Below are positions 1 through 29,654 of a DNA stretch of 29,654 bases, piece by piece. Both the position numbers and the translations under genes were made by a program. Source of the DNA: a virus; the IMG/VR virus record IMGVR_UViG_3300023276_000421, positions 1 through 29,654 of that record; one strand, written 5' to 3'. Position 1 is the first letter of the stretch, and every line of letters begins with the position of its first letter. The notes under the pieces are model-generated. The model saw nothing but the letters and a program-made list of their open reading frames with translations, ran no database searches and had not been told where the DNA came from.

Positions 1-380
1 TCTTCAGTATTAGGATTCGCGTAAACATCTTTCTTGGTCGATAACTCACACATCAACAAAAGCTGTCTTTTCTTCTCGTCGCCTAAATCCTGAACCGTCC
101 GAACTCGATAATTATTACCGTCATACTCAATCCAGTTCTCACTTGATATGCCATCGCGGTATTTAATCGTTATAGTGTGAGTGAAATTCGATCCAAGATT
201 CTTGAATCTATCGGCAGCTATCCCGCTTAATTGGCTGATATTAGCCCATATTGACGCAACGTCAGAGAATGTCCCTGTAAGCGAAGACGTTCCAGAAATA
301 GCGTCAGCGAAGGTCTGAAGCTTGACGTATTTATCAAGCTCCCCTATTCGCTTATTCTTTCCTTTGCGTCTTTTGGGCAT
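1..380 (-). CDS. Head-tail adaptor / head-closure protein (partial, 3' end outside window)
   Basis: The reading frame opens with ATG at 378-380, directly after the TAA of the upstream connector gene, and stays open for 126 codons to the window edge, so the C-terminus is missing. The N-terminus is very basic (PKRRKGKNKR). It is followed by the pattern of the phage head-tail joining (SPP1 gp16-like) family: KLQ near the start, a W-A-x-I strand, then THTITIKYRDGI, an EYDGNNYRV strand and DLGDEKKRQLLLMCEL. In this family the protein docks on the connector ring and closes the filled head before the tail joins. The position just after the gp6-like connector supports the call. The family pattern was judged by eye. 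Confidence 0.8.
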   Translation of the reverse strand, partial: MPKRRKGKNKRIGELDKYVKLQTFADAISGTSSLTGTFSDVASIWANISQLSGIAADRFKNLGSNFTHTITIKYRDGISSENWIEYDGNNYRVRTVQDLGDEKKRQLLLMCELSTKKDVYANPNTE

Positions 381-1010
381 TTAGATATTCCACATTCTTT
401 TTTGTTTCGCTATATCCAGAATAGAAAATCTTATGCTTTCTGGAACTTCATCGAATGCAACTGGCTCTCTATACTCGAAGTAATGAGTAGCTAATTGCTT
501 GATTGCTGTCTTTATGTCTTCCGGAACAAAGGTTGCGTCAGCCCCAAATCCTGCAACATACTGAACTTGAAAGCCTTCTGCTATTTGACCGATTGACGGC
601 CATGAATAACCAGACTTCAGCGCAACTCTCGCGCTTTCTTTAGCTACATAATAATTCGAAGCATCAACGGTTGTCGAACTGCTATCTTCCGCGAACACTT
701 TTATTGATGTGACTGAATCAATACGCCTGAATCGAAGATCAAAGAATTGACAAGGTAAAACGTCAGAGAAAGCCGTATAAGTCTTGTTGATTAATGCAAT
801 TCCCGCAATCTCTTCGAACTGAATACGGGCTGATTTAGTCAGGCTATCGAGCAAGTCATATTCAACCGTTTGAACGTCCTTGATGAATTTAAGCATATCA
901 TCTCTCGTCACTGGCTCCGTTGCAGAATCAGTATCAAGTCGATATACGAACTTAAGGGGTTCGGTATTAAACTGGCCCCCTCCGCTCGGCTTCTTGTATT
1001 TCCCAAGCAT
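381..1010 (-). CDS. Head-tail connector protein (gp6-like / phiE125 gp8-like)
   Basis: This 209-residue protein matches the phage connector family in layout. After a family-variable N-terminus comes a helical stretch (about residues 38-75) in which an acidic two-helix segment leads to a conserved ARIQFEEIAGIALI-type sequence. A central beta region follows (about 85-155, with FFDLRFRRIDSV and VQYVAGFG), then a C-terminal helix (about 163-205). VQYVAGFG followed by an acidic PEDIK and an I-x-Q-L-A-x-H-Y helix is typical of the phiE125 gp8 / HK97 gp6 group, which forms a 12-fold ring under the portal. The start ATG overlaps the TAA of the upstream gene by one base (TAATG). The adaptor gene starts immediately after its stop. 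Confidence 0.85.
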   Translation of the reverse strand: MLGKYKKPSGGGQFNTEPLKFVYRLDTDSATEPVTRDDMLKFIKDVQTVEYDLLDSLTKSARIQFEEIAGIALINKTYTAFSDVLPCQFFDLRFRRIDSVTSIKVFAEDSSSTTVDASNYYVAKESARVALKSGYSWPSIGQIAEGFQVQYVAGFGADATFVPEDIKTAIKQLATHYFEYREPVAFDEVPESIRFSILDIAKQKRMWNI

Positions 1011-1321
1011 TATTTAGTTTCTTTCGGGCCTTTGCCTTTTTTATTTGATTCAGGTTTTGGCTTTTCAGTCTTAACGCCTGCTTTTTTGCGAATCTCTTCG
1101 TCTTCCTTAGCCTTCAATTCTTCAGCCTCTTTCTGCGCCTTCTCCGCCTTGGCTTCAGCTTTCTTGTCATCTTCGCTCGAAAGACGTTTTGCAAATCCGT
1201 TTTTGACTGCTATTGCTGCTTGAGAATCCGACAACTCTATTTCGTCACCAGTCTTAAAAGGGACGATATTAATTCCGTCCACTGCGAATTCAACTTCTTT
1301 TGTAAATTTTACTTTAGTCAT
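1010..1321 (-). CDS. Small phage head-module protein with charged tail, unknown function
   Basis: A 103-residue protein. Residues 1-45 form a compact domain (KVKFTKEVEFAVDG, then FKTGDEIEL and a short AAIAVKNGFAK helix) resembling the small KOW/SH3-like phage proteins often found between capsid and connector genes. The rest, residues 48-103, is a lysine/glutamate/alanine-rich low-complexity helix ending in a basic tail (KKGKGPKETK). No catalytic motif is visible. It follows a terminator-like hairpin and has an AT-rich leader without a clear Shine-Dalgarno sequence. Its stop overlaps the connector start. A role in head completion is inferred from position only. Confidence 0.7.
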   Translation of the reverse strand: MTKVKFTKEVEFAVDGINIVPFKTGDEIELSDSQAAIAVKNGFAKRLSSEDDKKAEAKAEKAQKEAEELKAKEDEEIRKKAGVKTEKPKPESNKKGKGPKETK

Positions 1322-1342
1322 TTTTTTAACATTTAATTGTTT

Positions 1343-1380
1343 AAGAAAAAGGGAGGACAGCCCAAAGACCGACCTCCCTT
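1343..1380 (-). terminator. Intrinsic terminator after the capsid/decoration genes
   Basis: Read on the minus strand, AAGGGAGG (1380-1373) pairs with CCTCCCTT further on. An inner GGTC/GGCT stem closes a short loop, and a T-rich run (TTTTTCTT, about 1350-1343) follows. It lies in the 85-base gap after the probable decoration gene and before the small head protein. It would cut transcription after the genes needed at highest copy number, leaving lower readthrough for connector and adaptor. Confidence 0.75.
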
Positions 1381-1406
1381 AAATGCAATATATATCAGTT
1401 AGAAAC

Positions 1407-1850
1407 TTACTGAACAGGCTTGTTGTGAGCGTTGCCCTTTTGCGCTACAATCGAAACAGGAATGCCGTTTGTGTGTGTCCCTGTCAGGGTCACTGCAATA
1501 CGAGCAAAGCGTTTGTTTCCGCGATAGCCGATAGTCTTGATAATGTCATCCTCTGCAGGATCATTGATTGTCAAGAACAGCCCGAGTGCCGCCATTGACT
1601 CACCGTCAGGCAATAACACATGGTTATCGTCAGTCACGGCAGTATAGCCAGAACCGAGCGTATCCGATTCCTCAAGCTTAAGCTCGGCGTAAACCGAGCC
1701 ACTCAAGGTATCACCTGAAACACCAACAGCAACGTCGATGTTTACACTTTCAAACCCCTTTAAGTCAACCCCTACGGAATTGGCGGAAGCAGTAAGAACC
1801 TGTGGAGTTAGCAGTTTAGCTGCTAACAGATTATGAAATAAGTCTTTCAT
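1407..1850 (-). CDS. Probable capsid decoration / head-stabilising protein
   Basis: A 147-residue beta-rich protein immediately downstream of the major capsid gene. The N-terminus resembles a family of small phage head proteins I recognise from capsid operons, though it has no settled name: KDLFHNLLAAKLLTPQVL, then VGVDLKGFESVNIDVAVG, a FKLEES-like strand (ELKLEESDTLGSGYTAV), and a C-terminal RGNKRFARIAVTLTGT motif. The pattern of alternating strands suggests a jelly-roll or decoration-type fold. It has a good ribosome-binding site (AAAAGGAAAAA before ATG). A terminator follows it, so it shares the abundant transcript with the capsid gene. The exact role is inferred. Confidence 0.65.
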   Translation of the reverse strand: MKDLFHNLLAAKLLTPQVLTASANSVGVDLKGFESVNIDVAVGVSGDTLSGSVYAELKLEESDTLGSGYTAVTDDNHVLLPDGESMAALGLFLTINDPAEDDIIKTIGYRGNKRFARIAVTLTGTHTNGIPVSIVAQKGNAHNKPVQ

Positions 1851-1889
1851 TTTTTCCTTTTCTTTTGAATTAAAGATTTATGATTTCAA

Positions 1890-3107
1890 TTAAGTTGAGA
1901 CAACTTGAAACTTGATTGCTTCTTCACGGCGAACATCGCCACCGATACGCTGCTTGAACTTGTAACCGATGAACGGCTCGTATTTTTCAACGAAACGCTG
2001 TAAGTAAACCTCACGACGCTTAACGATGCAATAACCGAAGTTAAAGTCACCGAAGGCAAGAGGCAATGCCCCGCCTGCGATTGCTGGCATGTCTGGACAT
2101 TCAACAACGCGCTTTCCGAGCATCATTGGTTCAGGCGATTTACTGAAGTCAGTAATCAGTGAGTAATCACCTGATCCATTCTTGAGCAAACGAATTGCGG
2201 CTACTGTGTCGGCTGCTGCTAAGAAAATAGCATTCTTGCGATAAATCGCCTTTGGCCCGTGATACAGGTTGACAATACCGTCAGTTGTAAGCGCGGTTGC
2301 ACTACCTGAGACGATTCGTTCAATCTGGCCTTCGCCTGTTCCTGAAGGATAAGTCAAGAAGCCTACAGGGCGACCCGGAACGTTCCCGTTAAAGAACGCG
2401 TCATTTGAGCCAGCTGCGAAGTCTTCGCCAGCTTCAACGCCAAGCCAGTTGTCGATATTCTCGTCAGAGTCTTCAAACATTTCCGCGCCGACAAGAGTAA
2501 GAGACTTGCCGAGATGAGCGGTGATTTCGCGCATTCCGCGAGAAGGCCCGCCTGTTTCGGTTGTTGCATCAACTTCGTTGCTCCAAGTAAATCCAACACC
2601 ACCCTTTTTATTAACAGGGAAGGTTGCGGTATTACCTTTCGGCAAGGTAATGACTTTACATTCCTGTTGGAGTGGCGACAACTCGCGATGAGTTAAGTCG
2701 AATGATTCCTGCATTTGATCCGCGATCAGATAGCCCGCTTGAGGGTCATCATTGGAAACAAGAGCTTTAACTTCAACGCCTCCTGGTTTAACGCCAGTCT
2801 TAATATACAGCATACGCGCTTCATTAATCGCTTTCTGCTCGGGAGTAACAGCCTTTTTGCCGTCAGCATCCAGAATAGGAGCGCGATTGATTGCAGTTTG
2901 CAATTTCTTCAACTCGTCGCGAACGGCTTTTTCGTTCTCGGTTACAAGTTCAGCTAACGCCTTAGTTTCATTCTCTAAGTCGGCAGGAGCATAGCCCTTT
3001 GCTTCGATGGCCTTAAGACGCTTGTCATTCTTTGCGTGGAGCGCGGCGTTTGACTGCCCCGCTTCTTCGATAAGAGCTTTTAACTCTTCTATTTTTGTTA
3101 AATCCAT
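1890..3107 (-). CDS. Major capsid protein, HK97 gp5 family
   Basis: A 405-residue capsid protein. Residues 1 to about 105 are a charged helical coiled coil that acts in this family as an internal scaffold (delta domain) and is removed by the prohead protease. The rest has the HK97-fold pattern: a NDDPQAGYLIADQMQESF N-arm, SPLQQECKVITLPKGNTATFPV, GVGFTWSNEVDATTET, then an AGEDFAAGSNDAFFNGN segment followed by GRPVGFLTYPSG. The C-terminal P-domain strand contains FNFGYCIVKRREVYLQRF. The gene starts one base after the stop of the protease gene, as expected for a protease-capsid pair. The cleavage site is not certain; the end of the coil near residue 110-115 is likely. Confidence 0.93.
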   Translation of the reverse strand: MDLTKIEELKALIEEAGQSNAALHAKNDKRLKAIEAKGYAPADLENETKALAELVTENEKAVRDELKKLQTAINRAPILDADGKKAVTPEQKAINEARMLYIKTGVKPGGVEVKALVSNDDPQAGYLIADQMQESFDLTHRELSPLQQECKVITLPKGNTATFPVNKKGGVGFTWSNEVDATTETGGPSRGMREITAHLGKSLTLVGAEMFEDSDENIDNWLGVEAGEDFAAGSNDAFFNGNVPGRPVGFLTYPSGTGEGQIERIVSGSATALTTDGIVNLYHGPKAIYRKNAIFLAAADTVAAIRLLKNGSGDYSLITDFSKSPEPMMLGKRVVECPDMPAIAGGALPLAFGDFNFGYCIVKRREVYLQRFVEKYEPFIGYKFKQRIGGDVRREEAIKFQVVST

Positions 3108-3108
3108 T

Positions 3109-3783
3109 TTAGTATGATTTTAATTGTTCATTTTGTTTACTCACCGTTTCGATGAGTGACTTCAAGTCGCAATCTACAGGCTCAACGTCGCGCTGAAACA
3201 ATACAGATATAGCCCTTTTAGCCTCGGTTTGTGAACAATCAGCGTCACGCAAGATTTGTTCTAAATTCTTTTTCTTCCAGTTTATTTCCTCTGGATCGGT
3301 CAACTCCTTAAGTGATTTAACACTTGAGACTCCTGCCTTTGGGTTCATGCCCCATATAACAATTGAGTATTCCCATAGGTCGGCCTTCGTAATATGCCTA
3401 ATTCCCTTCTTGAAGAATGCGCCACCTTGGGCAATCGTAAATCCTACAGACAGAGCAATCTTGATTTTAAGCCTCTTAGCTTGCATCATCATTGCATGAC
3501 CTTCGCGCCCTGCTTCTTTTAATAAATTCAATTCAGCCTTAACAGGAAGACCTTTGCTGTCTTCTCCTGCCCATATACCAAAGCCTGCGTTATTCATTAC
3601 TGATGCTCTGTGGTCAAGCAATACAGGGACTTTTCCTTTGTTCTTTGCGATGGACTCAGCAAAAACCCCAGGCTCAAACATGTCGTCGCCAAGGTCTTTA
3701 TTTCCGTAAACAGCTGCATGACCTTCAAATTGGCCCTCTTCGCTTACCTCTTTTACTTCAAACTGAAATATTTTTCTATCCAT
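3109..3783 (-). CDS. Prohead maturation protease, HK97 family (peptidase S78)
   Basis: A 224-residue serine protease that trims the capsid delta domain after prohead assembly. Visible family features are the start FQFEVKEVSEEGQFEGHAAVYGN, the F-x-P-G-x-F segment (FEPGVFAES), the catalytic His in VLLDHRASV (His58) and the catalytic Ser in IALSVGFTI (Ser112). The protease core ends near residue 150. The C-terminal 60 residues are a charged helical tail of unknown role. The ATG lies after a 42-base AT-rich gap. The capsid gene begins right after it. It is displaced from the portal gene by about 8 kb, which is unusual for this family. Confidence 0.92.
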   Translation of the reverse strand: MDRKIFQFEVKEVSEEGQFEGHAAVYGNKDLGDDMFEPGVFAESIAKNKGKVPVLLDHRASVMNNAGFGIWAGEDSKGLPVKAELNLLKEAGREGHAMMMQAKRLKIKIALSVGFTIAQGGAFFKKGIRHITKADLWEYSIVIWGMNPKAGVSSVKSLKELTDPEEINWKKKNLEQILRDADCSQTEAKRAISVLFQRDVEPVDCDLKSLIETVSKQNEQLKSY

Positions 3784-3825
3784 CTTTTAAAAACCTATAT
3801 GATTATTGTGTAATTTTCAATAAAA

Positions 3826-4077
3826 TTATTTCATCGCCTTCTCTATTCTGTCGAGCGACTCGCTTATGTGTGTAAACTTTTCATCGCTGACAGCTTGAAT
3901 CCTCTCGATTACGACAACCCTTTCCTTGAGCTTCTCCCCGTCTTCCGCAGAATAGGAAAACGTTAGGCTGTAACTGAACAGTGATCCTATTGCGACCACT
4001 ATTGCAGCATAAGCTAATTTAGAAGGCAGGCTCGCAAACCCGCTTATTACTTCATTTTTTGCATTACTTTTTGGCAT
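3826..4077 (-). CDS. Small single-TM protein with C-terminal coiled coil (lysis-cassette type)
   Basis: An 83-residue protein with a basic N-terminus, one hydrophobic segment (about residues 20-42, AYAAIVVAIGSLFSYSLTF), then an amphipathic helix (about 47-83) with the heptad-like ERVVVIERIQAVSDEKFTHISESLDRIEKAM. This layout recalls small phage membrane proteins next to holins, such as hemolysin XhlA-like or spanin-like proteins, but the order (TM first, coil second) differs from XhlA. It sits two genes after the holin. I do not recognise a named family; a role in lysis is inferred from position and topology. Confidence 0.6.
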   Translation of the reverse strand: MPKSNAKNEVISGFASLPSKLAYAAIVVAIGSLFSYSLTFSYSAEDGEKLKERVVVIERIQAVSDEKFTHISESLDRIEKAMK

Positions 4078-4083
4078 AGCTAG

Positions 4084-4524
4084 TTATTTTATTACTTTCG
4101 CAGCACCACAGCCGAAGTGAAAAAAGACTATCGCGCTGACTCCGTGCTTAATGTAAGGGGTGATTACGAAGCCTTCCGCTACTACGGATTTTATCTCATC
4201 ACCAAATTTAATTAACCCGAATAAGTATTCTTCAGGCTTTGATTCGTAAAGGTATGTTACGGGGATCCAGTCGCAAAAAGCCACAATCAACAATCCAATG
4301 AATGCCGTAAAAATAACCGCAGCCACTATAAATCGTCTTGACCATGAATCATGAGAACGCTTTGCAGCTTTGTCGGCTGAATCATCATTGCCCTGTTGCT
4401 GCTTAAGTGACATCTGGACGGTAGAGACAAAGTTTGCCTGATCCTGTGCTCTAAGGCGTATAATAGCACCTATAGAGCCAGCCACAAGGCCTGTGATCAT
4501 CTCTGATGGAATATCGTTAAGCAT
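4084..4524 (-). CDS. Polytopic membrane protein in lysis cassette, unknown function
   Basis: A 146-residue protein with one weak and two clear hydrophobic segments: residues about 7-24 (glycine-rich), about 65-88 (RRFIVAAVIFTAFIGLLIVAF) and about 124-142 (HGVSAIVFFHFGCGAA). A polar stretch rich in Gln, Asp and Lys (about 28-62) lies between the first two. It starts 8 bases inside the end of the holin gene, so the two are probably translationally coupled. It resembles a recurring family of phage membrane proteins beside GTA-type holins. No enzymatic motif is seen. It may be a second holin or an antiholin; this is inference. Confidence 0.6.
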   Translation of the reverse strand: MLNDIPSEMITGLVAGSIGAIIRLRAQDQANFVSTVQMSLKQQQGNDDSADKAAKRSHDSWSRRFIVAAVIFTAFIGLLIVAFCDWIPVTYLYESKPEEYLFGLIKFGDEIKSVVAEGFVITPYIKHGVSAIVFFHFGCGAAKVIK

Positions 4525-4804
4525 TTTTATTGTCGTGACTGCTAGCTAGTCCGTTCTTCTTCTCCCATGACCTTGCTCCGACAGACCCTAATAGCCCTGT
4601 TAAAGCAACCATCAAAGGCCCTGTGTCCATTGTAGGGATCTCTGAGGCATTGAACTCAACCCCTGTGTATTTCGAGACTACAACGAAGCAGAAAACAAGA
4701 AACGGCTGAATTAAGAACAAATACCCGAAAGCACTACTGATGACCCAACCGAAATAAGGCCTCCATGCAGAGTCGAGAATCTTTTTTAGTAATGGGTTAT
4801 TCAT
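4517..4804 (-). CDS. Holin, GTA three-transmembrane family
   Basis: A 95-residue protein with the signature of the three-TM holin family known from gene transfer agents. WRPYFGWV occurs at about residues 14-21, followed by a long hydrophobic stretch to about residue 43 (two short TM segments). A P-T-M-D-T-G turn precedes a third segment, LMVALTGLLGSVGARSWEKKNG (about 66-86), matching the family pattern L-x-x-L-L-G-x-x-G-x-R-x-x-E-K. Holins permeabilise the inner membrane to release the endolysin at lysis. No classical endolysin gene lies next to it in the window. Confidence 0.8.
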   Translation of the reverse strand: MNNPLLKKILDSAWRPYFGWVISSAFGYLFLIQPFLVFCFVVVSKYTGVEFNASEIPTMDTGPLMVALTGLLGSVGARSWEKKNGLASSHDNKNA

Positions 4805-4810
4805 CCGAAA

Positions 4811-5191
4811 TTACTCCGTTGGTTGCGGTAACTCAATGTCGACTATGACAAATTTCGGGTCTGAATACTTCTCCAACTTCTTGACCTCGATCAATATAAG
4901 GTTATTCACAAAATCCTCTGAACCCACCCCTGTTGTATTCGGCTGATTAGCGTCTAGGTCTGGGAGATAAATCCTATCATTTAAAACACTGCCGAACTCT
5001 CCCGGATCTTGAGCGACAAAAACCGTTTCATTTGCCCATGTGATCAATATAAACGTGCTTTTAGCAAAGTCCATCTTGACGGTGGCAACCTGAACGATGT
5101 TCCCTGTCTCGGTGTCCTTAAGAACCTCAACTGCGTTTAAGTTAGCAACCATGACGATTGCGATAAATAATGATAGTAATAGTGTTTTCAT
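4811..5191 (-). CDS. Exported protein of unknown function between fibre and holin genes
   Basis: A 126-residue protein with a clear Sec signal peptide: MKT, a hydrophobic core LLLSLFIAIVMVANL and a likely cleavage near NLNA-VEV (about residue 20). The mature part is about 105 residues with alternating short strands (NIVQVATVKMDF, TFILITWANETVFV, NNLILIEVKKLEKY, KFVIVDIEL). It has no cysteines and no known motif. Its leader is AT-rich (AACAATAAAACAATC) with no Shine-Dalgarno sequence. It is the second gene in a row with a signal peptide in a place where virion or lysis proteins are expected. I do not recognise the family. Confidence 0.65.
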   Translation of the reverse strand: MKTLLLSLFIAIVMVANLNAVEVLKDTETGNIVQVATVKMDFAKSTFILITWANETVFVAQDPGEFGSVLNDRIYLPDLDANQPNTTGVGSEDFVNNLILIEVKKLEKYSDPKFVIVDIELPQPTE

Positions 5192-5209
5192 GATTGTTTT
5201 ATTGTTAAA

Positions 5210-6958
5210 TTAAGTTTCGCCTAAATACGTAACCGTGAGATTTGCATATTCCATTGTATATTCTATTGAGCCTCCATTGTCGTGCCTAACCCTTATATCT
5301 AGATCAAGAGGCGCGCTAGTCACATCCAATATGCCAGAAAATGAAGCTGATCCAACATCGCCAGCAACGCCAAGCTTGCGCACAAAGTGCAATGCATCAA
5401 CCTCAGTTCCGTCAAGAAATGCTGCAACAAAATAGGTGACATTGTTCGTGTCGCCGGTAAAGGAACTATTATGAGACACCATATAGTATCCTGTTTTTGT
5501 TATGGTGATTTTATTATTAGCCACATCTGCAGTGCAATTAGAGCTTTCACCATTATTCGCGAAGCCTGTAACTTTAACATAAGAAGCTCCTGTCACTATG
5601 CTCTGCGCTGATGCTCCTGCATCATGAACGTGGATATTGGCAAAAGTTCCCGCTTCTGTCACTCGACCCGATACAGCTAAATCACCATCCGCATCAAGCT
5701 CCATGACCTGATTAGAGAGAGCCGAGAAATCATGACTGTCTGTTGGGTCAGAATACCATACATGTGATTTGTTTCCGTCTACCGTATAAAGTGAATCTCC
5801 GTAGCCCTGATTATAATGATGAAAAGTATTCACGAAAGCCCCTGAACCTATCGTGCTTGCCGAGCTTGTCATGCCAATTAATCCGTAGTAACCCAGATCA
5901 TTCTCGACCTGCAGCACAGCCCCGGCAACGGATACCGCGTCAGAATTTGTATTTTTGATGAACTGACCAAGTAACCCGGCATAGTCGGCTGTCACAGATT
6001 GGTTGCCTACATCTGATATTAGCCATCCTGACCCCTGAACGCCTCTTGCTCCTCCGTCGGCTCTCAAAATCTCGTTATCAGGGATAACCGAAGAAGATGT
6101 TGTTGTTGTCGCAACGTCAACCCCGTCAACTGTGCCTCCAACCGTCATGCTACCCGTCACATCAAAAACATCAGTATCAAACCTCGTCAGCGAAGTGCCA
6201 GAATCATTGTTCGCAAAGGTCATCGGTTGGCCTGTTGCAGTAGGCAAGGTAAGCGTTAAATCAAATCCCGACGCTAATGGACTCTGGAATATGTGATCAC
6301 CTGCTCCTGCCCCCGTGCCTGCGATGTAGGTTAAATCGCCACCAGAAACAGAGTGGGTTATAAACCCAGTTAAATAAAGGTCATGTGCGTAAATCCTACC
6401 CCACTGTTTATTATTTAAGCCAAACCATCGGCTATTATCTGTGTCTGGTGTTACTGAAGTATAGAATACATTACCCCCACCCTTGAATAAGTTTGAGGCT
6501 GCGCCCGTTATTGTCAGGGTGCCGGAGGCAGAGAGAGTCCGAAGTTCAGGATCTATAGTGATAGTATTAGCTGAAGTGACAGACCCCTCAAATATGTGAG
6601 TTCCTGCCACAGTCCCGCTGCCTGCTTTATGAGTTATGTCTGCCCCGTCATCAGGATCAGTAATCTCAAACCCATTGACATCCAAATCCCCGCCCAATTG
6701 CGGAGTAAGATCCTCGACTACATTCTGCAAACCCCCAACAGGGCTACTCGTTGCGGTCGTCAGAGTCTTGGTTGAATCAGCAAACACAGTGACTTGATGC
6801 AATGTGCTTGTGTCTTCTTGTAATACAAGCGTTGGAGCCTTTAGACCTATGTCAAACGGAGTTGTCGCATCTGGAACAACATAAAGAGTTCCGCGACTCT
6901 GCCCGAAAGCAGCTACCGAGATAAGAAGGATTGATAGAAATGCTAGTGCTTTTTTCAT
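5210..6958 (-). CDS. Tail fibre-like protein with N-terminal signal peptide and C1q/TNF-like tip
   Basis: A 582-residue protein with fibre architecture. Residues 1-20 look like a Sec signal peptide (MKKALAFLSILLISVAAFGQ). Residues about 75-110 carry the fibre-like segment VEDLTPQLGGDLDVNGFEITDPD, followed by repeated beta strands containing the recurrent phrase GAGAGDHIFQ / GTVAGTHIFEG. The last 145 residues (GTFANIHVHDAG to the end) have alternating strands, including ITITKTGYYMVSHNSSF and FVAAFLDGTEV, typical of trimeric C1q/TNF-like jelly-roll tips. The start ATG falls one base after the stop of the upstream gene, so the signal peptide belongs to this frame. A host-recognition role is inferred; a signal peptide is odd for a virion protein. 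Confidence 0.75.
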   Translation of the reverse strand: MKKALAFLSILLISVAAFGQSRGTLYVVPDATTPFDIGLKAPTLVLQEDTSTLHQVTVFADSTKTLTTATSSPVGGLQNVVEDLTPQLGGDLDVNGFEITDPDDGADITHKAGSGTVAGTHIFEGSVTSANTITIDPELRTLSASGTLTITGAASNLFKGGGNVFYTSVTPDTDNSRWFGLNNKQWGRIYAHDLYLTGFITHSVSGGDLTYIAGTGAGAGDHIFQSPLASGFDLTLTLPTATGQPMTFANNDSGTSLTRFDTDVFDVTGSMTVGGTVDGVDVATTTTSSSVIPDNEILRADGGARGVQGSGWLISDVGNQSVTADYAGLLGQFIKNTNSDAVSVAGAVLQVENDLGYYGLIGMTSSASTIGSGAFVNTFHHYNQGYGDSLYTVDGNKSHVWYSDPTDSHDFSALSNQVMELDADGDLAVSGRVTEAGTFANIHVHDAGASAQSIVTGASYVKVTGFANNGESSNCTADVANNKITITKTGYYMVSHNSSFTGDTNNVTYFVAAFLDGTEVDALHFVRKLGVAGDVGSASFSGILDVTSAPLDLDIRVRHDNGGSIEYTMEYANLTVTYLGET

Positions 6959-6959
6959 A

Positions 6960-7208
6960 TTAATATAAAATTGTTACAATTGAGCCTAGAGGAACAGATG
7001 TCCCTGTCGTGACCTCTTGAGTATCAGTTTGACTCGAAGCTCTTGCGCTGATTATGCCGTCTTCGAACAAAGTATAGCTTGACCCGATTACATTTGTGGT
7101 AGCAAAGACGGTCTGCCCTCCTGCTCCAACAGTGTAAGTGTCGGTCTTTGACGACCCCGGCGAACTTGGGCCAGTTCCCGACCCTGGTGCTGATCCGATA
7201 AGTTTCAT
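6960..7208 (-). CDS. Small fibre-region protein, unknown function
   Basis: An 82-residue protein. The N-terminal third is a Gly/Ser/Pro linker (SAPGSGTGPSSPGSSKTD). The rest is a compact beta domain (TYTVGAGGQTVFATTNVIGSSYTLFEDGIISARAS, then a GSIVTILY end) of the kind often appended to phage fibres: GQTxF, a xxVIGxxYxLFxDG turn and a final strand. As a separate gene between two other fibre-region genes it may be a fibre tip or adaptor. This is inferred from the pattern and neighbours. Confidence 0.6.
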   Translation of the reverse strand: MKLIGSAPGSGTGPSSPGSSKTDTYTVGAGGQTVFATTNVIGSSYTLFEDGIISARASSQTDTQEVTTGTSVPLGSIVTILY

Positions 7209-7209
7209 A

Positions 7210-7551
7210 TTAGGCTAATGTCTGGTTGATTGGTAGCTCGTCCGCGTATTGCTCAACTCTTGCGTCAACAGGCGTTCCGATTGCGATAATCTTAGTTACG
7301 GCAAGTGAAGCCCGAGTCACTAGATACTTCTGCCCCGCGTATATTGGAGCACCGACTGAAGCAGAGGCCGTGTCACCGTCTTCGGTGTATCGAGCAATCT
7401 CTGTTCCCGGCGTTCCAGAGAAAGTAATCTTCATTACGTTTGCGTCTGCCAGTGGTGTGCCAACTAGCGTGCTTAGTAATGCGGATGCGCCCGGCAGATT
7501 AAAGTTTTTGCCTCCGCCTGCGATTGGTTTTGTAAATAAGTCGTAATCCAT
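7210..7551 (-). CDS. Small tail/fibre-region protein, unknown function
   Basis: The frame is open further upstream, but the ATG at 7551 is the convincing start. It is preceded by AAGAAAGGAATTAAAATC, a clear Shine-Dalgarno site, and earlier codons would overlap the upstream gene by more than 100 bases. The 113-residue product is beta-rich and low in charge (ITFSGTPGTEIARYTEDGDTA, APIYAGQKYLVTRASLAVTKI) and ends in a short helix. No enzyme motif is visible. A structural role in the fibre or tail tip is inferred from its position between gp48/fibre genes and the large fibre gene. Confidence 0.65.
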   Translation of the reverse strand: MDYDLFTKPIAGGGKNFNLPGASALLSTLVGTPLADANVMKITFSGTPGTEIARYTEDGDTASASVGAPIYAGQKYLVTRASLAVTKIIAIGTPVDARVEQYADELPINQTLA

Positions 7552-7567
7552 GATTTTAATTCCTTTC

Positions 7568-7924
7568 TTAAAGTTTAGCTCTTTCGGTGGCAATTTCAGC
7601 GTCTTTGGCTTCGAGCCATGCTTTACCGTCTTCTGAAATGACGGCTTCGCGCAATCTTCGCTGGGTGATTTCCGCCTCAAGCGTTGCAATTTCGATAAGC
7701 GCGTCGGCCTTTATCTTCTTTCCTTCATTCAGAATAAAAGAACCTTCATCGTCCAGTGTGTAGTTTCTGAAATCAACAGGAATGTCGTCGTTTTCTTTTA
7801 AGAAAGACTTAACTTCTTCGCCGAGTATCTTGATGCCATGCGCTATAATCTGCTCGTCAGTGAACTTTGGCGCGCAATTCAACGAACAAATAACGCCATT
7901 TTTTAAATATACTAATTTTTTCAT
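7568..7924 (-). CDS. Tail fibre-associated protein with conserved C-terminal helix
   Basis: A 118-residue protein. The N-terminus is a short beta region (KKLVYLKNGVICSLNC, FRNYTLDDEGSFILNEGK). The C-terminal 40 residues form a helix with EIATLEAEITQRRLREAV and WLEAKDAEIATERAKL. A near-identical pattern (LEAQITPRRLREA followed by WLxxxDxQIAxLRAxL) is common in phage proteins next to tail fibre genes, where it is taken to help fibre assembly. The C-terminus overlaps the non-coding upstream extension of the next gene but not its chosen start. Confidence 0.65.
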   Translation of the reverse strand: MKKLVYLKNGVICSLNCAPKFTDEQIIAHGIKILGEEVKSFLKENDDIPVDFRNYTLDDEGSFILNEGKKIKADALIEIATLEAEITQRRLREAVISEDGKAWLEAKDAEIATERAKL

Positions 7925-7935
7925 AATTTTATTTA

Positions 7936-8463
7936 TTAGCCGCCGATTACGCTTACAAGATAGCCTTCTGTGTTTATTTCTGAGTCATGGAAAATCGTAA
8001 AAGATCCAACTGCTCTTGACTTAACAATAACATTCGGATTGAAAGCGATCGGTGATCCATCTCGTTGAGTGATATGCACCATGTAATCCGTATTACTTGC
8101 GTTGCTCGTAAAGGTTATAGTTTTTAGATCAGTGCCGTCGTCGCTTACTGACGTAACGTTCAATGGCGTTCCTGATATAGCTCCTGCAATGGTAAAATCT
8201 ACATAAGCAAATACGTTAGACGACCCGCCGCCCGCCGCAATAAGGGCGTTAATGGCTAAAAGCAATTGTCCGTCGTTGGTCTTGCTTGGGGTGATACTTC
8301 CGGCTGTCAAGACTGCAAGGATTTCGTCTTGCATCATATTCAGCCACCATGCAGGGACAAGAGTTCCCCCTGTCGGGTCTGTATCTTGATACCATTTGGG
8401 TGATCCGGCTGCTGGCTTTGCTGGTTTTATCGCTACTGCGTCTGATGTATCTATTCGGAACAT
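7936..8463 (-). CDS. Tail fibre N-terminal/short fibre protein
   Basis: A 175-residue protein. Its N-terminus has the layout of phage tail-fibre attachment domains: a short Asp-rich lead with KWYQDTDPTGGT, then VPAWWLNMMQDEILAVLTAGSITPSKTNDGQLLLAI, where the W-x-N-x-x-Q-x-E-I helix and T-x-x-xQLLxAI motif are common in fibres that dock to the baseplate. The C-terminal half is beta-rich and ends in a Gly-Gly. At 175 residues it is far shorter than a full fibre, so the shaft may be supplied by the 582-residue protein further downstream. It directly follows the gp48-like gene, the usual place for fibres. Confidence 0.75.
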   Translation of the reverse strand: MFRIDTSDAVAIKPAKPAAGSPKWYQDTDPTGGTLVPAWWLNMMQDEILAVLTAGSITPSKTNDGQLLLAINALIAAGGGSSNVFAYVDFTIAGAISGTPLNVTSVSDDGTDLKTITFTSNASNTDYMVHITQRDGSPIAFNPNVIVKSRAVGSFTIFHDSEINTEGYLVSVIGG

Positions 8464-8507
8464 TATATTTTATTTACATTATTAGCGTGAAGAAATCAAT
8501 CTTATTT

Positions 8508-9086
8508 TTAAGTGAAATCGTAGATGATGTATTGAAATGAAAGTTTAAAATGCTCTAAGATGCAGACAAGCCCAGCATTACCGCATGAAAATAAAGGCTC
8601 TCCCGCTCCCGAGCTTCCCGCGCGAAAGTAATTCGGCTCAACGCATGTTCCTGATATTTTGATTGTCGATAAATGAACCGCGCTATTTAACTGCTCGCCC
8701 GCTCTTGATGATCCAGCCCTAAAAGGCTTTAATGTTTCGGCTGTCACATCAAAACCAAATAATGCCGCGATTTCCTCAAAGAATGCAAGATTCGCATAAG
8801 GGCCAATATTGAGCATAGCTAAAACCATGTCCCGCCGTTCTTCGCGTGTCGGTAACTGTTGGCCGCACAAAGGAAGGCCTAGAATACGCTCCCAATCTTC
8901 AAGAAATGCGCCTGTTTGATCTGGCATCGCTTCAATTAACTTGGCTTTTGCCTCATCGTCAAAGCGTTCAGGCTCAGCAGCCATTCCATTAAAAAGCTTC
9001 TCAAGGTTACTATCCTGCCCCTGCTTAGGGTGTAATTTACCCTTTGGCCATAGCTTGAAATGCGTTGATGTGTAGTCTCGCGCCAT
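8508..9086 (-). CDS. Mu gp48-like baseplate/tail protein (DUF2313, YmfQ family)
   Basis: A 192-residue protein of the DUF2313 family that follows gp47 in Mu-like tail operons. Seen features are the start KLWPKGKLHPKQ, LEKLFNGMAAEPERFDDEA, the core DQTGAFLEDWERILGLPLCGQ, an R-E-E-R-R-D-M-V helix, and a duplicated FRAGSSxAGExL motif (about residues 121-131 and 153-163), a hallmark of this family's C-terminal half. Relatives usually end shortly after a C-x-L-E-x-x-K-P-A-H-T motif; here ILEHFKLSFQYIIYDFT replaces that end. The gene starts one base inside the gp47 stop (TAATG). Confidence 0.88.
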   Translation of the reverse strand: MARDYTSTHFKLWPKGKLHPKQGQDSNLEKLFNGMAAEPERFDDEAKAKLIEAMPDQTGAFLEDWERILGLPLCGQQLPTREERRDMVLAMLNIGPYANLAFFEEIAALFGFDVTAETLKPFRAGSSRAGEQLNSAVHLSTIKISGTCVEPNYFRAGSSGAGEPLFSCGNAGLVCILEHFKLSFQYIIYDFT

Positions 9087-10159
9087 TATGCAAAGGTAAC
9101 AGTCCCGAGCGTGTGAAGTTCTCCGACTGCCGTTGTCTGGTCAGTTGTGGGCGCGGTAAGCGTCCAGTCAGTCAAGCCTGGTATTCTTCCCATTGCCTCG
9201 AGCATATCGTTATATTGCAAGGTTCCGCCTTCTTCGCCTTTTCGCCTCATTAAATCCTGAAGCTCTGCGGTTGTCGCTGCCTGAGTAGTGGCATTGCTAG
9301 GCACTATTGTTACGTTAAACGGGATAGGGTCAGCGACGGGAGCAAGAGCGAAGAACTCCGCGCCTGCGGGGTCTATCGGTTCGATATAGTCTTGAACTGC
9401 CGTAACATCACCAGCTTGAGGGATTCCGTCGGCGTATGTGTCGTGCATTGCGAAATATAAAAAAACCTGACTCCTGAGAACTCCGTGAGGGCTTCCGGGC
9501 GAATACGTCCTTAGCCATGTCCTTGTCACGTCAACGGCCTCGTTTGCCCAAACGGCATAATCATTGTCATTTCCGCCCTGCGGGGGGTTGCGAAATGAAT
9601 CAAGCACTCTGTCGCGTATCTCTTCGGTCGTTTCCTCATCGCGTCCACCTGTTAAACCTGCAGCCTCAACAACTGCGTCAGCGTCAATCCCCGTCGGAGT
9701 GCTTACAAATGTCATTGGCGTGGTCGCCGCCTGAACCGTATCTGATCCGAAATCAATAGAAATAACAGGGACATCTTGAGGGGTTGCCGCGATAGCTGTT
9801 GCGGCCGTGACCTTATACCTCAGTCCGTCAACGGTTTGCAATTCTGTGTCAATTGGAATAACTGAGCCAGTCGACCCCGTTGCTTCAATGAATCCGCTTG
9901 ATTGTTCGGCCGCTATGGTCGTCAAATTCTTGATCGTCTTCCAGCGATTAACAAATTCCTCGTCTGCGGTGTCAGGAAAAGGCTGGTCAAGTATCCAGTC
10001 AAGGACGCCATATAAGCTGTTTATGACGCCTCCGTAAACATCTGACAATATTTTGATTGTCGTCTTTTTTAAGACCTGATCAATAAGGTTAAGCCCCGCG
10101 TAAATGTCTTGGCGAATACGCGTTTTAATTGCTGTTAAAGTCGGTTTACTGTATGGCAT
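9086..10159 (-). CDS. Baseplate J / Mu gp47-like baseplate wedge protein
   Basis: A 357-residue protein of the baseplate J family. It begins PYSKPTLTAIKTRIRQDI and continues through the family's beta domains (GFIEATGSTGSVIPIDTELQTVDGLRYKV). It contains the characteristic segment DRVLDSFRNPPQGGNDNDYAVWANEAVDVTRTWLRTYSPG (the PPQGG-x-x-x-D-Y-x-x-W pattern). This wedge protein links the central hub to the fibre-bearing periphery of contractile-tail baseplates. The length is normal for Mu-like gp47. It overlaps the gp46 stop by 14 bases, and gp48 follows by a TAATG overlap. Confidence 0.93.
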   Translation of the reverse strand: MPYSKPTLTAIKTRIRQDIYAGLNLIDQVLKKTTIKILSDVYGGVINSLYGVLDWILDQPFPDTADEEFVNRWKTIKNLTTIAAEQSSGFIEATGSTGSVIPIDTELQTVDGLRYKVTAATAIAATPQDVPVISIDFGSDTVQAATTPMTFVSTPTGIDADAVVEAAGLTGGRDEETTEEIRDRVLDSFRNPPQGGNDNDYAVWANEAVDVTRTWLRTYSPGSPHGVLRSQVFLYFAMHDTYADGIPQAGDVTAVQDYIEPIDPAGAEFFALAPVADPIPFNVTIVPSNATTQAATTAELQDLMRRKGEEGGTLQYNDMLEAMGRIPGLTDWTLTAPTTDQTTAVGELHTLGTVTFA

Positions 10160-10619
10160 TTTCTATGTCTCCCCATGCAAAAGCCCATTTAAAGGTTTCT
10201 GATTGTTCTTGTGGTCTTTTAATTGTAGCTTCGACTATAATCGAATCTCTTGACTCTGTCGATCTTGAAGCGGTTACGGTTGCGATTTCGGCAACTCCAT
10301 CGTCAATAAGCCATTTCAAGGAACTTGTGTAAGTCTCACTCAGTCCGTTTATTGTCTCGTTTGTGATCTTGGCCCGGTCATAGATCCATGCTTCAGACCC
10401 TAAAGGCTCGTCTTCAAACGAATCCGCCCACCATCCGCCGAGCAAGTCAATTGCATTCTGGATATTGGTTTCAGGCGAAATAGCCGTTCTTGCGTCACTG
10501 AACATGCTAAATTCAATGGACGTTCGCAGTTCATCACCAAGATAAATGTCATTATCGACTATCTGAATATCAGAATGAGCCTTTTCTTTGTCGTAAATGT
10601 ATGAAATATCGTTGCCCAT
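10146..10619 (-). CDS. Mu gp46-like baseplate protein (GP46 family)
   Basis: A 157-residue protein of the phage GP46 family, a counterpart of the gp25-type wedge component. Visible are an acidic N-terminus with IQIVDNDIYLGDELRTSIEFSMFSDAR, the tryptophan-rich LLGGWWADSFEDEPLGSEAWIYDRAK segment, SSLKWLIDDGVA, and a C-terminal RPQEQSETFKWAFAWG strand. All occur in the order expected for the family. It sits between gp45- and gp47-like genes as in Mu. Start and stop overlap both neighbours (TAATG upstream, 14 bases downstream), so the three are probably translated in concert. Confidence 0.9.
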   Translation of the reverse strand: MGNDISYIYDKEKAHSDIQIVDNDIYLGDELRTSIEFSMFSDARTAISPETNIQNAIDLLGGWWADSFEDEPLGSEAWIYDRAKITNETINGLSETYTSSLKWLIDDGVAEIATVTASRSTESRDSIIVEATIKRPQEQSETFKWAFAWGDIENAIQ

Positions 10620-11050
10620 TATTGCGGCCCTCCCGTGTTACTGGATCCAGATTGAACGCCATCATGGACATGAGGAGTAAACGCTATACCTCCTATAGTC
10701 GCCTCAGGCGCGACAATCTCCTTGCTTGAATTGATCTTCGTATTGACTTCAATATTACCCCCATCGTCAAGCTTGATAAGCTTTCCAGATGAATCGTAAA
10801 GCCCGACTTCTCCCGGCGCGAGCGATGGCCTATAGTCTGGATGCTCTACTTTTAGGATCGTTGCATTTCCGGCGCCATTCAAAACAAAGCCAATTACAAC
10901 CCTGGATCCAATCGGCGGCATTGTCGCAATCCCGTAATCCTGAATAAACTCAACGCCTGTAATCTTCTGACCCTTGATAAGCTCAACCTCAGCCGACAAC
11001 TCGCCCGATGCTGATTTTTCCAATTTTGTTAATATACCCCTATACAACAT
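10619..11050 (-). CDS. Mu gp45-like baseplate spike protein (gpV/baseplate assembly V family)
   Basis: A 143-residue product if started at ATG 11050; a TTG at 11095 would add 15 residues deep inside the previous gene. The family pattern is clear: an N-terminal OB-like domain (VELIKGQKITGVEFIQDYGI, then PIGSRVVIGFVLN), PDYRPSLAPGEVGLYDSSGKLIKLDDGGNIEV, and a C-terminal apex with HVHDGVQSGSSNTGGPQ, in which the H-x-H motif is known to bind metal at the membrane-piercing tip. It forms the trimeric central spike. It follows the gpP hub gene with an 11-base overlap, as in Mu-like phages. Confidence 0.9.
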   Translation of the reverse strand: MLYRGILTKLEKSASGELSAEVELIKGQKITGVEFIQDYGIATMPPIGSRVVIGFVLNGAGNATILKVEHPDYRPSLAPGEVGLYDSSGKLIKLDDGGNIEVNTKINSSKEIVAPEATIGGIAFTPHVHDGVQSGSSNTGGPQ

Positions 11051-12002
11051 GACTGCATTCAGTATGCGCTCCCCCGTATGTAAGCGGAGAGACAAGGGTT
11101 AATTTAGTGGAAAGCTTTCTTGCTTTTGATGTAAATTCAATGTCCCGAATAAGCAAATTACCATCAACGCCCAAATATGGCGAAGAAACAGTTGTTAGCG
11201 TATTCACTTCAGCGTCAATGATTTCAGGAATGACAATGTCATACTCGATCGAGCTGCCGTCATTGTATTGCTGTTGCCATAATGCCTCTCGCTCTGCGTC
11301 GCCTATCTCGTATTGATTCGGTTGGAGCTTGTTAAATGGTGCATAACTTGAAGAAAGACCCTCTTGAGACTGTAATACTTTCTCAGCGTTCAGGAATGCC
11401 GAAAATCTGGATTGAGCATAGATGTTGTAATCTGAATGCCGCCTATCAAGGTCGATCCTGATTGCCATATCAGTAACATTCTGACCCTCGACGAATGAGT
11501 AATTCGATTGCTTCGCGCTCCTTGCGTCGGTCAAAACAATATTTCCGTCGCTGTCGCTGCTTGCGAGTAATCCCGCTTGAGTGCATATTGTTCTTATTAT
11601 GCTGGCATTGCTCGTGTCGAAGAAATAATTGAACCGCTTTATTGTCGGGCCGTCTAATCCCGAAACGGTAATATCGAAAGGCTCAGCAATCTTTTCGATG
11701 ATCTGCTTTGCTGTCTGTCCTACGAATTCGCCCGTTCCTGCAGGGTATGAATTGGTCAATCGACCTGCTTTATCCTTGCCGGATATCGAAGTCTTGCCCG
11801 TCTTTAAGCCTGTCCATTGGTCATAAAACCCTGTAATCTTCTTTTCTCCTGCAATAAGGATCTCAACCTCTCGACCTGCCTTAATCTCAGTAGGCACAGT
11901 TCGAGCCTTGAAATTGAAGCCGTCAGAGATGGTTTCCATGCTTTGAAAGACTCTCATCTCGTCAAAGCCTGAAAAGTCCTTGCCTCGGGTTCTGAATATC
12001 AC
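11040..12002 (-). CDS. Baseplate hub protein, Mu gpP/gp44-like
   Basis: A 320-residue hub protein of the Mu gp44 / late-control D group. The GTG start at 12002 directly follows the portal stop. It is preferred over an internal ATG because residues 3-33 (FRTRGKDFSGFDEMRVFQ, then a SMETISDGFNFK strand) are the family's expected first strands. Further features are GREVEILIAGEKKITGFYDQW, SISGKDKAGRLTNSYPAG, AKQIIEKIAEPFDITV, and ICTQAGLLASSDSDGNIVLTDA, all typical. It forms the trimeric ring between tail tube and spike. In Mu it follows gpN; here it follows the portal, so the upstream tail genes must be elsewhere. Confidence 0.88.
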   Translation of the reverse strand: MIFRTRGKDFSGFDEMRVFQSMETISDGFNFKARTVPTEIKAGREVEILIAGEKKITGFYDQWTGLKTGKTSISGKDKAGRLTNSYPAGTGEFVGQTAKQIIEKIAEPFDITVSGLDGPTIKRFNYFFDTSNASIIRTICTQAGLLASSDSDGNIVLTDARSAKQSNYSFVEGQNVTDMAIRIDLDRRHSDYNIYAQSRFSAFLNAEKVLQSQEGLSSSYAPFNKLQPNQYEIGDAEREALWQQQYNDGSSIEYDIVIPEIIDAEVNTLTTVSSPYLGVDGNLLIRDIEFTSKARKLSTKLTLVSPLTYGGAHTECSHVV

Positions 12003-14075
12003 TTAAAACCCTCCTCTTGGCTCATATACTACAACGCAGCGACACTGAATAATATTCTTTGCGCTGCCTGTCGGATCTCCCGGAAATAAAAGCTTTTCGC
12101 CTCCAACGTCAAAACGCTCGTTCATCTCAACTGGTTTTGCGCGAGATAAAACAGCTGTCTTGTGATGCGTTGATCGCTCCCTTCCGTCGTCTGCATCAAC
12201 CCAAATCCTCACCAAATCAAGCCCTGTAGCTGTCGCGCCTCCATGACTGCCGACTTGCGCCGCGCTATGGGTTTCTGTTCTGGCAATTGTAATTGCTCTA
12301 TTTCTGGCAATATCTCCGCCCGTCTTATCTCGGATATTACTGGCTATTTCGCCCAAAGAAAGCCCTTCATCTTTGCCTGCATTGATAGCGCCTTGAATCT
12401 GCTTACGGGTGGTTTCGAGTATGTCCGTCACTCGATCGGTCGTAAATCCATTGACAAAAGCTGCCTTGTCAGTCTCAAATATTCCGTTCTCGTCCTTGGT
12501 TTCAAGGCTTGTGTCATACATTCCCTTAAGGCCATTTAAGACCCTGCGACCGAATGACTCATACACGTCTGAATAATGCGCACCGAGCAAAGCCTCCATT
12601 GGTTCAATGGCTTTTTCCATGAATAGGTCAACATCCATCGTGCCGCTTGAATCTAAATAAGTCTTTTCAGCTTCCTTGCTGGTCTTCTCAAGCTGCTTAT
12701 ACATTCTGTCCGTAAATCCACGTTCAGCGGATTGCATGAGTCTGTCCTGTATAATCTGCTCACGTCGAAGCTCTTCATCTGAGGATTTCGTTTGAACCCG
12801 ATATTCAAGGCTTTTCTCTGTCTTCGCCGGAGCGGTTACGTCAAAAGTTATGGGAATCTTATTTGATTCGATATAAACAGTGTCGCCGCCTTCGACACCT
12901 TCCTCGTCGACCATCGCGCGTTTTTCGTTGATCGTCAGAAATGAGGCCTCATTTGCTCGCTTCCATTGCGCCTCTCTGCGTGGCTCAAGCGATGTAACCT
13001 TACTCAAGTCCATGACGAGTTGAAGATTATCGCCATAACGAGGGACAAGCCAATAATTATACTGCCTTAGAAGGGCCTTACCCCATGGCAGGATTGAATC
13101 ATCCCAAAGGCCGAGCTTTGACTCTGCCATATTATTGTATGTATTGTCGCCGGGGATATTAAGGAGCATAGGAGGGATGCCAAGGACTCGAGCAATGTTT
13201 CTCGCCTGATGCTCTGACCCCATTATAAAATCAACGTCCTTCGGGTTGCCTGACATCTCCTGATATGTCATGCCCCCTTCGAGGAACATAGGTCTTCCAG
13301 TGTTCAAGCTGCCGCTGTAATGCTCTGTCATTCGAGTTTTTAACCTATCATACGCGTTGTCGTCCAACAATCCATTGCCTTCTTTTGGCGAGTAAACAAG
13401 TGCACCGCTTGGTCTTGTGCCGTTCTGAAAGAATCCCATATTCCATTGTTGGGCCTCGTTTGAAATATCAATGCTTCTACCTGCCGCCTGTATTGGCGCG
13501 AATCCGTAAAGATCGTTTGTCGGGCTAAATGTGGGCCAGTGGAGTATATTTGATTTGCCCGTGATTTGATCGGCCTCATGCTGGATCTTGCCAGCATTTA
13601 CACTGTATTCATATCCAGCAATGCCGAACTCGCCCGGCATAATCTTTACTAGATCGGGCTTCAGGAGATACATTTCCTCCAATTCTGCGTCGAAATTATT
13701 TACATCACTGCCGCCCGGAACGCCGTTGATATACGGATTTCCTGAAAGAAGCCTGAAAGCCGCTAACGCTTCCATGAACTCCTCTTTACCTTGTCTTGGG
13801 TTCGGCTTATCAATCAAATCAAGGATAGGGTGATCTTCTATTTCCCTGCGCGTGCTGCCCTGAACCTCGAACAGTTTAAAGTCAATCTGAGCGAAATTCT
13901 TTGCAAATTTGTCGATCGAAGAGAATGCAACGTCATTCAATTCATAGCCCTCTTCAGCTGCGGCCTTGTAGTTTTGCGTGTTGAACACGGGTCTATTCGC
14001 GTTATTAGCCCACCTTAGAGGCCAAGTCGGATTCGATTTAAGAAATCGGTTAAAAAAGTTACGAAACATTCCCAT
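12003..14075 (-). CDS. Portal protein fused to Mu gpF-like head morphogenesis domain
   Basis: A product of about 690 residues. The frame could begin at a TTG (14111) touching the terL stop, but the ATG at 14075 (MGMFRNFFNRFLK) looks like a normal portal N-terminus. Residues to about 420 are an HK97-type portal: LLSGNPYING, then RVLGIPPMLLNIPGDNTYNNMAESKLGLWDDSILPW, the canonical portal motif. After a charged helical linker, residues about 595-690 match the Mu gpF / SPP1 gp7 minor-head domain: ITIARTETHSAAQ, WVDADDGRERSTHH, KLLFPGDP, and a final IIQCRCVVVYE. In most phages this is a separate gene. The fused form would deliver one copy of the domain per portal subunit. Confidence 0.9.
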   Translation of the reverse strand: MGMFRNFFNRFLKSNPTWPLRWANNANRPVFNTQNYKAAAEEGYELNDVAFSSIDKFAKNFAQIDFKLFEVQGSTRREIEDHPILDLIDKPNPRQGKEEFMEALAAFRLLSGNPYINGVPGGSDVNNFDAELEEMYLLKPDLVKIMPGEFGIAGYEYSVNAGKIQHEADQITGKSNILHWPTFSPTNDLYGFAPIQAAGRSIDISNEAQQWNMGFFQNGTRPSGALVYSPKEGNGLLDDNAYDRLKTRMTEHYSGSLNTGRPMFLEGGMTYQEMSGNPKDVDFIMGSEHQARNIARVLGIPPMLLNIPGDNTYNNMAESKLGLWDDSILPWGKALLRQYNYWLVPRYGDNLQLVMDLSKVTSLEPRREAQWKRANEASFLTINEKRAMVDEEGVEGGDTVYIESNKIPITFDVTAPAKTEKSLEYRVQTKSSDEELRREQIIQDRLMQSAERGFTDRMYKQLEKTSKEAEKTYLDSSGTMDVDLFMEKAIEPMEALLGAHYSDVYESFGRRVLNGLKGMYDTSLETKDENGIFETDKAAFVNGFTTDRVTDILETTRKQIQGAINAGKDEGLSLGEIASNIRDKTGGDIARNRAITIARTETHSAAQVGSHGGATATGLDLVRIWVDADDGRERSTHHKTAVLSRAKPVEMNERFDVGGEKLLFPGDPTGSAKNIIQCRCVVVYEPRGGF

Positions 14076-14111
14076 TAGTCGAAAGCTAACGGATATTTTA
14101 TAAAATTTCAA

Positions 14112-15404
14112 TTATAAAGTTCGACCGCTTGGTAATGCGCTTTGCTTTTGGGATAATTCCCATAATGCCCAAACTAGGGCGTCAAACCTGTTCGGGCTGG
14201 CTTGGCCCGGTAATCCAGTATAAGAAGTCTGCTCATCCTCAAGCAATGCAAAGACTCCGACATGATGAACTAAGCCTTGCTCGTATAGTGCCGCGATTGG
14301 TTCAGCCCTTGTCATCTTACCCCTTGAAGCCCACACAGGCAGAACAGGTATATACGGATCTATAAGCTTAATGTTTGCAACGACCAAATCCCCGCCGTTA
14401 TTTACTTCAGGAACTATCCTATCGGCTTCATAATTCTTATACTGACCGACTGAAATCTTGCCCCATTCGCTAGGGCCAAACGCTCCTGACGCGTCATTCA
14501 GCACATAGAAATGCTTATCATATCCCAATCCTACAGCAACAATCCCGCAATCGTCGATTTTCTGCTTCTTCGCCGTGTCCTTGTTTTTGACATTTGGGTC
14601 AAGCCCTATAACGACCCGTTTTAAGTCGGGAGCAACATCAACTCGATAAGGGTCAATCATGGTCGATTGTTTCCATAGGGCTAATTCGCTCTCGTCGGTC
14701 GGCTCCCCGTCATAGATATGCCGATAACGGGCAAGATTCATTCGTTTAAGATTCTCCGCCTTGTCAACGAATGACTGAGCCAGGTTGTCGAGATTGTCCG
14801 TGTAATGCGTGTAAATGTATGTCGTATCTTCGCAATGCCCCGCAAAATCATGTTTCTTATTGCGCTCCTTGAAGAATCGCTGCCAGATCCAGTGCTTTCG
14901 ATGAGAAGGATTCCATATAATAATAATTCGAAGCTGAATGCCTGTTTCTCGAATCGAATTATCAATAGTGTCAAATATGTCCTGATCAATAAGCTCTTCG
15001 GCTTCCTCAATGACCCATGTCGTTACACCTTTCAATGATTTGAGGGCTGCAGTCTGATTGCCCTGACTTGTCCTTATTCCTCGAAAGAGTATGTCTGACC
15101 CGCTTGTTGTGTTGGCAATGCGATCTTCGGTCTTAGCGTGCTTGAAGTGCTGTCTTGCATTCTGGATGTGGCCAGTATCCTCAAACATGTCGATCTTCTC
15201 GAAGAATTCCGGGATAATCGAAAGTTCGGCCGACTTCATTGTCCAGCGAGTATAAAGGACTCTGTGACCTGGTTCGTATGATAGCCCAGCAATAAATGAG
15301 CCGACCCCGTGAGATTTGGCCCCAGCCCGACCAGACGACAATAGAACGTATCTATTTTTCGACTGATATAAGGGCAGAAGCTTGGGGTCTAGTTCGAAGG
15401 GCAT
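14112..15404 (-). CDS. terL: Terminase large subunit (PBSX-like ATPase-nuclease)
   Basis: A 430-residue packaging motor. The ATPase half has a Walker A variant SSGRAGAKS (residues 23-31), in which Ala replaces the usual Gly/Ser after the second glycine, and a Walker B VIEEAEEL (131-138) with the EEAEE signature of the PBSX/terminase_3 group. IIIWNP (161-166) matches the coupling motif. The nuclease half keeps acidic residues at Asp269 (GLDPN), Glu333 (VPEVNNGGD) and Asp408 (NRFDALVWAL), the RNase H-like metal site. Length and order are normal. It starts 16 bases inside the end of a small Cys-rich gene and is followed at once by the portal. Confidence 0.95.
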   Translation of the reverse strand: MPFELDPKLLPLYQSKNRYVLLSSGRAGAKSHGVGSFIAGLSYEPGHRVLYTRWTMKSAELSIIPEFFEKIDMFEDTGHIQNARQHFKHAKTEDRIANTTSGSDILFRGIRTSQGNQTAALKSLKGVTTWVIEEAEELIDQDIFDTIDNSIRETGIQLRIIIIWNPSHRKHWIWQRFFKERNKKHDFAGHCEDTTYIYTHYTDNLDNLAQSFVDKAENLKRMNLARYRHIYDGEPTDESELALWKQSTMIDPYRVDVAPDLKRVVIGLDPNVKNKDTAKKQKIDDCGIVAVGLGYDKHFYVLNDASGAFGPSEWGKISVGQYKNYEADRIVPEVNNGGDLVVANIKLIDPYIPVLPVWASRGKMTRAEPIAALYEQGLVHHVGVFALLEDEQTSYTGLPGQASPNRFDALVWALWELSQKQSALPSGRTL

Positions 15405-15583
15405 TTTTCCTCATACCCCACAGCCGCCGAACCGCAATACATCTTTCTTGCGGCCCAACATTCGACATCCATATGATGTTTGATGTCTTCGCCTGTTACG
15501 GGATTCTTCCATTTGAATTTACACTTCGAGTGCTGTGGCTTCTCGTGCTTGTTGCAGAACTTACAATTTACGCAGAATTTCAT
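15389..15583 (-). CDS. Small Cys-rich phage protein, probable zinc-binding
   Basis: A 64-residue protein with cysteines at 4, 7, 10, 21, 42, 50 and 61 and histidines at 13, 18, 36 and 37. The spacing (C-x2-C-x2-C near the start, a later C-A/W-x-x-R, then C-G near the end) matches a recurring family of tiny phage proteins that probably fold around one or two zinc ions. Its start overlaps the preceding 50-residue gene by ATGA, and its end overlaps terL by 16 bases, so it is part of a coupled run into terL. The function is unknown. Confidence 0.7.
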   Translation of the reverse strand: MKFCVNCKFCNKHEKPQHSKCKFKWKNPVTGEDIKHHMDVECWAARKMYCGSAAVGYEEKCPSN

Positions 15584-15732
15584 TTTACGGCTCTAATGTT
15601 ACCTTCCCGAACAACGCCCCATTCAGTGTAATACTCAAAGCCCGTCGCAGTCGGAACACCCCACCCGATAACAGTCTTAAGCGTTTCGCCGTTATTGACG
15701 AATATTATAGTCTGTCCTTTAGAGTATTTCAT
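15580..15732 (-). CDS. Very small protein (50 aa), unknown function
   Basis: ATG at 15732 opens a 50-codon frame ending in a TGA that overlaps the ATG of the next gene in an ATGA arrangement. This coupling, seen throughout the phage, is the main evidence that it is real. The product starts MKYSKGQTIIFVNNGETLKTVIGWG and ends GVVREGNIRAVK. That is a run of short beta strands with several glycines, consistent with a small SH3-like or OB-like barrel. No recognisable family. It fills what would otherwise be a 184-base gap. Confidence 0.6.
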   Translation of the reverse strand: MKYSKGQTIIFVNNGETLKTVIGWGVPTATGFEYYTEWGVVREGNIRAVK

Positions 15733-15767
15733 TGTTCAGGTTTAGCATTATTTGAGGGTTTTGGCAA

Positions 15768-16316
15768 TCAGATTAACCTAACCGACTCACGGCTAAATGA
15801 TAAGCTACTGAACCCGAACTCAACAATTACTTCATTTTTCACATTAAACCCAATAACTTTACCAGGGGTGTTCAATCCTGCAACCTTCACTATATCATTC
15901 TTTTTGAGATCCTCGATGTTCTTGCTCTCGCTCGAATCCACATACTCAGCTGGCAACTTAATTGTCCCTCTTAGAATCATGCATTTAACCGCGTGAGTAT
16001 CAAGAAGCTTCTTTTTGCAATCAGCCTTAAACGTCGAAAGCTCACCCTTAAGCCCTTTATTCTCTTTTGTCAGGTCATGAATTAAGAATTTCAATGCCTC
16101 TATCTCGTTCCTTAAATGTTTACGGCTTCCGTATTTCGGCGGAGGTGGACACGGCGGGCAAGGGGGTATGTCGTTAGGGGGCACTGGTCTTAAGCCTGTC
16201 TCTGAATCCGAGAACAGCGAAGCGCATGTCTTTAGTAATCCGCAAACTATAAACGCAACGAATATTATTACCGAAAGCATACTCATTGTTACTATTACTA
16301 TTTCTTGATTATTCAT
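15768..16316 (-). CDS. Membrane-anchored protein with Pro-rich stalk and coiled coil
   Basis: A 182-residue protein with four visible parts. There is a single N-terminal TM helix (about residues 7-28). A proline/cysteine stretch follows (about 44-60, PPNDIPPCPPCPPPPK). Next is a basic coiled coil (about 66-110, RNEIEALKFLIHDLTKENKGL). The C-terminus is a small beta domain (about 112-182) with a DIVKVAGLNTPGKVIGF pattern like an SH3/KOW fold. Placed between the terminases, it could anchor something at the membrane, but I recognise no family. Its ATG overlaps the upstream stop by 8 bases. Confidence 0.6.
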   Translation of the reverse strand: MNNQEIVIVTMSMLSVIIFVAFIVCGLLKTCASLFSDSETGLRPVPPNDIPPCPPCPPPPKYGSRKHLRNEIEALKFLIHDLTKENKGLKGELSTFKADCKKKLLDTHAVKCMILRGTIKLPAEYVDSSESKNIEDLKKNDIVKVAGLNTPGKVIGFNVKNEVIVEFGFSSLSFSRESVRLI

Positions 16317-16710
16317 AAAACCCCTCCCATCCTTTTGGTTCTGGATATTTGTCTATATAGGCTGCTTGCGCGACGAATGACAAGCTGTTCCAGTAATCGC
16401 GCCATGCAACCTTGTAATCGCCAGCCTCACCCATACACCAACCGTCAAACCCATTATCAGGAAACTTAAGCCAAAGCGGCAACATCTCACCGCCAACCAC
16501 CTTAACCTCTTCAATCCCATTCGACCTCATAAGAAGCTCGTCGACTTGTCTCTTGCAGTCTTCGGCCTCTCCGTCTGAGTCGCAATTGATGTCATAATAA
16601 CCCCCGCCTGCCTTATTTACCCTAGCTCGGGTATTTGCCGATATAGTGCAATCAACAACATGATCCGCATTAATCACATGCCCGTCTGGTAATTTTATGA
16701 AGTTAGACAT
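16309..16710 (-). CDS. Hypothetical protein between terS and terL
   Basis: A 133-residue acidic protein. The N-terminal half is beta-like (NFIKLPDGHVINADHVVDCTI, YYDINCDSDGEAEDC) with three cysteines, followed by a helix (KRQVDELLMRSNGI). The second half is rich in tryptophan and tyrosine (LWLKFPDNGFDGWC, WRDYWNSL, a C-terminal GWEGFYE). No domain is recognised. The start codon overlaps the end of the preceding gene by 8 bases (ATGTCTAA) and its stop overlaps the next start by 8 bases. The coupling argues that it is expressed. Confidence 0.55.
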   Translation of the reverse strand: MSNFIKLPDGHVINADHVVDCTISANTRARVNKAGGGYYDINCDSDGEAEDCKRQVDELLMRSNGIEEVKVVGGEMLPLWLKFPDNGFDGWCMGEAGDYKVAWRDYWNSLSFVAQAAYIDKYPEPKGWEGFYE

Positions 16711-17065
16711 CTTTTCCTTTCGTTATCCGAATAAGAGAGGGTCCTACGTCTGATATTCTCCCTGTGTCCCATTCAATCCGCAATTCACTCGTCGTATAGA
16801 GCAGGCCTATAACCCTGCCTTTTTCGTTCGTTTTTACATGAACAATTCTGTCGTCAATATGCCATGCGACGGGGTCTTGATCTGGTCTTGTAGCCTCTGA
16901 CTGCAATATGACAAACTGCTTCTTTATCGGCGGCGGCTTGTCATCCACTTCGTTGTCTAATTCAAGATGTAAGTCTTCGAGTATCTTTGATACTGCTCTT
17001 ACATCGAGCGCGTTACGTTGTAAGACCATCTTAACGAGGTCTAGAGGTGCTTTTTGTTTTCCCAT
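16703..17065 (-). CDS. Hypothetical protein, first gene after a promoter downstream of terS
   Basis: A 120-residue protein: a helical N-terminal third (APLDLVKMVLQRNALDVRAVSKILEDLHLEL), a basic-proline link (DKPPPIKK), then a beta region (WHIDDRIVHVKTNEKGRVIGLLYTTSELRIEWDTGRISDV) resembling a small SH3-like barrel of the kind found in phage proteins whose names include DUF numbers; I cannot name it. Its leader contains a promoter-like site (17097-17124) and the TAAACAAG leader octamer, so it probably heads the transcript leading into terL and the late genes. Confidence 0.6.
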   Translation of the reverse strand: MGKQKAPLDLVKMVLQRNALDVRAVSKILEDLHLELDNEVDDKPPPIKKQFVILQSEATRPDQDPVAWHIDDRIVHVKTNEKGRVIGLLYTTSELRIEWDTGRISDVGPSLIRITKGKDV

Positions 17066-17096
17066 ATATTTCTTTCTTGTTTAATGTTAAAACCCT

Positions 17097-17124
17097 AGAA
17101 TACATACGTATTTATTCAGGTCAA
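17097..17124 (-). promoter_or_regulatory. Promoter P4, upstream of the terL/late operon
   Basis: Read on the minus strand: TTGACC (17124-17119), a 16-base spacer containing AATACGTAT, then TATTCT (17102-17097). The -35 hexamer overlaps the stop codon of terS. About 30 bases separate the -10 from the ATG at 17065. It has the same -35 core, spacer length and spacer ACGTA core as the sites at 21813-21840 and 29627-29654. No experimental start is known; the call rests on the recurring pattern. Confidence 0.6.
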
Positions 17125-17666
17125 CTCTTTTTATTCTTTTTTCTCGCTGCCAGTGTTTTAGCGTTCTGGCAGACAAATTCGATAGGGGACATTGCGATGG
17201 TGCCGGTGTTGTTTACGTTGAGTTCTTCGGGTTCGTTGTCGCCCTGCATGAGGTTGTCTAACTTAATCGCCTCCATTTTGCTAGGCATTTTCAATACTTC
17301 CTTCTTGCCTCCTCCTGGTGTCATGGTTCGGGTTCGCTCTTGAATGAGGTGTTTGTTTTCTGGATTGTTTAATTCGTCGACATTGGTGCGCAATACCTTC
17401 GCGATAAACTCCCGCTTTTCCTGCCTAGATAGAGTGTTCTTTGTCTCGGAAGCGTGCCTTAGCTGCTCGACCTTTTCAATGACCATAACATTACTTAGCA
17501 GTCTAGTTGCTGCAGACTGTGCCGCATTCTCACTCCTAACCCCTTTATACGCAGCAAGATAAGATTGAGTATTGTTCTTCCCATTCGCCACGTTTCGACA
17601 GAACGCCAATTGCTGCGAGTTTAAAGCCTTTTTAGCGGTCTTTTTCTTAGCTGTTTTCTTTGCCAT
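17121..17666 (-). CDS. terS: Terminase small subunit (terminase_2 family)
   Basis: A 181-residue product from ATG 17666, chosen over an in-frame TTG at 17702 because GGAAAGG lies 6-7 bases ahead of it. A lysine-rich N-terminus (AKKTAKKKTAKKA) may bind DNA. The following helix-turn-helix part LNSQQLAFCRNVANGKNNTQSYLAAYKG, then AAQSAATRLLSNVMVIEKVEQLR, is the terminase_2 signature that recognises the packaging site. A Lys-rich C-terminus ends the protein. It overlaps the methyltransferase end by 20 bases. terL is about 1.7 kb downstream rather than adjacent. Confidence 0.85.
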   Translation of the reverse strand: MAKKTAKKKTAKKALNSQQLAFCRNVANGKNNTQSYLAAYKGVRSENAAQSAATRLLSNVMVIEKVEQLRHASETKNTLSRQEKREFIAKVLRTNVDELNNPENKHLIQERTRTMTPGGGKKEVLKMPSKMEAIKLDNLMQGDNEPEELNVNNTGTIAMSPIEFVCQNAKTLAARKKNKKS

Positions 17667-18864
17667 CTTGTGCCTTTCCGTCGAATATTGATTGAGGGTC
17701 AACGCCGACCATTTCAGCGTATCGGCTTATGATTACATCGCAATATTTGGGATCTAATTCCATCATGCGGCAGTCGCGCCCTGTTTTCTCGCAAGCGATG
17801 AGGGTTGACCCTGAGCCGCCGAATGGCTCAAATATAGAATGCGCATTCATCATCTTGATTGCCTTTAGTGGTAATTCAATAGGAAAACAAGCCTTGTGAT
17901 CTTCCGCTTGTGATCCAGTGTTACTGATTGCCCAGTGATTCCCGACTACATCGGATAACCCTAAGCTTTCCTTGTTTGTAGTAAAGACATAAATAGGCTC
18001 CCATTCCCTCATCATTGAGCCTTTAAACGGGATTGTGCTGCTTTTTTTCCAGCATATTTGATCAACTAAATATTCGAGCTTATCGGTTATCTGTAATATA
18101 TACTCGAATCTTGAATTTGCATTATAACTAACATTCCAAAAAATAACCCCTTCAGTGAATTCAAAACATATGTTTAATACTTTTTTAACAAAATCGACAT
18201 ATTCGTTTGATTTTAGATTATCAGAGTAACCGTCGGAATAAAGTTTTTTAGATTTTTTGCCGTTGAAAATATCCCCGTCGCCTGCTTTTGTGTTTGCGTT
18301 ATAAGGCGGAGAAGTAAAAACCATATCCGCTTTCTCTCCCCCCATAAGCAACCCAACATCTTTCTCGCTTGTCGAATCGCCGCACATCAAGCGATGTCGT
18401 CCGAGTTGATATATTGTGCCTAATTCGCTTTGTGGCTCTTCTGGCGGCTCGCCTGCGCCCGGGTCTTCGCCTCCCGACCCCTCTTCCTCTTTGATCTCGA
18501 AATCATCCACATCAAAACCCCAGTCGATCAAGTCTGGAATCTCGAAATTATCCTGCAGCGCTTCAAAGTCCCATTCGCCCGTATTCTTATTGAGCCTGAT
18601 ATTTAATTCACGCTCTCGCCCCTCGTCCAGCTCTACAAATACGCAGGGAACCTCTTCGATTCCTATTTTTGCGGCAACCTTACAGCGTTGATGCCCTCCG
18701 ATGATGATGTTTTTTCGGTCTGGATGGCTGTTGACGATTACAGGATCCACGAAGCCGAATCCCTCGATTGATTCCTTTATCTTCTGGAATTGTCGATCTG
18801 ACAGCTTGCGCGGGTTGTAGTCTGCCTCATTAAGGTCGACTATCTTTATTTGCTTTATCTCCAT
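17647..18864 (-). CDS. ParB-domain DNA methyltransferase fusion
   Basis: A 405-residue protein. Residues 1 to about 95 are a ParB/Srx-like domain (NPRKLSDRQFQKIKESI, then IIGGHQRCKVAAKIG at about 54-68). A flexible acidic/proline linker (about 124-148) joins it to an amino-methyltransferase. The catalytic motif IV is TSPPYN (184-189) and the SAM-binding motif I is FEPFGGSGST (345-354), followed by MELDPKYCDVIISRY. The order IV then I fits the beta class, and TSPPY is common in N4-cytosine or N6-adenine enzymes. Such fusions are frequent in phages, next to terS. It may mark phage DNA against host restriction; the target site is unknown. Confidence 0.9.
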   Translation of the reverse strand: MEIKQIKIVDLNEADYNPRKLSDRQFQKIKESIEGFGFVDPVIVNSHPDRKNIIIGGHQRCKVAAKIGIEEVPCVFVELDEGRERELNIRLNKNTGEWDFEALQDNFEIPDLIDWGFDVDDFEIKEEEGSGGEDPGAGEPPEEPQSELGTIYQLGRHRLMCGDSTSEKDVGLLMGGEKADMVFTSPPYNANTKAGDGDIFNGKKSKKLYSDGYSDNLKSNEYVDFVKKVLNICFEFTEGVIFWNVSYNANSRFEYILQITDKLEYLVDQICWKKSSTIPFKGSMMREWEPIYVFTTNKESLGLSDVVGNHWAISNTGSQAEDHKACFPIELPLKAIKMMNAHSIFEPFGGSGSTLIACEKTGRDCRMMELDPKYCDVIISRYAEMVGVDPQSIFDGKAQDGKENS

Positions 18865-18876
18865 AATTTTACTCGT

Positions 18877-19251
18877 TTATTTTATATACTGTTCAATTAA
18901 ATTAATCGCATCATTCGCGGAATGACAAACATTTACGCAATAATTCTGCTTCCTGATTGCCGTAATCCATTTGGCTTGATTCTCGGTCGGCTTCTTACCT
19001 GGCATTTTCATTTCAATGTATAATCCATGATAGCCATGCCTTGCAATCGGGAGATTCAGATCAGGAACCCCCTTTTTCTGCCCTTCAGCCTTCATCTCCT
19101 TTGCCACCTTGATGTGTCGTCTTCCTCCGTTTGGGCAGGCATGTAGCAGAAACAATTCAGGATGATTGAGCATTACCCCGTTAGCCCACTTGATCACACT
19201 GCATTGCATAGCGTGTTCATTTTTGTGTTTTATGAGTTGCGATTTAGTCAT
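18877..19251 (-). CDS. VRR-NUC domain nuclease
   Basis: A 124-residue single-domain PD-(D/E)XK nuclease of the VRR-NUC family. It shows an N-terminal acidic residue (Glu12), CPNGGRRHIKVAKEMKAEGQKKGVPDL (Asp64 as the D of the motif), GLYIEMKMPG (Glu80 and Lys82, the E-x-K pair) and a Q92 in a NQAKWI helix. In relatives this domain cuts branched or structured DNA and is common in phages as a Holliday-junction resolving-type enzyme. Length is typical of the stand-alone phage form. It precedes the ParB-methyltransferase by 12 bases. Confidence 0.88.
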   Translation of the reverse strand: MTKSQLIKHKNEHAMQCSVIKWANGVMLNHPELFLLHACPNGGRRHIKVAKEMKAEGQKKGVPDLNLPIARHGYHGLYIEMKMPGKKPTENQAKWITAIRKQNYCVNVCHSANDAINLIEQYIK

Positions 19252-19275
19252 GTGTTAAGGTGTTCGACATCCGTA

Positions 19276-19593
19276 TCACGATTTAGGGGTTTTGTCAATT
19301 CCCTTAGCCATCGCCTCTTTCTTCATCTTAACCCAAGCAGGCAGCCTTTTCATGAACTCATCAAATGAAATCACATCATAAGCATCCTTATGGATCACTT
19401 CTAATGCAGCCTTCAACCCCTCAATCTCCCTCTTAGCCTCCGAGTAAAGAAAAGCTGTCTCAATGTGCTCGGTTGCGGACTTCTTCATGAAGGCCTTTAT
19501 CTTGGCGACCTCATCCGTGACATCTTCGCACGCCCCGCAGTATTGTTTCGGTTTCCAGCCCTTCGAGCCGTGTATTTTTAAGTATCTGATCAT
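19276..19593 (-). CDS. Small hypothetical protein with CxxC and helical core
   Basis: A 105-residue basic protein: a short N-terminal strand region with Cys19 and Cys22 (YCGAC), a long helix (about 25-75, with DEVAKIKAFMKKSATEHIETAFLYSEAKREIEGLKAALEVI) and a C-terminal basic helix (LPAWVKMKKEAMAKGIDK). No named domain is evident. Its ATG is preceded by the AT-rich leader AAATAAAACAACT. It lies between a Cys-rich small protein and the nuclease gene. The function is unknown. Confidence 0.5.
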   Translation of the reverse strand: MIRYLKIHGSKGWKPKQYCGACEDVTDEVAKIKAFMKKSATEHIETAFLYSEAKREIEGLKAALEVIHKDAYDVISFDEFMKRLPAWVKMKKEAMAKGIDKTPKS

Positions 19594-19604
19594 AGTTGTT
19601 TTAT

Positions 19605-19868
19605 TTAATATTTTAATCCATCAAATTCGATCTTCTCGCGAGCCTTAAGCAAACATCCGCATTTCTTGAGTTTAATTCCATGAGTCGGGCATTTCTCATT
19701 TCTACCGATTCCTTTAATTGCTTTCCTGAGGTCGTCGCGAAACTTCCACGCCTCAAGCGCCTCTTCTCTGGCTTCTCGCCATTTCGGGCAGGCTTCTTTT
19801 TTCCTGCGTTCTTCTTGGGCTTTCATTGCGATAGTGCAGCCGAATGCAATTGATAGCGTGTCGTCCAT
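19605..19868 (-). CDS. Small protein with zinc-knuckle-like cysteines
   Basis: An 87-residue protein. The first 55 residues are a charged helix (MKAQEERRKKEACPKWREAREEALEAWKFRDDLRKAI). The C-terminal part carries C60-P-T-H63 followed by C70-G-C72, a plausible zinc-knuckle. Its ATG overlaps the stop of the preceding gene by one base (TAATG). No family is recognised; nucleic-acid binding is a guess from the zinc-like motif and basic charge. Confidence 0.55.
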   Translation of the reverse strand: MDDTLSIAFGCTIAMKAQEERRKKEACPKWREAREEALEAWKFRDDLRKAIKGIGRNEKCPTHGIKLKKCGCLLKAREKIEFDGLKY

Positions 19869-20176
19869 TATTTTATCAGTTTAAATGTTACATTAAAGAA
19901 CCAGTCGCCTTCCTCTTGTTTACAGTCTACCTCTGTGACTTCGGCCTCTAGCGTGGCTTTATCTACTTCCACGTTGAGCCTGTCGCCTACTTTGGCGGGA
20001 GCTTTACGACAATAATGCCAGTCTTCCCCCTCGAAGATTCTCAACCTGCCATCAGTGTGTAAGTCAATATCAGTAGGGCAAAAATCACCGCTGCCTGTAA
20101 TCGGAAACCTCTGCACAATCTGCCCTGTCTTTTGGAACCATGAAAGCTCCTGTTGGTTTAGTTTTAGGTTGGTCAT
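19868..20176 (-). CDS. Hypothetical protein with KVGDRL motif
   Basis: A 102-residue beta-rich protein (QIVQRFPITGSGDF, GRLRIFEGEDWHY, APAKVGDRLNVEVDKATLEAEVTEV, WFFNVTFKLIK). The KVGDRL-x-V core resembles the KVGDRFWV core of the ASCH/PUA-like protein encoded at 22165-22824, so it may be a divergent or shortened relative. That is a weak resemblance seen by eye. The start overlaps the preceding gene by ATGA and the stop overlaps the next start by TAATG. Confidence 0.5.
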   Translation of the reverse strand: MTNLKLNQQELSWFQKTGQIVQRFPITGSGDFCPTDIDLHTDGRLRIFEGEDWHYCRKAPAKVGDRLNVEVDKATLEAEVTEVDCKQEEGDWFFNVTFKLIK

Positions 20177-20370
20177 TGCGAGTCCTTTGCTCTTTTATAC
20201 AACTCAGCGTTTTCAGAATCCTGAAGCTCGCATTCTCCACGCAACAACACAGGACAATCTTCATTGCATCCGTAAGTCATTCCATATCGACCACATTCTC
20301 CAAGAGCAGACGAACCCATTGCCCCTACGTCCACCTCTGTTATTGTTCTTGCAAAAGCTGTATCACTCAT
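20173..20370 (-). CDS. Tiny Cys-rich protein, probable metal-binding
   Basis: A 65-residue protein with cysteines at 26, 35, 39 and 47 in a C-x8-C-x3-C-x7-C arrangement, suited to one zinc ion. The N-terminal 20 residues are polar and unstructured-looking, and a charged helix (ENAELYKRAKD) ends it. It overlaps both neighbours by ATGA. The family is not recognised. Because the ORF is short, the overlap coupling and the cysteine spacing are the main support. Confidence 0.5.
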   Translation of the reverse strand: MSDTAFARTITEVDVGAMGSSALGECGRYGMTYGCNEDCPVLLRGECELQDSENAELYKRAKDSQ

Positions 20371-20717
20371 CCTACTCCCTCCTGTTTTGGTTGTTTTTTA
20401 TAAGCCTCTAATTCATCATCTGTAATTTCACCCCTAAGATATTTTATTAAAACTTCATCAGGAATGCCTTTTAAGCGAGGATCTACACTATCCCTTATGA
20501 TAGGTTGCTTACCTAGCCTCTCATTCAGCAGGTCAGCTATGAGTTGGCCGAAGTTATCCTGTATCTGAGGTGCATCTTTGACGTGCTTGATATTACCCCA
20601 TCCTCTAATATCTACAGCCCTATTATTATCAACACACCAGATCATTTGACCATAGTTATCATACCGAAAGGGCGGCTTATAAAACTTCTTTATCTCTTCT
20701 ATCTGTTCTTCAGTCAT
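20367..20717 (-). CDS. Small hypothetical protein of accessory operon
   Basis: A 116-residue acidic protein: EEQIEEIKKF helix, then YKPPFRYDNYGQMIWCVDNNRAVDIRGWGNI, which looks like a small beta domain. QDNFGQLIADLLNERL is a second helix and the C-terminal part has DEVLIKYLRGEITDDELEAYK, a short helical hairpin. The sequence looks like that of a small phage protein of unknown role. It overlaps the next gene by ATGA and the preceding one by 8 bases. Confidence 0.5.
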   Translation of the reverse strand: MTEEQIEEIKKFYKPPFRYDNYGQMIWCVDNNRAVDIRGWGNIKHVKDAPQIQDNFGQLIADLLNERLGKQPIIRDSVDPRLKGIPDEVLIKYLRGEITDDELEAYKKQPKQEGVG

Positions 20718-21030
20718 TGGTTTCCTTTGGTTCGGGTTCTTTGAGCCATTGAGATACTCTTATGCCATCTTGCCACATTGCTCTTGATGCGGAATAATAT
20801 AAGTCAGTTGTAAACGTTTCTCCTGTCATAACTGCTTTATAATTGTCGTCTTTCTCAGGCAACTCATCTTTGCAAAGCTTCCATCCGAACTCCTTCAGCT
20901 TGGCGTTCTCGGCTTGGAGTTCTTTATAGTCGTCATAACGAACATATATCCCAGTTTTATTGTAATCCATTGGGCGAAAGCCTCCAGAGTCAGTCCCGCA
21001 AGGATTATATCTTTTTATTAAATCACTCAT
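20710..21030 (-). CDS. DUF551-like small phage protein
   Basis: A 106-residue protein. A short coil (YDDYKELQAENAKLKE, about 32-47) leads into a C-terminal domain with GWKLCKDELPEKDDNYKAVM, YYSASRAMW and VSQWLKEPEPKE. This matches the recurrent phage pattern W-x(4)-E/D-L-P-E followed by a W-x-x-L/P-x-P-x-P end seen in DUF551 proteins. The function of that family is unknown. It starts 4 bases inside the end of the previous gene (ATGA). Confidence 0.6.
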   Translation of the reverse strand: MSDLIKRYNPCGTDSGGFRPMDYNKTGIYVRYDDYKELQAENAKLKEFGWKLCKDELPEKDDNYKAVMTGETFTTDLYYSASRAMWQDGIRVSQWLKEPEPKETND

Positions 21031-21251
21031 AGCCCCCGCCCTCCAATGTTCAGATCAAACGCCTTTACGATCATATCACAATACAGATCATTGACCCGTT
21101 TTGCATCAAATGATTTCGTTAAATAGACCGCAAACGCCCCCGTGTCGTTATGCTCAGTTAATCCTAGATTATGCTCTTTTGCGAACTGAGAGAATTCGAT
21201 AAACTTCTGCATCTCTTTTGCGGTGTCGAATATTATTAATAGTTTGTTCAT
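21027..21251 (-). CDS. Small hypothetical protein
   Basis: A 74-residue protein with an alpha/beta pattern: a strand NKLLIIFDTA, a helix EMQKFIEFSQFAKEHN, a strand GAFAVYLTKS, and a helix AKRVNDLYCDMIVKAF, ending in NIGGRGL. It resembles a ferredoxin-like half fold, but I recognise no family. It is coupled to its neighbours by ATGA overlaps on both sides. Confidence 0.5.
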   Translation of the reverse strand: MNKLLIIFDTAKEMQKFIEFSQFAKEHNLGLTEHNDTGAFAVYLTKSFDAKRVNDLYCDMIVKAFDLNIGGRGL

Positions 21252-21556
21252 AGTGAAAGCCCTATTGTTATTATTGTTTCTGAGCCGTAATCGACGGAAC
21301 GAATCCAGCGAACACGAAGGTATCGAATAGATTCATCCCTCATTGTGACCTTGGTTGCCGTGCCGATTAAGTCAGGCATGTCGGAATACTTAATTCCCGA
21401 CCCGTCCACGTCGAGCGAGTAAGAAACGCGTCCTATGTCACCGAATTCCTTAACGACGCAATTTGACGGATATATAATATCCTCACATTTCAAGTCATAG
21501 CGTTTGCCATCTATAACAAATGATGCTGTCCCTGAATTCTTCGAACCCTTGTTCAT
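21248..21556 (-). CDS. Small hypothetical beta-rich protein
   Basis: A 102-residue protein made mostly of short strands: ASFVIDGKRYDLKCEDI, VVKEFGDIGRVSYSLDVDGS, TKVTMRDESIRYLRVRWIRSVDYGSETIITIGLSL. It has two cysteines and no recognised motif. Gene order and ATGA overlaps on both sides make it likely to be translated with the cluster. The function is unknown. Confidence 0.5.
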   Translation of the reverse strand: MNKGSKNSGTASFVIDGKRYDLKCEDIIYPSNCVVKEFGDIGRVSYSLDVDGSGIKYSDMPDLIGTATKVTMRDESIRYLRVRWIRSVDYGSETIITIGLSL

Positions 21557-21777
21557 AACGCCTCCCTCAATTCATCCGTCCAATGTTCCTGGATTTCTTC
21601 TTTCAAATCGTCGCCATTTTTCAGCGATACGGAAAGAACCTCAAACTCTTCTTCTGTCGGAGGCTGAAGCGGTGGCCCGCCTCGTCCGTCAAAATCGCTC
21701 GCGGGTTGCGCTGGCGTGTAATTGAATTCAACTTCAATTTCTGCTATCCCCATCAATAGGGTTACTGTTTTTTTCAT
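21553..21777 (-). CDS. Small acidic hypothetical protein, first gene of a small-gene operon
   Basis: A 74-residue protein beginning with a beta pair (KKTVTLLMGIAEIEVEFNYTPA), a Pro/Gly-rich turn (SDFDGRGGPPLQPP) and an acidic C-terminal helix. The layout is like small phage proteins of unknown role. Its leader, TTAACTCAAAAACACC directly before ATG, has no Shine-Dalgarno site and repeats the leader of the RlpA-like gene. The promoter-like site at 21813-21840 lies just upstream, so it probably heads the run of small genes down to the ParB-methyltransferase region. Confidence 0.55.
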   Translation of the reverse strand: MKKTVTLLMGIAEIEVEFNYTPAQPASDFDGRGGPPLQPPTEEEFEVLSVSLKNGDDLKEEIQEHWTDELREAL

Positions 21778-21812
21778 GGTGTTTTTGAGTTAATTGTTAA
21801 GTTATAATGAAT

Positions 21813-21840
21813 AGATTAGATTAAATACGTAACAAGTCAA
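21813..21840 (-). promoter_or_regulatory. Promoter P3, before the small-gene operon
   Basis: On the minus strand: TTGACT (21840-21835), a 16-base spacer with GTTACGTATTT, then TAATCT (21818-21813). About 35 bases separate the -10 from the ATG at 21777. The -35, spacer length and -10 are the same as at 27295-27322, and the AACTCAAA part of the leader is repeated too. Confidence 0.65.
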
Positions 21841-21847
21841 GTTTATT

Positions 21848-22168
21848 TCAAATTAATTCCAAATTAAATACCTGGCACGCTTCTTCTGCCTCTGGACTGA
21901 GTGGTTTTGTGCGGAAAAAGCCTTTATGCTCAGGGTATTCATTGGCAAAGACCCTCGCATAATACGGAATAAGATTGTTGTCGATTTTGAAGTTTTTATC
22001 AGTCGTGACGACATTTGTTTCCCAGCGAATTCTATTTACGATCAAATAAGCCGACAAATTCTTATGACCCGCCGCAATCGCCTCGAAGGTGAACTTTTTG
22101 AAAAGCTCGTAAACCTTCGGGTTCTTGGGGTGGAATTTCAGGAATTGTTTTGTTGTTGGGGTTTTCAT
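21848..22168 (-). CDS. Conserved phage hypothetical protein
   Basis: A 106-residue basic protein. It contains FHPKNPKVYELFKKFTFEAIAAGHKNLSAYLIVNRIRWET, followed by KNFKIDNNLIPYYARVFANEYPEHKGFFRTK. This matches a recurrent phage protein pattern (NPxVYxxF, SAxxIxxRIRWET, FKINNNxxPYYARxF) that is common near replication or recombination genes but has no assigned function. It starts with an ATGA overlap on the preceding gene. A promoter-like site and the next operon follow its stop. Confidence 0.65.
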   Translation of the reverse strand: MKTPTTKQFLKFHPKNPKVYELFKKFTFEAIAAGHKNLSAYLIVNRIRWETNVVTTDKNFKIDNNLIPYYARVFANEYPEHKGFFRTKPLSPEAEEACQVFNLELI

Positions 22169-22824
22169 GATTGAACCCTTTTAAAATCAACAATCCACAC
22201 CCAAGGGTTAGCGTCAAATCCTAATCCTTGCTTTTCATATATCGAATCCCAAAGCCTTTGAAATAATATATAATGAGCGCCGGGTGATTTACTGCAATCA
22301 ACGCCCTCTTTTTTGGCATCATCTATTGAAATAGAGCCAATACGCTCAACTCGAATGTTGGTTATTTCAAGGTTGATGCGTGACATCCATTTCATCATGA
22401 ATATTGACGGTCTGCATTTTCCGAAAGAGGCAGAAGAAAACACTGCATGATGATTTGCTTTTTTCATCGAACCATCAGATTGATACAAGATAGGATCGCC
22501 TAAATTCAGGCGCGAAGGCTTAAACATATCAACATTACATAGCGTCCTGTAATTCTCTTTAACCCAAAACCTGTCGCCTACTTTCCCGAAAGGGCATTTC
22601 ACGAACTGAGATTCTTTATCATCGTAATGGAATGCAAAAAAGTGATTACCTTCATAGTCGACATGGTTCTGTTTTTGGATATTCTCAAATATCTCTTTTT
22701 GATCCCACTCGCACATGCCTTTTGGTTGGGGCTTAATAATTCTCCGAGTCTGCGTTTTACGTCCATCTAAGATAGCCTTCACCATCTCAGTGTTAAATAA
22801 TATCGGTCTTTCTTTCGTTTCCAT
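22165..22824 (-). CDS. ASCH/PUA-like domain phage protein
   Basis: A 219-residue protein beginning ERPILFNTEMVKAILDGRKTQTRR, the classic opening of phage ASCH-type proteins (MVxAILxGxKTQTRR), then CPFGKVGDRFWVKENYRT (the KVGDxxWVxE turn) and later LEITNIRVERIGSISIDDAKKEG. It ends with a WDSIYEKQGLGFDANPWVWIVDFKR strand. ASCH domains are PUA-like and are suspected to bind RNA or modified nucleic acid. The leader contains AAGGAG, a true Shine-Dalgarno, plus TAAACAAG. It follows a DNA methyltransferase, which may suggest recognition of modified bases, but that is inference. Confidence 0.75.
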   Translation of the reverse strand: METKERPILFNTEMVKAILDGRKTQTRRIIKPQPKGMCEWDQKEIFENIQKQNHVDYEGNHFFAFHYDDKESQFVKCPFGKVGDRFWVKENYRTLCNVDMFKPSRLNLGDPILYQSDGSMKKANHHAVFSSASFGKCRPSIFMMKWMSRINLEITNIRVERIGSISIDDAKKEGVDCSKSPGAHYILFQRLWDSIYEKQGLGFDANPWVWIVDFKRVQS

Positions 22825-22848
22825 ATTTCTCCTTGTTTATTGTCAGTG

Positions 22849-23538
22849 TTAAAACATTGTCATTTGCGCTGTCTCACGCTTGATGCGCTCGCAGGCTCCA
22901 TTATAGTAGCTTTCATCCAGTTCACAAGCTGTTAGCTCATGTCCTGCGTAATGGCAGGCAATCGCTATAGACCCGCTTCCGAGATGGGTGTCTAGGATCT
23001 TGTCGCCTTCTTTGGCGTAAGTCTTCAGGATCCAGTCATAGAGTTTTACAGGTTTTTGCGTTGGATGGATGCGCTTTTCATTTAACCGCTTATTTCCTTC
23101 CGCTCTAGATCCGTCTGCGTTGGATCCCTGTAGCATTCCATTCCACATATAAGTAAACATCTTTACGGAGTCATGCATGCTACAGTAAGCAATTTCACAA
23201 TCTGAATACGTGGACGCGGTTTTACATTTATTCCATACGATGCGACCTAGGCCTATGTTCTCGATCGGGTAATAGTTTATCCCCCATATAATTTGATTCT
23301 TACTAACCCTTGAAAGCTCATTGAAATATTGCTGATCTGGAATTTTCCATGTTCCAAGTTTTTCATAGCCTCCTCGATCGACTCCGATGTTTGAGCATTT
23401 GCCGCCATAAAAACCTAACTTATTTGGTCCGTCGAAATACGGTGGATCCGTTATGGCCAGCTCGAAATGATTATCGTCAAACTCACGCATCATCTCCATG
23501 CAGTCGCAATTTCTTATGTCTAATAAATAAGTCTTCAC
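22849..23538 (-). CDS. DNA methyltransferase, DPPY amino-methyltransferase
   Basis: A 229-residue enzyme. Motif IV is ITDPPYFDG (about residues 29-37), HPTQKP occurs at 158-163 and motif I is ILDTHLGSGSIAIAC (181-195), followed by CELDESYYNGACERI. The catalytic motif before the SAM motif fits the beta-type order. DPPY is characteristic of N6-adenine, sometimes N4-cytosine, methyltransferases. It has a GTG start overlapping the TGA of the DnaC-like gene by GTGA. Its likely role is phage-DNA protection, one of three methyltransferases in this window. The target site cannot be told from sequence. Confidence 0.9.
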   Translation of the reverse strand: MKTYLLDIRNCDCMEMMREFDDNHFELAITDPPYFDGPNKLGFYGGKCSNIGVDRGGYEKLGTWKIPDQQYFNELSRVSKNQIIWGINYYPIENIGLGRIVWNKCKTASTYSDCEIAYCSMHDSVKMFTYMWNGMLQGSNADGSRAEGNKRLNEKRIHPTQKPVKLYDWILKTYAKEGDKILDTHLGSGSIAIACHYAGHELTACELDESYYNGACERIKRETAQMTMF

Positions 23539-24218
23539 CCCTGAACCCCCCTAAACCCGTAATCAGTAGTATTGCAGTCAATCACGGTGTTTCGATCCCT
23601 GACGAGCCGTGAAGCAATCCGATTGTCGATCTTATCGGCTATTGCATCAATCGTCATGTTAGAATTTATTAAAGTCCATTTACCAAGCCTTGAGTCAAGA
23701 ATCTCGAACCACTTTGATGACATAAATTCGCTGTCCATCTCTCCCCCTAAATCATCTATCACAATAAAATGATCATTTCGTATCGGATGCATAATGCTAA
23801 AGTCGCCTGATCGCAGGCTTTCTGCTATGCCAGAAGCCTTCCAATAGCTGATATTGTAACGCTGTGATATTTCAACATCATACGAGCCGTCGGGCTTGCC
23901 CATGTAATAGCGATGATACGCTTTAAAATATGAATACATTTTCGCGCATAGGTGTGTTTTTCCTGTCCCGCTTGATCCGAGCAATGAAAGCCAGTGAGGG
24001 CGTTTGTTCTCGACTAATTCAGCCATGAACGAAGCTGACTTTGCTTGCATTATTTCAAGCGATGAATCTTTCAGCGTTTCAAACTCTAAATGCTTTAAGA
24101 ATCTACCGCTCATCTCTTGGATTTTCTGGACTGATGACGAGGGCGCGGTAGCTGCCCTTTTCAACGGCTTCGTTAGCAGCTCGCTGATTGCTTTCGGTGT
24201 TCCGGTTTGATTTTGCAT
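23535..24218 (-). CDS. DnaC-like replicative helicase loader (AAA+ ATPase)
   Basis: A 227-residue AAA+ ATPase. Walker A is LLGSSGTGKTHL (GSSGTGKT, residues 81-88), Walker B is HFIVIDDLGGE (about 150-160), sensor-like INSNMT follows (185-190) and an Arg-finger region is RIASRLVRD (200-208). It fits the DnaC/IstB-type helicase loader that loads the replicative helicase at the phage origin. The ATG at 24218 has AAGGAAACCAA before it, a good Shine-Dalgarno, but overlaps the previous gene by 116 bases. A start at Met36 (24113) overlaps by 11 bases without one. I prefer the first. Confidence 0.85.
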   Translation of the reverse strand: MQNQTGTPKAISELLTKPLKRAATAPSSSVQKIQEMSGRFLKHLEFETLKDSSLEIMQAKSASFMAELVENKRPHWLSLLGSSGTGKTHLCAKMYSYFKAYHRYYMGKPDGSYDVEISQRYNISYWKASGIAESLRSGDFSIMHPIRNDHFIVIDDLGGEMDSEFMSSKWFEILDSRLGKWTLINSNMTIDAIADKIDNRIASRLVRDRNTVIDCNTTDYGFRGVQG

Positions 24219-24837
24219 TTGGTTTCCTTGGTGTTTGTTCTCTTTTCTGCCATGTTGAAATCGAAGCCTTCCATGACTTCATTTTATTCTTTCCGACCAT
24301 CCAGCCTTTAGACTCGTAAAAATTGATAAAGTTTTCAGCATCCACTGAATAGCCTTTTAATGAAACATATTCCTGAACTTCAGAAAGAGAGGGCGGAGTG
24401 AAGCGACTACTCTTTTTATTATTCGAAGATGAAATTGAAGATGAAGATGAAAGAGAAGAGTTGCTTTTTTGTTCAACACTCGTTGAACGTCCGTTCGATG
24501 TTATTGACTTAGAGCGACTTAACCCACTTGCTTTACCTGCTTCAGAGCACTTTTTACGCCTATTTAACTGCTTGTTTCGCTCAACCAAAAGCCTTTCATT
24601 TGTAATGTAATTCGGCTTTGTTGGGTGTTCGATAAAGCATTGTTGAACGTTCGTTGAACGTTTGTTCAATCCACTTAATGACAAAAATGATTGTTCGTCA
24701 TCTGGTATGCCATCATTCATCCAGTCAAAGCAAAGTAGCCTTATGTATGCACCTTCTTCTTCGAGGGTCATCATGGTAATTCTTGGCGACGAAAGCCAAT
24801 CTTGAGGATAGAATTGGAATGCGGGACTCTTTGCCAT
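24103..24837 (-). CDS. DUF1376-type replication protein
   Basis: A 244-residue product from ATG 24837, preceded by AAGAGG. Its first 60 residues match the DUF1376 phage/prophage replication domain: SPAFQFYPQDWLSSPRITMMTLEEEGAYIRLLCFDWMNDGIPDDEQ. Residues about 85-150 are a Lys/Arg/Ser linker with a serine-rich run (SSLSSSSSISSS). A C-terminal helical region includes LSEVQEYVSLKGY and a WKASISTWQKRE segment, similar to primosomal DnaD-like C-termini. It is placed before the helicase loader, as replication initiators often are. The stop of the previous gene overlaps the ATG as TAATG. Confidence 0.8.
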   Translation of the reverse strand: MAKSPAFQFYPQDWLSSPRITMMTLEEEGAYIRLLCFDWMNDGIPDDEQSFLSLSGLNKRSTNVQQCFIEHPTKPNYITNERLLVERNKQLNRRKKCSEAGKASGLSRSKSITSNGRSTSVEQKSNSSLSSSSSISSSNNKKSSRFTPPSLSEVQEYVSLKGYSVDAENFINFYESKGWMVGKNKMKSWKASISTWQKREQTPRKPNAKSNRNTESNQRAANEAVEKGSYRALVISPENPRDER

Positions 24838-25202
24838 TACGTAACCTCTTTCTTGCAATTACTTCTTAATGCTGTATTTCCAAAACATCCGTAACCAACC
24901 TCAATGTAATCCCAAGGCGAGCTTTCATCTTCATACTTATCCTCTTCTAATCTTTGAATAAAGGTGTCTCTCAGATTATTGCCGACTTCGCTCTCTTTCC
25001 ATCCTTCATTGCTTCCATCGGGGATTAATATTATTGTTCTGTATCCGTTTATAACCCTACCGCTTATCATAAACATTTCAGGCGGATTATTATTGTCAAA
25101 TGGATTTTCGTGTTTTAATTGAGATATCCAAGCAACCATTCTTTCAAAACAATCATTATTCCATGTTGTCGCGATCACTGCATTATGATTTATATTTCCC
25201 AT
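24837..25202 (-). CDS. Small conserved phage protein at head of replication operon
   Basis: The frame extends to a TTG at 25352, but the product resembles a phage family that starts with G-x-I-N-H-N-A-V-I-x-T-x-W, so the ATG at 25202 is chosen. It has GAAGG 8 bases upstream. The 121-residue protein contains NHNAVIATTWNNDCFERMVAW, then MFMISGRVINGYRTIILIPDGSNEGWKESEVGNNLR, and ends WDYIEVGYGCFG. The pattern NGY-x-x-x-x-x-x-PDGSxEGWxES is shared with relatives. The function is unknown. The upstream stretch carries a promoter and the leader rather than coding sequence. Confidence 0.7.
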   Translation of the reverse strand: MGNINHNAVIATTWNNDCFERMVAWISQLKHENPFDNNNPPEMFMISGRVINGYRTIILIPDGSNEGWKESEVGNNLRDTFIQRLEEDKYEDESSPWDYIEVGYGCFGNTALRSNCKKEVT

Positions 25203-25324
25203 TTCTATACCTTCTAAAAAGCGAAAGCCCCTCAGTGTCATGCATTGCTCGAAAGAGTTTTTGCCTGAGAAGCCTTCTAAATTTTGAGTATAAAAAAACT
25301 CCTTCCTAATACATGACAATGGCA

Positions 25325-25352
25325 AATCTATTGCATTAAAAACAGAAGTCAA
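25325..25352 (-). promoter_or_regulatory. Promoter P5, replication operon
   Basis: On the minus strand: TTGACT (25352-25347), a 16-base spacer, then TAGATT (25330-25325). It lies 11 bases after the T-run of a strong terminator. It would give a leader of about 115 bases before the ATG at 25202, including an AGGAAGGAG purine run with no start codon nearby. Read as TTG-N19-TAGATTTG it also fits the Bacteroidetes-type TTTG/TAnnTTTG layout. Unlike the other four sites it lacks an ACGTA-like spacer. Confidence 0.55.
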
Positions 25353-25362
25353 CTCTTTTTAC

Positions 25363-25395
25363 AAAAAAAGAACCGAAAGATTTCTCCCTCGGCTC
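25363..25395 (-). terminator. Intrinsic terminator with GAAA loop before the replication operon
   Basis: On the minus strand an 11-pair stem, GAGCCGAGGGA with TCTTTCGGTTC (three G-T pairs), closes a GAAA tetraloop and is followed by seven Ts (25369-25363). It is the clearest terminator in the window. It stops transcription from the PAPS-reductase side, or from the candidate promoter at 25437-25464, and isolates the replication operon, whose promoter starts 11 bases on. Confidence 0.85.
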
Positions 25396-25430
25396 ACATA
25401 CTACCCCTAGTATTACTAATATTAAACAAG
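25363..25430 (-). ncRNA. Candidate 68-nt small RNA or structured leader
   Basis: A promoter-like TTGACT-N16-CATCAT (25464-25437) points at this stretch, which has no ORF. The predicted transcript would have a short lead, a perfect hairpin ATACTA-GGGG-TAGTAT (25413-25398), two bases, and then the 11-pair GAAA-loop terminator stem with U7. An upstream TTAGTA could compete for the TACTA arm. The promoter -10 is weak (CATCAT), so this may simply be two intrinsic terminators in tandem after the PAPS-reductase-like gene. This is inference from structure only. Confidence 0.35.
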
Positions 25431-25484
25431 ACCGCTATGATGAATTAATGAGTTATTTAGTCAATAAAAAACCTTCAATAATTA

Positions 25485-26399
25485 TTACTCGCAAAACCCA
25501 CTCATGCACCCAATTGCCTCATTAACTATTCCGTCTTCATCGGTAAAATGTCCCTTAGCTCCTTTTCCTGTCATGCTCCACTTTACAACATCATTAATCG
25601 TGCAAACCATCATTTCTCTACCATCTTTAGTTTTTATTTGCTTTGTCCTGAACCTCTCTGGTATATGACTTGCCGGGAAAAAACTTGAATACCTCCCGTA
25701 TAACTTTTCAAATTTTTCTTCTGCTTCCCTGATCATATCAATCCGATCTGGAAACTTTATTGCAATTGTCCTCACCTCAGCTTTGCGCGACATAATACAA
25801 GGGTAGCAACCGACTCTCTGAGAACCAATATCATACAACGGATTAAGAGGGAACTTATGCTTTTCATGAATAGATACAACATCGGTGTATTTCCATTTTA
25901 TAATGGGCCGCCACTGTGGATAGACTACATTAAATCCAGCCATATCCCATTCTGGCATATTCTTTCGATCTTCGCTTTCATCGGCCCTTACCCCAGAACA
26001 GCTAATGACTTCATATCCATCATATTTTAATTTTTCTATATAATCTTCTGTTGGATATATTTTTAATACCTGCGTACAGAATCTTGCTTTCGTAGATGGA
26101 AACCTTTTTTTCTTCAAAGCCAATTCATAGAAATCTAATTCAGGCTTTAACGTAATCACTGGATGAATCTCTTTATTGATTTTCTCAACGTGAGCATATG
26201 TCCAGTCGTGCTCATTTCCAGTATCGCTAAATGTGCAGATTATTTTATCCTTTGGAATTCCAGAATCATGAAGCATCCAAAGCAATAAAGCTGTTGAGTC
26301 TTTTCCGCCAGAAATCCCACAAAGATATCGCGTCTTTTCTGTTGTCCGTGGCGGCTTCATGGCCTCGCATGGGCCAAAGTCTAATAAGTCAGTTTTCAT
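25485..26399 (-). CDS. PAPS reductase-like PP-loop sulfurtransferase-family protein
   Basis: A 304-residue product from ATG 26399; a frame extension to TTG 26432 is rejected because it lies in the terminator stem. The PP-loop motif SGGKDS is at residues 30-35, then TFSDTGNEHDWTYAHV, a RFCTQVLK segment, GVRADESEDRKNMPEWD (136-152), and a GCYPC knuckle (197-201), ending CMSGFCE. Cysteines at about 108, 198, 201, 298 and 303 could hold an iron-sulfur cluster. Phage members of this family have unknown substrates; sulfur chemistry on nucleotides or DNA (DndC-like), or anti-defence, is possible. It is flanked by terminators, so it is an insulated gene. Confidence 0.85.
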   Translation of the reverse strand: MKTDLLDFGPCEAMKPPRTTEKTRYLCGISGGKDSTALLLWMLHDSGIPKDKIICTFSDTGNEHDWTYAHVEKINKEIHPVITLKPELDFYELALKKKRFPSTKARFCTQVLKIYPTEDYIEKLKYDGYEVISCSGVRADESEDRKNMPEWDMAGFNVVYPQWRPIIKWKYTDVVSIHEKHKFPLNPLYDIGSQRVGCYPCIMSRKAEVRTIAIKFPDRIDMIREAEEKFEKLYGRYSSFFPASHIPERFRTKQIKTKDGREMMVCTINDVVKWSMTGKGAKGHFTDEDGIVNEAIGCMSGFCE

Positions 26400-26416
26400 A
26401 ATTCTGTTTTCATAAT

Positions 26417-26472
26417 AAAAAACCGCCAACAATCACGACTCACGGCCACCATAGCCACATGATTGAAGGCGG
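26417..26472 (-). terminator. Intrinsic terminator between DUF4406 and PAPS-reductase-like genes
   Basis: On the minus strand CCGCC (26472-26468), TT, CAATCA pairs with TGATTG, TT, GGCGG, an 11-pair stem with a 2x2 internal loop, around a 24-base loop. TTTTTT follows (26422-26417). The terminator ends 18 bases before the ATG of the next gene, so that gene has little space for its own promoter and probably depends on readthrough or an upstream internal promoter. Confidence 0.75.
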
Positions 26473-26478
26473 GTAAAG

Positions 26479-26892
26479 TTAATTTCCTATGAAGTCAAAT
26501 CTCCATCCTGTTTTAATCGGAGTCAATGAGTATGTGTTGAAAATCGGAATCCCTAATTGAGCAGCAAGAAACACTTCTATTTTCGCTCCCCTTGACTTAC
26601 TCCACCCTTCAAGAACAACAACCATATCGCAATCAGCAACCATCTTTATATCTTTCCTCATGTAATAATCCCAATCCTCGCCGGTTCCATGCTCGGCAGG
26701 GTTCAAGACTTCATAGCCTTCCGCTCGGAGCTTGTCGGCAACCTTATTAAATGCAGGGAAGTTAAAATCTTTAATGCCTGTCATTGGGCCAGAAATGTAA
26801 ACCTTTTCCTTTTTAAAAACCCGATCATGCGTCGCCCTCTGAGCTTCGAAATCGGTGTTTCCTGTTCCTCTGTTTTTGCGTGGGTTGGTCAT
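26479..26892 (-). CDS. DUF4406 / nucleoside deoxyribosyltransferase-like protein
   Basis: A 137-residue protein. After a basic N-terminus of 28 residues comes the DUF4406 core: KVYISGPMTGIKDFNFPAFNKVADKLRAEGYEVLNPAEHG, then YMRKDIKMVADCDMVVVLEGWSKSRGAKIEVFLAAQLGIPIF. The SGPMTG turn, the D-I-x-x-V-x-x-C-D helix and the Glu106 of KIEVFLA match the nucleoside 2-deoxyribosyltransferase fold, in which the Glu is the nucleophile. Phage members may salvage or modify nucleotides. ATGA overlap with the RlpA-like gene upstream; a terminator follows it. Confidence 0.85.
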   Translation of the reverse strand: MTNPRKNRGTGNTDFEAQRATHDRVFKKEKVYISGPMTGIKDFNFPAFNKVADKLRAEGYEVLNPAEHGTGEDWDYYMRKDIKMVADCDMVVVLEGWSKSRGAKIEVFLAAQLGIPIFNTYSLTPIKTGWRFDFIGN

Positions 26893-27266
26893 TTCACCAC
26901 CTCCACTTGAGTCTCAATCCGCCCAAGATACAGAGCGCAAAGAGTTAGATCATAGAACGCCTGAATGCTCAAGTCTAAATCAGTCTTAAAATCGTGTCTA
27001 TCTGTGACCCTGACAAGGATACTTCTATCCTCATATGTGACCTTGAGGACTGTTCCAAATGGGTAATCGTAACTCGCGCAAGTATAGGCACCAGGATCGT
27101 AAGGCTTTCCGTTAGCCATTAATCGGCCCTTTAAGCTGTTAGAGTAATAAGTTGTCGATTCAGCATTACAGGCAACCCCGAATACTAGAATAGCAATCAT
27201 TAGCGTTAAATAGATTGGCAGCCAGTTACGGGACAGCCAGTTTGTTGATTTGCTTAATATTTTCAT
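26889..27266 (-). CDS. RlpA-like double-psi beta-barrel exported protein
   Basis: A 125-residue protein. A hydrophobic N-terminal segment (about 17-33, LPIYLTLMIAILVFGVA) ends in Cys33 and may be an uncleaved anchor or a lipid-type signal. The domain from about 38 to 123 has the RlpA pattern: TYYSNSLKGRLMANGKPYDP, YPFGTVLKV, ILVRVTDRHDFKTDLDLS and GRIETQVEVV. RlpA relatives cut naked glycan strands. The residue that aligns with the conserved His of an AAH-x-x-LPFG motif is Ser65 here, so activity may be lost. It has its own promoter-like site and lies far from the holin. Confidence 0.75.
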   Translation of the reverse strand: MKILSKSTNWLSRNWLPIYLTLMIAILVFGVACNAESTTYYSNSLKGRLMANGKPYDPGAYTCASYDYPFGTVLKVTYEDRSILVRVTDRHDFKTDLDLSIQAFYDLTLCALYLGRIETQVEVVK

Positions 27267-27294
27267 ATGGTGTTATTTGAGTTAAAAAAATAAT

Positions 27295-27322
27295 AGATTA
27301 GAATAATTATGTAATTAGTCAA
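27295..27322 (-). promoter_or_regulatory. Promoter P2, upstream of the RlpA-like gene
   Basis: On the minus strand: TTGACT (27322-27317), 16-base spacer with ATTACATAATT, then TAATCT (27300-27295). The -35 overlaps the stop codon of the upstream gene. The -10 lies about 28 bases before the ATG at 27266. It matches the promoter at 21813-21840 at all but a few spacer bases and shares its AACTCAAA leader. Confidence 0.65.
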
Positions 27323-27527
27323 GATTTATTTTAAGCTTTTTTGCATGCTTGACCACAAGCGGATGAGTCAACAATAGCTCAGGCGCGGAAATATTCTCGC
27401 CCGATATTGTCGAATTGATCAGTCTTCGCTCTGTAGCGTTCAACTTGATACCCATTGATACGGTGCGTTTACCGTGTTTATTGAGACATTTTCTGCCCGC
27501 GTCTTTTCTCCATCCTCCTGAAGCCAT
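27315..27527 (-). CDS. Small basic protein, possibly DNA-binding
   Basis: A 70-residue basic protein. It opens ASGGWRKDAGRKCLNKHGKRTVSMGIKLNATERRLINSTI. The GGW-x-K-x-AGRK start and K-R-T-V-S-x-x-I-K-L followed by T-E-R-R helix resemble the many short phage/plasmid proteins with a GGxRxGAGRK lead and a ribbon-helix-helix-like segment. The C-terminus ends in a basic helix. DNA binding is likely but inferred. It is 4 bases from the preceding gene and its end carries a promoter -35. Confidence 0.55.
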   Translation of the reverse strand: MASGGWRKDAGRKCLNKHGKRTVSMGIKLNATERRLINSTISGENISAPELLLTHPLVVKHAKKLKINLD

Positions 27528-27531
27528 AATA

Positions 27532-27744
27532 TTACTCTTTCGGTTTTAGTTTGTTGATTCTGTTAAATAAAAGTTGTTCGCAGGTTTCATGTGTTACTTT
27601 AATGTCGTTAAGCTCCTTAATGGCTTGGAGCTTTTGACATGTCTTTTTATGTTCCCTTATTGCCGTCTCAAGAGTCATAGAAGGGATTAAATCGACCTTC
27701 GTATGCTCTTTGAGGTGTTGGGCTATTGATTTAGTGCTATTCAT
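27532..27744 (-). CDS. Small hypothetical helical protein
   Basis: A 70-residue protein that is almost entirely helical (SIAQHLKEHTKVDL, LETAIREHKKTCQKLQAIKELNDIKV, ETCEQLLFNRINKLKPKE), with two cysteines and a basic end. It could be a small coiled-coil dimer. The ATG lies 8 bases inside the methyltransferase end (ATGAATAG), which supports translation by coupling. No named family or activity can be seen. Confidence 0.5.
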   Translation of the reverse strand: MNSTKSIAQHLKEHTKVDLIPSMTLETAIREHKKTCQKLQAIKELNDIKVTHETCEQLLFNRINKLKPKE

Positions 27745-28579
27745 TGTTTAATATTCTCCATGCTTTTGCCGCCGTTTGTGGGACAACCCCATTGCCCAAG
27801 AGCCTAAGTCTGTCCACCCTGTCGGAAGTCCCATTAGCTGCTCTACCCACGCTGGATTTAATTGTTCTTGGCGCTTCCCATTCGTGTTGAGGTTCTCCTG
27901 GTCGGGCTGGGTACATGCCGCAACTACATCCTCTATGTTCCCCTTCTTCCTGTCCTTCGTTGGATCGTTCCGACTCATAGCTTCGCGTGGCGTGGGCCAA
28001 TTCTTCACCTTGTTGCTCAACCCCTGCTGTTTGCTGTTCTTGCTCCTTCTGTCGCTGCAATCTGGTGTTGGCCAAGATGAATAACCTTTCTCTGCGATGG
28101 CTTGCACCGACTTCCTCCGCACTGAATATTCCTGCGTCAACTGAGTAACCCAATTCCTCCAAGTCTGATTTGACTTCTCTGAGTCCGTTATTAACGTGTC
28201 CTCTGACGTTTTCAAAGAAGCACCAAAGAGGTCTAATTGCTCGAATGTGTTCTCTGATGAAAGGCCAGAGGTGCCGGGGGTCTTTGTCTCCAAGCTGCTT
28301 TCCTGCGACTGAGAAGGGCTGACAGGGATAACCTCCAATGATTCCGTGAACTCGTCCAGAAAACTGTTTTGCAGGGAAGGTTTTAAGATCCGTCCAGATA
28401 GGTGCTGCATCCATTTTACCTTCTTCAATCTTTGCAACCAAGTTCGCTTGAGCGAAGGCTTCGATCTCCACATAGCAGACTGTTCTAGCATTGAGGCCAG
28501 CGAGTCGTAATCCAAGCTCGATTCCTCCGTAGCCTGAACAAAATGAAATAATGTTTTGGGTATTATTAACATTACTCAT
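27737..28579 (-). CDS. C5-cytosine DNA methyltransferase
   Basis: A 280-residue Dcm/M.HhaI-type enzyme. Motif I is FCSGYGGIELGL (13-24), motif IV is GGYPCQPFS with catalytic Cys86, ENV is at 123-125 (FFENVRG), HRRERLF at 161-167 matches motif VIII, and RLRLLGNGVVPQTA (257-270) matches motif X. The region between VIII and X (about 171-245) is a Gln/Glu/Gly-rich stretch with little evident target-recognition structure. That is where the overlapping frame carries its conserved motifs. It starts with ATG 8 bases inside the exonuclease end. It probably protects phage DNA from host restriction. Confidence 0.92.
   Translation of the reverse strand: MSNVNNTQNIISFCSGYGGIELGLRLAGLNARTVCYVEIEAFAQANLVAKIEEGKMDAAPIWTDLKTFPAKQFSGRVHGIIGGYPCQPFSVAGKQLGDKDPRHLWPFIREHIRAIRPLWCFFENVRGHVNNGLREVKSDLEELGYSVDAGIFSAEEVGASHRRERLFILANTRLQRQKEQEQQTAGVEQQGEELAHATRSYESERSNEGQEEGEHRGCSCGMYPARPGEPQHEWEAPRTIKSSVGRAANGTSDRVDRLRLLGNGVVPQTAAKAWRILNNE
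27748..28572 (-). CDS. Overlapping-frame phage protein (WPTP / LNPxWVExLMG family)
   Basis: A 274-codon frame in another phase, lying almost wholly inside the methyltransferase gene. Its C-terminal half matches a phage protein pattern: FGASLKTSEDT (about 116-126), SWPTPDCSDRR with a second WPTP, SKQQGLSNKV, and LNPAWVEQLMGLPTGWTDL (238-256). Its ATG overlaps the exonuclease TAA (TAATG) and GAGGA lies 7 bases upstream. Met55 (28410) after AGAAGG is an alternative start. The function is unknown; it has been seen beside or inside phage methyltransferases. The level of expression is not proven. Confidence 0.6.
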   Translation of the reverse strand: MLIIPKTLFHFVQATEESSLDYDSLASMLEQSAMWRSKPSLKRTWLQRLKKVKWMQHLSGRILKPSLQNSFLDEFTESLEVIPVSPSQSQESSLETKTPGTSGLSSENTFEQLDLFGASLKTSEDTLITDSEKSNQTWRNWVTQLTQEYSVRRKSVQAIAEKGYSSWPTPDCSDRRSKNSKQQGLSNKVKNWPTPREAMSRNDPTKDRKKGNIEDVVAACTQPDQENLNTNGKRQEQLNPAWVEQLMGLPTGWTDLGSWAMGLSHKRRQKHGEY

Positions 28580-29603
28580 TCCTCGCTCTCTCTAATTTAA
28601 TTCTCATTTCAGCCCGTGACTTATGCCAGCCTGAAATCGACTGAGATTTGATTGTCCCGTTATTTAAGCTCATCCATGCTTTAGTTCTAAAGCAATTCTT
28701 CATCTCGGTCAGATCCATGAAAAGAATTTCATTTGCAAGGGCCAAGTCATCTGGATCGGTAAACCTGACATCTGTCTCGAAAGGCTCCTGCTTTTCGACC
28801 GGGATAAAGAAGAAGTGATCAAGTGGTTTGCCCGTCACCCTTTCGACAACCTCACGATAAAGGCGATCCTGGATATAATACCCATGCTCGCCAACGTGCT
28901 TGTCGTATGATCCCGAGTCTTCAGCTGTTAGCGTGGCGCAAGTTTTGAGGTCAATCGCGATAGTATCGCCAGCCTCAACCTTTTTGTAATATGATGTGTT
29001 CGCTAATGACTCATTTAAGAACTCAGCCAAATGCGCCGAGCAAGATTCAATGAACCCGTCAAGACGAACCTGCAGCATTGTCCATCCAAGATCACATCTG
29101 AAAGTCAATTCTGGCTTGATTTCGGCAATCAAGGCCGTTGCAATCTCGCTTTGCTCGACTGAATTATTGACGTAAAATAAGGTTCTCATTTGCTTCTGGG
29201 ATAAAACTTCTTTGCCGTGTTCTTCGGCAATCGAGTTGAAATTTTCCCAAAAAACAAGCCTTGCTTCCGCTTCTGGCTTGATCGCTGACTTGTATTCATG
29301 TCTTGGTTTAGTCGGCTTCTTTGGAGCGTCAACGGGTTCAATCATGTATCGCTTTTCAAACTCTCCTTGACCTTCCAGAATCAGGCAATGACCCGCGCCT
29401 CCAAAGGTGAAATAGTCCTTTGCTTTCGGTTCTTCAATTAAAGTCTTTGTGACAAACTTCTTGTAAAAGAGATACTTGCGCTTGCGAAAATAAGACAGCA
29501 TTGAATTGCTAATTGCCTTATTTCCGTGATAAATTTCATTCGGTTCATCCTTGATGACTCCGAGCATTGGCGTTTCAGTTGGGTAGTATTTTTGTATTTC
29601 CAT
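28572..29603 (-). CDS. PD-(D/E)XK exonuclease, RecE/DUF3799-like
   Basis: A 343-residue protein of the phage exodeoxyribonuclease VIII/YqaJ-like superfamily. It opens with an EIYHGNKAISNSMLSYF lead and FTFGGAGHCLILEG (conserved His72). Then come RLDGFIE (Asp182), IAIDLKT (Asp218, Lys220) and YYIQDRLYREVV (Gln245, Tyr249), the motif series that binds metal and DNA. It resects double-stranded DNA ends for recombination with a single-strand annealing partner. No annealase (RecT/Erf) is seen in the window; it may lie upstream. The leader has TAAACAAG and a promoter-like site. Confidence 0.88.
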   Translation of the reverse strand: MEIQKYYPTETPMLGVIKDEPNEIYHGNKAISNSMLSYFRKRKYLFYKKFVTKTLIEEPKAKDYFTFGGAGHCLILEGQGEFEKRYMIEPVDAPKKPTKPRHEYKSAIKPEAEARLVFWENFNSIAEEHGKEVLSQKQMRTLFYVNNSVEQSEIATALIAEIKPELTFRCDLGWTMLQVRLDGFIESCSAHLAEFLNESLANTSYYKKVEAGDTIAIDLKTCATLTAEDSGSYDKHVGEHGYYIQDRLYREVVERVTGKPLDHFFFIPVEKQEPFETDVRFTDPDDLALANEILFMDLTEMKNCFRTKAWMSLNNGTIKSQSISGWHKSRAEMRIKLERARNE

Positions 29604-29608
29604 AATTA

Positions 29609-29616
29609 CTTGTTTA
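29609..29616 (-). promoter_or_regulatory. Shared leader octamer TAAACAAG (exonuclease gene)
   Basis: TAAACAAG precedes the ATG by 5 bases here. The same octamer lies 7 bases before the ASCH-like gene (22832-22839), 10 bases before the gene at 17065 (17076-17083) and, with one change (TAAACGAG), 7 bases before the ParB-methyltransferase gene (18872-18879). Only the copy at 22832 is extended to AAGGAG. It may be a translation-leader element in place of a Shine-Dalgarno sequence. Confidence 0.4.
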
Positions 29617-29626
29617 ATTTTTATGA

Positions 29627-29654
29627 ATTATTACGTATATTTTCAGATTGTCAA
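29627..29654 (-). promoter_or_regulatory. Promoter P1, upstream of the exonuclease
   Basis: On the minus strand: TTGACA (29654-29649), a 16-base spacer containing ATACGT, then AATAAT (29632-29627), 5 of 6 matches to TATAAT. About 23 bases separate the -10 from the ATG at 29603. It runs to the edge of the window, so an upstream gene or further elements may be cut off. It matches the TTGAC-N16 series of the other sites. Confidence 0.55.

Follow-up and report, generated by a model that had tools for sequence, protein, structure and literature searches.

A phage locus very likely to encode both chains of a two-subunit DNA (cytosine-5) methyltransferase in overlapping reading frames

Introduction

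Can one stretch of phage DNA, here of 840 bases, encode two proteins over nearly its whole length, and if so, what would the second protein be? The question is raised by a viral sequence of 29,654 nucleotides (IMG/VR record IMGVR_UViG_3300023276_000421; the whole stretch is called the window here), in which a C5-cytosine DNA methyltransferase gene, alpha, shares its strand with a second long open frame, beta. An earlier note, made from the letters alone, had read the pair as true dual coding and supposed that the second protein may modulate or accompany the methyltransferase.

Two-polypeptide C5-methyltransferases exist; one is M.EcoHK31I, which recognises YGGCCR. A 1995 paper on that enzyme is reportedly the precedent for a split methyltransferase, and the small chain of the enzyme (about 176 aa) is said to be read in a different frame from within the large gene. 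The window resembles this reported arrangement in that the small-subunit frame lies inside the large-subunit gene, with an overlap that is almost complete.

Results

Alpha lacks a recognisable motif IX

Alpha and its motifs lie at the following positions.

27737..28579, minus strand: alpha, predicted C5-cytosine DNA methyltransferase catalytic subunit, 280 aa (ORF call)
28523..28546, minus strand: alpha motif I, SFCSGYGG
28310..28336, minus strand: alpha motif IV with the catalytic Cys, GGYPCQPFS
28205..28213, minus strand: alpha motif VI, ENV
28070..28099, minus strand: alpha motif VIII, HRRERLFILA
27779..27820, minus strand: alpha motif X region, RVDRLRLLGNGVVP

Alpha matched Pfam DNA_methylase (3.5e-34) and, in the PHROGs profile search, phrog_363 (1e-58), and it contains the C5-cytosine DNA methyltransferase motifs I, IV (PCQ), VI (ENV), VIII and X. 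The residues expected to matter most are strongly conserved: P85, C86 and Q87 are nearly invariant in relatives and invariant in a narrower set of them, E123 is invariant with N124 and V125 nearly so, and H161 and R163 are invariant. The AF2 model of alpha (pLDDT 77) has a methyltransferase fold in which residues 189-223 and 239-251 are disordered, and Foldseek matched it to M.HhaI and M.HaeIII over about 171 columns. The earlier note had credited alpha with all key motifs of the class. Those listed above are present, but motif IX was not recognisable in alpha, where the best window of the motif IX profile was a low-scoring non-IX stretch (6.6, versus 72 in beta); it appears to be carried by beta instead.

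Beta belongs to a widespread family labelled as a methyltransferase

The second frame, in the +1 register relative to alpha, has the following features.

27748..28572, minus strand: beta, candidate second subunit, 274 aa, with MLIIPK start, WPTP units and putative motif IX; +1 to alpha
28063..28074, minus strand: first WPTP of beta, residues 167-170
27988..27999, minus strand: second WPTP of beta, residues 192-195
27805..27861, minus strand: putative motif IX of beta, LNPAWVEQLMGLPTGWTDL, residues 238-256; overlaps the DNA of alpha motif X

Both ORFs, including the 274-codon second frame with its two WPTP units and LNPAWVEQLMGLPTGWTDL, lie where the earlier note had placed them, and the DNA for LNPAWVEQLMGLPTGWTDL does, as it had said, also encode the end of the methyltransferase, as part of alpha's GRAANGTSDRVDRLRLLGNGVVP. 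Beta matched phrog_1008 at 4.7e-17 in the window and at up to 1.4e-55 among relatives, and 44 of 45 aligned beta proteins matched this family. Its label, 'DNA methyltransferase', hides the fact that the family is the other-frame partner; the profile also weakly matches the C-terminus of alpha. A single IMG/VR scan yielded 541 stretches encoding beta relatives. The number of WxTP modules ranges from none to seven per beta and their positions differ between loci; the module containing the first WPTP of the window, WPTPDCSDRRSKNSKQQGLSN, occurs at other positions in other loci.

Beyond phrog_1008, searches with beta returned little. There was no convincing family in Pfam, NCBIfam or PADLOC. The PDB was searched by HMMER profile with three queries (beta, the IX-X segment and the IX block alone); none gave a methyltransferase, and the sole match was a weak one to a WW domain (E about 1.8). 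For the first 66 residues of beta we found no methyltransferase counterpart. The AF2 model of beta alone (pLDDT 59) is largely disordered; helices were predicted confidently near residues 132-161 and over motif IX (240-247), and Foldseek found no PDB fold match for the model. Such a poor model of the lone chain fits a partner-dependent subunit, though it is not evidence for one.

Hidden products have been described in phage methylase genes before: the ShiLan domain is an out-of-frame HNH endonuclease (PMC11855218). Like ShiLan, the window has an overlapping second product in a phage methylase gene; whereas ShiLan is inserted mobile DNA with a homing endonuclease as its product, nearly the whole gene in the window appears to be dual-coding. 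Beta matched no HNH or homing-endonuclease family in Pfam, PHROGs or NCBIfam, and a hidden homing endonuclease of the ShiLan type was rejected on this ground.

Paired start codons

The starts of the two frames lie within a few bases of each other.

28570..28584, minus strand: paired translation starts; GAGGA 28584-28580, alpha ATG 28579-28577, beta ATG 28572-28570

The alpha ATG is followed 7 bases downstream by the beta ATG, which lies 7 bases after GAGGA and overlaps the TAA stop of the upstream exonuclease gene (28574-28572) as TAATG; the window sequence confirms the earlier description of these start sites, spacing and overlap included. This arrangement is a variant of an NTGTG pattern. 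At 85 of 87 loci with the N-terminal beta motif (MWIIPK and variants), the sequence is NTGTGG, with beta starting at NTG and alpha at the GTG two bases on, and at many of these loci that GTG is the sole start listed for alpha close to motif I. The start codon of beta is itself conserved: all 87 distinct loci with the MWIxPK motif retain one (ATG in 70, GTG in 16, TTG in 1).

The second frame stays open and scores far above permuted sequences

The alpha and beta ORFs were paired in the +1 register at every locus examined in IMG/VR and in bacterial genomes except the fused L156 (see below), and a search query built on alpha only also recovered beta alongside. We considered the 122 distinct loci, from phages and bacterial genomes, that contain the LNPxWVExLMG block in the +1 frame. 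From its start to this block beta is free of stops in 120 of the 122; the exceptions, L072 (1233-1622) and L141 (1142-1474), have a stop inside beta before the IX block, with alpha open in both. Stops at nine further loci are confined to the first 30-73 codons, ahead of a later beta start; these counts rest on stop positions, while the 'late-start' label also took in loci whose profile match begins after MWIxPK. The earlier note had named frequent second-frame stops in close relatives as a result that would refute dual coding; such stops proved very rare.

Permuting synonymous codons within each gene predicted 927 stops in frame 2 (+1) over 126 loci, far above the 293 seen, many of which fall outside beta. 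For the window gene itself (identical to locus L001), one stop was seen versus about 5.6 under permutation of alpha's synonymous codons, and the longest open frame 2 in 300 permutations was 249 codons, versus 273 seen. Frame 3 mostly contains 10-30 stops, versus none inside beta for frame 2.

We then scored beta with a profile trained on viral loci against a held-out set of 19 bacterial-genome loci and one phage, each with 200 synonymous permutations. Held-out scores were 6.9-13.5 s.d. above the permutations. The C-terminal block of beta beat every permutation in 20 of 20 loci, and its N-terminal 66 residues beat all 200 in each of the 14 loci with full-length beta; the six late-starting loci gave no N-terminal beta signal, as expected.

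Constraint alternates between the frames

We compared third-base identity between alpha and its flanking genes, using fourfold-degenerate sites where the alpha residue is conserved. For pairs with 55-65% protein identity it was 0.65 in alpha versus 0.38 in the flanks, and for those with 45-55% it was 0.58 versus 0.36. Alpha exceeded its flanks in 93% of 1449 same-pair comparisons, a count inflated by some doubled contigs, so that the pairs are not independent. Synonymous variation in alpha, the other quantity that the earlier note had singled out, is thus strongly reduced relative to flanking genes. Relatives with a late-starting beta provide an internal control in the non-overlapped N-terminus of alpha: fourfold identity was 0.28 there, versus 0.40-0.56 where beta overlaps the middle and WPTP parts.

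Codon positions indicate which frame is held where. Across the WPTP stretch, position 1 of alpha, which is position 3 of beta, changes fastest (position 3 to position 1 ratio 0.36-0.94), and beta is therefore the constrained frame there. In the final few codons of the overlap, around motif X, this ratio rises to 5-8, and the constrained frame is therefore alpha; between these two regions both frames are held. The suggestion that the other frame is the constrained one opposite the WPTP half is matched by this constrained-gene pattern in beta. Its companion, that alpha is featureless there, fits a stretch that is of low complexity and fast-evolving, but not the adjoining downstream block PARPGEPQHEWEAPR, which is conserved in alpha across relatives.

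Judged by sequence comparison, both frames are under purifying selection at more than 100 related loci. Stop counts, permutation scores and fourfold-site conservation all support the dual coding proposed in the earlier note.

The conserved block of beta matches motif IX

We slid a profile of the conserved beta block along whole enzymes, with p values from column shuffling. The best window was motif IX in M.HhaI (RKLHPRECARVMGYPDSYKVHP, 272-293, p<0.001), in E. coli Dcm (RRLTPRECARLMGFEAPGEAKF, p 0.044) and in a B. longum C5-methyltransferase (RRLTPRECERLQGFPDDYTDIP, p<0.001); in a Geobacillus HaeIIIM-like enzyme, one of the four tried, it was not motif IX (p 0.235). HH alignment of the IX-X segment with canonical enzymes aligned motif X only, and not IX. 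The block thus matches motif IX, an assignment that draws on the column-shuffle test and on gene architecture.

Relatives place this block in different chains. In L129, L150, L158, L160 and L163 alpha terminates shortly past motif VIII, and both IX and X are read from the overlapping frame, as in the two-polypeptide M.AquI, which is split between VIII and IX/X; WxTP units precede IX in the four AquI-like relatives that were read through. In L156 (1985-2944, a Pyramidobacter metagenome assembly) one chain contains motif VIII followed by IX and X, and the +1 frame still contains an open beta-like stretch with one WPTP; the fusion could be natural or an assembly frameshift error. The IX block thus moves between the chains of one enzyme, which points to beta as a subunit.

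Other features of the locus and its relatives

Two plasmid loci show further rearrangements. On a Paenibacillus polymyxa plasmid (L176, 1108-2598) the motif IX stretch is tandemly duplicated in the beta frame, with stops between the copies. On a Leptospira plasmid (L173, 1372-2049) the C-terminal EPLETHKFQQWLDLHG of alpha is similar to KPLGTDKFQSWLRQLG, the tail of the beta frame in Stenotrophomonas phage S72, as though the frames had traded places through an indel.

Several other genes of the window are also of note. Close to alpha there is a gene resembling those for nucleoside 2-deoxyribosyltransferases (26479-26892), and in coliphage N15 (L165) a DUF4406 gene is just upstream of the corresponding locus. 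The window also encodes a phosphoadenosine phosphosulfate reductase-like protein (25485-26432) with PADLOC matches to SspD, BrxP and DndC, which may relate to DNA modification or defence, and a second methyltransferase of the phage (17647-18864), in which a ParB-like domain is joined to a DNA methyltransferase (phrog_498, 1e-95). A small protein at 26889-27266 has an N-terminal hydrophobic stretch and matches a phage 'lipoprotein precursor' family (phrog_7930); its sequence suggests an RlpA-like domain.

Discussion

A two-subunit enzyme encoded in overlapping frames

We consider it very likely that the locus is a dual-coding pair for a two-subunit DNA (cytosine-5) methyltransferase. Alpha would be the catalytic large domain, providing AdoMet binding, the PCQ cysteine, ENV, motif VIII and the motif X helix, and beta would supply motif IX and the variable WxTP modules, making up a small DNA-facing domain that has no counterpart in alpha. 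Both chains would be translated from starts a few bases apart (NTGTG in most relatives), and beta would bind alpha to form the active enzyme, for which both chains may be needed. The WxTP modules may set target specificity, and methylation may serve the phage in escaping host restriction.

The comparison with known split enzymes is closest for M.EcoHK31I, in which the large subunit carries motifs I-VIII and X and the small subunit motif IX (PMC3404938). The window pair likewise consists of a I-VIII/X chain and a separate IX chain, a match at the level of sequence motifs only. The beta of the window differs from its M.EcoHK31I counterpart in its larger size, in a start only a few bases from that of alpha and in an overlap with nearly the whole gene; it also has extra N-terminal sequence and variable WxTP modules. 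M.AquI differs in another way: its small subunit comprises IX and X, whereas motif X of the window stays in the alpha frame and the overlap is nearly complete. Beta probably carries target recognition, although the predicted TRD of M.EcoHK31I is placed in the large subunit (PMC3404938).

Nested ORFs have been annotated in several phages. Those of K1H (ORF28 in ORF29), Lily (LILY_63 in LILY_62, 'g62 internal gene') and Bloom (BLOOM_57 in BLOOM_56) are beta homologues; like beta they occupy the +1 frame of a C5-methyltransferase, and unlike beta of the window they start well inside alpha. Our search of the literature on these nested ORFs found no description of function. In coliphage N15 the C5-methyltransferase gene 58 (L165, 14529-15539) contains an unannotated +1 beta homologue (E 5e-20). 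A literature search likewise found no description of a full-length alpha/beta overlap with nearly coincident starts. The two-subunit split at motif IX was already known; what is new here is a beta that spans nearly all of alpha from an almost coincident start.

Other readings of the second frame

One alternative is that frame 2 stays open merely through the amino acids and codon usage of alpha, yielding no functional product. Some beta-like similarity does arise in this way: over beta residues 67-165, permuted sequences already average 25-62 bits, so conserved alpha residues contribute to the score, and a weak beta match is also found in the +1 frame of the single-chain methyltransferase L175. 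The stop counts, permutation scores, fourfold sites, codon positions and start codons nonetheless all argue against it, and neither E. coli dcm nor a Geobacillus HaeIIIM-like gene has a beta in any frame. We rejected this explanation, which we regard as barely credible, as contradicted by the permutation and fourfold-site tests.

Beta could instead be a real protein with a separate accessory role, for example in anti-restriction or in regulating the methyltransferase. The largely disordered model of the lone chain and the 66 N-terminal residues without a methyltransferase counterpart would suit this, but alpha lacks the IX-like block that beta contains, and in relatives this block shares a chain with motif X and, once, with the catalytic domain as well; we regard an accessory role as improbable. 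Still less probable is programmed ribosomal frameshifting from alpha into the beta region to give a fused methyltransferase, a reading that draws on the absence of IX from alpha and on the AquI-like loci, where alpha stops shortly after VIII while IX and X are encoded in the overlapping frame. In loci of the window type, however, motif X has returned to frame 1, so that a fusion would take two shifts, and beta keeps its own start codon at all MWIxPK loci. Beta is thus most likely a subunit of the enzyme rather than a regulator, on the sequence comparisons given here; this narrows the guess of the earlier note, that it may modulate or accompany the methyltransferase, and draws on the motif IX that alpha lacks and on its joining to X, and once to the catalytic domain as well, in relatives.

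Given beta as a subunit, the variation in number and position of the WxTP units between loci suggests exchangeable recognition units. A bolder version, which we put forward tentatively and consider possible rather than likely, is that the modules serve as target-recognition cassettes that can replace one another, being shuffled among loci and positions while remaining readable in both frames; recombination would change specificity, and the NTGTG starts would set the subunit ratio. If true, the specificity system would be both modular and dual-coded, and we know of no earlier description of such a system.

Significance

The proposed pairing would account for a widespread phage protein family of unclear function, the beta relatives. 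Common 'DNA methyltransferase' annotations would take in two products, and many records annotate just one of them. Cloning a recoded alpha would destroy beta, with possible false-negative results in tests for methyltransferase activity. An overlap on the same strand that extends over some 250-490 codons, and that is maintained both in phages and in bacterial genomes with assignments to several phyla, makes the family a strong natural case for the study of overlapping-gene selection, and the occurrence of nested, AquI-like and fused arrangements within one family makes the origin of split methyltransferases testable.
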